Source: Caulobacterales bacterium (GTDB lineage: Bacteria; Pseudomonadota; Alphaproteobacteria; Caulobacterales; Caulobacteraceae). From it: DNA of 52,680 nucleotides. This document shows, one piece after another, positions 1 to 52,680 of this stretch (within the stretch, counting starts at the first letter, position 1; every line of letters begins with the position of its first letter). A program made the translations under genes and the position numbers. The stretch covers positions 1 through 52,680 of the forward strand of contig CANJID010000025.1 of the NCBI GenBank assembly GCA_947474395.1. Direction: 5' to 3'. The notes under the pieces are model-generated. The model searched no databases. It was not told the origin of the DNA and saw only the letters and a list, made by a program, of their open reading frames with translations.

Positions 1-548
1 TCAACCTGCCCGACATGCACGGGTACGACGTGCTCAAGAAGCTGCGCGTCGCCAAGGTGCAGACGCCGGTGCTGATCCTCTCCGGCATTGCCGAGATGGA
101 CTCCAAGGTCCGCAGCTTCGGTTTCGGTGCCGACGACTACGTGACCAAGCCCTTCCACCGCGAGGAACTCATCGCCCGCATCCACGCCGTGGTGCGCCGC
201 TCCAAGGGCCATGCCCAGTCGGTGATCAAGACCGGCGACATCACCGTCAACCTCGACGCCAAGACGGTCGAAGTGAACGGCTCCCGGGTCCACCTGACCG
301 GCAAGGAATACCAGATGCTGGAGCTGCTCTCGCTCCGGAAGGGCACCACCCTCACCAAGGAGATGTTCCTCAACCATCTCTACGGCGGCATGGACGAGCC
401 CGAGCTGAAGATCATCGACGTCTTCATCTGCAAGCTGCGCAAGAAGCTGGCAGCGGCGACGCTTGGAAAGCATTACATTGAGACGGTCTGGGGCCGCGGC
501 TATGTGCTGCGCGACCCGCAGGAGCAGGTGGCCACCGTCGCCGCCTGA
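1..548 (+). CDS. ctrA: Cell-cycle response regulator CtrA, 3' part (5' end outside window)
   Basis: CtrA is the OmpR-type master regulator of the Caulobacter cell cycle, binding TTAA-type boxes to control replication, division and flagellar genes. The window enters the receiver domain at [10 protein letters not shown], just after the expected phospho-acceptor Asp (about D51), so the acceptor itself is not visible. The rest is complete: receiver Lys in VTKPFH, then the winged-helix domain with [24 protein letters not shown] and the [10 protein letters not shown] wing. About 181 residues are present of the roughly 230 usual. The protein ends in VATVAA. The terminal Ala-Ala matches the ssrA-like signal known to make Caulobacter CtrA a ClpXP substrate. 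A strong terminator follows 25 bases downstream. Identification is very sure. Confidence 0.96.
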
Positions 549-573
549 TCCCTCCATTTATCGGGGCGTTCCG

Positions 574-604
574 AAAGCCCGCCGGGTCCGCCCGGCGGGC
601 TTTT
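574..604 (+). terminator. Rho-independent terminator of ctrA
   Basis: A perfect 13-bp stem (574-586 with 591-603) closes a TCCG tetraloop and runs into TTTT. It lies 25 bases after the ctrA stop. It should separate ctrA from the EAL gene that starts at 772. Confidence 0.9.
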
Positions 605-771
605 CGTTGCGCGAAATTCAGCGGGCGACCGCAATCCCAAATTGCCCCTGGAAACCATTTGGCAAGACTAGTTGCGGGATTGTTACCGCGAAGGTCGCGC
701 CAAGGTCTCTCCACGAGACGAAACCGGCGGGGCGGGCGATACTCGATAACGATTCGAGGCACGCGAGACCG

Positions 772-2031
772 ATGCGCAAAGCCATCCTCGCCCTCCTGGG
801 GGGCGCCTATCTCTGCTTCGGCCTGACGCTTGGGGCCCTCGCTTGGCGTTCCGGCGCGGGCGTGGCCGCAGCCGCCTCGGTGGCGCTCGGCGCCTTCGCC
901 GTCATGCTCAGCCTTCACAGCCTGATCGCGCGGGGCATCGAGGGCGCGGCCCTGAAGGGCGAAGTGTCGCGGCTGCGCGAAGCCCACCGCCTCCTCGCCG
1001 ACGACCTGGAGAAGACCCAAGGCACGCTGCAGAACCTCGGCCAGACCGTCCAGGTCGAGGCGGCCGAGCGGACCGAGGCCCTCACCTCCGAAGTGCGGAT
1101 GCTGGAGGATCTGGTCGCTCGCATGGGCGAGAACATGGACACCCAGCTCGCCGCGCCGAAGCCCGGCGGGACCGTCGTCTCACGGCAGAGCCAGGCCCTG
1201 CTGCACACGGTCCGGGAAGCCTTGGCCGAGAACCGGGTCGATCTCTACCTACAGCCGGTGGTCTCCCTGCCCCAGCGGCGGACCGTCTTCTACGAAAGCT
1301 TCTCGCGGCTGCGCGACGACACCGGCCGGGTGCTGATGCCAGCCGAGTACCTGGCCGTGGCCGAGCCCGAGGGCCTGGTCCCCGCCATCGACAACCTGTT
1401 GCTGTTCCGCTGCGTGCAGATCGTCCGGCGCCTGGCCAAGACCGACCGCAAGATCGGCATCTTCTGCAACATCAGCCTGGCCTCGCTCTCCGATGAGAGC
1501 TTCTTCCCGCAGTTCCTCGACTTCCTGGATCAGAACCGCGACCTCGCCGGCTCGCTGATCTTCGAGCTGGGCCAGCCCGCCTTCAAGGAGCGCGGCGCCG
1601 TCGAGGCCCGCAACATGGCCAAGCTCGCCGACCTCGGCTTCCGCTTCTCCCTGGACAAGGTCACCGACCTCGACCTCGACTTCGCAGACCTCGGGCGCAC
1701 GGACGTGAAGTTCGTCAAGATCGCCGCCGGGGTGCTGCTGGAGCAGCTGCTGGAGGTCGAGGGCCGGATGGCGTTGAAGTCCATGCGCGACCTGCAGGCG
1801 GCCGACTTCGCCGCCCTGACCCGCCGCTACGGGGTCGAGGTGATCGCCGAGAAGGTCGAGGCTGAGCGCCAGGTGATCGACGTGCTGGAGCTCGATATCG
1901 CCTACGGCCAGGGCCACCTCTTCGGCGAGCCCCGGGCCATCCGCGAAGCCGTCCTGGCCGAAGCCGACCCCCCCGCCGAGTTCATGCGCTCCACCCTTCG
2001 CCGCCAGGCGGCGGGCGGCGGACGGCGCTAG
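772..2031 (+). CDS. Membrane EAL-domain protein with degenerate active site, TipF-like architecture
   Basis: A 419-residue protein with two N-terminal membrane helices (about 4-26 and 31-53), a charged coiled-coil (about 60-122) and a C-terminal EAL domain (about 140-400). This is the layout of Caulobacter TipF, a c-di-GMP-binding flagellar positioning protein. The EAL signature reads ESF (E175), the usual DDFG motif is replaced by LDKVTD, and the AEGVE motif reads AEKVE, while QGHLF is kept. The loss of a metal-binding Asp argues for c-di-GMP binding rather than hydrolysis (inference). I chose the ATG at 772 because it opens directly with the hydrophobic segment. An upstream in-frame extension would run back across the ctrA terminator. 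The stop overlaps the stop of the convergent lipoprotein gene. TipF orthology is plausible but unproven. Confidence 0.85.
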   Translation: MRKAILALLGGAYLCFGLTLGALAWRSGAGVAAAASVALGAFAVMLSLHSLIARGIEGAALKGEVSRLREAHRLLADDLEKTQGTLQNLGQTVQVEAAERTEALTSEVRMLEDLVARMGENMDTQLAAPKPGGTVVSRQSQALLHTVREALAENRVDLYLQPVVSLPQRRTVFYESFSRLRDDTGRVLMPAEYLAVAEPEGLVPAIDNLLLFRCVQIVRRLAKTDRKIGIFCNISLASLSDESFFPQFLDFLDQNRDLAGSLIFELGQPAFKERGAVEARNMAKLADLGFRFSLDKVTDLDLDFADLGRTDVKFVKIAAGVLLEQLLEVEGRMALKSMRDLQAADFAALTRRYGVEVIAEKVEAERQVIDVLELDIAYGQGHLFGEPRAIREAVLAEADPPAEFMRSTLRRQAAGGGRR

Positions 2032-2597
2032 CTCTTCCGGCAGAACATCGTTCTGGCATCCACCAGGAACCCGGCAAGTCGCGAGGGCGGCTTGTCGCCG
2101 GGTGCCCTGGGCGCGACCAGGGGGCACTGTCCGCAGTCCGGCGATCCCGCCGGTCCATAGTCGGTCATCCTTAGCGCTTCGAGCATGTCGGGCTCGAGAC
2201 GGTAGGACGCCACGATCCCCCGCAGTTCCTCCATCTCGCGCGTGTGGCAGATGTTCACGCCATCGGCATGCGCCACGGAGATGAGCACGCCGCCATAGCG
2301 GTTGAAGTCGGCGAACTTGCTGCCCCGAAGCCGGCTTACGAGGAAGGTCAGTGTTTCCTGAGGCTTGTCCCTGAAGGCGAAGTCGAACCTGCCATAGTCT
2401 GGCCGATGCGGATTGTTGTGACCTGCGTAGTACCTGTCGAAAAGGCGGAACCGCTCCTCGATCGGGTAGGACTGGAACTGGGCGATCTGCTCGTCGCCCC
2501 TCTTGGCCATGACGGCGTCATAGTGCGCGTCCGGCGCCTGGGCGCGGCAGGCCGCCAGGAGGAGCAACAGCCCGCAAGCCGCGTAGATCAAACGCAT
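2028..2597 (-). CDS. Predicted lipoprotein of unknown function
   Basis: A 189-residue protein with a lipoprotein signal peptide: Met-Arg, a leucine-rich core and the lipobox LLAAC with Cys17 as the predicted lipidated residue. The mature part is hydrophilic with several cysteines (including CGQC near residue 153 and one close to the C-terminus), so disulfides are possible in the periplasm. I do not recognise a family. It converges on the EAL gene and the two stop codons overlap (TAG at 2029-2031 on plus, TAG read from 2030-2028 on minus), leaving no room for a terminator. Whether it sits in the inner or outer membrane cannot be said. Confidence 0.75.
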   Translation of the reverse strand: MRLIYAACGLLLLLAACRAQAPDAHYDAVMAKRGDEQIAQFQSYPIEERFRLFDRYYAGHNNPHRPDYGRFDFAFRDKPQETLTFLVSRLRGSKFADFNRYGGVLISVAHADGVNICHTREMEELRGIVASYRLEPDMLEALRMTDYGPAGSPDCGQCPLVAPRAPGDKPPSRLAGFLVDARTMFCRKS

Positions 2598-2688
2598 GGA
2601 CGCCCCCTGGCAACCTTGACGCGAGGGGGAACCCTAGCTTGCCCATGTCCCGGCCGCCAACAGGAGGCGGCGCAGGCCAGGGGCCGCG

Positions 2689-2868
2689 CTAACCGGCGGC
2701 GTCGGGCTTCTTACGCCGCTTCAGCCAGCCGAACAGCGTCACCGCGCCGATCACCAGCAGCACGCCGAAGGCGAGCTTGAACGCGCCCTCCACCACGCTG
2801 AGCAGGCCCGATATCCCCACGATGATCGCGACCACGGCCAGGACGGCGTAGATGGTCCATTTCTTCAC
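2689..2868 (-). CDS. Small two-helix membrane protein (GTG start)
   Basis: A 59-residue reading frame opening with GTG: MKKWTIYAVLAV, a first hydrophobic helix (about 5-24), a short loop with VVEGAF, a second helix (about 31-47), then the basic tail WLKRRKKPDAAG. A GAGGGA ribosome site lies 6 bases before the GTG, which supports that start. The positive-outside-the-bilayer pattern (KK at the N-terminus, KRRKK at the C-terminus) suggests a hairpin with both ends in the cytoplasm. No family is recognised. It is easily missed because it is short and lacks ATG. The overlapping arginine-rich frame on the same strand looks like a shadow. Confidence 0.7.
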   Translation of the reverse strand: MKKWTIYAVLAVVAIIVGISGLLSVVEGAFKLAFGVLLVIGAVTLFGWLKRRKKPDAAG

Positions 2869-2978
2869 GGCGTGTCCCTCGAACGGCTAAGCTGAAGGCT
2901 GAACGCCTGCCTGCGGCCAAGGTTTCCGCAACACGGCGGGCGTTGACGGGCGGGCGGGCGGAAGGCTAGGCCCGGACG

Positions 2979-3845
2979 ATGAGCGCCCCCCTCCTCCCCA
3001 GCGGCCTTGCCGAGATCGCCGATCGCTATGACGCGGTGCTCTGCGACGTCTGGGGGGTGATCCACAATGGCCGGGAAGCCTTCCCCGAGGCCTGCGACGC
3101 CCTGGTCCGCTTCCAGGAGACGCGGGGTCCCGTGGTGCTGATCTCCAACGCTCCGCGTCCCTCGAAATTCGTCCTGCCGCAGCTGAGGGGCCTGAAGGTC
3201 CCCGACGCCGCCTGGTCGGGCTTCGTGTCCTCCGGCGACGCCACCCGCGCCGAACTGATCGCCCGCGCGCCCGGCCCGGCCTGGGACCTCGGTCCCGAGC
3301 GGGACATGGTGCTCTACCAGGGCCTCGACCTCGCCTTGGCGGGACCGGAGGAGGCCGCCTTCATCTCCTGCACCGGCTTCATCCACGAAGAGGTGGAAAC
3401 CCCCGAGGACTACCGCGAGCGCCTCACGGCCGCCGCGGCCCGGGGCCTGACCATGATCTGCGCCAACCCGGACCTGGTGGTTCAGAAGGGCGACAGCCTG
3501 ATCTACTGCGCCGGGGCCCTGGCCAAGCTCTACACCGAGCTCGGCGGCACGGTCGTCATGGCCGGCAAGCCTTACGCGCCGATCTACGACTGCGCCTACC
3601 AGGAGGTGGACCGCCTCGCGGGCAAGGCGGTGGACCGCAAGCGCATCCTCGCCATCGGCGACGGCATCGCCACCGACGTCGCCGGGGCCAACGCCCAGGG
3701 GCTGGACCTACTGTTCATCGCCGCCGGCATCCACGGCGCGGACGCCATCGGACCGGGCGGCAAGCTGGACGAGGCCGCGATCGCCGACCTGCTCGAGGAA
3801 AAGGGCGCGCGGGCGACCTATGCAGCCCCGAAACTGGCGTGGTGA
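2979..3845 (+). CDS. HAD-superfamily class IIA hydrolase (TIGR01459-like)
   Basis: A 288-residue haloacid-dehalogenase-type phosphatase. Motif I is DVWGV (LCDVWGVIHNG, about 20-30), motif II is SNAPRP (about 55-60), motif III Lys is in GKPYAPI, and motif IV is GDGIATDVAGA near residue 225. This set, with DVWG in place of DxDG, is typical of the alphaproteobacterial NagD-like family often annotated TIGR01459. The physiological substrate is unknown; class IIA members hydrolyse small phosphate esters. The length is normal for the family. The gene is convergent with the sulfatase, one base separating the two coding regions. Confidence 0.87.
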   Translation: MSAPLLPSGLAEIADRYDAVLCDVWGVIHNGREAFPEACDALVRFQETRGPVVLISNAPRPSKFVLPQLRGLKVPDAAWSGFVSSGDATRAELIARAPGPAWDLGPERDMVLYQGLDLALAGPEEAAFISCTGFIHEEVETPEDYRERLTAAAARGLTMICANPDLVVQKGDSLIYCAGALAKLYTELGGTVVMAGKPYAPIYDCAYQEVDRLAGKAVDRKRILAIGDGIATDVAGANAQGLDLLFIAAGIHGADAIGPGGKLDEAAIADLLEEKGARATYAAPKLAW

Positions 3846-3846
3846 G

Positions 3847-5286
3847 CTAGCGCGCGGCCGGCGGGTTCGGCCAGGTCAGGCCGTCGTCCGGTTCCCGGCC
3901 CGGCGGGACCGCCCCGAAGTGGTCGGCCAGGGACCGCCCGTTGTTGCCCGCGGTGAAGCTCGCCAGGGTCTCCGGCAGCATGGTGGCGCTCCAGGCGCTC
4001 CACTCGGATGTCATGCGGCGATAGATCGCCGGCTCCCGCGCCTTCAGGTTGGCCCGCTCCAGGGGATCGGCGACGACGTTGAAGAGGAAGGTGTTGTCCA
4101 GGATCTTGAGCACCTTGTAGTCGCCGTCGCGCATGGCCCGCTGGTGGTTGGCCTTGTATCGCCAGTAGAGCTTGCGGCTGACCGGCGCCGCCCCCCGCGT
4201 GAGGGTCGGCAGCAGATTCATCCCATCGAGGGGATAGGCCGGATCGGCCGCCGCGCCGGCGGCGGCCAGCAGGGTTGGCGCCCAGTCCATCGACATGGCC
4301 GTCTGATCGACGATCCGCCCCGCCGGGATATGGCCGGGCCAGCTGATCAGGGCGGGGACGCGTAGTCCCCCTTCCAGGAGCTCGGTCTTTCGGCCCGTGA
4401 ACGGCCAGGTGTAGGCGAAGCGTTCGCCGCCGTTGTCGCTGGTGAAGACGACGATGGTGTTCTTCGCCTGGCCCGTCGCCTCCAGGGCGCGCATGACCCG
4501 CCCGATCTGGAAATCCAGCCGCTCGATCATCGCCTGATAGGTCTTCTGGTCGCCCGTCTCGTCGATGGAGGCGCTGGGCTTGTTCTCGTCCCCCGGCCCC
4601 TCCCAGGGCCAGTGGGGCGCGCTGAAGTGCAGGCTGATCAGGAAGGGGCCGGCGCGCCTGGCCTGCTCGCGCACCACCTTGACCGCCCGGTCGCCGAGGA
4701 GATCGGTCAGGTAACCGGCCTGCTGGACCGGTGTGTCGCCGTCCCAGAGGTCGTCGTCCTTGCCGGACTTGTGGGTGAAGTAGTCCACGCCGCCGCTGCG
4801 GAAGCCGTAGAACTCGTCATATCCGCTCTGCAGGGGGCCGTACTTGGGCAGGTACCCCAGGTGCCATTTGCCCAGCAGGGTGGTGTGATAGCCGGCGCGC
4901 TTCAGCAGGGACGGCAGGGTCGGGTGGTCGGTCGGCAGGCCGATGTCGGCGCCGATGCCCAGCGGCTCCTCCAGCCCGATCGGCAGCCGGTACTGGTAGC
5001 GGCCCGTGAGCAGGGCGACCCGGGTGGCGGTGCAGACCGCCGAATTGGCGTAGGCCTGGGTGAGCTTGGCGCCCCGGGCGGCGATCCGGTCGATGTTGGG
5101 CGTGCGCACGTCCGGCCGCCCGTAGCAGGCGACGTCCGCGTAACCCATGTCGTCGGCCAGGATGAAGACGATGTTCGGCCGGCCGTCGCCCGCCGTCGCC
5201 GCGCCCACGCGGCTCGCCGCCAGACCGACCCCCGACGCGGCCGCGCCCAGAAGGACGCCGCGCCGATCGACCCTTCGATGGGGCAT
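3847..5286 (-). CDS. Tat-exported sulfatase (arylsulfatase family)
   Basis: A 479-residue type I sulfatase, expected to hydrolyse sulfate esters in the periplasm. The N-terminus has a twin-arginine signal (DRRGVLLGAAA at about 7-17) ending near AGAATA. Metal-binding DD is in FILADDMGYAD (D45, D46). The nucleophile motif is CTATR (C85 to R89), Cys-type but with Ala where the common motif has Pro, followed by VALLTGR. GKWHLG and TSDNGG carry further active-site residues. Cys85 must become formylglycine, so a formylglycine-generating enzyme is needed elsewhere. The ATG at 5286 has GGGAGAGA upstream and places the Tat motif correctly; the longer upstream frame is rejected. Substrate cannot be told from sequence. 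Confidence 0.9.
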   Translation of the reverse strand: MPHRRVDRRGVLLGAAASGVGLAASRVGAATAGDGRPNIVFILADDMGYADVACYGRPDVRTPNIDRIAARGAKLTQAYANSAVCTATRVALLTGRYQYRLPIGLEEPLGIGADIGLPTDHPTLPSLLKRAGYHTTLLGKWHLGYLPKYGPLQSGYDEFYGFRSGGVDYFTHKSGKDDDLWDGDTPVQQAGYLTDLLGDRAVKVVREQARRAGPFLISLHFSAPHWPWEGPGDENKPSASIDETGDQKTYQAMIERLDFQIGRVMRALEATGQAKNTIVVFTSDNGGERFAYTWPFTGRKTELLEGGLRVPALISWPGHIPAGRIVDQTAMSMDWAPTLLAAAGAAADPAYPLDGMNLLPTLTRGAAPVSRKLYWRYKANHQRAMRDGDYKVLKILDNTFLFNVVADPLERANLKAREPAIYRRMTSEWSAWSATMLPETLASFTAGNNGRSLADHFGAVPPGREPDDGLTWPNPPAAR

Positions 5287-5440
5287 GGCTGAATCTCTCC
5301 CAGCGCCCGCCGGACTGGTTGTCGTCGCTGTCGTCCAGCTTGGCCGGGGAATGTGGGGCACGAGGCTTCGCGGCCGTCAAGGCGGGCCGGGGCGGCGTCC
5401 GATAGGCGGTTCGGGAAGTCGCGGCGGCGCCGCGTCGGCG

Positions 5441-5827
5441 TCAGAAGTCGCCGAGGACCGTCACCATCTTTCCCTTCAGCGTCGGCGCGTTGAAGGGCTT
5501 GACGATGTAGTTGTTCACCCCGGCCCGCTTGGCCTGGATCACGTTCTCGGTCTTGGATTCGGCGGTGACCATGATGAAGGGAAGCTTCTTCAGCTCCGCG
5601 TCGGCGCGCACCTGGACCAGGAGGTCGTAGCCGCTCATCGGCTCCATGTTCCAGTCGGAGATGACCAGGCCATAGCGGTTGGCCTTGATCTTCTCGAAGG
5701 CTTCCTCGCCGCCGGCGGCGCCTTCGACGTTGGTGAAGCCAAGGATCTTCAGCAGGTTCTGGATGATCCGAACCATCGTCTTGTAGTCGTCGACCACAAG
5801 GATCGGCATGGACAGGTCCACGGACAT
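5441..5827 (-). CDS. Single-domain response regulator (CheY-like)
   Basis: A 128-residue stand-alone receiver. Acidic pocket D13/D14 (VVDDYKT), phospho-acceptor D58 (VISDWNM), switch Thr88 (MVTAES), and Lys110 (IVKPFN) are all present, so it should be phosphorylatable. There is no output domain. It resembles chemotaxis CheY proteins and the several CheY-like or Cle proteins of Caulobacter that touch the flagellar motor. No kinase or chemotaxis gene is adjacent, so its partner is unknown. GGAG lies about 10 bases before the ATG. I leave the gene symbol empty because Caulobacterales encode many such paralogues. Confidence 0.88.
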   Translation of the reverse strand: MSVDLSMPILVVDDYKTMVRIIQNLLKILGFTNVEGAAGGEEAFEKIKANRYGLVISDWNMEPMSGYDLLVQVRADAELKKLPFIMVTAESKTENVIQAKRAGVNNYIVKPFNAPTLKGKMVTVLGDF

Positions 5828-5924
5828 TTAGAAGTCGGCTCCGCGTTCATACCTTGCGGATGGGTTCGACACCCTCGCCCCCGCACGATCCACAAGGTAA
5901 GAGAGCGCCGATAAGATCAGGTAA

Positions 5925-6383
5925 ATGGGGCGGTCGGGCGTGCAGCCATCTCGGGCGGGGTTTTTTCTCGATGACCTTGAGGTCGGCCAGGAGGCCGAAA
6001 CCAGCCGTCAGGTGACCCAGGCCGACATCGCCGCCTTCGCCGCCGTTTCCGGGGACGACAATCCCCTGCACCTCGACCGGGCCTATGCCGAAACCACCCC
6101 GTTCAAGGGCCCGATCGCCCACGGCATGCTCTCGGCCGCCTACATCTCCGCCGTCCTCGGCACGAAGCTGCCGGGGCCAGGGGCGGTCTATGTGACCCAG
6201 TCCTTGCGCTTCCGCCGTCCGGTGCGGGCGGGCGACCAGGTGACCACGCGGGTCACCGTCGAGGCGGTGGACGAGGCCAAGGCCCTGGTGACCTTGAAGA
6301 CGGTCGTCCTGGTCAACGGCAAGACCGCCGTGGACGGCGAAGCGGTGGTCACCGCCCCGCGGCGTCCAACGGAGGCTTCGTGA
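5925..6383 (+). CDS. MaoC-type (R)-specific enoyl-CoA hydratase
   Basis: A 152-residue single hotdog-fold protein of the MaoC/PhaJ family, which hydrates trans-2-enoyl-CoA to (R)-3-hydroxyacyl-CoA. The hydratase-2 signature is clear: Asp and His in SGDDNPLHLD (about 41-50), followed by FKGPIAHGMLSAA. The length suits a PhaJ-like stand-alone enzyme. It may link beta-oxidation to polyhydroxyalkanoate or other (R)-hydroxyacyl pools (inference). Its TGA overlaps the GTG of ribF in a GTGA junction, so the two are probably translated together, though they are not functionally related in an obvious way. Confidence 0.87.
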   Translation: MGRSGVQPSRAGFFLDDLEVGQEAETSRQVTQADIAAFAAVSGDDNPLHLDRAYAETTPFKGPIAHGMLSAAYISAVLGTKLPGPGAVYVTQSLRFRRPVRAGDQVTTRVTVEAVDEAKALVTLKTVVLVNGKTAVDGEAVVTAPRRPTEAS

Positions 6384-7321
6384 GCCTGCGTCTGATCGAG
6401 AACTGGCGCGGCCTGGAGGGGCCTCAGCGCGGCGCGTCCGTGGCGCTCGGCGCCTTCGACGGCGTGCATCGCGGCCATCGCCAGGTGATCGCCGAGGCCG
6501 CCCGCGCGGCGGCGGCCCTGCGCGCGCCGCTGGGGGTGATCAGTTTCGAGCCCCACCCCAGCCTCTTCTTCGACCCTAAGCGCGAACCGTTCCAGCTCAC
6601 CACCCTGGCCCAGCGGGCCAAGCTCCTGTCCGACCTCGGGGTGGACCTGTTCTACGTCCTGCGCTTCGACGCCGAGATGGCGAACCTTTCCGACGAGGCC
6701 TTCGTGCGCGACGTGCTGGTCGGCGGCCTGGGCGTGCGCCACGTGGCCGCCGGCTTTGACGTCACCTTCGGCAAGGGCCGCTCCGGCAGCGCCGAAGCCC
6801 TGGCGGCCTACGGACAGCGGTTCGGCTTCGGCGTCTCCATCGCCCAGGCCGTGGTCGACCCTTCCGGCGACAAGTGCTCCTCCAGCGAAATCCGAGCCCA
6901 CCTGCAGGGCGGGCGCCCCGACAGGGCCGCCGAGCTTCTGGGGCGGCCCTTCTCCATCGAGGGGGTGGTCGTCCACGGCGACCACCTGGGGCGCACCCTG
7001 GGCTTTCCCACCGCCAATGTGGCGCTGGAGAACTACCTGCGGCCGGCCTTCGGCATCTACGCCATGCGCACCCGGCTCGGCGACGGACGGGAGATTCCGG
7101 GGGTCGGCTATGTCGGCCGCCGCCCCACGGTGAACGGCGACGACGAGCGGCTGGAAGTCTTCCTGTTCGACTTCGACGAGGACATCTACGGCCAGACCCT
7201 GGAGGTCGACCTCGTCGCCTACCTGCGCGGGGACGAGAAGTTCGACAGCCTCGACACCATGGTCACCCAGATCAACCTCGACGTGGCGGCGGCCAAGGCT
7301 ATCCTGACCCCGGCCTTCTAG
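6380..7321 (+). CDS. ribF: Bifunctional riboflavin kinase / FAD synthetase
   Basis: A 313-residue cytosolic enzyme making FMN from riboflavin and then FAD. The N-terminal nucleotidyltransferase domain carries GAFDGVHRGH (about 23-32) and SSSEIRAHLQGG; the C-terminal kinase domain carries the metal/ATP motif LGFPTANV (about 207-214). The domain order and length are normal for RibF. The GTG start at 6380 is preceded by GGAGG (6371-6375) and overlaps the hydratase stop by four bases. In many proteobacteria ribF sits just upstream of ileS-lspA. Here the cnrYXH-like unit lies between them. Confidence 0.96.
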   Translation: MSLRLIENWRGLEGPQRGASVALGAFDGVHRGHRQVIAEAARAAAALRAPLGVISFEPHPSLFFDPKREPFQLTTLAQRAKLLSDLGVDLFYVLRFDAEMANLSDEAFVRDVLVGGLGVRHVAAGFDVTFGKGRSGSAEALAAYGQRFGFGVSIAQAVVDPSGDKCSSSEIRAHLQGGRPDRAAELLGRPFSIEGVVVHGDHLGRTLGFPTANVALENYLRPAFGIYAMRTRLGDGREIPGVGYVGRRPTVNGDDERLEVFLFDFDEDIYGQTLEVDLVAYLRGDEKFDSLDTMVTQINLDVAAAKAILTPAF

Positions 7322-7417
7322 CCTCCGCCTTCCGATCGGCTCTTTTCACCGGCGGAAATGAGGGGGAAGGTTCTTGTGTGCGTAGAATCTGCCTGAGGCG
7401 GAGGAGTGAGAACCCCC

Positions 7418-7711
7418 ATGGGTGACCAGCTCGACGATCTTTTGCGGGCCCTGCCCGCGCCCGGCGACGACCACCGGCTCGACCAGCTGGAGCCCCTGGT
7501 GTGGCGCCGGATCGAACGCTCGGGCCGCGAGGCCAGCGTGAACGGCCTGACCGTGCGCCTGCAGGTGGCGGTCGCCGTCTGCACCCTTTGCCTCGGCGTC
7601 GCCCTCGGCTGGTCCCAGGGCGCGGGCGCGCCGCCCCTTCGCCAGCAGACCCCGCTACTTCTGACCCATGCGGAGCTCGCCCTGGTCACGGGGCTCGGCG
7701 CCCCCCGATGA
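7418..7711 (+). CDS. Small single-pass membrane protein, putative anti-sigma factor (CnrY-like position)
   Basis: A 97-residue protein with a short cytoplasmic N-terminal part (1-45, with acidic and Leu-rich helix DQLDDLLRAL), one membrane helix (about 46-66) and a short periplasmic tail. Sequence identity to known anti-sigma factors is not evident. The call rests on position and layout: it is the first gene of a 4-base-overlap trio with a periplasmic sensor and an ECF sigma factor, exactly the order and sizes of CnrY-CnrX-CnrH. I chose the ATG at 7418 with GGAGGAG at 7400-7406. A GTG at 7406 is possible but would have no ribosome site. Its ATGA junction with the next gene suggests coupled translation. 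Confidence 0.6.
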   Translation: MGDQLDDLLRALPAPGDDHRLDQLEPLVWRRIERSGREASVNGLTVRLQVAVAVCTLCLGVALGWSQGAGAPPLRQQTPLLLTHAELALVTGLGAPR

Positions 7712-8172
7712 ACACCACATGGCGGGTGGTGCTGATCACGGTGGTGATCGCCACCGTCTGCGGCTTCCTCGGCGCGCGGCTCGGAGCCAGCCGTAGCGCG
7801 ACGCCCACCGCCAACCAGATGCAGGAACCGACCGTGCGCCAGCAGGTCGACGACATCCTGCGCAAGAAGTTCACCCTGACCGCCGCGCAGAAGCAGGCCG
7901 TCGACGCCATCGACGAGCGCTACACCAAGCGCCGCAACGAGATCATCGCCGATCTGCACGCCGAGAACGTCGACCTCGCCGCCGCCGTGGGCGAGAACAT
8001 GACGCTCAGTCCCCTCGCCAAGGACGCGATCATGGAGATCCAGGACAGCGTCGGCCGGCTGCAGACCGACACCATCAACTACATCCTCGAGATCCGTCAG
8101 GTGCTGACGGCCGACCAGAAGAAAGCTTTCGACGAGGAAATCGTCGAAATGATGATGACCTCGGGGTCGTGA
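7708..8172 (+). CDS. Membrane-anchored periplasmic sensor of the CnrX/ZraP type
   Basis: A 154-residue protein with one N-terminal membrane anchor (about 6-24) and an all-helical periplasmic domain. The pattern YTKRRNEIIADL, then LSPLAKDAIMEI, then INYILEIRQVLTADQKKAFDEE matches the CnrX/heavy-metal-sensor fold (Spy/ZraP-like helical hairpin). It contains only one histidine (H84), so the three-His nickel/cobalt site of CnrX cannot be present; the positions I align with CnrX H42, H46, H119 and M123 hold D, R, Y and I. It probably signals to the membrane anti-sigma protein, but the stimulus is unknown. It overlaps both neighbours by four bases. Confidence 0.78.
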   Translation: MNTTWRVVLITVVIATVCGFLGARLGASRSATPTANQMQEPTVRQQVDDILRKKFTLTAAQKQAVDAIDERYTKRRNEIIADLHAENVDLAAAVGENMTLSPLAKDAIMEIQDSVGRLQTDTINYILEIRQVLTADQKKAFDEEIVEMMMTSGS

Positions 8173-8744
8173 CACCCGAGGGGCCCACAGACGCCGAACT
8201 CGTCGAGAGGATACTCAAGGGCGACGAGGCGGCTTTCACGGCCCTGATGCGCCGCCACAAGACCTGGCTCTACCAGTTCATCCGCCGCCATACCTCGACC
8301 TCCGAGGACGCCTACGACGTGGTCCAGGACACCTTCGCCTCGGCCTGGCGCGCCCTGAAGGGCTATGATCGCGCGCGGCCGTTCGAAATCTGGCTGCGCC
8401 GCATCGCCCTCAACAAGTGCCGCGACCGGGGCCGGCGCGAGGCTGTCCGCCGCACGGCCTTTCGCCTGATGGGCCGGTTCGAGGACCAGACACCCGCCGC
8501 CGCCGAACATACCGAGATCCAGAACGAGACCCTGCGCCGCCTACAGCGGGCGCTCGAAGCCCTGCCGCCCAAGTACCGGGAGGCCATCACCCTGACCGCC
8601 CTGCAGGGCATGTCGCAGCGCGAGGCCGCGGAGGTGCTCGGCGTCACGGTCAAGGTGGTGGAGCTGCGGGTCTACCGGGCCAAGCAGCGCCTCGCCGCCA
8701 ACCTCGATCCCGGCGACATCGGCGACATCGCGGGCCAGGAATAG
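8169..8744 (+). CDS. ECF-family RNA polymerase sigma factor
   Basis: A 191-residue group IV sigma factor. Region 2 spans about 22-90 (VERILKGDEAAFTAL, SEDAYDVVQDTF, FEIWLRRIALNKCRD); region 4 spans about 125-180 (LEALPPKYREAITL, MSQREAAEVLGVT, VELRVYRAKQRL). There is no region 1 or 3. Start is the GTG at 8169 in a GTGA overlap with the sensor gene. Size and gene order equal those of CnrH. It should recruit RNA polymerase to its own operon and perhaps to other targets when the membrane proteins upstream release it (inference from family). I could not identify a convincing self-regulated promoter upstream of 7418. Confidence 0.92.
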   Translation: MTPEGPTDAELVERILKGDEAAFTALMRRHKTWLYQFIRRHTSTSEDAYDVVQDTFASAWRALKGYDRARPFEIWLRRIALNKCRDRGRREAVRRTAFRLMGRFEDQTPAAAEHTEIQNETLRRLQRALEALPPKYREAITLTALQGMSQREAAEVLGVTVKVVELRVYRAKQRLAANLDPGDIGDIAGQE

Positions 8745-8746
8745 CC

Positions 8747-10219
8747 ATGCCCCGCTGGCTCATCATCCTGCATCGCTACACCGGCGTGGTCATGGGCCTG
8801 CTCATGACCCTGTGGTGCCTGTCGGGCGTGGTGATGATGTACGTCGGCTATCCCGAGCTGTCGGACGCCCAGAGGCTGAAGGCGCTGTCCCCCATCGATT
8901 GGGCCCGCTGCTGCGACGCCGCCGGCGCCGGGCGCGAGGACGCCGATCCGGTGGACGGCTTCCGAATAGAGAGCCTGGGGCAGACTCCTGTGCTCCGCCT
9001 ATCCCTGGGCATGGGCCGGGTCCGCACCGTGGACCTGACGACTGGCCGCGCCATCGAGGCGATCGACCCCGCCCAGGCGAAGACCCTGGCCGCCGGCCTC
9101 GGCGAGCGACTGGGGATCGGCGCCCCGGCGCGGGTCGAGACCATCGATACCGACCAGTGGACCGTCTCCGGCGAGTACAGCCGCCACCGCCCGCTCTACC
9201 GCGCCGCCTTCGCCGACCGGGGGGGCACGACCCTTTACCTGTCCAGCGTCACCGGCGAGCTGGTGCAGGAGACCACCCGGGCGCAGAGGGCCTGGAACTG
9301 GCTGGGGGCCGTGCCGCATTGGCTCTATCCCACCCTGCTGCGCCAGAACGCGCCCCTCTGGAGCCAGGTGGTGATCTGGACCTCGGTGGTCGGGACCTTC
9401 CTGACCCTGACCGGCCTCTACCTCGGCCTCGTCCAGCTCGCCCGCAAGCACAGGACCGGCCGCTGGTCGCCCTACAAGGGCCTCTTCTTCTGGCACCATG
9501 TCAGCGGGCTGGTGTTTGGGCTCCTGACCCTGGCCTGGGTGTTCTCAGGGCTGATGTCCATGAACCCGTGGGGCCTGCTGGAAGGCGGCGGCAGCCCCGC
9601 GCGGGCGCAGGTTTCGGGCGATCCCCCGACCTGGAGCCAGGTCAAGGAAACCCTCGCCGCCCTCAAGACCCGCCCCCCCGCCGGGGCGGTCAGCCTCTCG
9701 GCCGCGTCGATGGGCGGAGACCTCAATCTGCTCAGCTACTCGGCCGACGCGAAGATGCTGCGCCTGAACGCCCAGGCCCTTCCGTCCCGCGTCACCCTGC
9801 GCGACCTGCACGACGCCGCCGAGCGGGTGTCCGAGGGCCTCGGCATGCGCACCCAGGCCCTGCTCACCGACGAGGACGACTACTATTTCGCCCACCACGG
9901 CTCGGTGACCCTGCCGGTCTACCGCATCATCCTCGCCGACCCGGACAGGACCCGCGTCTATATCGACACCGAGACCGGCCGGGTGGTGCGCACCGTGGAC
10001 GCGGACGGGCGCGGCTATCGCTGGTGGCACCTGGCCCTGCACCGCTGGGACTTCGCCGCGCCGCTCCGCGCCCGCCCGGTCTGGGACCTGGTGATGCTGT
10101 TGCTGCTGGCGGGGGTGACCTTGTCCGTGGGGCTGGGGACCTGGATGGGACTGCGCCGGCTGGTCCAGGACCTCAGGCCCCGCCGCGCCGCATCCCAACC
10201 CGCAGACGACCGGGGCTGA
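8747..10219 (+). CDS. PepSY-associated transmembrane protein
   Basis: A 490-residue inner-membrane protein of the PepSY_TM type, often linked to siderophore or iron reduction. Helices are seen near the N-terminus (LIILHRYTGVVMGLLMTLW, starting about residue 4), in the middle (WSQVVIWTSVVGTFLTLTGLY, then FFWHHVSGLVFGLL) and at the C-terminus (VMLLLLAGVTLSVGLG). Paired histidines in or near helices (HRYTG, FFWHHV, WWHLALHRWDF) could bind heme, as proposed for this family. Two large periplasmic stretches lie between helices. It starts two bases after the sigma stop, so it is part of the same transcript and a likely output gene of the regulatory trio. Confidence 0.85.
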   Translation: MPRWLIILHRYTGVVMGLLMTLWCLSGVVMMYVGYPELSDAQRLKALSPIDWARCCDAAGAGREDADPVDGFRIESLGQTPVLRLSLGMGRVRTVDLTTGRAIEAIDPAQAKTLAAGLGERLGIGAPARVETIDTDQWTVSGEYSRHRPLYRAAFADRGGTTLYLSSVTGELVQETTRAQRAWNWLGAVPHWLYPTLLRQNAPLWSQVVIWTSVVGTFLTLTGLYLGLVQLARKHRTGRWSPYKGLFFWHHVSGLVFGLLTLAWVFSGLMSMNPWGLLEGGGSPARAQVSGDPPTWSQVKETLAALKTRPPAGAVSLSAASMGGDLNLLSYSADAKMLRLNAQALPSRVTLRDLHDAAERVSEGLGMRTQALLTDEDDYYFAHHGSVTLPVYRIILADPDRTRVYIDTETGRVVRTVDADGRGYRWWHLALHRWDFAAPLRARPVWDLVMLLLLAGVTLSVGLGTWMGLRRLVQDLRPRRAASQPADDRG

Positions 10220-10257
10220 GCCTTTCCCCCCGCTACGGGCTCTGTTACATCCGCGCC

Positions 10258-10305
10258 ATGACCGCGGCGCGCACCCAAACGGCCCGAATTACCCGCCCGG
10301 CGTGA
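10258..10305 (+). other. Possible 15-codon leader peptide upstream of ileS
   Basis: An ATG at 10258 opens MTAARTQTARITRPA and stops inside the hairpin at 10295-10316. It holds four Thr and one Ile codon. A translated leader overlapping a hairpin can act as an attenuator, but no competing hairpin or T-run is seen and only one Ile codon is present. Very tentative. Confidence 0.18.
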
Positions 10306-10316
10306 CGTCGCCGGGC
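10295..10316. repeat. Hairpin between the PepSY gene and ileS
   Basis: A perfect 8-bp stem (GCCCGGCG at 10295-10302 with 10309-10316) around TGACGT. No T-run follows. It could end transcription of the upstream operon with Rho help or act in the ileS leader. The rest of the 197-base gap 10220-10416 shows no clear promoter. Confidence 0.5.
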
Positions 10317-10416
10317 CTTAGAGCCCATCTGCGTCCCCGCCGGGTAAAGCCCTCGCCCTTCGCTCCCGGCGGCTTCCGCTCGGGAACCCTCGAATCCCGA
10401 TAGATTGCCCCGACCC

Positions 10417-13308
10417 ATGGCCGACGACGCCCCCGCCTCCCGCGACTACCGCGACACCGTCTTCCTGCCGCAGACGCCCTTCCCCATGCGCGCGGGCCTG
10501 CCCAAGCTCGAGCCCGAGATCCTGGAGCGCTGGCGCGCCGACGACCTGTTCGAGACCGTCCGCAAGGCCCGCCAGGCCGCCGGCGCCCCGCTCTATGTGC
10601 TGCACGACGGCCCGCCTTACGCCAACGGCGCCATCCACATCGGCCACGCCCTCAACAAGATCCTGAAGGACTTCGTGGTCCGCTCCCGGTTCCTGCTGGG
10701 CTACGACGTCGACTACATCCCCGGCTGGGACTGCCACGGCCTGCCGATCGAGTGGAAGATCGAGGAGGAGTTCCGCTCCAAGGGGCGCCGCAAGGACGAG
10801 GTCTCCAAGGCCGAGTTCCGCCACGCCTGCCGCGCCTACGCCGGCCAGTGGATCGAGGCGCAGAAGGCCGAGTTCCAGCGCCTGGGCGTCATGGGCCGCT
10901 GGCGCGCGGCCTACGCCACCATGGACTTCACCACCGAGGCCGCCATCGTCGGCGAGTTCCACAAGTTCCTGATGTCCGGCCAGCTCTACCGCGGCTCCAA
11001 GCCGGTGATGTGGAGCCCGATGGAGCGCACGGCCCTGGCCGACGCCGAGGTCGAGTACCACGACCACGTCAGCCCCACGGTCTGGGTGAAGTTCCCGGTG
11101 AAGTCCGGCGACCTGAAGGGCGCCGCGGTGGTGATCTGGACCACCACGCCCTGGACCCTGCCCGCCAATCGCGCCATCGCCTATGGCCCCAAGATCGCCT
11201 ACGGCCTCTATGAGGTCGGCTCCATCCAGACGGGCCTGGAGTTCGAGCCCTGGGCCAAGCCCGGCGACAGGCTGATCGTCGCCCAGGCCCTGGCAGACGC
11301 CGTGCGCGACGCCGCCAAGATCGCCGACTGGAAGCTGATCAAGCCCCTGGGCGCGGCCGACCTCGACGGCCTGTCGGTCTCCCACCCCCTCGCCGCCCTC
11401 GATCCCGGCTACGGCTTCGAAGTGCCCATGCTGTCGGGCGAGCACGTCACCGAGGACGCCGGCACGGGCTTCGTCCACACCGCCCCCGGCCACGGCGCCG
11501 ACGACTACGACGTCTGGCTGAAGTCGGGCCGCAGCCGCGCCGACATCCCCGACACCGTCGATCCGGACGGGGTCTATTACGACGCCGTGCCGCTTTTCGG
11601 CGGGCTCAAGGTGCTGGAGACCGAGGGCAAGAAGGCCGGCAAATTCGGCTCAGCCAACAACGAGGTGATCGCCAGGCTGATCGAGGCGGGCAATCTCCTG
11701 GCCCGGGGCCGGTTGGAGCACTCCTACCCGCACAGCTGGCGCTCCAAGGCGCCGGTGATCTTCCGCAACACGCCGCAGTGGTTCATCCGCATGGACCAGC
11801 CGCTGGCCGACGGCCGCACCCTGCGCCAGCGGGCGCTGGAGGCCATCGACGCGACCGCCTTCTATCCCGACCAGGCGCGCAACCGCATCCGCTCCATGGT
11901 CGAGGGCCGCCCCGACTGGCTGATCTCGCGCCAGCGCGCCTGGGGCGCGCCGCTCGCCATGTTCGTCGACAAGAAGACCGGCGAGCCGTTGCAGGACGAG
12001 GCGGTCAACGCCCGCATCCTGGCCGCCATCGAAAAGGAAGGCGCCGACGCCTGGTTCACCCGCGACCCGACCGAGTTCCTCGGCGATCGCAATCCTGCCG
12101 ACTACGAGCAGGTCGAGGACATCCTCGACGTCTGGTTCGACTCCGGCTCGACCCACGCCTTCACCATCGAGAACCGGCCCGACAGCCACTGGCCGGCCGA
12201 CCTCTATCTGGAAGGCTCCGACCAGCATCGCGGCTGGTTCCAGTCGTCCCTCCTGGAATCCTGCGGCACCCGCGGACGCGCCCCCTACGACGGCGTGCTC
12301 TCCCACGGCTTCACCCTCGACGAGCAGGGGGAGAAGATGTCCAAGTCCAAGGGCAATACGGTCGAGCCCCAGACGGTGACCAAGGAGTCCGGCGCGGAGA
12401 TCCTGCGGCTCTGGGTGGCCATGGTCGATTACGCCGAAGACCAGCGGATCGGCAAGACCATCCTGCAGACCACCACCGACGCCTACCGCAAGCTGCGCAA
12501 CACCGTGCGCTACCTGCTGGGCGCCGTGGAGGGCTTCACGGACGAGGAGCGTGTCGGGCTGGAGGACATGCCGCCGCTGGAGCGCTTCATCCTGCACCGG
12601 CTGGCCGAGCTCGACGTGGCCGTGCGCGAGGCCTACGCCGCCCACCGCTACAACGACGTCTTCCGCCCCATCGCCGAGTTCGCCTCGGGCGAGCTGTCGG
12701 CGCTCTATTTCGACGTCCGCAAGGACAGCCTCTACTGCGACCGGCCGGACGATCTCACCCGCCGCGCGGCCCGCACGGTGATGGACGCGGTGTTCGAGCG
12801 CCTGACCGCCTGGCTTGCCCCCCTGCTGCCCTTCACGGTCGAGGAAGCCTGGACCACCCGCTTCCCCGGCGCGGGAGCCAGCCTCCTCCGCACCCTGCCC
12901 GACACCCCCGCCGAGTGGCTGAACCCGGTCGAAGCCGCCCGCTGGGAAAAAGTGCAGACGGTCCTGGCCGCCGTCACCGGCGCCCTGGAGATCGAGCGGC
13001 GCGAGCGCCGGATCGGCTCGGCGCTGGAGGCCGCCCCTGAGGTCACGGTCGCCGACGCCTCCCTGCTCGCCGCCTTCGAGGGCGTCGATCCGGCCGGCGT
13101 TTTCCGTACCAGCGGCGCGACGCTCAAGGCCGGCGACGCAGGCGCCGACGCCTTCGTCCTGCCCGAGATCCCCGGCGTCGCCGTGCGTCCGTTCCTGGCC
13201 GAGGGCAAGAAGTGCGCCCGATGCTGGCGCATCCTGCCGGAGGTGGAGGACGAGCTCTGCCTGCGCTGCACCGATGCGGTCGAGGCCTTCGACGGGGCCA
13301 ACCGATGA
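10417..13308 (+). CDS. ileS: Isoleucyl-tRNA synthetase
   Basis: A 963-residue class I synthetase that charges tRNA-Ile. The HIGH motif is HIGHAL within PYANGAIHIGHALNK (near residue 75), WDCHGLP is next, the editing domain contains WTTTPWTLPANRA, and the KMSKS loop is present as KMSKSKGNTV (near residue 645). The C-terminus has a zinc-binding cluster, CARCWR with CLRC at about 935-957, typical of bacterial IleRS. I use the ATG at 10417; the frame stays open to a TTG at 10405. The TGA overlaps the ATG of lspA (ATGA), the usual ileS-lspA arrangement. Confidence 0.97.
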   Translation: MADDAPASRDYRDTVFLPQTPFPMRAGLPKLEPEILERWRADDLFETVRKARQAAGAPLYVLHDGPPYANGAIHIGHALNKILKDFVVRSRFLLGYDVDYIPGWDCHGLPIEWKIEEEFRSKGRRKDEVSKAEFRHACRAYAGQWIEAQKAEFQRLGVMGRWRAAYATMDFTTEAAIVGEFHKFLMSGQLYRGSKPVMWSPMERTALADAEVEYHDHVSPTVWVKFPVKSGDLKGAAVVIWTTTPWTLPANRAIAYGPKIAYGLYEVGSIQTGLEFEPWAKPGDRLIVAQALADAVRDAAKIADWKLIKPLGAADLDGLSVSHPLAALDPGYGFEVPMLSGEHVTEDAGTGFVHTAPGHGADDYDVWLKSGRSRADIPDTVDPDGVYYDAVPLFGGLKVLETEGKKAGKFGSANNEVIARLIEAGNLLARGRLEHSYPHSWRSKAPVIFRNTPQWFIRMDQPLADGRTLRQRALEAIDATAFYPDQARNRIRSMVEGRPDWLISRQRAWGAPLAMFVDKKTGEPLQDEAVNARILAAIEKEGADAWFTRDPTEFLGDRNPADYEQVEDILDVWFDSGSTHAFTIENRPDSHWPADLYLEGSDQHRGWFQSSLLESCGTRGRAPYDGVLSHGFTLDEQGEKMSKSKGNTVEPQTVTKESGAEILRLWVAMVDYAEDQRIGKTILQTTTDAYRKLRNTVRYLLGAVEGFTDEERVGLEDMPPLERFILHRLAELDVAVREAYAAHRYNDVFRPIAEFASGELSALYFDVRKDSLYCDRPDDLTRRAARTVMDAVFERLTAWLAPLLPFTVEEAWTTRFPGAGASLLRTLPDTPAEWLNPVEAARWEKVQTVLAAVTGALEIERRERRIGSALEAAPEVTVADASLLAAFEGVDPAGVFRTSGATLKAGDAGADAFVLPEIPGVAVRPFLAEGKKCARCWRILPEVEDELCLRCTDAVEAFDGANR

Positions 13309-13826
13309 GCGACGCCGCCACGCCGCCCGTCGTCTCGCGTTTGGGGTTCGTCGCCTACGGGATCACCGTCGCCGTGGTGGTCCTGGACCAGCTCTCCAAG
13401 GCCTGGATCCTGGGGGCGGCCAACCTGCCCGCCCTCGGCCAGATCGAGGTCCTGCCGCCCTATTTCAACCTGACCATGGTGCGCAATCCCGGGGTCAGCT
13501 TTGGCCTGCTGAAGGCCTGGAGCGGCGTCGGCATCTGGGGCCTGATCGGCTTCTCGGCCCTGGTGGTCCTGGCCCTGGCCGTCTGGGCGCGGCGGATCGA
13601 CCGCCTGCTGCCGGCGGCGGCGCTCGGCCTGATCATGGGCGGGGCGATCGGCAACAATCTGATCGACCGGGTCCGCTTCGGGGTGGTGACCGATTTCCTC
13701 GACTTCACGGGGCTCCACTTCCCCTGGGTGTTCAACGTCGCCGACAGCGCCATCACCGTCGGGGTGATCCTGCTCCTGATCGACAGCGTCTTCGCGCCAA
13801 AGCCTGTCGTCCAACCGGAGCCGTGA
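13305..13826 (+). CDS. lspA: Prolipoprotein signal peptidase (signal peptidase II)
   Basis: A 173-residue inner-membrane aspartyl protease that removes signal peptides from lipid-modified prolipoproteins. Four hydrophobic helices are evident. The catalytic aspartates lie in GNNLIDRV (first Asp) and FNVADSAI (second Asp), and VRNPGVSFGLL is the conserved N-proximal motif. The length is typical. It is translationally coupled to ileS. Its product would process the lipoproteins encoded at 2028-2597, 13915-14493 and 32904-33398. Confidence 0.96.
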   Translation: MSDAATPPVVSRLGFVAYGITVAVVVLDQLSKAWILGAANLPALGQIEVLPPYFNLTMVRNPGVSFGLLKAWSGVGIWGLIGFSALVVLALAVWARRIDRLLPAAALGLIMGGAIGNNLIDRVRFGVVTDFLDFTGLHFPWVFNVADSAITVGVILLLIDSVFAPKPVVQPEP

Positions 13827-13914
13827 ACGCTGCGGCGCGCCAGCGCCTTTGCGTGGCCGCCGGAATGCGCTAACCAGCTTCTCCACGTCGGGGGGCCTTC
13901 GGGAGTCCAAGTCC

Positions 13915-14493
13915 ATGCGTTCCAGTCGTAACCAGCGCCTCGCCACCGCGGCCCTCTGGGCCAGTGTCGCCGTGATCGGCCTCTCGGCCGCCGGCTGCAA
14001 CAGCGTCGGCCGCGCCCTCGGCGGCAGCAAGGTCACGCCCGATGAGTTCCGCGTCGTGACCAAGGCGCCCCTGGTGGTGCCGCCCGACTACGCCCTGCGT
14101 CCGCCCTCGCCGGGCGAGCCGCGCCCGCAGGAACTGCAGCCCGAGAGCGCCGCCCGCGTGGCCCTCGTCGGCGAGCGCGAAGCCGCCGCCCGCAGCCAGG
14201 GCGAGAGCCTGCTGGCCAACCGCGCCGGCGCCGAGCGCGCCGATCCTCTGATCCGCTACGTGGTCGACGACGAGTTCGGCGACGTGGCCCACAAGGATCA
14301 GAGCTTCGCGAACCGGGTCATGTTCTGGCGCAAGGACCAGCCGGCCGCTCCGGGGGTCGACACCAGCGCCGCCGAGACCCCGGCGCCGGTCGATCCCGCC
14401 GCCGAAGCCGCTCGCATCAAGGCCCTGACCGGCTCCAATCCGGTGGTGATCCAGCGGGCCCGCACCGGCAAGGTCAAGCTGCCGGGGCTCTAG
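13915..14493 (+). CDS. DUF3035 lipoprotein, BamF-like
   Basis: A 192-residue predicted outer-membrane lipoprotein: signal peptide with hydrophobic stretch ALWASVAVIGLSAAGC, Cys28 lipidated, then a Pro-rich charged region. The segment PDEFRVVTKAPLVVPPDY is the hallmark of the DUF3035 family, which I recall being named after BamF, an alphaproteobacterial subunit of the beta-barrel assembly machine. The lipobox is AAGC, with Ala rather than Leu at -3, which is acceptable but not ideal. GGGAG sits 9 bases before the ATG at 13915. It follows lspA by 88 bases. A short hairpin follows its stop. Confidence 0.85.
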   Translation: MRSSRNQRLATAALWASVAVIGLSAAGCNSVGRALGGSKVTPDEFRVVTKAPLVVPPDYALRPPSPGEPRPQELQPESAARVALVGEREAAARSQGESLLANRAGAERADPLIRYVVDDEFGDVAHKDQSFANRVMFWRKDQPAAPGVDTSAAETPAPVDPAAEAARIKALTGSNPVVIQRARTGKVKLPGL

Positions 14494-14499
14494 CCCCTG

Positions 14500-14524
14500 T
14501 TTTGCCTTGGCCGGTAAGGCGAAA
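14500..14524 (+). terminator. Weak terminator candidate after the BamF-like gene
   Basis: A 9-bp stem with one G-T pair (14500-14508 with 14516-14524) and a 7-base loop, U-rich on the 5' arm and A-rich on the 3' arm. No T-run follows on the plus strand, so termination is uncertain. Confidence 0.4.
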
Positions 14525-14602
14525 CCGTCCGGGAATTAACCGGACAGCCATACTGCTTCGCTAGGGTTCCCGGATGCATAGACGTCCGGGGTATTCCGCG
14601 CC

Positions 14603-15865
14603 ATGAGCACCCACGCAGGCCGCCGCCGGCTGAGTGCGGGCGAACTCGAACTCGTTCTCACCGCCCATGAGCGTTTCGTCACCGGCAAGCCGGGAGGCAA
14701 GCGCGCCTCGCTTCGGCTGGTGAACCTGTCCGGACTCGACCTTTCCCAGCGCAACCTCACCGACGCGGACTTCACCGGTTCGGTGTTCGACGGGGCGCGG
14801 CTGATCAAGACCAAGCTGGAGCGCGCCAACCTGTTCGGCTGCGACCTGCGCGGGGCGGACATGCGGGCCGCCAACCTGCGGCGGGCGGACCTGCGCGGCG
14901 TGTGCCTGCGCGGCGCCAACCTGTCGATGGCGGATCTGACCCAGGCGGACTTCCGCGAAGGCCAGATCGCGATCGCGCATCCGCGCAAGGGCCTGGACAC
15001 CATGCGCCACGAATCCCGCGCGGGCGAAGCCGACAATGTCAACTTCTCCGGCGCCACCCTGGACGGCTCGCAGTTCAACGGCTCCTCCGCCCACAAGGCC
15101 GACTTCACCGACTGCTCCATGCGCGGGACCAAGCTCGCCGGGGCCAATCTGAAGGAAGCGAACCTCACTGGCGCCAACCTGGAAGGCGCCGATGTCGCCG
15201 GGACCAACCTGGAAGGCGCCAACTTCTCCGGCGCGGTGTTGAGCGGCGTGAACATGGACGTGGCGCGTGTGCACGGGGCCGACCTGCGCGGCGTCCTGCG
15301 CGATCCCGACGCCGACATGCACCGGCGCATAGGTGAACTGATCAAGCGCGCCGACGGGAACGAGGCCTGGTGCCAGACCGGCGCCAAGGAAGGCAGCCCG
15401 GCCAATTTCAACGGCGAAGACCTGCGCCTGTTCAAGGATACGCTTAAGGGCCGGCGCCTGACCGCCATGTCCGCCCAGAACGCCTGCCTTGTCGGCCTCG
15501 ACCTCTCGGGCTGCCACCTGCAGGGCGTGAATTTCGAAGGCGCGGACCTGCGCGGGGTGAATTTCCGCGGGGCGGACCTGCGCGGCGCCCGACTGATCGG
15601 CGCCAATCTCACCAAGGCGGACCTGCGCCAGGCGGTGATGTCGAGCCTTCCGCTGGGCGGTGGGCGCTCGGCGCCCGCGGCCCTGAATCACGCCCGCTTG
15701 CGCTACGCCCTGATCCAGGCGGTGGACGCCACCGCCGCCGTCTTCGACCAGGCCGACCTGCGGGGGGCGGACTTCACCGGGGCCCAGGTCGAGAACGCCA
15801 GCTGGCTCGGCGCCCACCTCGACGGGACCTCGGGCCTCGCTCCGGGTCAGGGCCGGGCGGCGTAA
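14603..15865 (+). CDS. Pentapeptide-repeat protein
   Basis: A 420-residue protein built largely of A(D/N)LxX repeats that fold as a right-handed quadrilateral beta-helix. Repeat blocks are about 38-118, 142-232, 288-355 and 380-410. Non-repeat inserts lie between, notably the polar stretch around HPRKGLDTMRHESRAG (about 127-142) and about 235-288 (RDPDADMHRRIGELIKRADG). There is no signal peptide or membrane helix, so it is cytosolic. Some family members mimic DNA and shield gyrase, but that needs a long uninterrupted helix, and here the inserts argue for a scaffold role. No partner gene is evident. An upstream TTAACC at 14535 is discussed among rejected items. Confidence 0.88.
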   Translation: MSTHAGRRRLSAGELELVLTAHERFVTGKPGGKRASLRLVNLSGLDLSQRNLTDADFTGSVFDGARLIKTKLERANLFGCDLRGADMRAANLRRADLRGVCLRGANLSMADLTQADFREGQIAIAHPRKGLDTMRHESRAGEADNVNFSGATLDGSQFNGSSAHKADFTDCSMRGTKLAGANLKEANLTGANLEGADVAGTNLEGANFSGAVLSGVNMDVARVHGADLRGVLRDPDADMHRRIGELIKRADGNEAWCQTGAKEGSPANFNGEDLRLFKDTLKGRRLTAMSAQNACLVGLDLSGCHLQGVNFEGADLRGVNFRGADLRGARLIGANLTKADLRQAVMSSLPLGGGRSAPAALNHARLRYALIQAVDATAAVFDQADLRGADFTGAQVENASWLGAHLDGTSGLAPGQGRAA

Positions 15866-15891
15866 GCCGCCCAGCCCTCCCGGTTTTTAGA

Positions 15892-16269
15892 CTATTCGAC
15901 GTAGGTGATGGCCGTGATCTTGTGGCCGTCCAGGTCGCGCAGGTAGGCCGCATAGGCGCCGGGCGCGAACTGACGCGGGCCCGGAGCGCCTTCGTCCGTG
16001 CCGCCGGCCGCCAGGCCAGCCGCGTGGAAGGCCTTCACGGCCGCATGGTTCGGCGCCACGAAGCCGATGGTCAGGCCGTTGCCGACGCAGGCCGGCTCGC
16101 CGTTGGCGGGCTTCAGGATGATGAACTCGGGATGGTCGGCGCCGTAGAGCGACAGGTTGTCCATGTCGTGCAGGCGCTTCAGGCCCAGCGGCGCGAAGAC
16201 CGCGTCGTAGAACTTGCGGGCGGTGTCCAGATTGTTGGTGCCGAGCGTCATGTGCGTGAAGATCGCCAT
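15892..16269 (-). CDS. VOC-family protein (glyoxalase/bleomycin-resistance fold)
   Basis: A 125-residue single vicinal-oxygen-chelate domain. The opening FTHMTLGTNNLDTARKFYDA is the standard first beta-alpha unit with His5 as a possible metal ligand, and LDGHKITAITY is the standard C-terminal motif with a conserved His. Such small cytosolic proteins include lyases, isomerases and binding proteins; the substrate cannot be told. The gene converges with the pentapeptide-repeat gene across 26 bases and diverges from rsmD. Confidence 0.85.
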   Translation of the reverse strand: MAIFTHMTLGTNNLDTARKFYDAVFAPLGLKRLHDMDNLSLYGADHPEFIILKPANGEPACVGNGLTIGFVAPNHAAVKAFHAAGLAAGGTDEGAPGPRQFAPGAYAAYLRDLDGHKITAITYVE

Positions 16270-16352
16270 TAGTGATTCCCCTCAAGGGCTTCGGAATTGA
16301 GCCGTTCGAGCCTCTTCCCTAAAGGCGAGCGGGCGCGCGGGGAAGGGCCGGC

Positions 16353-16919
16353 ATGCGCATAGTCTCGGGCAGGTTTCGCGGCAAGTCCCTGGCGACCCCG
16401 CCGGGCCAGGGGACGCGCCCCACCTCGGACCGGGCGCGCCAGGCGGTGTTCAACATCCTGGAGCATGCCTCCTGGTCGCCGGGGCTGCGCGACGCGCGGG
16501 TGATCGACCTCTTCGCCGGTTCCGGCGCCCTCGGCTTCGAGGCCCTGTCGCGGTGGGCGGCCTTCTGCCTGTTCGTCGAGATCGACGACGCGGCGCGCGG
16601 CGCGATCCGCGACAACATCGAGTCCCTCGACCTGTTCGGCCAGACCCGCATCCACCGCCGCGACGCCACCGACCTCGGCCTGCGCCCGGCCAGTCAGGGC
16701 GAGCCCTTCGCGCTCGCCTTCCTCGACCCGCCCTACCGCAAGGGCCTGGGCGAGCGGGCGATACTGGAGCTAGCGAAAGGCGGCTGGCTGACCCCGGACG
16801 CCCTCGCCGTGCTGGAACGGGGTGCGGACGAGCCGGCGGTGGAGGTCCCGGGATTCGAGGTCTTGGACACCCGCACCTACGGGGCGGCGCAGGTGCAATT
16901 CCTGAGGCGGACGATCTAG
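16353..16919 (+). CDS. rsmD: 16S rRNA (guanine(966)-N(2))-methyltransferase
   Basis: A 188-residue SAM-dependent methyltransferase that modifies G966 of 16S rRNA. Signature segments are RIVSGRFRGKSL at the N-terminus, RPTSDRARQAVFNIL, the SAM-binding loop DLFAGSGALGFEALSR (about 52-67) and the catalytic FLDPPYRKGL (about 129-138), where DPPY is the N6/N2 amino-methyltransferase motif. The length is normal for RsmD. It converges closely with the J-like membrane gene, 5 bases apart. Confidence 0.95.
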   Translation: MRIVSGRFRGKSLATPPGQGTRPTSDRARQAVFNILEHASWSPGLRDARVIDLFAGSGALGFEALSRWAAFCLFVEIDDAARGAIRDNIESLDLFGQTRIHRRDATDLGLRPASQGEPFALAFLDPPYRKGLGERAILELAKGGWLTPDALAVLERGADEPAVEVPGFEVLDTRTYGAAQVQFLRRTI

Positions 16920-16924
16920 GCGGA

Positions 16925-17891
16925 TCAGCCGGCGGACAGGAAAAGCCGCATGAGGTTGTGGACGCCCAACTCCGCGAACAGGTAGGCGAAGACGACCACG
17001 AACACGAGGGTCAGGACGTAGATGGGAACCGTGACCAGGGCGGCCTCCACGCTGAAGTCGAGGTAGATCGCCCTCATCCACGGACGCGACAGGAACCGGA
17101 TGTGCCTGTCGAGCCGGCCCGCCCGCTCCTCGTCGAACCGGTCGCCGAGATAGGGCCCATACCGGCGCCATTCCTCCAGGACCACCCGCATGGGCGCCAC
17201 GTCGGCCACCAGCAGGCGCCACGGGCTGAGCAATCCCAGCAGCACCCGCGCGACCCGGGCGGGCTGGGGCCAGAGGTACGGTATGCCCCGGCCGCTTTGG
17301 GCGATCTGGTCTTGCAGCCAGTCCTCAGCGTCCAGCCGCGCCAGGAGACGCTCGCCGGCGCCTTCGGCGTCCAGGCCGGGGAAAGGCTGCCAGCCGTGGC
17401 CGGCCGCGAAGCTCAGCATGGTCGCCGTCGAAACCTCAGGATCGCTCGCAGCGGCGTCGAGCACCTGCTCCAGCAGCGCCCTTTCGCGCCCCATCGGAAT
17501 GTAGGCCCGGGCCAGGCCCCCGTCGTAGAGCTCGGCCAGGGGCTGAAACCGGCCCGCCTCCAGCGCCGCCCGGAAGGCGACCGCGAAAGCCGTCGCTTCG
17601 CCGTGCAGGATTTGAAGGTCAGGCGGCGCGGCGGAGGACGAAGGCGCGGCCGGCCTGGCCTCGATCGCCGTCCCCGCCCCGTCGACCACCGCCTCCACGG
17701 CCGCTTCCCCCCGGTCTTCGAAGAGCATGGGGTCCTGCGGCTCCTCGCCGTCCAGGCACTCCTCGTAGGCCTGGCGCAGGCTGATGAAGGCGGCGGGGTC
17801 GCGGTCGACGTCGATAAGCCTCAGCCGCGCCACATAGGCTCGCCGGACCGCGCTGATCGGTCGTGGGGCCTATGCCCAGAATGTCCCACAT
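16925..17891 (-). pseudogene. J-like membrane protein with an apparent frameshift near its start
   Basis: From a GTG at 17833 the frame is open to 16925 (302 residues) with one strong C-terminal membrane segment (about 266-292, AALVTVPIYVLTLVFVVVF). Read upstream without a start it continues ISAVRRAYVARLRLIDVDRD, the second helix of a J-like domain. The natural first part, MWDILGIGPTTD from an ATG at 17891, lies in another frame; the two join only by a shift at about 17855-17862. No HPD tripeptide exists: the loop reads IDVDRD, as I recall for the short J-like domains at the start of several proteobacterial membrane proteins. Either the base call is wrong, the gene is broken, or translation starts at the GTG without the first helix. 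The intact body argues against old decay. Confidence 0.6.
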
Positions 17892-18088
17892 GGCGCCCGA
17901 CCTGCGAAGACTTGGCCGTCCTTCAGCCTGGAAGCCTAGCAGGGTATTTGCTGGAATGGCGGGACGATTGGGTGAATACTCGCCGCGCGTACGTAGCGTT
18001 TTCCAGGGCGATTACGTTTCCGGTAGACCGTGTGATTGCGTTCTCACCGGCCGTCGTCTTCCAGACGGCCTTCCAAGAGACGTCCGCG

Positions 18089-19237
18089 ATGAGAAAACTC
18101 TACCTCCAGCTCCTCCTTTCCTTCGGCCTGATCGCCACGGGCGCGCAGGCCGCCGACTACCGCACGCCCGGGTCCCAGCGGTGCGCCGTCGTCGACTGTT
18201 CCGGCAAGGGCTCCGTCGAACGCGCCCCGGCCCCGCGCCGCCCCCCGCCCGACCCGAACATCCTCAAGCGCCAGCAGGACGAAGAGCGGCTGCGCCAGCG
18301 GCATGCGCAGGCGAACGAGGTCAACCGACAGGGCCAGGCGCTCTACGACACGCGCGACTGGAACCGCGCCCTGGCCCTGTTCATACAGGCCATAGAACTC
18401 GATCCCGGAACCACCGACTGGCGCTGGAACCGAGACAAGGCCCTGGTGATGATCGCCAACGACCGGGGGCGGGACTTCTCTCAGCAGGGGGAGTGGGCGA
18501 AGGCCATCGCGGCGTTCGAGGAAGCCCTCAAGATCCGCACGCAGATCGACACCTCCGTCATCCGCCAGAACCTGGACATGGCCCGGGAGGGGTTGCGCCT
18601 ACAGCAGAGCAACCGTGCTGCAGCGAACCGGGTCGGGAACGCCTTCCTGCAACTGGAGTCGCCCCAGCAGAAGAACCGGAACGCGGGGATATCCCTCGAG
18701 CAGGCCTTCCAGCAGGCGAACGGAGCCCAGGCGCGGTCGACCGGGGGGGACGCACTGGAGTTCACCTCCTCCCTGCCGACGCAGAAGCCCCCCGCCGGCG
18801 GGGCGTGCGCGACCATGGCCAGCACCTCGACGGTCAATGCCTGCAATGTTCCCTCGGGCCTGTCCAAGTCGGTGGGCGACGCCATCGCCGGCGCCTACCG
18901 CGACGCGCCGCCGGGAGTCAGCGACCGGGTCCGCAAGGGATTCCAGGCGGTCGGCGACCGCGACTGGAAAGTGGCCAAGGCCTGGTTCCAGGACGCGCTC
19001 AACCGCGATCCGGGCAATCCCGGCCTGAAGCGCCTGGTGGCGCTGTCCGACGCCGGGCCGGCGCGCACCCGACCCGCCGCCGCCGGATCGAAGGCCCCCC
19101 CGCCCCTGCGCATGCCGGCCGACACGCGGGACGATCCTCAGTTCCTGTTCCCCAAGCTCGGGGCCATGGATCCCCGGGAGGCGGCGAACCTCAAGCGGTC
19201 GATGGACATCCTGTTCGGCCTGCCGCCCGCCCCATGA
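18089..19237 (+). CDS. Exported TPR-type repeat protein
   Basis: A 382-residue secreted or periplasmic protein. Signal peptide: MRKLYLQLLLSFGLIATGAQA with cleavage before ADYRTPG. A Cys pair (CAVVDC) follows, then a Pro/Arg-rich linker and helical repeats of TPR type: ANEVNRQGQALYDTRDWNRAL and FSQQGEWAKAIAAFEEALKI in the middle, with a third (FQAVGDRDWKVAKAWFQDAL) near residue 305-325. Between them lie a low-complexity stretch and a second Cys pair. Function is unknown; TPRs bind partner proteins. The ATG at 18089 is chosen because it opens the signal peptide; the frame stays open far upstream without gene-like content. It probably forms a pair with the next gene, 28 bases away. Confidence 0.78.
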   Translation: MRKLYLQLLLSFGLIATGAQAADYRTPGSQRCAVVDCSGKGSVERAPAPRRPPPDPNILKRQQDEERLRQRHAQANEVNRQGQALYDTRDWNRALALFIQAIELDPGTTDWRWNRDKALVMIANDRGRDFSQQGEWAKAIAAFEEALKIRTQIDTSVIRQNLDMAREGLRLQQSNRAAANRVGNAFLQLESPQQKNRNAGISLEQAFQQANGAQARSTGGDALEFTSSLPTQKPPAGGACATMASTSTVNACNVPSGLSKSVGDAIAGAYRDAPPGVSDRVRKGFQAVGDRDWKVAKAWFQDALNRDPGNPGLKRLVALSDAGPARTRPAAAGSKAPPPLRMPADTRDDPQFLFPKLGAMDPREAANLKRSMDILFGLPPAP

Positions 19238-19265
19238 ATAGGGGCGCGGGACAAGGGCGTTGGCT

Positions 19266-20135
19266 GTGATCTCGCGAGCATGTCTCGTCGCCGTGGCGGC
19301 GGTCCTGGCGCTGGCGCCCGGCCCCGGCTGGGGCGCGGCGACCGCTCCGGCGCGCCTGCCGCCCGCGGCCCAGGCCGCCCTCGAACGGGGCGTCGCGGCG
19401 GCGACCGCCTCGTCCTACCCGGAGGCGATCCGCCTTTTCCAGGAGGCGCGCAGGGCCGCCTCCGACGCGCCGGTGATCTATCTGAACCTTGGCCTGGCCG
19501 AGGGGCGGATTCCCGGTCGGGAGCTGCGGGCCGCCGCCTGGCTGGGCGCCTATGAGGCGGCCTATCCCTCAGCCCCCAACCTGGCGGCGGTGAAGCGCAG
19601 GGTCGCCGAGCTGCAGGCGGTCAACCGCGCCAATCTGGCGGTGCTGGTCGCCTCGCTGGTGGACGCCAACGCCGGGTCGGCGAGCAGCATGGAACTGCGC
19701 AGCGTGGCGATCATCCAGGCCGAGTTCGGCGACATCCCCGGCGCCCAGAAGACCGTCGCCCGCATTCCCGACGCCTTCAATTCCTGTCCCGCCTACGGCG
19801 CGGTGTACTGGGCGCAGCTGAAGGTCCTCGATTTCGCCGGGGCGAGGAGAAGCGGCGCCCTCATGCCCGACGGCTGCAACTACAAGACCGGAATTGAGGA
19901 TTCGATCGGCAAGGTTCAGACGGGTCGGAACGTCATCCTCCATTCGACCGCCGACTGGCTGAGGCTGCTGGACGACACCGATACGGTGAACCCTTGCGCC
20001 CTGAACACCGGACCCTTCCTGGACCTGGCGGCCTATAGCGCCTCGGGAAAATCGAGCTACCAATTCCTGCGCACGACCATCGGCCTGCTGGTCACGTCTC
20101 AAAACTGCGTCGAGTGGATGCTGTCGAGACAGTAG
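19266..20135 (+). CDS. Exported helical-repeat protein of unknown function
   Basis: A 289-residue protein with a signal peptide (hydrophobic core LVAVAAVLALAPGPG, cleavage near GWGAA). A TPR-like unit follows (AALERGVAAATASSYPEAIRLF, about 45-65, and VIYLNLGLAEG). The C-terminal half has conserved-looking Cys residues (NSCPAYG, DGCNY, NPCALN, QNCVEW) that may form disulfides in the periplasm. The GTG at 19266 has AAGGG 8 bases upstream; a TTG at 19260 is too close to that site. It lies 28 bases after the other TPR protein, so the two are likely co-transcribed and may act together. No family recognised. Confidence 0.72.
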   Translation: MISRACLVAVAAVLALAPGPGWGAATAPARLPPAAQAALERGVAAATASSYPEAIRLFQEARRAASDAPVIYLNLGLAEGRIPGRELRAAAWLGAYEAAYPSAPNLAAVKRRVAELQAVNRANLAVLVASLVDANAGSASSMELRSVAIIQAEFGDIPGAQKTVARIPDAFNSCPAYGAVYWAQLKVLDFAGARRSGALMPDGCNYKTGIEDSIGKVQTGRNVILHSTADWLRLLDDTDTVNPCALNTGPFLDLAAYSASGKSSYQFLRTTIGLLVTSQNCVEWMLSRQ

Positions 20136-20164
20136 GGCCGTCCAGGGCCGAACGCGCGTCCGCC

Positions 20165-21232
20165 TTACCGATCCGTCACCGCCGCCAGGCTCCGGGCGGG
20201 CTCCGCCTCGGCGGCGATCAGGCGGTCCATGATACGGCGGAACTGGAACAAGGCGGCGTCCGCCGTCGTGGCCATCATTCCCGCCTCGCCGGTCCGGCGG
20301 ATCACCGCGGCCTGCGCCTCGATGATCGCCTTGTCCTCGGCGAAGGCCTGGCCGGCGATGCCCATCAGGGTGTCGGCCAGCTCGCGTGAGCCCTCCCCGG
20401 CGGGCGGTCCCCAGGAAAAGAAATAGCGTGAGGTTTCGTCGGTGATCGGCGTGACCGCCTGGCTGGTGAAGGTCTGGGTCAGCGGCGCCATGTCGGCGGG
20501 CGGCGGCTTGCGGTCGAGAGCGGCGGCCGTGCCCTTCGGATAGCTGGCGCTGCGCATCAGCAGCACCCCCGGCAGCAGGAAGTCGTAGGCGGTGTAGCCG
20601 TCCGCCTCGTCAGGGCGCATCGCCGGGCGCGACTTGACGGAATTGGGCTGCTCGACCCAGCGCTCGACCCGCACCCCCCGGTCCAGCCGGGTGATGTTCG
20701 GCCGGGTGTAGGCCCACTCCGGCCCCGCGCCGAAGGAGTTGGCGTGGACGTAGGTCAGGTGGGTGAAGTCCAGCAGGTTGTCGTTGATGAGCCGGTAGTT
20801 GGCCTCGTAGTCGAGCTGGCCCGAGCCGAAGGTCCAGGCCGGATCGTCCAGGCCGATCGCGGGGGGGATCAGGTCCTCGTCGGCGAGCGCCGGGTCTCCC
20901 ATCCACACCCAGACCCAGCTGTGCTTCTCTGCGACCGGATAGCGCTTCAGGCAGGCGGTCTCAGGGACGGCGTCCTGGCCGGGAATCTCGATGCAGCGGC
21001 CGTCCGGGGCGAATTTCAGCCCGTGGTACAGGCAGCGCAGGTCGTCCCCCTCCAGCCGCCCCCGCGACAGGGGGGCGAAGCGGTGCAGGCAGCGGTCGGC
21101 AAGCGCGACCCAGCCCCCGTCGGCCTTGCGATAGAAGACGATCGGCTCGTTCAGGAGGGTCCGTGCGGTGAGCGCCCCGGCCTCGAACTCGTAGTTCCAG
21201 CCCGCCACGTACCAGCAGTTGCGAAGATACAC
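20165..21232 (-). CDS. Rieske non-heme iron oxygenase, alpha subunit (VanA-like)
   Basis: A 355-residue aromatic-ring-hydroxylating or O-demethylating oxygenase. The Rieske [2Fe-2S] ligands are C48-x-H50 (DRCLHRFAP) and C67-x2-H70 (LRCLYHGLKF). The catalytic iron site is DNLLDFTHLTYVH with H158 and H163 plus a distal Asp. This spacing is that of vanillate O-demethylase VanA and related single-subunit oxygenases. These need a separate ferredoxin-reductase, and none is encoded nearby. The GTG at 21232 has GGGAGG a few bases upstream. The gene follows mutL on the same strand after 33 bases, but the two are unrelated in function. The substrate is unknown. Confidence 0.9.
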   Translation of the reverse strand: MYLRNCWYVAGWNYEFEAGALTARTLLNEPIVFYRKADGGWVALADRCLHRFAPLSRGRLEGDDLRCLYHGLKFAPDGRCIEIPGQDAVPETACLKRYPVAEKHSWVWVWMGDPALADEDLIPPAIGLDDPAWTFGSGQLDYEANYRLINDNLLDFTHLTYVHANSFGAGPEWAYTRPNITRLDRGVRVERWVEQPNSVKSRPAMRPDEADGYTAYDFLLPGVLLMRSASYPKGTAAALDRKPPPADMAPLTQTFTSQAVTPITDETSRYFFSWGPPAGEGSRELADTLMGIAGQAFAEDKAIIEAQAAVIRRTGEAGMMATTADAALFQFRRIMDRLIAAEAEPARSLAAVTDR

Positions 21233-21265
21233 CGTCGCCTCCCGCCTTGTGCTTATGGCGGCAGG

Positions 21266-23467
21266 CTAGCGCCTTCCGAACAGCTTTTCGATATCGGCGA
21301 GCTTCAGCTCCACATAGGTCGGGCGGCCGTGGTTGCACTGGCCGGAGTGGGGCGTGACCTCCATCTGGCGCAGCAGGGCGTTCATCTCCGCCGCCGTCAG
21401 CCGCCGGCCGGCCCGCACGCTGCCATGGCAGGCCATGGTGCCGCAGACCTCCCCCAGGCGCTCGGAAAGGGCAAGGGCGGCGCCGTTCTCGGCCAGGTCG
21501 TCGGCGATGTCGCGGATCAGGGCGCCCGCGTCGGTGTCGCCCAGCAGGGCCGGGGTCTCGCGCACCAGCACCGCGCCGGCGCCGAAGGCCTCGACGATCA
21601 GCCCCAGAGCCGCAAGCTCGTCGGCCCGGGCGATCACCCGCTCGGCCTCGGCCGGGTCCAGCTCCACCACCTCGGGCAGCAGCAGGGCCTGGCGGGCGAC
21701 CGAGCCCTGGGCCATCTGCGCCTTCATGCCCTCATAGACCAGACGCTCGTGGGCGGCGTGCTGGTCCACCAGGATGAAGCCGTCGCGGGTCTGGCTGAGG
21801 ATATAGGTCTCGTGCACCTGGGCCCGCGCCGCGCCCAGGGGGTAGTCGAGGGGATCGATCACCACGCTCGGTCCGGCCCCGTAGGGCGCGTCCTGTTCCT
21901 CGAGGCCCCAGGAGGGCTCAACGCGCGCCGAAACCTGCTCGACCCCTGGCAAGACCGGGGCGGCGGCCGAGCGCCACTGTCCTGACCCGCTCCACCCCTG
22001 CGCCGAGGCCGGAGCGGAATAGCTTCCGAGGGCGGCGCCGAAGCCCCGCGACTCCGGGCGGAACCCCGCCAGCGCCGCCCCGGCCACCGTGGTCGAGGCC
22101 CGGTGGCCGGCGCCGGCCAGGGCGTGGCGCAGGGCGCCGATGATCAGGCCGCGCACCAGGGCCGGGTCGCGGAAACGCACCTCCGCCTTGGCCGGGTGGA
22201 CATTGACGTCGACGTAGCCCGGGTCGAGCTCGACGTAGAGGGCGGCGACGGGGTGGCGGTCGCGGGCCAGGAAGTCGGCGTAGGCGGCGCGCAGCGCGCC
22301 CTGAAGCAGGCGGTCGCGCACCGGCCGGCCGTTCACGAACAGATACTGGTGGCCGGCGTTGCCCCGCGAATAGGTCGGCAGGCCGGCATAGCCCGACAGC
22401 CGCACCCCTTCCCTCTGCTGGTCGATCAGGAGGGCGTTGGCCTCGAACTCGCGCCCCAGCACCGCCGCCAGCCGCTGCAGCCGCCCCGCGGGACCGGGAT
22501 GCTCCGGGGTGAGCCGCAACATCTTCTTGCCGTCGAGATCGAGGCTGAAGCCCACCGCCTCGTGGGCCATGGCCTGGCGCTTGATCTCCTCGGTGATGGC
22601 GAGCGCTTCCGAGCGCTCGGACTTCATGAACTTCAGGCGCGCGGGCGTGGCGTAGAAGAGGTCGCGCACCTCCACCCGGGCCCCGTGCGGACCGGGGAAG
22701 GCGGACGGACCGGGCGCGCTCACCGCCCCGCCTTCGACGTCCAGCCGCCAGGCGTCGGACGCGCCTCGGATGCGGGCCGAGAGGCTGAGGCGCGACACCG
22801 AGCCGATCGAGGGCAGGGCCTCGCCGCGAAAGCCCATGGTGGCGATGTTCAGGAGGTCGATCTCCCCGTCCGCCCCCGCCGCCAGCTTGGAGGTGGCGTG
22901 GCGCTCCACCGCTAGGCTCAGCTCCTCGCGGGAGAGGCCGCAGCCGTCGTCGGCCACGAGGATGCGGGAAAGCCCCCCCTGGTCGGCCTGGACCTCGATG
23001 CGGGACGCGCCGGCGTCGACGGCGTTCTCCACCAGCTCCTTGACCGCGCTCGCCGGCCGCTCGACCACCTCGCCGGCGGCGATGCGGTTGACGGTCTCGG
23101 GCGGAAGCAGACGGATGGGCATGGCCAAAGGGCGACTGGGGGCTCGCGCAGACGATTCTGCGGCCCGTGAGGATAGCGTGAGGGTGACATCAACGTCGTC
23201 GCCGTAATGCTCGTGCCGCCAGAGCCGCGCCTCGGCGAGAGCCGCCCCGAGTTCTTCGACGTCCGCCCGCAAATCCACCCGCGACAATTTGCGAACCTCG
23301 ACCACGTACGGCGCTTCGACCTGGTTCATTCCGCCGTAGATCATCGAGTCGATGAAGGCGTCGATGTTGAAGCCGTGGCCGGACGGAGACTGCAGCGCCG
23401 CCTGGAGCGCACGGTAGAAATCCACCACCGTGTGCCAACCAGAGCCGTCGAGCAGGACCTGCCGCAT
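21266..23467 (-). CDS. mutL: DNA mismatch repair protein MutL with an in-frame N-terminal barstar-like domain
   Basis: One frame of 733 residues. Residues 1-100 look like barstar, the barnase inhibitor: [18 protein letters not shown], then [16 protein letters not shown], then EAPYVVEVR and a closing beta-strand [11 protein letters not shown] 15-residue linker leads to M116, where MutL proper begins with [19 protein letters not shown]. MutL motifs follow: [11 protein letters not shown] (ATPase Glu/Asn), DDGCGL, GFRGEAL, and a C-terminal [12 protein letters not shown] endonuclease motif. MutL alone would start at 23122 (618 residues), but there is no ribosome site there. The frame starts at 23467 inside the nadE stop (TGATG), implying coupled translation. 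So either a true fusion or a barstar gene that lost its stop. MutL identity is certain; the fusion is what the sequence shows. Confidence 0.9.
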
Positions 23468-25503
23468 CAGTCCGGAACCCGCTCCAGCTCCTCCAGCCAC
23501 GCGTCGGGGACGGCGTCGGACGGCATGCGCCAGTCGCCGCGGGGCGAGAGCGAGCCGCCGGAGGATATCTTCGGACCGTTGGGCATGGCCGAGCGCTTGA
23601 ACTGGTTGGCGAAGAAGCGGCGCAGGAACAGCTTCAGCCAGCCCTTGATGGCGGCCATGTCGTAGGCGCGCCGGGCGCTGTCGGGGATATTGGCCGGCCA
23701 GGCGCCCCTCTCCGCGTCATGCCAGGCGTTCCAGGCCAGGTAGGCGATCTTGGACGGGCGGAAGCCGAAGCGGGTCAGGTAGTAGAGGTTGAAGTCCTGC
23801 AGGGGATAGGGGCCGACGAAGTCCTCCGTCGCCTGGGCCTTGTCGCCGGGGACCAGCTCCGGGCTGATCTCGGTGTCGAGGATCGAATGCAGGATGCGGG
23901 CGGTATCCGCGTCCACGTCCCCCGAGGCGGCGACGAAGCGGATCAGGTGCTGGATCAGCGTCTTCGAGACCCCGCTGTTGGGGTTGTAGTGGGACATCTG
24001 GTCCCCGACCCCGTAGGTGCACCAGCCGAGCCCCAGCTCCGACAGGTCTCCTGTCCCCAGCACGAAGCCGCCGTGGCGGTTGGCCAGCCGGAACAGGTAG
24101 TCGGTGCGCAGGCCCGCCTGCACGTTCTCGAAGGTGACGTCATAGACCGGCTCGCCCCGGGCGAAGGGGTGGTCGAGGTCGGCCAGCATCTGGTTGGCGG
24201 CCGGGCGGATATCGAGCTCGCCGGCGGTGACGCCCAGGGCCTTCATCAGGGCCCAGGCGTTGGACTTGGTGCCTTCGGAGGTGGCGAACCCCGGCATGGT
24301 GTAGGCGAGGATATTGGTTCGTGGCAGGCCGAGCTGGTCCATGGCCACGGCCCCGACCATCAGGGCCTGGGTGGAATCGAGCCCGCCGGAGACCCCGATC
24401 ACCAGCTTCTTGCCCGGAGTGGTCTCCAGCCGCTTGGCCAGGCCCTGCACCTGGATCTGATAGGCCTCGTAGCAGTCCTCCCGCAGCCGCTCCGGATCGG
24501 AGGGGACGTAAGGAAAGCGCTCGACCTTGCGGATCAAGGCCAGCTCTTCGGCGGGGGCGTCGAGGGTGAAGTCGCAGAAGCGCCAGGCCTTGGCGCGGAC
24601 CGCCATCCCCGCCGCCGCGTCGGCCATGGTGCCCTGGCGCATGCGCTCCTGGCGGATGCGCCCGAGGTCCACGTCGACGGTCACGTGGGTCGAGCCCTTG
24701 TGGAAACGCTGGGTCTCGGCCAGCAGGGTTCCGGTCTCGAAGATGGAGGCGTGCCCGTCCCAGGCGAGATCGGTCGTCGATTCGCCGGGCCCCGCCGCCG
24801 AATAGGCGTAGGCGGCGTTGCAGCGCATGGACTGGGAGGCGCAGAGCAGGCGCCGGTTGCGCGCCTTGCCGATGGTGATGTTGGAGGCCGAGAGGTTCAG
24901 CAGCACCTCCGCCCCCGCCAGGGCCGCCGCCGTCGAGGGCGGCTCGGGCACCCAGACGTCCTCGCAGATCTCCACGTGGAAGGTGAAGGGCGCCGTGCCC
25001 GTGGAGCGGAACATCAGGTCGACGCCGAAGGGGACGTCCTGGCCGGCGAGGGGGATATTTCGGTTGGTGACCCCGACGCCGCTGGTGAACCAGCGGCGCT
25101 CGTAGAATTCGCGGTAGTTGGGCAGGAACACCTTCGGCACGACGCCTAGGATGCGCCCGGCGTGGATCACCACGGCGGTGTTGTAGAGCCGGCCCTCGAT
25201 CCGCAGGGGCGCGCCGACGGCGAAGGCGGGGAAGCGGTCCCGGCTCGCCTCGACCAGGCGTGCGATCTCGGTCTCCACCGCGTCCAGCAGGGCGTCCTGC
25301 AGCAGAAGGTCGTCGATGGCGTAGGCCGACAGACCCAGCTCCGGGAACACCATCACCCCGGCGCGCTCCTGATGTCCGAGGTTCAAGAGCTCGCAGGTGC
25401 GGTCGGCGTTGAAGCGCGGGCTCGCCACCTCGATCGTCGGCACGCAGGCGGCCACGCGGACGAAGGCGTGGGCGTAGGGCGAGAAGAACGGCGGCTCGGC
25501 CAT
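23467..25503 (-). CDS. nadE: Glutamine-dependent NAD+ synthetase
   Basis: A 678-residue two-domain enzyme making NAD+ from nicotinate adenine dinucleotide with glutamine as nitrogen donor. The N-terminal glutaminase is nitrilase-like with catalytic triad E55 ([10 protein letters not shown]), K124 (VPKVFLPNY) and C180 ([12 protein letters not shown]). The C-terminal synthetase has the pyrophosphate loop GVSGGLDST (about 371-379) and [17 protein letters not shown]. Length and order match the long NadE form. The ATG at 25503 is the only sensible start, with weak ribosome-site complementarity. Its TGA overlaps the ATG of the barstar-mutL frame by one base. Confidence 0.96.
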
Positions 25504-25603
25504 GGCGTCCGTTACTTATACTCGTTTTGAGCAAATGCTAGGGTAGCAGGGTCGGCGGGAAACACCAAAGGGATGCTTTTACCGCCTAAACGCGGTCGCC
25601 GCC

Positions 25604-26671
25604 TCAGGCGCGGGCCGGCCGGCGCGGTCGTTTCGGGGTGAAGGCGAGGAAGCGCCGCGGATTGTCGACGGCTATCCGGTGCAGGACGTCGTCGCGCGCG
25701 CCGGCGGCCCTCAGCTTGGGCAGGAAGTTGGTCAGGGGCCGGGCGAAGCCGCGCGAGGCGTCGCCCGAGACGAGCAGGTGGTCGGCGAAACCGGCGTCGA
25801 TCAGCGCCATGACCAGGGGAACGACGGCGTCGTCGTTGGCCCCGCCCTGCCGGTCGAAGCCCACGAAGGCCCCGCGGCGGCAGACCGTCTTGTGCACATA
25901 GGCCTGAGGGTCCGCGAGGTTGCCCAGATGCCCGATGGCGACGCGCCGGGGATCGACGCCCGCGTCCTCCAGTATGTCGAGCTGCTCCAGCGCCGACTTG
26001 CCCGGTATGCCGGTGTGGGTGAAGACCGGCAGGTTCGTGGCCAAGTGCGCCTGGCCCACGGCGCGGAACACCTTGCGCTCGGCGGGCGTGATCTCGTCCC
26101 AGGAGCCGATCTCGCCAAAGGCGCCTGCGGGGAATTCGTCGGCCTGGCGGATGAGCGCGCGGACGATCTGGTCCTCGCTCATGCCCATGACCTCTCTGGG
26201 ATAGAAGGGCTCGGTGTAGAAGCCCGCGCCCTTGACCACCGTCATGCCCGACATCCGGGCCGCGGCGCGGATGAAGCCGAGGTCCGCGCCCGTCCCGGGC
26301 AGGCCGGCGTCGACGATGCAGGCGACGCCGTCGCGCCTGGCGGCGCGCAGCTCCTCCACCATCAGGGCGACGTCGCGCTGAGGGTCCGGCCCGGTGCGCG
26401 GCGGCGGCGCGGCGGCGCCGGACGCCGGCAGGCCCTGCGCCCGCAGCACCGCGGCCCCGGCCGCGCGGAAGCGGTCGGAGAAATCCGGTCCGAGGGACAG
26501 ATGCTCGTGGAACAGGGTGGCGCCGCCGCCGAGGGACCCGGGCGCGACGTCGGCGAACAGGGTCCGGATGATCGCTCCCTTGGGGAAGGTCGGAGGCTGA
26601 GCCGCCGCCGGCGCCGCCAGGGCCGCCGCGCCCAGTCCCAGGATCGCCTCGCGGCGTGTCGGTCGGTCCAT
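25604..26671 (-). CDS. Tat-exported phosphotriesterase-family metal hydrolase
   Basis: A 355-residue amidohydrolase-superfamily protein. A Tat-type signal (TRREAILGLGAAALAAPAAA) suggests periplasmic location. Metal ligands fit the family: H55-x-H57 (LFHEHLSLG), a bridging acidic residue in GAFGEIGSW, His in VFTHTGIPG, His in AIGHLGN and Asp in LVSGDASRG. The bridging residue is Glu, as in phosphotriesterase-homology proteins and some lactonases, rather than the carbamylated Lys of organophosphate-degrading PTE. The true substrate may be a lactone or ester (inference). AGGGAGAGGG precedes the ATG. It follows the GmhB-like gene on the same strand after 39 bases. Confidence 0.85.
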   Translation of the reverse strand: MDRPTRREAILGLGAAALAAPAAAQPPTFPKGAIIRTLFADVAPGSLGGGATLFHEHLSLGPDFSDRFRAAGAAVLRAQGLPASGAAAPPPRTGPDPQRDVALMVEELRAARRDGVACIVDAGLPGTGADLGFIRAAARMSGMTVVKGAGFYTEPFYPREVMGMSEDQIVRALIRQADEFPAGAFGEIGSWDEITPAERKVFRAVGQAHLATNLPVFTHTGIPGKSALEQLDILEDAGVDPRRVAIGHLGNLADPQAYVHKTVCRRGAFVGFDRQGGANDDAVVPLVMALIDAGFADHLLVSGDASRGFARPLTNFLPKLRAAGARDDVLHRIAVDNPRRFLAFTPKRPRRPARA

Positions 26672-26710
26672 CGCCCTCTCCCTATGCCGGGGTACGCCGT
26701 GCCCGGACCC

Positions 26711-27232
26711 TCATGTGATCCCGCCGCCCATAGCGTCGGCGATCAGGGCGTCCAGGTCGCCGCCCGCGAACTTGACGCCGCGCACGCCGGCGCCGGCGGC
26801 GGCCTCGATGTCGGTGTCCTTGTCGCCGACGAGGACGCTGCGGTCGCGGTCGACGGGGAAACGGGCCATCAGGTCGTAGAGCATCCCCGGCGCGGGCTTG
26901 CGGCAGGCGCAGTCGCGAAGGTAGGGGCCGATCCCGTCGACGGGATGGTGCGGGCAATAGCTCCAGGCGTCGACGCGGGCGCCGTGGGCGCGGAACTGAT
27001 CGTCCATCCAGGCGTGCAGGCCCTCGACCGCCACCTCGTCGAACAGGCCGCGCGCGACGCCCGACTGGTTGGAGACGATGAAGACGAGCCAGCCGGCGGC
27101 GTTGGCCCGGGCGACGGCCTGGAATATCCCCGGCGTCCATTCGATCTGGTCCGGCCGGTAGGGATAGCCGGTGTCGCGGTTCACCACGCCGTCGCGGTCG
27201 AGGAAAAGGGCGGGGCGAAGCGGTTCAGCCAT
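26711..27232 (-). CDS. gmhB: D-glycero-D-manno-heptose 1,7-bisphosphate phosphatase-type HAD enzyme
   Basis: A 173-residue HAD phosphatase of the histidinol/heptose-bisphosphate group, which acts in ADP-heptose synthesis for lipopolysaccharide core. Motif I is FLDRDGVVN (about 10-18), motif II is VSNQSGVARG, motif III Lys is in CRKPAPGM, motif IV is VGDKDTDIEAA. The zinc loop that marks GmhB is complete: CPHHP with CACRKP. No other heptose gene is nearby, so the substrate could also be another sugar bisphosphate. It diverges from the S1/P1 nuclease gene across 66 bases. Confidence 0.85.
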   Translation of the reverse strand: MAEPLRPALFLDRDGVVNRDTGYPYRPDQIEWTPGIFQAVARANAAGWLVFIVSNQSGVARGLFDEVAVEGLHAWMDDQFRAHGARVDAWSYCPHHPVDGIGPYLRDCACRKPAPGMLYDLMARFPVDRDRSVLVGDKDTDIEAAAGAGVRGVKFAGGDLDALIADAMGGGIT

Positions 27233-27298
27233 GCCGTCAATCTACCCCATTTCCGTAAGAGGCTCGCCAAGGCCGGGCGCTTTGGGCAAATTCGAGCC

Positions 27299-28156
27299 AT
27301 GTCGCGATCCATCGTCGGATTTTTCGCCATCCTCGCCGCCGTCGCGGTCCTGCCCGCCCCCGCGCTCGCGTGGGGCGACCTCGGCCACCGGGTCATCGCC
27401 GGCCTCGCCTATGAGCGGCTGACCCCTGCGGCCAAGGCGCGGGTGGACGCGATCGTCGCCAGCCGGGCGGTGCGCGAGCCGGGCTGCATGATCAACACCT
27501 TCTCGGACGCGGCCGCCTTTCCGCTCTGCGTAAAGGACGTCGGCAAGTACCGCCGCTACAACCGCCTGCACACCGACGACATCGCCCTGTGCGAGCCCAA
27601 GCCCAAGCCGAGCTATTGCAAGAACGACGAGTGCGCGAGCGGCGGCGCCAAGAAGGCCCTGGCCGCCTTGCGCAATCCCGCCGCCACCCCTGAACAGCTG
27701 GAGCTCGCCCTCAGCGAGGCGGCCCACTTCATCGGCGACCTGCACGAGCCGATGAACGTCGTCGACAACAAGGACGACAACGGCGAGCGCCTGCGCATCG
27801 CCCTGCCCGGCTCCAAGGACAAGAGCCTGAACCTGCACGACCTGTGGGAAGACCAGCTTCCGGCGGTGGCCGTGGGCTCGGAGGCGCTCGGCCCGCGCTA
27901 CCTCAAGCCCATCGCCGACGCGCACCAGGAGGAATGGCCGTCCGGCGATCCCGACAGCTGGGCCATAGAGACCCACAACATCGCCCAGGCGTTCGCCTAC
28001 GCCCGCCTGCCCATGCCTGCGGTCTGCGGCAAGCGGGTGACCAACAACCAGCTTATCGACCGGGTCTACATCGTCGACGCCACCGCCATGGTGCGCGACC
28101 AGCTCGCCCGCGCGGCGGTGCGCCTGGCCGCTGCCCTCAACGCGGCATTTTCCTGA
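27299..28156 (+). CDS. Secreted S1/P1-type nuclease
   Basis: A 285-residue zinc-dependent single-strand nuclease/3'-nucleotidase family protein. The signal peptide should end ALA before W25, making Trp the mature N-terminus as required in this family, where its amino group binds zinc. Ligands in order: W25, H30 (WGDLGH), D70 (NTFSDAA), H91 (RLHTDDI), H143 and D147 (HFIGDLHEP), H180 (LNLHDLW). Two expected ligands differ: Asn153 stands where family members have His (H-x-P-x-H) and Glu184 where they have Asp. Six cysteines may form disulfides. Activity may therefore be altered. The family call itself is firm. Confidence 0.9.
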   Translation: MSRSIVGFFAILAAVAVLPAPALAWGDLGHRVIAGLAYERLTPAAKARVDAIVASRAVREPGCMINTFSDAAAFPLCVKDVGKYRRYNRLHTDDIALCEPKPKPSYCKNDECASGGAKKALAALRNPAATPEQLELALSEAAHFIGDLHEPMNVVDNKDDNGERLRIALPGSKDKSLNLHDLWEDQLPAVAVGSEALGPRYLKPIADAHQEEWPSGDPDSWAIETHNIAQAFAYARLPMPAVCGKRVTNNQLIDRVYIVDATAMVRDQLARAAVRLAAALNAAFS

Positions 28157-28188
28157 TTGCGGGATAAAAATCGCCCGGCGGGAAACCT

Positions 28189-28212
28189 AGCTTAACCGAG
28201 CGGGGTTAGGCT
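28189..28212. promoter_or_regulatory. Inverted repeat overlapping the leader of the MazE-MazF-like gene
   Basis: Two 9-base arms (AGCTTAACC at 28189-28197, GGTTAGGCT at 28204-28212) pair with one G-T wobble around a 6-base loop. The repeat ends six bases before the ATG and covers the purine-rich ribosome site. It could be the operator bound by the protein's own DNA-binding part or an mRNA hairpin that limits translation (inference). Confidence 0.4.
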
Positions 28213-28218
28213 GGGATC

Positions 28219-28686
28219 ATGACCAGCCCTCGTACCCCCGTGAACAAGTTCCAGCGTTACCGCGACAACCAGCGCGGGCGCGGCCTGAAGATGCTTCGGC
28301 TCTGGGTCGCCAATCCCCAGTCGGCGGCGCCCGAGGGTGGCGGTGAGTTCCCCGGACCCAGGCGCGGCGACATCGTCATCGTGGCTCCAGCCACGAAGAA
28401 AGGGACGCCGGTTCCGGTGGTGATCATCCAGTCGGACGGACTGCCGCGGGACGGAAAGGTCATCGCCTGCCCGCTGGTGACTCCGGACGAGGCCGGAGAG
28501 ACGCTCTTCCGCCTGCCGGTCAAAGCCACCCCGTCGACGGGGCTGGGCCGCGACCGCCTGCTCGCCGCCGACAGGATCATGGCGCCGCCGCTGGAGCGCT
28601 GCGGAAAGGTGATCGGACGGCTGGAGGCGGCGGACCTCGCCGCCCTCAACCGGGTCCTGGCCGTGACCGTGGGCCTTGCCGACTAG
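28219..28686 (+). CDS. MazF/PemK-type toxin with N-terminal MazE-like (DUF3018) segment in one chain
   Basis: A 155-residue protein in two parts. Residues 9-32 (KFQRYRDNQRGRGLKMLRLW) resemble the N-terminal ribbon-helix-helix part of DUF3018 MazE-family antitoxins. Residues 46-155 are a MazF/PemK endoribonuclease fold: PRRGDIVIVA, a GTPVPVVIIQSD strand, ACPLV, and the tail DRIMAPPLERCGKVIGRL. The toxin-binding C-terminal half of a normal antitoxin (about 30-40 residues) is missing, so the toxin follows at once. The KPRP motif of active MazF reads TPVP, losing an Arg. It may be a self-regulating protein with a weakened nuclease, or a decayed toxin-antitoxin pair fused by deletion. No separate antitoxin gene is nearby. 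Confidence 0.8.
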   Translation: MTSPRTPVNKFQRYRDNQRGRGLKMLRLWVANPQSAAPEGGGEFPGPRRGDIVIVAPATKKGTPVPVVIIQSDGLPRDGKVIACPLVTPDEAGETLFRLPVKATPSTGLGRDRLLAADRIMAPPLERCGKVIGRLEAADLAALNRVLAVTVGLAD

Positions 28687-28705
28687 TCGATAGCGCCGCG
28701 CCTCG

Positions 28706-30421
28706 TCAGAGGTGCGGCAGCCACACGTCCAGCACGGCGCAGCGGCCCTCTTCCTTGACCGTCTTCACGGCGTCGGCCAGGGCGGCCTCGATCTCGTCCG
28801 GGTGCCTCACGGTGAAGGGCTTGGCCCCGCCGGCCGCCGCCGCGATGCCGGCGTAGTCGGCCGGCTCGGTGAAGGTCGTGCCGAGGTCGTTGGACTTCGA
28901 GCCATAGCCGTCAGGGTGGACGCCCAGCATCGAGAACTTGGGCGCGCGCCAGCCCCGGTTGTTCAGCACGATCTGCAGGAAGGGCGCCTTGCAGTGGCGG
29001 GCCATCCAGTGGACCGTCGCCGGCACCGAGAACATGAACGAGCCGTCGCCCGTGACGTTGATCACGAACTTGTCCGGCGCGGCCATCTTGGCGCCCACGG
29101 CGGCGCCGCCGTTCCAGCCCAGCGAGCCGGCGCCGGCGGTGAAGATCTGGCCGGGCTCGGTGGGAGCCAGGTGCTCATAGACCATGCGATCGTTGGTGAT
29201 CGCCTCGTCCATGATGATGGTGTCCTTGTCCACGTACTTGCGCAGGCACGCCATCAGGTACTCGACCGTGATGACATCGCCGGCCGGCTTGGCCTCGGCC
29301 TTGCGCAGGACCGCCTGCTGGGCGTCGTGGATGGCGGTGAAGTGGGCCGTGCGAGCCGCGACCGCGGCCGCGTCGAGCTTGGTGTTGGCGACGATGGCGT
29401 TGAGCTGCTTCAGGGCGGCGGTGGGGTGCACCTTCGCGCGCCGCTGCGCCGGCAGGTAGAACAGGGGCATGGTCTCCTTCAGGGGATCCACGTCCAGGTG
29501 CCAGATCTTGGTGCCTTCGGTCGGCTTGTTGAAGAGCTGGATCCACGGCACGTCGGAGTCCAGGACCACGATCAGGTCGGCCGCGGCGATGGCCTCGTTC
29601 TGCTTCTTGTCGTTCCACTGCAGCCCCAGGTGCATCGGGCTGTCGGCGGGGAAGTTCATGGCGCTCGGCACGGACTGGTAGACGCCGACGCCCAGGGTCT
29701 CGGCGAGCTTGACCAGTTCCGGCACGGCGTCCGGCTTGCGGCCGACGTACGAGGTGATGATCAGCGGGCGCTTGGCGGCCATCAGGTCGCGCACCAGCTC
29801 TTCGGCGGCGTCCTGCAGCATGGGGGTCGGCGGCAGGGGCTCCCACTGGTCCATGTGGAGCTTCAGCGGGGTGACTTCCTCCTCCATCACCTCGCGCGGG
29901 CCGGTCAGGTAGACGGGCCCCTGCGGATCGGTGTGGGCGAACTGCATCGCCCGGTGGGTGATCTGCTTGATGTTCACCCCGGTGCGGAACTCGTTGTCGT
30001 AGCGCATGTACTCGCGAACGATCCCGCGCTGGTCGAACACGTCCTGGATCCACTGGATGAATTCGTTGCGGCTGCCGGTCAGCTCGCCTTCCTGGGTGTA
30101 GGGCGAGGCGCCGGCGAAGATGAAGACCGGGGTGCGGCCCTTGTGGGCGTTGTGGATGGCGCCGCCGATGTTCTGGGTGCCGCACTCCACGTGCACGATC
30201 ACCGCCTGGGCCTTGCCGGTCACCTGGGCGTAGCCGTGGGCGCAGGACATGGCGACCATCTCGTGCGGAGAGGTGACCAGGGTCGGGATCTTGCGGCCGG
30301 CGACCTTGGCCTCGGCGATGCTTTCCAGGATGCCCGGGTGGTCCGACCCCAGGTTGGCGAAGATGTATTCAACTCCAGCCTCGGTGAGAGCTTCGAGGAG
30401 GGCGGTCGAGGCGGAGTACAT
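28706..30421 (-). CDS. Thiamine-diphosphate-dependent enzyme (acetolactate synthase / 2-oxoacid decarboxylase-like)
   Basis: A 571-residue cytosolic ThDP enzyme with the three-domain order of acetolactate synthase and benzoylformate decarboxylase. The cofactor-activating Glu is E54 (SPHEMVAMSCAHGYA). The Mg-ThDP motif is VTGDGSFMFS with NNRGW downstream (about 455-490). It is not a close match to any one biosynthetic enzyme; the substrate is unknown. It is downstream of an aldehyde dehydrogenase on the same strand (119 bases). A decarboxylase releasing an aldehyde that the dehydrogenase then oxidises would make a sensible pair, but that is inference. GAGGA lies upstream of the ATG. Confidence 0.85.
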   Translation of the reverse strand: MYSASTALLEALTEAGVEYIFANLGSDHPGILESIAEAKVAGRKIPTLVTSPHEMVAMSCAHGYAQVTGKAQAVIVHVECGTQNIGGAIHNAHKGRTPVFIFAGASPYTQEGELTGSRNEFIQWIQDVFDQRGIVREYMRYDNEFRTGVNIKQITHRAMQFAHTDPQGPVYLTGPREVMEEEVTPLKLHMDQWEPLPPTPMLQDAAEELVRDLMAAKRPLIITSYVGRKPDAVPELVKLAETLGVGVYQSVPSAMNFPADSPMHLGLQWNDKKQNEAIAAADLIVVLDSDVPWIQLFNKPTEGTKIWHLDVDPLKETMPLFYLPAQRRAKVHPTAALKQLNAIVANTKLDAAAVAARTAHFTAIHDAQQAVLRKAEAKPAGDVITVEYLMACLRKYVDKDTIIMDEAITNDRMVYEHLAPTEPGQIFTAGAGSLGWNGGAAVGAKMAAPDKFVINVTGDGSFMFSVPATVHWMARHCKAPFLQIVLNNRGWRAPKFSMLGVHPDGYGSKSNDLGTTFTEPADYAGIAAAAGGAKPFTVRHPDEIEAALADAVKTVKEEGRCAVLDVWLPHL

Positions 30422-30457
30422 GCGAAATCCTCAGGCGTCGTTGGAGCTCAAATGGAA

Positions 30458-30491
30458 ATCGGGCGGGGCGGCTCAGCCTGCCCCGCCCGAT
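30458..30491 (-). terminator. Strong hairpin between aldehyde dehydrogenase and ThDP enzyme genes
   Basis: A perfect 12-bp stem (30458-30469 with 30480-30491) with a 10-base loop. On the minus strand it is followed by TTTCCATTTG, so it may partly terminate the dehydrogenase transcript before the ThDP gene. Confidence 0.55.
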
Positions 30492-30501
30492 CTGGTCTTG
30501 C

Positions 30502-30523
30502 CCCTCCCCGTCGCCGGGGAGGG
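30502..30523. repeat. GC-rich palindrome in the same gap
   Basis: CCCTCCCC (30502-30509) pairs with GGGGAGGG (30516-30523) around a 6-base loop. It is 10 bases from the stronger hairpin. Similar pyrimidine/purine palindromes occur between the fad-type genes at 38442-38561. Confidence 0.45.
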
Positions 30524-30540
30524 ATGGCGTCAAGCCGGGA

Positions 30541-31992
30541 TCAGAACCCCGGCGGATAGTGTTGGTGGGTCTCGATGGTGATCCAGCGCAGGTCGGTGAA
30601 CTCGCCGATCGAGGCCTTGGAGCCGAAGCGGCCGTAACCGGAGGCGCCGACGCCGCCGAACGGGATCTGGCCCTCGTCCTGAACGGTCGGGCCGTTGATG
30701 TGGCAGATGCCGGTATTGAGCTTCTGCGCCATGCCCAGGCAGCGGTCGATGTTCTGGCCGAAGATGGCCGAGGACAGGCCGTACTCGGTGTCGTTGGCGA
30801 TGCGCAGGGCTTCCTCGTCGTCCTTCACCCGGATCACCGAAACCGACGGTCCGAAGGACTCCTCGGCGTAGATCTTCATGGTGGGGTTCACGTGGTCGAC
30901 GATGGTGGCGTCCATGATGGCGCCGTTGGCCTTGCCGCCGATCACCAGCTTGCCGCCCTTGGCGACCGCGTCGTCGACCAGCTCGACCACCCGGTTCATG
31001 GCCTCGACCGAGACCACGGCGCCCAGGGGGTTCTTGCCGGCGCGAGGATCGCCCGCGGTCAGGCCGGCGGCCTTTTCCTTGAACTTGGCGATGAACTGGT
31101 CGGCGATGGCGTCCTGCACGATGATCCGCTCGGCGGACATGCAGATCTGGCCCTGGTGCATGAAGGCCGAGAAGGCCGCGGCGCGGACCGCGTCGTCGAG
31201 GTTGGCGTCGTCCAGCACGATCAGCGGGGCCTTGCCGCCCAGCTCGAGCAGGCAGGGCTTCAGGTAGCGCCCGGCGGTCTCGGCGATGATGCGGCCGACC
31301 CGGGTGGAGCCGGTGAAGTTGATGCGCTTGACCGCCGGGTGGGCGATCAGGGCTTCCACGACGAGGTGGGCGTCCTGCGGGGCGTTAGTCACGACATTGA
31401 CCACGCCGGCGGGGAAGCCCGCTTCCTGCATGACCTGGCCGATCAGGCGGTGGGTGGCGGGGCAGGCTTCGGAAGCCTTCATCACCACGGTGTTGCCGCA
31501 GGCCAGCGCCATGGCGATGGAGCGGACGCCCAGGATGACCGGGGCGTTCCAGGGGGCGATGCCCAGGCACACGCCCACGGGGCGGCGCACGGCCATGGAG
31601 AAGTTGCCCGCCTTGTCCGACGGAATGATCTCGCCGGTGATCTGGGTGGTCATGGCCGCCGCTTCACGCAGCAGGCCGGCGGCGAAGGCCGCGTTGAAAT
31701 GGCCCCAGCCGACGGCCGCGCCGGTCTCGGCGGTGATGATCTCCGAGAACTTCGCCCCCATGGTCGCCATGATGTCGGCGGCCTTGTTCAGGAGGGCGCG
31801 CTTGGCGCTCGGGCCCGTGGCCGACCAGGCCGGGAAGGCCGCGGCCGCTGCGTCGCAGGCCGCCTTGGCGTCGGCGACGCCGGCCGCCGCCGCACGGGAC
31901 GCCACCAGGCCGGTGACGGGATCCTTGCGCTCAAACGTCGCGCCGCTCTGCGCGCCGACGTCACGATCGCCAATCAGAAGACCGATATCCAT
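30541..31992 (-). CDS. NAD(P)+-dependent aldehyde dehydrogenase (salicylaldehyde/vanillin dehydrogenase-like)
   Basis: A 483-residue aldehyde dehydrogenase. Oxyanion-hole Asn149 (IAPWNAPVI), general-base Glu250 (LLELGGKAP), nucleophile Cys284 (HQGQICMSAER), nucleotide-binding FTGSTRVGR and the C-terminal region are all in place. The overall pattern resembles the salicylaldehyde/vanillin/benzaldehyde branch rather than betaine or succinate-semialdehyde types (memory-based, moderate). GGAGG precedes the ATG by 8 bases. It is first in a minus-strand unit with the ThDP enzyme and diverges from an alpha/beta hydrolase gene over 207 bases that contain a large inverted repeat. Confidence 0.9.
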   Translation of the reverse strand: MDIGLLIGDRDVGAQSGATFERKDPVTGLVASRAAAAGVADAKAACDAAAAAFPAWSATGPSAKRALLNKAADIMATMGAKFSEIITAETGAAVGWGHFNAAFAAGLLREAAAMTTQITGEIIPSDKAGNFSMAVRRPVGVCLGIAPWNAPVILGVRSIAMALACGNTVVMKASEACPATHRLIGQVMQEAGFPAGVVNVVTNAPQDAHLVVEALIAHPAVKRINFTGSTRVGRIIAETAGRYLKPCLLELGGKAPLIVLDDANLDDAVRAAAFSAFMHQGQICMSAERIIVQDAIADQFIAKFKEKAAGLTAGDPRAGKNPLGAVVSVEAMNRVVELVDDAVAKGGKLVIGGKANGAIMDATIVDHVNPTMKIYAEESFGPSVSVIRVKDDEEALRIANDTEYGLSSAIFGQNIDRCLGMAQKLNTGICHINGPTVQDEGQIPFGGVGASGYGRFGSKASIGEFTDLRWITIETHQHYPPGF

Positions 31993-32025
31993 GGAAATCC
32001 TCCGGGGACTTTTTCTTGGATTTAG

Positions 32026-32074
32026 ACACGCCCCACCGGCGCTCTCGGAAGGCTCATTACCGCGTGGGGCGGGT
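32026..32074. promoter_or_regulatory. Inverted repeat in the divergent promoter region, possible operator
   Basis: Two 11-base arms (32026-32036 and 32064-32074, ten positions matching, core CGCCCCAC/GTGGGGCG) face each other 38 bases apart centre to centre, between the divergent dehydrogenase and hydrolase genes. The spacing suits a dimer-of-dimers regulator or looping. No regulator gene is adjacent. The rest of the 207-base gap shows no clear -35/-10 pair. Confidence 0.35.
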
Positions 32075-32199
32075 ATGACTCAAGCACCCTCGGCGCGCGC
32101 ACGCCGGTTGCCGCCTCGGGGGCGGCGTTGCAGCATGCCCCGGCGAGCGGCGGACGGGCCCGGAACGAGGCCCGCAGGACGGTGCGGAGGAGTACGGCG

Positions 32200-32907
32200 A
32201 TGGCGACTTTCGTGCTGGTTCACGGCGCCTGGCGCGGCGGCTGGGCCTACAACCGGGTGGTCGAGCGCCTGCGGGCGAAAGGCCACCGGGTGTTCAATCC
32301 GACCCTGACGGGCCTGGGCGAACGCTCCCACCTGCTCAGCCACGCGGTGAACCTGACCACCCACATGGACGACGTCTTGAACCTCATCAGGTTCGAGGAG
32401 CTGGAGGGCGTGGTCCTTGCCGGCCATTCCTACGGCGGCATGGTGATCACCGGCGTGGCCGAGCGGGCGGCGCCGGGCGCCATAGCCTCCATCGTCTATC
32501 TCGACGCCTTCCTGCCCGAGGACAATATGTCCCTCACCGACTACGCCCCGCCCGAGCATTTCGCGGCCTGGCAGGCGCACCTGAAGGCCACCGACTACCT
32601 CTCGGTCCCGCCGATCCCGGCCGCCGCCTTCAACGCCAACGAGGCCGACCGCGACTGGATCGACCGCATGGGCGTGCCCCATCCCTACGCCACCATGACC
32701 GAGAAGGTGCGGGTCTCGGGCGGGCGCGACCGCATCCCCAAGAAGGCCTACGTCCTGGCGACCGGCTACGAGGGCGCGGCGTTCCGGGGCTTCGCCGCAA
32801 AGGCCAAGGCCGATCCCGCCTGGGCCTATTACGAGATTCCGTGCGGGCACGACCTGATGCTGGCCATGCCCGAGCGCACCGCCGAAATCCTCGAGGCTTG
32901 CGCCTAG
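32200..32907 (+). CDS. Alpha/beta-hydrolase esterase (methylesterase-like)
   Basis: A 235-residue alpha/beta hydrolase. Oxyanion motif LVHGAWRGGWAY (about 6-17), nucleophile elbow GHSYGG with S77, acid Asp in VYLDAFLPED, and catalytic His in PCGHDLMLAMPE near residue 218. The pattern resembles plant methylesterases and bacterial relatives that cleave aromatic or cyanohydrin esters. There is no signal peptide. GGAGG lies 9 bases before the ATG at 32200, which is why the longer frame from 32128 is rejected. It may feed the divergent dehydrogenase/ThDP pair (inference). Its stop overlaps the convergent lipoprotein stop. Confidence 0.87.
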   Translation: MATFVLVHGAWRGGWAYNRVVERLRAKGHRVFNPTLTGLGERSHLLSHAVNLTTHMDDVLNLIRFEELEGVVLAGHSYGGMVITGVAERAAPGAIASIVYLDAFLPEDNMSLTDYAPPEHFAAWQAHLKATDYLSVPPIPAAAFNANEADRDWIDRMGVPHPYATMTEKVRVSGGRDRIPKKAYVLATGYEGAAFRGFAAKAKADPAWAYYEIPCGHDLMLAMPERTAEILEACA

Positions 32908-33398
32908 GGGTTGGCCGGCGGGGCGTCGGCGTAGGCCGCGCAGCCCTTCAGGGTCCTGCCCTCCGCCTCCAGCGCGACCGTGAAGGGATAGCGTCGCTCG
33001 GACATGCCGTCGGAACAGTCCTTGACCGATACGCTCGCCTTGATCGCGCCCCCGCCCGGCAGGGTGGTCATCCACACCGCCATCCCCGGCTCGATGGAGA
33101 GGCCCGTGTTCTTGGCCCGCCGCATCGGCTTCTCGGGCGTGGAGAAGTTCAGGGTCTCGGGGCGGATCTGCAGGGCCCAGAAGGGCTCGGTCCCCACCGC
33201 GTCGATGGCCCGGCCGGGGTCGATGGCGGCGGCGGTCGAGGACAGGGTCGGGGCCGCTGACGGGGCGGGCGAAGAAATGGGGCCGTCCGCGGGCGCATCG
33301 GCGGGCGGCGGCGGCGCGGCCGAGGTCGAGTCCTGGGCCTTACCGCAGGCGGCGAGTAATCCGAGCGCAGCCAGCGCAACCCAAGTCCGTCCGTGCAT
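32904..33398 (-). CDS. Predicted lipoprotein, COG3650-like
   Basis: A 164-residue lipoprotein: signal with the lipobox LLAACG (Cys18), then a long Pro/Ala/Ser-rich tether (about 22-60), then a compact domain opening VGTEPFWALQI and containing two Cys (KDCSDGMSE and KGCAAY) likely to pair. The EPFW motif is what I associate with the COG3650 uncharacterised membrane/lipoprotein family; members are sometimes linked to META/HslJ-like domains. Function unknown. Its stop codon overlaps the hydrolase stop by three bases. The first palindromic repeat starts 16 bases upstream of its ATG. Confidence 0.72.
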   Translation of the reverse strand: MHGRTWVALAALGLLAACGKAQDSTSAAPPPPADAPADGPISSPAPSAAPTLSSTAAAIDPGRAIDAVGTEPFWALQIRPETLNFSTPEKPMRRAKNTGLSIEPGMAVWMTTLPGGGAIKASVSVKDCSDGMSERRYPFTVALEAEGRTLKGCAAYADAPPANP

Positions 33399-33413
33399 GC
33401 GCTTCCCCCTTAT

Positions 33414-33510
33414 CCGCTCATCCCGGCGGAAGCCGGGACCCAGGTTTTAGCCCAGGACGCGCCGCTTGCAGGAAAAAAGCCTGGGCCCCGGCTTCCGCCG
33501 GGGTGAGCGG
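33414..33510. repeat. Pair of facing 31-bp palindromic elements upstream of the methyltransferase
   Basis: Copy 1 is 33414-33444 and copy 2, in opposite orientation, is 33480-33510; they match at 29 of 31 positions. Each has an inner CCCGGC-GGAA-GCCGGG hairpin. Together they can form one large stem with a 35-base loop. The same core recurs at 36185-36216. It looks like a dispersed REP-type element. Confidence 0.85.
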
Positions 33511-33561
33511 GTTTTGAGGAGGTTTCAGCCCAGCCCCCGACTCCCTCTAGGCTCGCAGCCG

Positions 33562-34701
33562 ATGAGTCGGGCGCCCTTCACTGCTTACGAGTTCTTCGCC
33601 GGCGGCGGCATGGCCAGCCTGGGCCTTGGCGACGGCTGGCGCACGCTGTTCGCCAACGACTTCGATCCGGCCAAGGCGGCGGCCTATCGCGACAATCTGG
33701 GGGGCGACGACCTCGTCTGCGGCGACGTCTGGGACATCGACCCCGCCCGCCTGCCCGGCCGCGCCGACCTCGCCTGGGCCTCGTCGCCCTGCCAGGACCT
33801 CAGCCTGGCGGGCCGCCGCGAGGGCCTGTCCGGCGCGCGCTCCTCGGCCTTCTGGGGATTCTGGCGGCTGATCGAGGCCCTGAACCGCGAGGGCCGCGCC
33901 CCCCGCACTCTCGTGATCGAGAACGTGACCGGCCTGGCCAACTCCCACGGCGGCCAGGACTTCGCCGCCCTCTGCGAAGCCCTGGTGCGGGAGGGCTACG
34001 CCGTCGGCGCCCTGGAGGTGGACGCGGCCCTGTTCCTGCCCCAGAGCCGCCCGCGCCTCTTCGTCATCGCCACCCGCCAGGCGCCGCCCGCAGGCCTGAC
34101 CCGCTCGGGGCCCACCCCCCCCTTCCACGGCCGCCGCGTCGTCGAGGCCCACGCCCGCCTGCCACAGGCGCTGAAGGCCCAATGGCTGTGGTGGTCCCTG
34201 CCCGCCCCGCCCCTGCGCAACCAGAATCTCGCCGGCGCCCTGGAGCCGGACGGCGCCGTCCGCTGGCACAGCCCGGCCGAGACACAGCGCCTGTTCTCCC
34301 ATCTCGGCCCCATCCACCGGGCGCGCCTGGACGAGGCGCTGGCGGGAGGAGAGCGCAAGGTCGGGGCCCTCTTCCGCCGCACCCGCATCGAGGAAGGGCG
34401 GCGCGTGCAACGCTCGGAACTGCGCTTCGACGGGGTGGCGGGGTGCCTGCGCACCCCCGGCGGGGGCTCGTCCCGCCAGTTCATCGTCCTCGCCGAAGGT
34501 GGCGAGGCCCGGTCCCGTCCGATCACCCCGCGGGAGGCGGCCCGGCTGATGGGCCTGCCCGACGACTACCGTCTGCCCGGCTCGACCACCGCCGCCCTGC
34601 ACCTTGCCGGCGACGGCGTGGCGGCGCCGGTGGTCCGCCATCTCGCCCGCCATATCATCGAGCCGCTGCTGTCCGCCCCGGCCGCCATCGCCGCCGAGTA
34701 G
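33562..34701 (+). CDS. DNA (cytosine-5-)-methyltransferase
   Basis: A 379-residue C5-cytosine methyltransferase using SAM. Motifs in order: I FFAGGGMASLGL (about 10-21), IV SSPCQDLSLAG with the catalytic Cys (near 76), VI VIENVTGL, VIII LPQSRPRLFVI, then a target-recognition region of about 130 residues, IX RPITPREAARLMGLPDDY and X AGDGVAAPVVRHLA. All catalytic elements look intact. The recognition site cannot be read off. No restriction endonuclease is encoded near; instead vsr follows after cysK, so this is a solitary Dcm-like enzyme with its repair partner (inference). The ATG at 33562 is chosen because motif I starts ten residues later; the upstream open frame crosses the palindromic repeat. 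Confidence 0.94.
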   Translation: MSRAPFTAYEFFAGGGMASLGLGDGWRTLFANDFDPAKAAAYRDNLGGDDLVCGDVWDIDPARLPGRADLAWASSPCQDLSLAGRREGLSGARSSAFWGFWRLIEALNREGRAPRTLVIENVTGLANSHGGQDFAALCEALVREGYAVGALEVDAALFLPQSRPRLFVIATRQAPPAGLTRSGPTPPFHGRRVVEAHARLPQALKAQWLWWSLPAPPLRNQNLAGALEPDGAVRWHSPAETQRLFSHLGPIHRARLDEALAGGERKVGALFRRTRIEEGRRVQRSELRFDGVAGCLRTPGGGSSRQFIVLAEGGEARSRPITPREAARLMGLPDDYRLPGSTTAALHLAGDGVAAPVVRHLARHIIEPLLSAPAAIAAE

Positions 34702-34771
34702 GCGACAAGCCGCGCCGACCGCATTATGAAGGCGGCGAAGGGCCCCGAGCTTAAGGATTGAGACCTCAGAC

Positions 34772-35758
34772 ATGGACGCCTCCGAAGCGGACAAAGCCGC
34801 CGCCCGTTTCCGCCGCGCCGGCCGGGGCAGGATTTACGATTCCGTCCTCGATCTGGTGGGCGACACCCCCCTGGTGCGCCTGCCGCGCCTCACGGCCGAG
34901 CTGAAGCCCAAGGGCGAGGTCGTCGCCAAGCTGGAGTTCTTCAATCCCCTCGCCTCGGTGAAGGACCGCATCGGCGTCGCCATGATCGCGGCGCTCGAGG
35001 CGAAGGGACTGATCAAGGACGGCACCACCATCATCGAGCCGACCAGCGGCAACACCGGCATCGCGCTCGCCTTCGTCTGCGCCGCCAAGGGCTACAAGCT
35101 GATCCTGGTCATGCCCGAGAGCATGTCGCTGGAGCGGCGCAAAATGCTGCTGATCCTCGGCGCGCGGCTGGAGCTGACGCCGGCGGAAAAGGGCATGCGC
35201 GGGGCGATCCAGCGGACCCAGGAGCTCCTGGCGGAAATCCCCGGCTCGGTCATGCCGCAGCAGTTCGAGAACGCCGCCAACCCGGCCATCCACCGCGCCT
35301 CGACCGCCGAGGAGATCTGGAACGACACCGACGGCAAGGTGGACGCGGTGATCTCCGGCGTCGGAACCGGCGGCACCATCACCGGCGTCGGCCAGGTGCT
35401 GAAGCCCCGCAAGCCCTCCCTGAAGATGATCGCCGTCGAGCCCGAGGGCTCGCCGATCCTCTCCGGCGGCCAGCCCGGCCCGCACAAGATCCAGGGCATC
35501 GGCGCGGGGTTCGTGCCCGCCATCCTCGACCGCTCGGTGATCGACGAGGTGGTGCAGGTCAGCAACGACGCCGCCTTCGACATGGCCCGCAAGATGGCGC
35601 GGCTGGACGGCGTCCCCGGCGGCATCTCCTCCGGCGCGGCGCTCGCCGCCGCCTTCGAGGTCGCGGCGCGGGACGAGATGGCCGGCAAGCTGATCGTCGC
35701 CATCATCCCGAGCTTCGCCGAGCGCTACACCTCGACGGCCCTGTTCGAAGGCCTGTGA
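34772..35758 (+). CDS. cysK: Cysteine synthase A
   Basis: A 328-residue PLP enzyme making cysteine from O-acetylserine and sulfide. The PLP Lys is in [12 protein letters not shown] (near residue 57), the substrate loop is TSGNTGIAL, and the phosphate-binding loop is [10 protein letters not shown] (near 195). The length is a little longer than typical CysK because of an N-terminal extension of about 25 residues ([19 protein letters not shown]). It lies between the methyltransferase and vsr on the same strand, 70 bases after the first and 10 before the second. The link may be historical rather than functional. Confidence 0.95.
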
Positions 35759-35768
35759 CGCCAAGCCT

Positions 35769-36182
35769 GTGACAGACGTCTTCACCCCGGAGCAACGCTC
35801 GGCAGTGATGCGCCGGGTGCCGGGGCGCAACTCCTCGGCCGAGATGAAGGTGCGAAAGCTCCTGACGCGGCTCGGCCTGCGCTATCGCCTGCACCGCAAG
35901 GACCTGCCCGGCTCGCCCGACGTGGCGATGCCGGGCCGAAAGGTCGCCCTCTTCGTCCACGGCTGCTTCTGGCACGGCCACGACTGCAAGCGCGGCGCGC
36001 GCTCGCCCAAGGCCAACGCCGACTACTGGACCGCCAAGATCGCCCGCAACCGCGCCCGCGACATCCGCTCGACCGAGGCCCTGATCGCCATGGGCTGGAA
36101 GCCGGTGGTGGTGTGGGAGTGCGAACTGAAGGCTGAGGCGGGGCTGACGGAGCGGCTTCGGGCTGAGCTGGATAACAAATAG
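35769..36182 (+). CDS. vsr: Very short patch repair endonuclease Vsr
   Basis: A 137-residue mismatch endonuclease that nicks 5' of T in T:G mismatches produced when 5-methylcytosine deaminates. Signature segments: TPEQRSAVMRRVPGRNSSAE at the N-terminus, GSPDVAMPGRKVALFVHGCFW (split at the catalytic Asp of PDVA), then HGHDCKRG with zinc and active-site residues, and VVVWECEL near the C-terminus. The GTG at 35769 follows cysK by 10 bases, so the two are probably co-transcribed. Vsr makes biological sense only with a cytosine methyltransferase, here the gene at 33562. A palindromic hairpin follows directly after the stop. Confidence 0.95.
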   Translation: MTDVFTPEQRSAVMRRVPGRNSSAEMKVRKLLTRLGLRYRLHRKDLPGSPDVAMPGRKVALFVHGCFWHGHDCKRGARSPKANADYWTAKIARNRARDIRSTEALIAMGWKPVVVWECELKAEAGLTERLRAELDNK

Positions 36183-36184
36183 AC

Positions 36185-36216
36185 CCGCTCATCCCGGCGG
36201 AAGCCGGGATGAGCGG
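36185..36216. terminator. Perfect 14-bp palindrome with GGAA loop, third copy of the repeat
   Basis: A perfect 14-bp stem (36185-36198 with 36203-36216) closed by the GNRA-type loop GGAA, two bases after the vsr stop and 15 before the convergent fad-type gene's stop. It shares its core with the repeats at 33414-33510. Position suggests a two-way terminator or transcript-end stabiliser. There is no T-run. Confidence 0.75.
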
Positions 36217-36231
36217 AATATTGGGGACCGC

Positions 36232-38424
36232 TCACGCCGCCTTCGACGCGCCCTTGCCGCCGTAGAAGCTCTCGCCCTTCCTGGCCATGTCGCGCAGCAT
36301 CTGGGGCGGGGTGAAGCGGGGGCCATACTGTTTGGCCAGGGCGTCGCAGGCCTCCACGAAGGCGGCCACGCCGGTCTGGTCGATCAGGGAGATGGGCCCG
36401 CCGGTCCAGGGCGCGAAGCCCCAGCCGAGGATTGCGCCAACGTCGGCGTCGCGGGCCTCGGTGACCACGCCCTCGGCCATGCAGCGCGCCGCCTCCACCG
36501 CCTGGCGGAACAGCAGGCGCTGCTTCAGGTGGGCGACGAAGGGCGGCTCGGCCTCCCTGATCTTCACCGGGGCGACCTTGCCGAGGTCGGGCCACAGGCG
36601 CTTTTCCCCGCCGTCGGCCGGGTAGTCGTAGAAGCCCTTGCCGTTCTTGCGGCCATTGCGGCCGAGGTCGGCGACCATGGTCTTCATCAAGGCGTCGGTG
36701 GCGCCGGGGACATAGGCGTCGCCGAGGTCCTTGGCCGTCTGCACCCCGATCTTGTAGGCGAGGTCGAGGGCCACATCGTCGATCATTTCGAGCGGCCCGC
36801 GCGGCATGCCGGTCATGCGGCCCACGTTGTCGATGATGGCGGGGGCGATCCCCTCGGCCAGCATCTCCAGTCCCTCCTGCACGAAGGTCATGAAGCAGCG
36901 CGAAGTGTAGAAGCCGCGACTGTCGTTCACGACGATCGGGGTCTTCTTGATCTTCAGGACGTAGTCGATGGCCTTGGCGACCGTCTCGTCCGAGGTTTCC
37001 TTGCCCCGGATGATCTCCACCAGCCCCATCCGGTCTACCGGCGAGAAGAAGTGGATGCCGATGAAGCTTGCTGGGCGAAGAGAGACCTCCGCCAGGCTGG
37101 TGATCGGGATGGTCGATGTGTTGGAGCCGAACACGGCGTTGGCGCCCAGATGCGCCTCGGCCTTCTTCGTGACCTCGGCCTTGACGCCCCGGTCCTCGAA
37201 CACCGCCTCGATGACGATGTCGGCGCCGTCCACCAGGGAATAGTCGGTGGTGGGATGCACCCGGGCCAGGGCTTCGGCGGCCTTGTCGGCGGTCATGCGG
37301 CTGCGCGAGACGGCCTTGTCCAGGATGTCCTTCACATGGGCCGCGCCCTTGTCGGCGGACTCCTGGGCGACGTCGATCAGCACGGTCTCGACGCCCGAGA
37401 TGGCGTGGGCGTGGGCGATCCCCGCCCCCATCATGCCGGCGCCGAGGACGGCGGCCTTCTTGACCTCGAACTTGGGCACGCCCTCGGGGCGGGCGGCCCC
37501 CTTGCCCAGGGCCTGCATGGAGATGAACAGGGTCCGCACCATGGCCTGGGCCTGGGGCGTCGCCAGGGTCTTCACGAAGTAGCGGGTCTCGATGCGCAGG
37601 GCGGCGTCCATGGGGACCTGCAGGCCCTCGTAGACCGCCTTCATGATGTTGAGCTGCGCCGGATAGTTGCCGTAGGTGTCCTTGCGCAGCTGGGCGTTGC
37701 CGACGGTGAACATCATGAAGCCGTTGGGGTGGTACGGCCCGCCGCCGGGGATCTTGTAGTCCGGCTTGTCCCAGGCCGCCGTCGCCTTGGGATTGGCCTT
37801 GACCCAGGTCCTGGCCGCCTCGACCTCGCCGCCGGGCGCGACAACCTCGTTCACCAGGCCCGAGCCCAGGGCCTCCTTAGGACGCATCGTCTTGCCCTGC
37901 AGCAGCAGGGGAGCGGCCATCATCACCCCGATCATGCGGGGGACCCGCTGGGTGCCGCCGCCGCCGGGGATCAGCCCGACCTTGCCCTCGGGCAGGCCGA
38001 TCTGGGTCTTGGAGTCGTCGCCGACCACACGGTAGTGGCAGGCCAGCGTCATCTCGAAGCCGCCGCCGAGCGCCAGTCCGTTGATCGCGGCGGCCACCGG
38101 CTTGCCGCAGGTCTCCATGGCCCGAAGCGCCTTGTTGAAGGCGAACAGGGCCTCGAAGGCCGTCTTCAGCCCCGCCTCTGTGGAGAGGTCCGCCCCGCCG
38201 CTGAGGTCGCCGAGCTGGTCGAGGTCGGCGCCGGCGCAAAAGCCCGTGGTCTTGCCCGAGGTGATGACCGCGCCCTTGATCGCTTCGTCCGTCTTCAGGC
38301 GCTCGGCGATTTCGGCCAGCTCGCTCACCGCCTTGGCGGTGAGGGTGTTCATCGACTTGCCCGGGGCGTCGAAGACGATCAGGGCGATCCCGTCGGCGTC
38401 CACATCCAGCTTGAAGTTTTCCAT
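36232..38424 (-). CDS. Bifunctional enoyl-CoA hydratase / 3-hydroxyacyl-CoA dehydrogenase (FadB/FadJ-like)
   Basis: A 730-residue alpha subunit of the fatty-acid oxidation complex. The N-terminal crotonase domain (about 1-200) has TTGFCAGADLDQLG, GLALGGGFEMTLACHY and LPEGKVGLIPGGGGTQRVPR with the two catalytic Glu residues. The C-terminal dehydrogenase (about 325-720) has the NAD loop VLGAGMMGAGIAHA, SNTSTIPIT, catalytic His in GIHFFSPVDRMGLVE and NDSRGFYTSRC. It catalyses steps two and three of beta-oxidation. AGGAG lies before the ATG. It is downstream of the thiolase and acyl-CoA dehydrogenase genes on the same strand, forming a complete beta-oxidation set. Confidence 0.95.
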   Translation of the reverse strand: MENFKLDVDADGIALIVFDAPGKSMNTLTAKAVSELAEIAERLKTDEAIKGAVITSGKTTGFCAGADLDQLGDLSGGADLSTEAGLKTAFEALFAFNKALRAMETCGKPVAAAINGLALGGGFEMTLACHYRVVGDDSKTQIGLPEGKVGLIPGGGGTQRVPRMIGVMMAAPLLLQGKTMRPKEALGSGLVNEVVAPGGEVEAARTWVKANPKATAAWDKPDYKIPGGGPYHPNGFMMFTVGNAQLRKDTYGNYPAQLNIMKAVYEGLQVPMDAALRIETRYFVKTLATPQAQAMVRTLFISMQALGKGAARPEGVPKFEVKKAAVLGAGMMGAGIAHAHAISGVETVLIDVAQESADKGAAHVKDILDKAVSRSRMTADKAAEALARVHPTTDYSLVDGADIVIEAVFEDRGVKAEVTKKAEAHLGANAVFGSNTSTIPITSLAEVSLRPASFIGIHFFSPVDRMGLVEIIRGKETSDETVAKAIDYVLKIKKTPIVVNDSRGFYTSRCFMTFVQEGLEMLAEGIAPAIIDNVGRMTGMPRGPLEMIDDVALDLAYKIGVQTAKDLGDAYVPGATDALMKTMVADLGRNGRKNGKGFYDYPADGGEKRLWPDLGKVAPVKIREAEPPFVAHLKQRLLFRQAVEAARCMAEGVVTEARDADVGAILGWGFAPWTGGPISLIDQTGVAAFVEACDALAKQYGPRFTPPQMLRDMARKGESFYGGKGASKAA

Positions 38425-38441
38425 CCGCTTCTCCTAGTCCA

Positions 38442-38561
38442 TCCCCCTCTGGGGGAGGGGGACCGCACGAAGTGCGGTGGTGGGGGCTTTCTGGGCGCCG
38501 CCGCGCCCTTGAGCCCCTTCAGTCAGGCCGTTCGGCCTGACAGCTCCCCCACAGGGGGAGC
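38442..38561. repeat. Mosaic of four hairpins between the thiolase and FadB/J-like genes
   Basis: Within one intercistronic gap lie palindromes 38442-38456 (6-bp stem), 38462-38478 (7-bp stem, GAA loop), 38522-38541 (9 complementary bases, GTCAGGCCG and its complement) and 38543-38561 (8-bp stem). The outer two are both of CTCCCCC/GGGGGAG type and can pair with each other. It reads like a composite REP/BIME-type element inside an operon. Confidence 0.75.
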
Positions 38562-38569
38562 GACCAAAT

Positions 38570-39775
38570 TCAGACCCGCTCGATGACGACAGCGGTGCCC
38601 ATGCCGGCGCCGACGCAGAGGGTGACCAGGGCCGTCTGCTTGTCCGACCGCTCCAGCTCGTCGAGGGCCGTGCCGAGGACCATCGCCCCCGTCGCGCCCA
38701 GGGGATGGCCCATGGCGATAGCCCCGCCATTGACGTTCAGCTTTTCCGACGGGATGCCCAGCACCTGCTGGTAGCGCAGCACCACCGAGGCGAAGGCCTC
38801 GTTCAGCTCGTAGAGGTCGATGTCGCCGACCTCCATGCCGAGCTTCTTGAGCAGCTTCTCGGTCACGAAGGAGGGGCCGGTCAGCATGATCGAGGGCTCG
38901 GAGCCGATAGAGGCCATGCCCCGCACCCTGGCCCGGGGCTTCAGCCCCATCGCCTTGCCCATTTCCTTCGAGCCGAACAGGACCCCCGCCGCCCCGTCGA
39001 CCACCCCGGAGGAATTGCCGGCGGTGTGGACGTGGTTGATCTTCTCGACCTGCGGGTAGCGCTGAATGGCCACCGAATCGAAGCCCATCTCGCCGGGGCC
39101 CTGGAACGAGGCCTTCAGCCCCGCCAGGCTCTGCATGGTGGTCTCGGGGCGCATGTGCTCGTCGTGGTCCAGGATGGTGAGGCCGAGCTGGTCCTTCACC
39201 TTCAGCACCGAGTTCTTGAACCGGCCCTCTTTCCAGGCCGCCGCCGCGCGCCTCTGGCTCTCCACCGCATAGGCGTCGACGTCGTCGCGGGAGAAGCCGT
39301 GCAGGGTGGCGATCAGGTCCGCCGAAATGCCCTGCGGAACGAAATAATTGTGGAAGGCCGAGCTCGGGTCCGCCGGCCAGGCGCCGCCGTCGGCGCTCAT
39401 CGGCACCCGGCTCATGGCCTCGACCCCGCCGCCGATGGCCATGTCGGCCTCGCCGGTCATCACCTTTGAGGCGGCCATGTTGCAGGCCTCCAGCCCCGAG
39501 GCGCAGAAGCGGTTGATCTGCACTCCGGCGGTGGTCTCGGCGTAGTCCGCGGTCAGCACCGCGGTGCGGGCGATGTCGGCGCCCTGCTCGCCCACGGGCA
39601 TGACGCAGCCCATGATCACGTCGTCGACCTTGGCGGTGTCGAGCGCGTTGCGATCGCGCAGGGCCTGAAGCACCTGGACCGCCAGGGACAGGGCGGTGAT
39701 CTCGTGCAGGGAGCCGTCCTTCTTGCCGCGCCCCCGGGGCGTGCGGACGGCGTCGAAGATGTAGGCGTCGGCCAC
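38570..39775 (-). CDS. Acetyl-CoA acyltransferase (thiolase)
   Basis: A 401-residue thiolase cleaving 3-ketoacyl-CoA in the last step of beta-oxidation. Nucleophile C91 ([12 protein letters not shown]), His in [15 protein letters not shown] (about 345-359) and second Cys in [11 protein letters not shown] near 386. The GTG at 39775 has GGAGG five bases upstream. It is the beta-subunit partner of the FadB/J-like protein and sits between that gene and the acyl-CoA dehydrogenase. A FadI/FadA or acetyl-CoA acetyltransferase role cannot be separated by reading alone. Confidence 0.94.
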
Positions 39776-39805
39776 GGAGGCCTCCTTTGACTAGAACGCG
39801 TCTTC

Positions 39806-41593
39806 CTAGAAGGCGTCGGGGGCCAGGGCCATGACGGGCCCCGCTCCGGTCTTCAGCTTGGCCAGGTGCGAGGCCGCCTCGGGCAGGATGCGATCGACGT
39901 AGTAGCGACCGAGGACGAGCTTGGTGGCGTAGAACGGATCGGCGTCGCCGCCGGCGATCCTGGCCTCCGCCGCCTTGACCATCATCCCCCACATGTAGGC
40001 GAGGGTGGTGAGGCCGAAAAGCTGCAGGTAGTCGTGGGCGCCGGCGCCGGCGTTCTCGGGGTTGGCGGGGCCGTTCTGCATCATCCACAGGGTCGCTTCC
40101 TGCAGCTGGGCCTTGGCGGCCTTCAGCCCAGCGACCTGCGCCTTCATGGCGTCGGACCCGCCTTCGTTTGCGGCGATGAACGCGTCGATGTCGGCGAAAA
40201 AGGCCATCACGCCCCGGCCGCCGTTCTGGCCAAGCTTGCGGCCTACCAGGTCCATGGCCTGGATGCCGTTGGTGCCCTCGAAGATCAGGGTGATGCGGCA
40301 GTCGCGCAGATATTGCGAGACCGGGAAGTGCTCGGTGAAGCCCGAGCCGCCGTGCACCTGCATGGCCTCCGAACAGGCTCGGAAGCCTCGGTCGGTGAGC
40401 ATGGCCTTCACCACCGGAGTGACCAGCGCCATGTAGTCGCCGGCCTTCTGGCGGGTCGCCTCGTCCGCCCCGTGCTTCTCCAGGTCGCCCTGCAGCGCCG
40501 CCCAGTAGAGCAGGGTTCGGCAGGCCTCCAGCGTCGCCCGGCTGTCCATCAGCATGCGCCGCACGTCGGGGTGGACGATGATCGGGTCGGCCGGCCCCTC
40601 GGGGTTCTTCGCCCCGGAGATCGAGCGACCCTGCAGCCGCTCCCTGGCGAAGGCCACCGCCGCCTGATAGGCCGCCTCGCCCAGGGCCAGGCCTTGGAGG
40701 CCCACCGCGATGCGGGCCTCGTTCATCATCACGAACATCAGGCGCAGGCCCAGATTCGGCTCGCCCACCAGCCAGCCCGTCGCCTCGTCAAAGGCCATGA
40801 CGCAGGTGGCGTTGCCGTGGATGCCCATCTTCTCCTCGAGCCCGGCGCAAGCGACCGGGTTGCGCGCACCGAGCGAGCCGTCCGCGCCGGGGATGAACTT
40901 CGGCACGATGAAGAGGGAGATGCCCTTGGTGCCCGCCGGGGCGCCCTCGATCCGGGCCAGGACCAGGTGGACGATATTGTCGGTCAGGTCGTGCTCGCCG
41001 CCGGAGATCCAGATCTTCTGGCCGGAAATCTTGTAGGTCCCGTCCGCCTGGGGCGTCGCCTTGGTGCGGATCAGCCCGAGGTCGGTGCCGCACTGGGGCT
41101 CGGTCAGGTTCATGGTCCCGCCCCACTCGCCGGAGACCAGCCGGGGCAGGTAGAGGTCCTTTTGCGCCTGCGAGCCGCCGGCCAGGATCGCCGAATAGGC
41201 GCCGTGGGCGAGGCCGAAATACATGCCGAAGGCCATGTTGGCCGAGGACACCTGCTCGGCGAAACCGGTCTGCACCACCGCGGGCAGGCCCTGCCCGCCG
41301 TAGTCGGTCGAGCCGCCGAGGCTCAGCCAGCCCGCGTCGACCATCTGGCGGTAGGCGTCCGGGAAGCCGGTCGGGGTCTTCACCCCCTGCGGCGACCAGG
41401 TGCAGCCTTCCTTGTCGCCGACCTTGTTCAGGGGCTCGAGCACCCCCTCGCAGAACTTGGCGGCTTCCTCGAGAATCTGTTCGACCGTGTCGCTGGAGGC
41501 GTCGGCGAAGGCGGGCAGGGCCGCATAGGAATCAAGGCCGAGCACATCTTTCAGAACGAACATCTGGTCGCGGAGGGGGGCGCGGTAGGACAT
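39806..41593 (-). CDS. Acyl-CoA dehydrogenase, long (about 600-residue) type
   Basis: A 595-residue FAD enzyme for the first step of beta-oxidation. It has MNLTEPQCGTDLG and GQKIWISGGEHD in the middle domain, GLALGEAAYQAAVAFARERLQGR in the C-terminal helical domain (split over about 340-365), and the active-site loop LIFEGTNGIQAMDLVGRKL with the catalytic Glu. An extra C-terminal helical extension (about 480-595) is typical of this ACAD type in alphaproteobacteria. I use the ATG at 41593, MSYRAPLRD, as the family start. An upstream in-frame extension into the divergent promoter region is rejected. It heads the beta-oxidation unit. Confidence 0.94.
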   Translation of the reverse strand: MSYRAPLRDQMFVLKDVLGLDSYAALPAFADASSDTVEQILEEAAKFCEGVLEPLNKVGDKEGCTWSPQGVKTPTGFPDAYRQMVDAGWLSLGGSTDYGGQGLPAVVQTGFAEQVSSANMAFGMYFGLAHGAYSAILAGGSQAQKDLYLPRLVSGEWGGTMNLTEPQCGTDLGLIRTKATPQADGTYKISGQKIWISGGEHDLTDNIVHLVLARIEGAPAGTKGISLFIVPKFIPGADGSLGARNPVACAGLEEKMGIHGNATCVMAFDEATGWLVGEPNLGLRLMFVMMNEARIAVGLQGLALGEAAYQAAVAFARERLQGRSISGAKNPEGPADPIIVHPDVRRMLMDSRATLEACRTLLYWAALQGDLEKHGADEATRQKAGDYMALVTPVVKAMLTDRGFRACSEAMQVHGGSGFTEHFPVSQYLRDCRITLIFEGTNGIQAMDLVGRKLGQNGGRGVMAFFADIDAFIAANEGGSDAMKAQVAGLKAAKAQLQEATLWMMQNGPANPENAGAGAHDYLQLFGLTTLAYMWGMMVKAAEARIAGGDADPFYATKLVLGRYYVDRILPEAASHLAKLKTGAGPVMALAPDAF

Positions 41594-41692
41594 GGCGGAC
41601 TCTTCGGACAGCTTGGCCCGCAAGGCTAGCTGATTCCGACTCAGATCATCGGATTCCGGCCCGAAAGAGCCGAGCTTGGCGGCGCAAAAGCC

Positions 41693-41717
41693 GCAGGCCG
41701 CCGCGTATGCGGCCTGC
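41693..41717. promoter_or_regulatory. Perfect inverted repeat in the divergent ACAD/ctaC region
   Basis: Nine-base arms (GCAGGCCGC at 41693-41701, complement at 41709-41717) around a 7-base spacer, 107 bases before ctaC. It could be a regulator site or leader hairpin. The rest of the 230-base gap (41594-41823) shows no promoter I would defend. Confidence 0.35.
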
Positions 41718-41823
41718 CGCCTTGGCAATCCCGGACGGACGGTCTATGGGCTGGCTCGGACTGGGGCTGGCCGCGCATCTGCGCGCCGCCGCATCCTGTA
41801 TCGTTACGAGGGAACCGGCAGGC

Positions 41824-42759
41824 ATGGCGATGCGAAGGCTTAAGGTCGTTTCGGGGCTGGCGGCGGCGCCCTTGGTAGCGCTGATGGCCACCCCGGCCTG
41901 GGCGGACCTCCTGGGTCAGCCGACCCCCGGCGGGATCGGCATGCAGCCCGCAGCCTCGTATCTGAAGCATCAGGCCAACTTCTTCCACGACATCATCCTG
42001 ATGCCGATCATCGTGGCCATCAGCCTGTTCGTGCTGGGTCTGCTGGCCTGGGTGGTGATCCGCTACAACAAGCGCTCGAACCCGGTGCCGGCGCGCTGGA
42101 GCCACAACACCCTGGTCGAGATCATCTGGACCGTGCTGCCGGTCCTGATCCTGATGTTCATCTCGATCTTCTCGTTCCGGCTGCTGTTCGCCTACCACGA
42201 CATTCCCAAGCCGGACGTGACCATCAAGGCGACCGGCAACCAGTGGTACTGGTCCTACGAATATCCGGACAACGGCGGCTACAGCTTCGACTCGCGGATG
42301 CTCACCGAGGAGCAGGCCAAGGCCAAGGGCGTGCCCTTCCGCCTCGCCGCCGACAATCCGATCGTGGTGCCGGTCAACAAGAACGTGCGGGTGCTGGTCA
42401 CCGGCGCCGACGTGATCCACTCCCTCGGCCTGCCGGCTTTCGGCCTCAAGACCGACGGCATCCCCGGCCGGGTGAACGAGACCTGGTTCAAGGCCGAGAA
42501 GACCGGTGTCTACTACGGCCAGTGCTCCGAGCTCTGCGGCGTCGACCACGCCTTCATGCCGATCCAGATCGACGTGGTGGACCAGGCGACCTACGACGCC
42601 TGGATCTCCGCCCGCGCGCCCAAGCCCGCTCCGGCCCCGGCCGCCGCTGCGGCCCCGACCGCCGCCGCCCCTGCCGAGACCCCCGCCGCGGGCGCGCCCG
42701 CCGCCCCCGCAACCCCCACCGCTTCCGCCCCTGCCGCGCCCGCCGCGGCCAAGGGCTGA
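41824..42759 (+). CDS. ctaC: Cytochrome c oxidase subunit II
   Basis: A 311-residue membrane-anchored CuA subunit that receives electrons from cytochrome c. Signal peptide MAMRRLKVVSGLAAAPLVAL ends at PAWA, then two membrane helices (about 50-75 and 95-120). Cupredoxin motif: WYWSYEYP, then HSLGLPAFGLK and the CuA loop YYGQCSELCGVDHAFMPI with two Cys, His and Met. The last 30 residues are an Ala/Pro-rich tail. The ATG at 41824 puts the signal peptide first; the open frame back to 41707 is not used. It opens the oxidase operon and is followed by ctaD after 30 bases. Confidence 0.96.
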   Translation: MAMRRLKVVSGLAAAPLVALMATPAWADLLGQPTPGGIGMQPAASYLKHQANFFHDIILMPIIVAISLFVLGLLAWVVIRYNKRSNPVPARWSHNTLVEIIWTVLPVLILMFISIFSFRLLFAYHDIPKPDVTIKATGNQWYWSYEYPDNGGYSFDSRMLTEEQAKAKGVPFRLAADNPIVVPVNKNVRVLVTGADVIHSLGLPAFGLKTDGIPGRVNETWFKAEKTGVYYGQCSELCGVDHAFMPIQIDVVDQATYDAWISARAPKPAPAPAAAAAPTAAAPAETPAAGAPAAPATPTASAPAAPAAAKG

Positions 42760-44472
<1,713 letters not shown>

Positions 44473-44479
44473 CGTGGTC

Positions 44480-44500
44480 CGGCCGGTCTTGAACCGGCCG
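44480..44500. repeat. Hairpin just after ctaD
   Basis: A perfect 8-bp stem (CGGCCGGT at 44480-44487 with 44493-44500) and 5-base loop, 8 bases after the ctaD stop, followed by CAAAA. It probably protects the 3' end of the ctaCD message. Confidence 0.55.
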
Positions 44501-44515
44501 CAAAATGAGCGTTTG

Positions 44516-44552
44516 AAGGCGCGGGTTCATCGGACCCGCGCCTTCTCCTTTT
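44516..44552 (+). terminator. Terminator-like hairpin between ctaD and ctaB
   Basis: A perfect 11-bp stem (44516-44526 with 44534-44544) with a 7-base loop, followed by CTCCTTTTC. It should cause partial termination, lowering assembly-gene expression relative to the ctaC and ctaD subunits (inference). Confidence 0.75.
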
Positions 44553-44571
44553 CTCCGGAGCTGTCCACCTC

Positions 44572-45522
44572 ATGAGCCCCGCCGCCGCGAAACGTCTCGA
44601 CGAGACGCCCGCCGCAACGGGCGACTACATCCAGCTGCTGAAGCCTCGGGTGATGTCGCTGGTGGTGTTCACGGGTCTGACCGGGCTGGTCGCCGCCGAC
44701 ACCCCGCTCAACCCCGTGCTGGCCGCCATATCGGTGTTCTGCATCGCCGTAGGCGCGGGCGCCGCCGGGGCCCTGAACATGGCCTGGGACTCCGACATCG
44801 ACGCCCTGATGCGCCGCACCCGCGCCCGTCCCGTGCCCACTGGCAAGGTCAGCCGCGGCGACGCCGCCGGCTTCGGGGTGGTGCTGTCGCTGTTCTCGGT
44901 GATGGCGATGGGGATGGCGGCCAACTACCTGGCCGCGGGCCTCCTGGCCTTCACGATCTTCTTCTACGCCGTGATTTACACCATGTGGCTGAAGCGCTCG
45001 ACGCCGCAGAACATCGTCATCGGCGGCGCCGCCGGGGCCCTGCCTCCGGTGGTCGGCTGGGCGGCCGCGAGCGGGCACGTCCCCCTGAACGCCTGGCTGC
45101 TGTTCGCCATCATCTTCATGTGGACCCCGCCGCACTTCTGGGCCCTGTCGCTCTACACCTCCGGCGACTACGCCAAGGCCGGGGTGCCGATGATGCCGGT
45201 GGTCAAGGGCGCCAAGTCCACCCGCCTGCAGATCCTGATCTACAGCCTCATCCTGGCGCCGCTGGGCGTGGCGCCGGCCTTCACCGGCCTGGGCGGGCGG
45301 CTCTACGGTCTGGTCGCGGCGATCGGCGGGCTCTTGTTCGTGGGCTTCGCGGTGCGCCTGTTCCTGTCCAAGGCCGGGGACGCCCCGACCACCGGCGAGG
45401 ATGGGCTCTATACGGAGCGGCCGGGCTCCAAGACCGCCCGGGACCTGTTCGCCTTCAGCCTCGCCTACCTGACCCTGCTCTTCTTCGTGCTCCTGCTGGA
45501 GCACCTGGTTTCGAGGCTGTGA
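44572..45522 (+). CDS. ctaB: Protoheme IX farnesyltransferase (heme O synthase)
   Basis: A 316-residue UbiA-family membrane prenyltransferase that makes heme O, precursor of the heme a used by CtaD. The prenyl-diphosphate motif [19 protein letters not shown] (about 64-82) gives NxxxDxxxD; the second Asp-type region lies near [12 protein letters not shown] and [12 protein letters not shown]. About nine hydrophobic helices. Its TGA overlaps the ATG of the next small gene by one base (TGATG). Confidence 0.96.
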
Positions 45523-45686
45523 TGAGCCAAGCCCCCCTCCCCTTCAACGAAACCCCCGAGGCAGCCCGCGCCCGGCGGCGCCGGTCCTGGGCCATCGCCC
45601 TGGGCTGCGTCGCCTTCGTGATCCTGGTGTTCGTGATCACCGTCATCAAGTTGAGCCAGAATGCCATCATCCCCCAGCGCTACTGA
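45522..45686 (+). CDS. Small single-pass membrane protein of the oxidase operon (CoxF-like)
   Basis: A 54-residue protein: polar N-terminus with an Arg cluster (ARARRRRSW, about 15-23), one membrane helix (about 24-43, IALGCVAFVILVFVITVI) and a short tail ending QRY. Such proteins regularly sit between ctaB and ctaG in alphaproteobacteria and are annotated CoxF or left unnamed. A role in assembly is inferred from position only. It is coupled to ctaB by TGATG, and its last 26 bases overlap the start of ctaG in another frame. Confidence 0.82.
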   Translation: MSQAPLPFNETPEAARARRRRSWAIALGCVAFVILVFVITVIKLSQNAIIPQRY

Positions 45687-46284
45687 GCCCGAAGGCTCCG
45701 GGCGGACGCAGCGCCGGCGGCTGACCAACCGCTCGGTGGGGCTCGTCTTCGGCCTGCTGGTGGTGGTGATGGTCGGCGCTGCCTACGCGGCCGTGCCCCT
45801 CTACAAGCGCTTCTGCCAGCTGACCGGCTTCGACGGCACGGTGCGCCGGGCCGACGCCGCGCCGACCCCGGACAAGGCCCTGGCCCGTACCGTGACGGTG
45901 CGCTTCGACACCAACGTCCGCGGCGGTCTGCTCTGGAGCTTCAAGGCCGAGGAGATCAGCCAGAAGACCCACATCGGCGCGCCGTCGCTGGCCTTCTTCC
46001 GGGTCCGCAACGACAGCGCCGAAGCGATCACCGGCCGGGCCAGCTACAACGTCACGCCGGAGACCGCCGGGGCCTACTTCATCAAGACCCAGTGCTTCTG
46101 CTTCAACGACCAGACCATCGCCCCCGGCCAGGAGATGCGATTCCCGGTGATCTATTTCGTGGAGCCGGGCTTCGCGACCGATTCGGATACGAAGAATTTC
46201 CAGGAGATCACCCTCTCCTACACCTTCTTCCGCAGCCCCAATCCGGCCAAGGCCGCCTCTACGGCGCCTGCAGCGAAGTCGTAA
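45661..46284 (+). CDS. ctaG: Cytochrome c oxidase assembly protein CtaG (Cox11)
   Basis: A 207-residue copper chaperone that delivers copper to the CuB site of subunit I. One N-terminal membrane helix (about 25-45, VGLVFGLLVVVMVGAAYAA), then VPLYKRFCQLTGFDGT with a conserved Cys, and the copper-binding CFCF in IKTQCFCFNDQTI (near 143). The periplasmic Ig-like domain ends EITLSYTFF. The ATG at 45661 lies inside the 3' end of the small gene; this is the only start that keeps the cytoplasmic leader before the helix. Confidence 0.95.
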   Translation: MPSSPSATEPEGSGRTQRRRLTNRSVGLVFGLLVVVMVGAAYAAVPLYKRFCQLTGFDGTVRRADAAPTPDKALARTVTVRFDTNVRGGLLWSFKAEEISQKTHIGAPSLAFFRVRNDSAEAITGRASYNVTPETAGAYFIKTQCFCFNDQTIAPGQEMRFPVIYFVEPGFATDSDTKNFQEITLSYTFFRSPNPAKAASTAPAAKS

Positions 46285-46377
46285 GGCTCAAAAGGACGTT
46301 CTAGCCCTTGGCGTAGGGGTGAGCGGGCGGCTATAGCGTAGCCGAACCGAAGCTCGCCGTAGAGAGTTCGCCCGCCC

Positions 46378-47253
46378 ATGGCCCAAGACGCCGTCAAGCA
46401 CGACTACCACCTGGTCAACCCCAGCCCGTGGCCCCTGGTCGGATCGATCTCCGCCGTCATCCTGGCGATCGGCCTGGTCATCGACATGAAGGGCCTGTTC
46501 GGCCTGCCCAAGGGCACTTGGTGGGTGCTGGCCCTGGGCCTCGGCGGCATCCTCTACACCATGCTCGGCTGGTGGCTGGAGGTGATCCGCGAGGCCAACC
46601 ACGGGGACCATACCCCCGTCGTCTCCATCGGCCTGCGCTACGGCATGATCCTGTTCATCGCCTCGGAGGTCATGTTCTTCGTCGCCTGGTTCTGGATCTT
46701 CTTCGAGATGGCCCTGTTCCATAACGTGCGGACCTTCTCGGGGATCGAGGAAGTCCGCGCCGCCTGGGGCACCTGGCCGCCGAAGGGCGTCGAGACCCTC
46801 GACCCCTGGCACTTCCCCCTGATCAACACCCTGACCCTCTTGACCTCCGGCACGACCGTCACCTGGGCCCACCACGCCCTGCAGGTCGGCGACCGCAAGG
46901 GGCTGAAGATCGGCCTGATCCTGACCATCCTGCTCGGCATGATGTTCACCGGCATCCAGGCCTACGAATATTCCGAGATCATCGGCGAGAAGCTGTTCTT
47001 CAACGAGGCGGCGGCGAACGGCGGGCTCTACGGCTCGTCCTTCTTCATGGCCACCGGCTTCCACGGCTTCCACGTCCTGATCGGCACCATCTTCCTGATC
47101 GTCTGCCTGATCCGGGCGCTGGCCGGCCAGTTCACCCCCAAGCAGCACTTCGGCTTCGAGGCGGCGGCCTGGTACTGGCACTTCGTCGACGTGGTGTGGC
47201 TGTTCCTGTTCGCCTTCATCTACGTGATCTTCCGCGGCGCCGGCGGAGGCTGA
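46378..47253 (+). CDS. ctaE: Cytochrome c oxidase subunit III
   Basis: A 291-residue seven-helix subunit with no metal centre that stabilises subunit I and proton uptake. Typical segments: [16 protein letters not shown] at the N-terminus, [17 protein letters not shown] (about 96-112), [33 protein letters not shown] and [16 protein letters not shown] at the C-terminus. The length is normal. It follows ctaG after 93 bases, a gap containing a GCGGGCG/CGCCCGC pair but no clear promoter. Confidence 0.97.
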
Positions 47254-47269
47254 CGACGAGCCCGATTGT

Positions 47270-47629
47270 ATGGCCGGCGTGAACCCGATCCTCGCGGGAC
47301 TCGCCGGCCGCTGCCCCAACTGCGGCAAGGGCCGGCTGTTCGCCGGCTTCCTGAAGGTCAGTCCCCTTTGCGAGTCCTGCGGCTTCGACCTGGCCCGGGC
47401 CGATTCCGGCGACGGTCCTGCGGTCTTCATCTGCCTGATCGGCGGTGGGCTGGTCTGTTTCGCCGCCCTCTTCGTCGAGATCGCCTACCACCCGCCGATC
47501 TGGGTCGACCTGGTGGTCTGGCTACCGCTGACCCTGATCGTCTGCCTGGGGCTGCTCCGACCCTTCAAGGGCGTGATGGTGGCGCTGCAGTTCCACAACC
47601 GCGCCGCGGAGGCGCGCCATGACGACTGA
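47270..47629 (+). CDS. DUF983 zinc-ribbon membrane protein
   Basis: A 119-residue protein with an N-terminal four-Cys ribbon, CPNCGKG (about 15-21) and CESCGFD (about 34-40), followed by two membrane helices (about 50-72 and 78-98). This is the DUF983 layout, very often found between coxC/ctaE and SURF1 in alphaproteobacteria; an oxidase-biogenesis role is inferred from that neighbourhood. Its last 11 bases overlap the SURF1 start, and the SURF1 ribosome site (GGAGG at 47606) lies inside it. Confidence 0.9.
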   Translation: MAGVNPILAGLAGRCPNCGKGRLFAGFLKVSPLCESCGFDLARADSGDGPAVFICLIGGGLVCFAALFVEIAYHPPIWVDLVVWLPLTLIVCLGLLRPFKGVMVALQFHNRAAEARHDD

Positions 47630-48347
47630 GCTGACCGTCCCGCGTGGAGTCCGCTGGGGGCTGACCTCGGTGGTCGCCGTCTGCCTCGCCATCCTCGTGG
47701 GCCTCGGGACCTGGCAGGTGCAGAGGCTCGGGTGGAAAACCCGTCTCCTGGCCCAGATCGACGCCCTCCGGACCGCCCCCGCCGAGCCCATTGAGATCGC
47801 CCTGCGCCACCTCGACCAGGGCGGCGACCTCGACTACGTCCGCGTCCAGGGTCAGTGCCCGGCCCTCGAACAACTCCCGACCATCCGGCTGCACGCCATC
47901 CGCGACGGGGTCCTGGGCTACCGCCTGATCGCAGCCTGCCCGGTGGAGGGCGGACCCTACCGCTCGGTCCTGGTGGACCGGGGCTTCGTCTCCCGCGAGC
48001 AGGCCGACCAGGTCGTACCCGGCGCTACCGTGCTGGACGGCCCCATCGTCGGGGTCCTGCGCAAGGGTGATGCGAAGAGCGTCTTCGCCCCGGCGGACCG
48101 GCCGGACCTGCGCCTCTGGTACAGCCGCAATATCCCCGCTATGGCCCGGATGTTGGGCGCCGCCAGCCCGGCGCCCCTGTTCCTGACCCTGGAAAAGCCG
48201 GCCCCCAAGGCCTTCGGCCCGACGCCTGCGCCCCTGCCGACGGACATCCCCAACAACCACCTCGGCTATGCGATCACCTGGTTCGGGCTGGCGGCGGCCC
48301 TGCTCAGCGTCTACATCGCCATGCTTCGTCGCGACCGCCGGACCTAG
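47619..48347 (+). CDS. SURF1-family cytochrome oxidase biogenesis protein
   Basis: A 242-residue protein with the two terminal membrane helices typical of SURF1/Shy1 (about 12-32 and 212-232) and a periplasmic domain between. Markers: GTWQVQRLGWKTRLL just after helix one (GxWQxxR), YRLIAACPVEGG, LVDRGFV and the C-terminal NNHLGYAITWFGLA. It is thought to help place heme a in subunit I. It overlaps DUF983 by 11 bases and is followed after 6 bases by thrC, so the oxidase operon may read on into thrC. Confidence 0.94.
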   Translation: MTTELTVPRGVRWGLTSVVAVCLAILVGLGTWQVQRLGWKTRLLAQIDALRTAPAEPIEIALRHLDQGGDLDYVRVQGQCPALEQLPTIRLHAIRDGVLGYRLIAACPVEGGPYRSVLVDRGFVSREQADQVVPGATVLDGPIVGVLRKGDAKSVFAPADRPDLRLWYSRNIPAMARMLGAASPAPLFLTLEKPAPKAFGPTPAPLPTDIPNNHLGYAITWFGLAAALLSVYIAMLRRDRRT

Positions 48348-48353
48348 ACGCCC

Positions 48354-49745
48354 ATGCGCTACATCTCCACCCGGGGCGCCGCCCCCGCCGTCGGCTTCGC
48401 CGAAGCCCTGCTGGCGGGCCTGGCCCCCGACGGCGGCCTCTATGTGCCCGAGACCTGGCCGCGCTTCACATCGGACGAGATCGCCGCCTTCGCGGGCAAG
48501 CCCTATGCCGAGGTCGCCGCCGCCGTGGTCGGCCGCTTCGTCGGCGACGCCCTGCCGAAGGGCGAGGTCGAGCGGATCGCCGCAGAGGCCTACGCCACCT
48601 TCGCCCACCCGGCGGTCACGCCGATCACCCAGCTCGATTCCAACCTGTGGCTTCTGGAGCTGTTCCACGGCCCGACGCTGGCCTTCAAGGATGTGGCCAT
48701 GCAGCTCCTGGCCCGTCTGTATGACCGGGTGCTGGAGAAGACGGGGCGCACGCTCACCATCGTCTGCGCCACCTCAGGCGACACCGGCGGCGCCGCCGTG
48801 GAGGCCTTCCGGGGGGCGAAGCACGCCCGCATCGCGGTCCTCTTCCCCGAGGGCCGGATCAGCGAGGTGCAGCGCCGTTTCATGACCACGACGGCTGAGG
48901 CCAATGTCGCCTGCGTGGCCGTGGAGGGGACCTTCGACGACTGCCAGGCCATCGTGAAATCCCTGTTCGCCGACGAGGACTTCCGCACCGCGGTGGACCT
49001 CTCCGGCGTCAACTCGATCAACTGGGCCCGGGTCGCGGCGCAAGCCGTCTACTATTTCACCGCCGCCGTGGCCCTCGGCGCCCCGCACCGGCCCATCGGC
49101 TTCTGCATCCCGACCGGCAATTTCGGCGACGCCTTCGCGGGCTATGTGGCCATGCAGATGGGCCTGCCCATCGCGCGGATGATCGTCGCCACCAATTCCA
49201 ACGACATCGTCGCGCGGGCCTTCCAGACCGGCCGCTACGAGCGCGGCCAGGTGGTCGCCACCCAGTCGCCGGCCATGGACATCCAGGTCGCCTCCAATTT
49301 CGAGCGGCTCTATTTCGAGGCCGTGGGCCGCGACGCCGCAGACACCGCCCGCGCCTTCGAAGGCTTCGGCAAGGGCGGGGCCATCGCCCTGCCGACCCAG
49401 GCCTTCGCGGACCTGCGCAAGCTCTTCACCGGCGAGGCCGTCGACGAAGCGCAGACCTCCGCCGAGATGGCCGCGACCCTTGCCGAGACCGGCGAGATCA
49501 TCGACCCGCATACCGCCGTGGCCATGACCGCCGCCAAGCGGGCGGGCGCTTCGGCGACGCCGCTGGTGGTCCTCTCCACCGCCCACCCGGCCAAGTTCCC
49601 GGAAGCCGTCGAGGAAGCCACCGGCCAGGCCCCGGCGATCCACGCCCGGTCCAAGGACCTGTTCAAGCTGACCGAGAAGATCGACCGCCTGCCCGCCGAC
49701 GCAGGCGCGGTGAAGGCCTATGTCCGCCGCTTCGCCGGCGCCTGA
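48354..49745 (+). CDS. thrC: Threonine synthase
   Basis: A 463-residue PLP enzyme converting O-phosphohomoserine to threonine. N-terminal MRYISTRGAAPAVGFAEALL, PLP Lys in FHGPTLAFKDVAMQLL (near residue 111), and the phosphate-binding loop CATSGDTGGAAVEAF and PTGNFGDAFAGY. The length fits the long (class I-like, fungal/proteobacterial) form. The TGA is directly followed by the ATG of the peptidase gene, with no base between them. Confidence 0.96.
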   Translation: MRYISTRGAAPAVGFAEALLAGLAPDGGLYVPETWPRFTSDEIAAFAGKPYAEVAAAVVGRFVGDALPKGEVERIAAEAYATFAHPAVTPITQLDSNLWLLELFHGPTLAFKDVAMQLLARLYDRVLEKTGRTLTIVCATSGDTGGAAVEAFRGAKHARIAVLFPEGRISEVQRRFMTTTAEANVACVAVEGTFDDCQAIVKSLFADEDFRTAVDLSGVNSINWARVAAQAVYYFTAAVALGAPHRPIGFCIPTGNFGDAFAGYVAMQMGLPIARMIVATNSNDIVARAFQTGRYERGQVVATQSPAMDIQVASNFERLYFEAVGRDAADTARAFEGFGKGGAIALPTQAFADLRKLFTGEAVDEAQTSAEMAATLAETGEIIDPHTAVAMTAAKRAGASATPLVVLSTAHPAKFPEAVEEATGQAPAIHARSKDLFKLTEKIDRLPADAGAVKAYVRRFAGA

Positions 49746-51017
49746 ATGATCCCCCGCGTCCACCAGCTTTCCAACGGCGTCCGGGTGATCTGCGACCCCA
49801 TGCCGGGTCTGCAGAGCCTGGCCCTGACCGTCGCCGTCGGGGCGGGTTCGCGCTGGGAAAGCCCGCAGGTTTCCGGCTGGGCGCACCTGCTCGAGCACAT
49901 GGTGTTCAAGGGCGCAGGGAGCCGCTCGGCCCGCGAGATCGTGGAGGCCGTCGAGGCCGACGGCGGCCAGATCAACGCCGCCACCGGCTATGAGCGCACC
50001 AGCTTTCAGCTCCGTTGCCTCAAGGGCGGCCTGCCCCTTTCCATGGAGATCAGCGCCGACCTGATCCGCCGCCCGATCCTCGACGCCCACGACCTGGAAC
50101 GGGAGAAGCAGGTGGTCGGCCAGGAGATCGCCGAGGCCGCCGACGCCCCCGACGACCGGGTGTTCGACCTCGCCCAGTCCAAGGCCTTCGCCGGCCAGGC
50201 CATGGGCCGCCCCATCCTTGGCACCGACGAGAGTGTCGGGGCCGCCGCCAAGGACACCCTTTCGGCCTTCCACGGCCGCCTCTACGCCTGCGACCGCCTG
50301 GTGGTCAGCGCGGCGGGCGCGGTGGACGAGGACGAGCTTCTGGCCCTGACCGAGCAGGCCTTCGGCGACGCCCGCCCGCCCGCCGATCCCTTGCCGGCCC
50401 CCGAGGACGTCCGCTTCGAGGGCGGCGCCATGGCCGAGACCCGCCCCCTGGAGCAGGCGCAGATCGTCCTGCTGCTCCCCGCCCCCGGCGCACGCGATCC
50501 GGACTACTTCGCCCTTCGCCTGTTCGCCGAGATCCTCGGCGGCGGCATGTCCTCGCGGCTGTTTCAGCACCTTCGCGAAGACCGTGGCCTCGCCTACGCC
50601 ATCGACGCCTACGCCGACACCTACGCCGACGCCGGCGTCCTTGGGGTCTACGCCGGGACCGCCGCCAAGGACGCCGCCGAGACCGCGCGCCTCGTCGCCG
50701 AGGAGATCAAGGCCCTGGCCACCAAGGTGGAGCCCGCCGAGCTCGCCCGCGCCAAGGCCCAGGCCAAGGCCCACCTCTTCATGGGCCGCGAGGCGCCCAT
50801 GAACCGCGCCGAACAGGCCGCCGGCCAGGTCCTCCTTTTCGGCCGCCCCTTCGATCCCATCGAGCTCGCCGAGGCCATCGACTCGGTCACCGAGGCCGAC
50901 CTGAAACGGATCGGCGAACGGCTCCTAACGCCGGGCCTCTCCGCCGCCGCGGTGCTGGGGCCGAAGCGCGCGGGCGCGGCGGCCGAGGCGTTCTCGAAAG
51001 CTTTGGCGCGGGGCTGA
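49746..51017 (+). CDS. M16-family zinc metallopeptidase (processing-peptidase-like)
   Basis: A 423-residue pitrilysin-superfamily protease. The inverted zinc motif HxxEH is HLLEHMVFKG (H47, E50, H51), with the distal Glu about 70-80 residues on in the EKQVVGQEIAEA region. The C-terminal half is the inactive homologous domain, with FAEILGGGMSSRLFQHLREDRGLAYAID, the R/Y substrate motif. It resembles bacterial relatives of the mitochondrial processing peptidase beta subunit. It is cytosolic or periplasm-facing without a visible signal peptide. It is translationally adjacent to thrC, a pairing common in Caulobacterales and rhizobia. Confidence 0.94.
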   Translation: MIPRVHQLSNGVRVICDPMPGLQSLALTVAVGAGSRWESPQVSGWAHLLEHMVFKGAGSRSAREIVEAVEADGGQINAATGYERTSFQLRCLKGGLPLSMEISADLIRRPILDAHDLEREKQVVGQEIAEAADAPDDRVFDLAQSKAFAGQAMGRPILGTDESVGAAAKDTLSAFHGRLYACDRLVVSAAGAVDEDELLALTEQAFGDARPPADPLPAPEDVRFEGGAMAETRPLEQAQIVLLLPAPGARDPDYFALRLFAEILGGGMSSRLFQHLREDRGLAYAIDAYADTYADAGVLGVYAGTAAKDAAETARLVAEEIKALATKVEPAELARAKAQAKAHLFMGREAPMNRAEQAAGQVLLFGRPFDPIELAEAIDSVTEADLKRIGERLLTPGLSAAAVLGPKRAGAAAEAFSKALARG

Positions 51018-51049
51018 TCTCAGGATCCGCTTTGGAGCGCTGGTTCAGT

Positions 51050-51553
51050 TCACGCAAGCCATCGCGCCGCGCCTATCGCCAGGACGCCGATGACCACGGC
51101 CACCACGGCCCCGATGCCGAATCCCATCAGGTCGTAGCGCCAGTGCGGTTTGAAAACGACCTCTTCGGTTCCAGGGATCATGGCCCAGCTCGGCTTCAGC
51201 CAGCCGATCCAGAACAGGTCGAGGACGACGAAATCGACTAGGTTGAACGCCATGAAAACGGCCACGGCGTTCAGGCCGAGCGCGAGGGGGCCGGCGTCGG
51301 GATGACGCGCCGCGAGTTGGAGGCTCGACCAGATCGGCCAGCCGACCAGCAACAGGCCCAAGGGCAAGCCTGCCACGCGACCCAGCCGCCTTTCGCCGCG
51401 CGTGGTGGGCGGCGCCGCGGCGCGTATCTCGGGCGGAAAATGCTTCAGGAACAGCCGCGGGTTTAGACGGAGGAGCGCCATGACGTAGGCCGAGCCGACA
51501 ACGGCCAGGAGCAGCCCGTCTCGGGCCGTGATGATCCAATCCGCTTGCGTCAT
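51050..51553 (-). CDS. Integral membrane protein of unknown function
   Basis: A 167-residue protein with about four hydrophobic helices: near 9-27 ([17 protein letters not shown]), 60-80 ([17 protein letters not shown]), 94-116 ([21 protein letters not shown]) and 146-165 ([19 protein letters not shown]). Between helices three and four lies [21 protein letters not shown] do not recognise a family. I use the ATG at 51553 (MTQADWIIT); a GTG at 51592 adds 13 polar residues without a ribosome site. It converges on the peptidase gene and diverges from lysK. Confidence 0.68.
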
Positions 51554-51682
51554 GAGGCGAGACCCCGCGCTGCCATATGCGGCGTTCCGCACGGCCGGTG
51601 GACCGTAACATCAACCCCGGCCTGCGCTGATGTACCGGACCCGCCGTTGACCGGCGGGCCCCGCGCCTATACCGCCTGCCCA

Positions 51683-52680
51683 ATGTTCGAGAGCCTTCCC
51701 CTCCTCGCCCGCGACGCCAAGAGCTGGCCGTTCGAGCAGGCGCGTGTGCTGCTGGCGCGCATCCTCAAGCTTAGGCTCGACACGGACGCCGAGCGTGACC
51801 TCGCCTCGACCCTGATCAACGCCGGCAAGGCGGACGAGGCGGTGGCGACCCTCCCCGCCTTGAACAAGACGGTGGTGTTCCAGTGCGGCTACGGCGCCTC
51901 GGGCCTGCCCCACATGGGCACCTTCGGCGAGGCGGCGCGTCCGACCATGGTGCGCACGGCCTTCCGCGCCCTGACCGGCGACGCCATCCCGACGCGGCTG
52001 ATCGTCTTCTCCGACGACATGGACGGCCTTCGGAAGATTCCCGACAACGTGCCCAACCGCGCGATGCTGGAGGAGGATCGCGACAAGCCGGTCACCTCGG
52101 TCCGCGATCCCTTCGGCGAGCACGAGAGCTTCGGCGCCCACAACAACGCGCGGGTGCGCGCCTTCCTCGACGGCTTCGGCTTCGAGTACGACTTCCTGTC
52201 GTCCACCGACTGCTACAAGTCCGGCCGCTTCGACGAGGTGCTGCTGACCATGCTGGCCCGCTTCGACGCGGTGCAGGCGATCATGCTGCCGAGCCTCGGC
52301 GAAGAGCGGCGCGCGACCTATTCGCCCTTCCTGCCGATCAGCCCCAAGACGGGCCGCGTGCTGCAGGCGCCGACCCTGGAGCGCAACGTCGGACGCGGCA
52401 CCATCGTCTTCCCGGACGAGGACGGGACCCTGACGGAAATCCCGGTGACCGGCGGCCATGTGAAGCTGCAGTGGCGCCCCGACTGGGCGGCCCGCTGGGC
52501 GGCGCTGGGCGTCGACTACGAGATGTCCGGCAAGGACCTGATCGACTCGGTCCGGCTCTCCACCCGCGTGACCAGGGTGCTGGGCGCCGAGCCGCCGGAC
52601 ACCTTCCACTTCGAGCTCTTCATGGACGAGAACAACCAGAAGATCTCCAAGTCCAAGGGCAACGGCCTGACCATGGAGGA
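51683..52680 (+). CDS. lysK: Class I lysyl-tRNA synthetase, 5' part (continues beyond window)
   Basis: The first 332 residues of an open frame running off the window end. Class I features: the HIGH-type motif in [16 protein letters not shown] (near residue 70) and the KMSKS-type motif [10 protein letters not shown] near the end (about 318-327). [15 protein letters not shown] and [14 protein letters not shown] are typical of the archaeal/alphaproteobacterial class I LysRS, which is unrelated to the common class II LysS. It charges tRNA-Lys. The ATG at 51683 opens [20 protein letters not shown], the expected N-terminus. The spacing from the divergent membrane gene is 129 bases. Confidence 0.93.

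Follow-up and report, generated by a model that had tools for sequence, protein, structure and literature searches.

What is a gene that joins the beginning of a MazE-like antitoxin to a MazF-like toxin in one chain: a repressor, a tamed ribonuclease, or what is left of a toxin-antitoxin operon? The question is raised by an open reading frame in contig CANJID010000025.1 of a Caulobacterales bacterium, of which we analysed a stretch of 52,680 nucleotides (the window). The frame starts with ATG and encodes one chain of 155 amino acids; instead of a two-gene operon with a neutralising antitoxin, there is one gene here (Table 1). The original prediction had read residues 9-32 as the start of a MazE antitoxin and residues 46-155 as a MazF/PemK fold, and both homologies are supported by profiles and by the relatives. 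PF02452 matched residues 48-149 with 43 bits, against a cut-off of 23.1 (E 5.7e-11). The match to PF11455 (residues 10-32) stayed below the cut-off of 22: the whole protein scored 13.5 bits (E 0.072) and its first 46 amino acids alone 16.4 bits (E 0.0089); NCBIfam and PADLOC gave no match for the gene. Ahead of the toxin part, in-frame ATG, GTG or TTG codons occur at residues 1, 8 and 25 only, so that the toxin domain should always carry some antitoxin-derived segment.

Table 1. The fused gene, its parts and the repeat in front of it, in window positions.
Feature	Position	Strand	Evidence or remark
Fused MazE-like/PemK-like gene	28219..28686	+	ORF; PF02452 and PF11455 matches; own antitoxin profile
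Antitoxin start, residues 1-36 (PF11455, NKFQRYR...GMKLLRVWVPDP clade)	28219..28326	+	profile, alignment
Junction/linker, residues 37-47, without clear likeness to either parent	28327..28359	+	
PemK/MazF fold (PF02452), residues 48-155	28360..28683	+	profile, AlphaFold2 model, Foldseek
T63-P64-V65 codons in the KPRP loop; V65 at the MazF catalytic Arg position	28405..28413	+	relatives' alignment
T88 codon, catalytic-Thr column kept	28480..28482	+	relatives' alignment
Imperfect inverted repeat AGCTTAACC-N6-GGTTAGGCT	28189..28212	.	not this antitoxin clade's operator

The N-terminal segment was compared with a profile of our own, made from 45 antitoxins of two-gene operons with the window protein left out; searched against the open frames at the fetched loci, it gave the window frame 30.2 bits (E 1.7e-7). 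Residues 1-35 shared 44, 50 and 59% identity with the separate gene that precedes the toxin gene at loci L084, L082 and L090, respectively, and the antitoxin of L005, which occupies the same contig place as L084, reached 50.7 bits with PF11455. In the family genomes G236 and G289, residues 2-34 and 4-35 matched apart from the toxin, and in Methylocystis iwaonis and Paenalcaligenes faecalis what matched was a plasmid gene annotated as a MazE-like antitoxin, with a PemK/MazF toxin gene behind it. Among the best 80 of 478 relatives, 29 loci matched the N-terminus in tblastn, with up to 59% identity, and none of these 29 matches was in the toxin's frame; the closest antitoxins within the same best 80 belonged to the NKFQRYR...GMKLLRVWVPDP clade. 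The similarity to DUF3018, for which the original prediction had proposed a check, is thus present in residues 1 to about 36, and the relatives carry this segment as a separate antitoxin gene.

The window protein keeps R15, G22, W29 and V30 of the antitoxin. The motif WVPD reads WVAN, with A31 and N32 in place of a proline found in 44 of the 45 relatives and an aspartate found in all 45. The similarity ends after the strand, and some 35 amino acids, the last half of the antitoxin with its two predicted helices, are missing; gone with them are F42, R48 and Q49 (45/45, 44/45 and 43/45 relatives). When the junction was inspected by eye in all three forward frames, the remainder of the antitoxin was not seen. 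The toxin-neutralising tail is therefore absent, as had been proposed, both later helices and the F42/R48/Q49 region being missing. The claim that the locus has no separate antitoxin gene also agrees with what was found in the genome, where no PF11455 match passed the cut-off; below it, the window gene aside, two weak matches appeared, one of 12.5 bits and one of 16.6 bits that is interrupted by a stop. Likewise, PF11455 did not reach its cut-off in any of 14 control genomes.

The predicted structures follow the same division. AlphaFold2 gave the toxin part a confident MazF fold, with block means of 86-97 from residue 51 on, and the 50 PDB rows listed by Foldseek were MazF-family chains. The model of the intact antitoxin of L083 (pLDDT 82) has a helix at 14-24, an extended stretch at 25-41 and helices at 42-53 and 57-73; a fold comparison found no solved structure matching it, and the strand-helix-helix order of the model suggests that the native antitoxin is a ribbon-helix-helix protein. 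The fusion retains the first helix and the extended strand only, the helices 42-53 and 57-73 of L083 having no counterpart. Residues 1-40 of the window protein were modelled with pLDDT 48-68 from an alignment without antitoxin rows in that part, and the check for a ribbon-helix-helix in residues 1-45, which the original prediction had called for, returned a single low-confidence helix (10-31) from this same alignment.

The relatives keep the two parts as two genes, with a 4-base overlap in 39 of the 57 antitoxin-toxin pairs measured. All 260 fetched loci were scanned with both profiles: 208 had a frame fitting the toxin profile, 197 of these also had a frame fitting the antitoxin profile, and the sole open frame to fit both was the window gene, present as four overlapping fetched copies. 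Whole-protein searches found no fusion elsewhere in 390 genomes of the family, 398 of the order, 385 of the class and 398 of the phylum, which are overlapping sets with a match in 35, 16, 41 and 29 genomes, the own genome included; only the window's own row spanned both parts without a stop, and where no locus had been fetched the alignment rows alone were the basis for judging a match. The plasmid search matched 112 records, of which 60 were listed, and the phage search with the window protein gave no match. One of the genome-contig searches gave none and the other gave the 478 relatives whose best 80 were kept, while the viral-contig searches yielded 33 loci in one and none in the other. The search for the same fusion that had been suggested thus brought up no second genome among those covered, and we found no PF11455/PemK fusion in the literature searched. 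At locus L203, antitoxin and toxin share a frame with one stop codon between them, one step from a full-length fusion.

The nearest known systems are intact PF11455 and PF02452 operons, which have the same gene order and in which both parts are homologous to those of the window protein; the identities of antitoxin start and toxin are 50 and 49% for L082 and 43 and 37% for L083 (both Candidatus Contendobacter), 44 and 46% for L084 (Caulobacteraceae) and 37 and 42% for L036 (Methylocystis iwaonis plasmid). They differ in having two genes, a full antitoxin, an intact KPRP loop and mostly a palindromic operator. PMC6354349 also lists, on a plasmid of the Pseudomonas syringae group, a DUF3018 gene next to one for a MazF-like toxin.

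We then considered whether the toxin part could still act as a ribonuclease. Its KPRP loop reads TPVP, as the original prediction had noted, and both the lysine and the arginine are present in 63 of 63 aligned relatives. This number is what remains of 73 loci after leaving out the window gene itself (L001), a duplicate of L005 (L081), one locus with E above 1e-8 (L030), three unconvincing relatives (L046, L048 and L079) and four frame-broken or split genes (L014, L040, L049 and L065). In a profile alignment the arginine of KPRP falls on an arginine of the B. cereus MazF chain 7bxy, and in the window protein this position is V65. Arg25 and Thr48 are described as key catalytic residues of the MazF toxins of B. 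subtilis and B. cereus, and mutation of R25 is reported to abolish the toxicity of the former and to severely reduce the activity of the latter (PMC7354611). The same source mentions one M. tuberculosis MazF with a lysine in place of that arginine; Val65 is neither. T88, in the catalytic-Thr column, is kept; of the 63 relatives, 53 have T there and nine have S. Further conserved positions of the toxin are changed (N107T, S113R, M116A and K119R).

Judged by a larger set of 142 relatives, two of the 13 columns that are at least 95% conserved (63 and 65) are lost in the window protein and 11 are kept, while any relative lost at most one; at 90% or above it lost three of 16, as did one relative, and at 85% or above it lost six of 21, the maximum in any of the 142 being four. 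Lysine and arginine are present in 142 of the 142 (138 distinct), a count that is biased and was not used as evidence, because 78 rows came from a scan pattern admitting only K/T and R/V. The replacement in the KPRP loop is thereby confirmed and a loss of activity is likely; with the conserved arginine changed to valine, the 'tamed ribonuclease' that had been offered is better described as probably a dead ribonuclease. A second case of arginine loss, and the one other relative seen with this residue replaced, is L014 (G393:C69), a decaying PemK toxin gene that reads KPTP and has an in-frame TAG six codons later.

On balance we favour the view that the gene is what remains of a toxin-antitoxin operon, fused and without catalytic activity; most likely it is an innocuous relic and not a new switch. 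A PF11455/PemK type II operon would have been inactivated in this lineage as two genes became one frame: a deletion would have taken roughly 35 codons from the end of the antitoxin gene, and its first 36 codons would have been joined through a short linker to the first codons of the toxin. The catalytic arginine (and the lysine) of the KPRP loop may have been lost before or after the fusion, a loss that would let the cell tolerate a MazF with no antitoxin to neutralise it. The product would be a MazF-like fold with a floppy or helical N-terminal tail; it would cut no RNA, bind no operator and have no selected function. If so, the locus illustrates clearly the death of a chromosomal toxin-antitoxin operon at a stage when the fold is still legible, the losses being the catalytic arginine, the antitoxin tail and the operator. 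A comparable case is yb_293189 of Ralstonia eutropha, described in PMC4826407 as a Phd-RelE fusion of a truncated antitoxin and a toxin in which both activities are thought to be lost; the two genes share this arrangement, but their families are unrelated.

Some findings speak against this view. The frame is open over 155 codons and has a coding-like GC3 of 0.872 (0.923-0.955 in three neighbours), and the keeping of 11 of the 13 most conserved columns, with both losses in the catalytic loop, is also what one would expect of a fold retained for another use. The terminal branch of the window protein, 1.23, is the longest of 44 sequences (next 1.00 and 0.98; median 0.33). Neutral simulation gave probabilities of 0.50, 0.085 and 0.0075 that no stop would arise at 0.2, 0.8 and 1.2 amino acid changes per site, and since the probability is so low at a branch of 1.23, most of the divergence probably arose under constraint and not in neutral decay. 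Either the decay is recent, then, or the fold is still kept, and much of the terminal branch may predate the fusion. FastTree placed the window protein beside L088, while in IQ-TREE its nearest tips were L082 and L083, which share its antitoxin clade; a tree that constrained it to this clade passed the AU test (0.46). Within the family, the neighbouring nuclease gene has no close relatives (best 38%; a match in 47 of 199 genomes, the own included), so that there is no empty or intact site with which to compare synteny.

These figures also bear on a selected role, in which the dead MazF fold was domesticated, for example as an antitoxin decoy, as a partner of an active MazF or as an RNA binder that does not cut. 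The frame is open, the core is kept, the two strongest losses are both in the catalytic loop, and the toxin domain is predicted to be well folded; moreover, an inactive toxin-antitoxin complex, MtvTA, is described as a regulator in PMC11826091. The likeness to MtvT lies in a toxin without toxicity, as the window protein probably is, whereas MtvT and MtvA are two proteins whose complex binds promoters, according to the same source. Against this, the comparison set includes one genome of the genus and so no orthologue to show selection. Nor was another fusion found among the fetched loci, the changes extend to conserved positions outside the loop, and the genome holds no PF11455 antitoxin over the cut-off. 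We therefore regard domestication as unlikely, and much the same can be said of its narrower form, a decoy or dominant-negative protein against incoming MazEF-type addiction modules or a non-cutting RNA binder. Were it so, gene fusion would have produced a MazF pseudo-enzyme here.

The original prediction had also raised the idea of a repressor with its own operator-binding head, in which the antitoxin strand, carried on MazF dimers, would read an operator. One or other of two 14-base palindromes lies upstream of many intact operons, and which one goes with the residue at one strand position: Q in GLRPVQIW antitoxins with GGTTACATGTAACC (Q-type), and R in GMKLLRVW antitoxins with GGTWGYGCGCWACC (R-type). 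Within 160 bases and with at most two mismatches, GGTTACATGTAACC was found at 99 of the 126 Q-type loci, GGTWGYGCGCWACC at none and neither at 27. For the 23 R-type loci, which are the ones from which the R-type consensus was read, GGTWGYGCGCWACC was found at 17, GGTTACATGTAACC at none and neither at six; T-type loci had GGTTACATGTAACC in two of three. Related loci are not independent, and with distinct stretches only, GGTTACATGTAACC was present in 93/120 (Q-type) and 2/3 (T-type), and GGTWGYGCGCWACC in 16/22 (R-type). Random 160-base stretches of the window reached the limit in 0/1000 and 3/1000 cases, and a narrower test of 70 bases before the guessed start found the first palindrome at 20 of the 40 loci that do not belong to the R clade. 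This correspondence suggests that the antitoxin strand reads the core of the operator, a relation in PF11455 antitoxins that is simple and testable by itself.

In favour of a repressor, the window protein keeps the clade-typical R at the strand position (GLKMLRLW). Upstream of its gene neither class of operator is present, with 5-6 mismatches of 14, and the same test finds none at 33 of the 149 relatives with Q or R at this position. Elsewhere in the genome, the R-type operator occurs with at most one mismatch at 10 distinct places, nine on the forward strand, and the reversed control pattern at four. Eight of the 10, including all three exact copies, lie inside frames with coding-like GC3, gene status being judged here from open frames only; the other two, C18:693 and C26:32166, have one mismatch each and are in no frame with a clear coding bias, which speaks for a repressor.

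The repeat to which binding had been proposed does exist, with 9-bp arms, one mismatch and a 6-bp loop, ending 6 bases before the start codon, but it is not the operator of this clade, and its half-sites point the other way. Shuffling the 61-base gap gave an equally good or better repeat in 11 of 300 cases, which favours a repressor, and 77 of 500 stretches of 61 bases drawn at random from the window held one too, which does not. With both helices after the strand gone, WVPD changed to WVAN, the N-terminus lacking a confidently predicted fold, and the operator absent upstream and elsewhere in the genome mostly inside genes, we rejected the repressor and hold it to be very unlikely.

Returning to the dead remnant, we weighed against it an active, self-restrained ribonuclease, in which the N-terminal tail would lie in the RNA groove and check a weak enzyme in cis. 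The catalytic Thr column is kept, and a cis-inhibited fusion is known in EzeT of Escherichia coli, described in PMC4826407 as an antitoxin fused to a zeta-type kinase toxin, with an active kinase that the antitoxin domain neutralises. EzeT resembles the window protein in its order, antitoxin N-terminal and toxin C-terminal in one chain, but the window protein lacks the catalytic arginine, as judged from its alignment, and the C-terminal half of the antitoxin. Known MazE neutralises through its C-terminal part, according to PMC8593223, and the part retained here is not C-terminal. With a valine where all the aligned relatives have arginine as well, we find an active enzyme highly improbable. 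Hardly to be credited, too, is a sequencing or assembly artefact, in which a false deletion created the fusion: the draft genome has 103 contigs and the fusion is seen in one copy only, but the replaced lysine and arginine, the changed WVPD and the linker are unlike products of assembly error, and no antitoxin remnant was seen in the other frames at the junction.

Two minor observations concern the surroundings of the gene. The genome has a second PemK-type gene (L034, at G000:C7:13140-13454), and the frame that precedes it encodes what we take to be an AbrB-type MazE. Downstream of the fused gene, at 28706-31992, the neighbours resemble genes for an aldehyde dehydrogenase and a thiamine-diphosphate enzyme, which we presume may belong to an aromatic-acid pathway.
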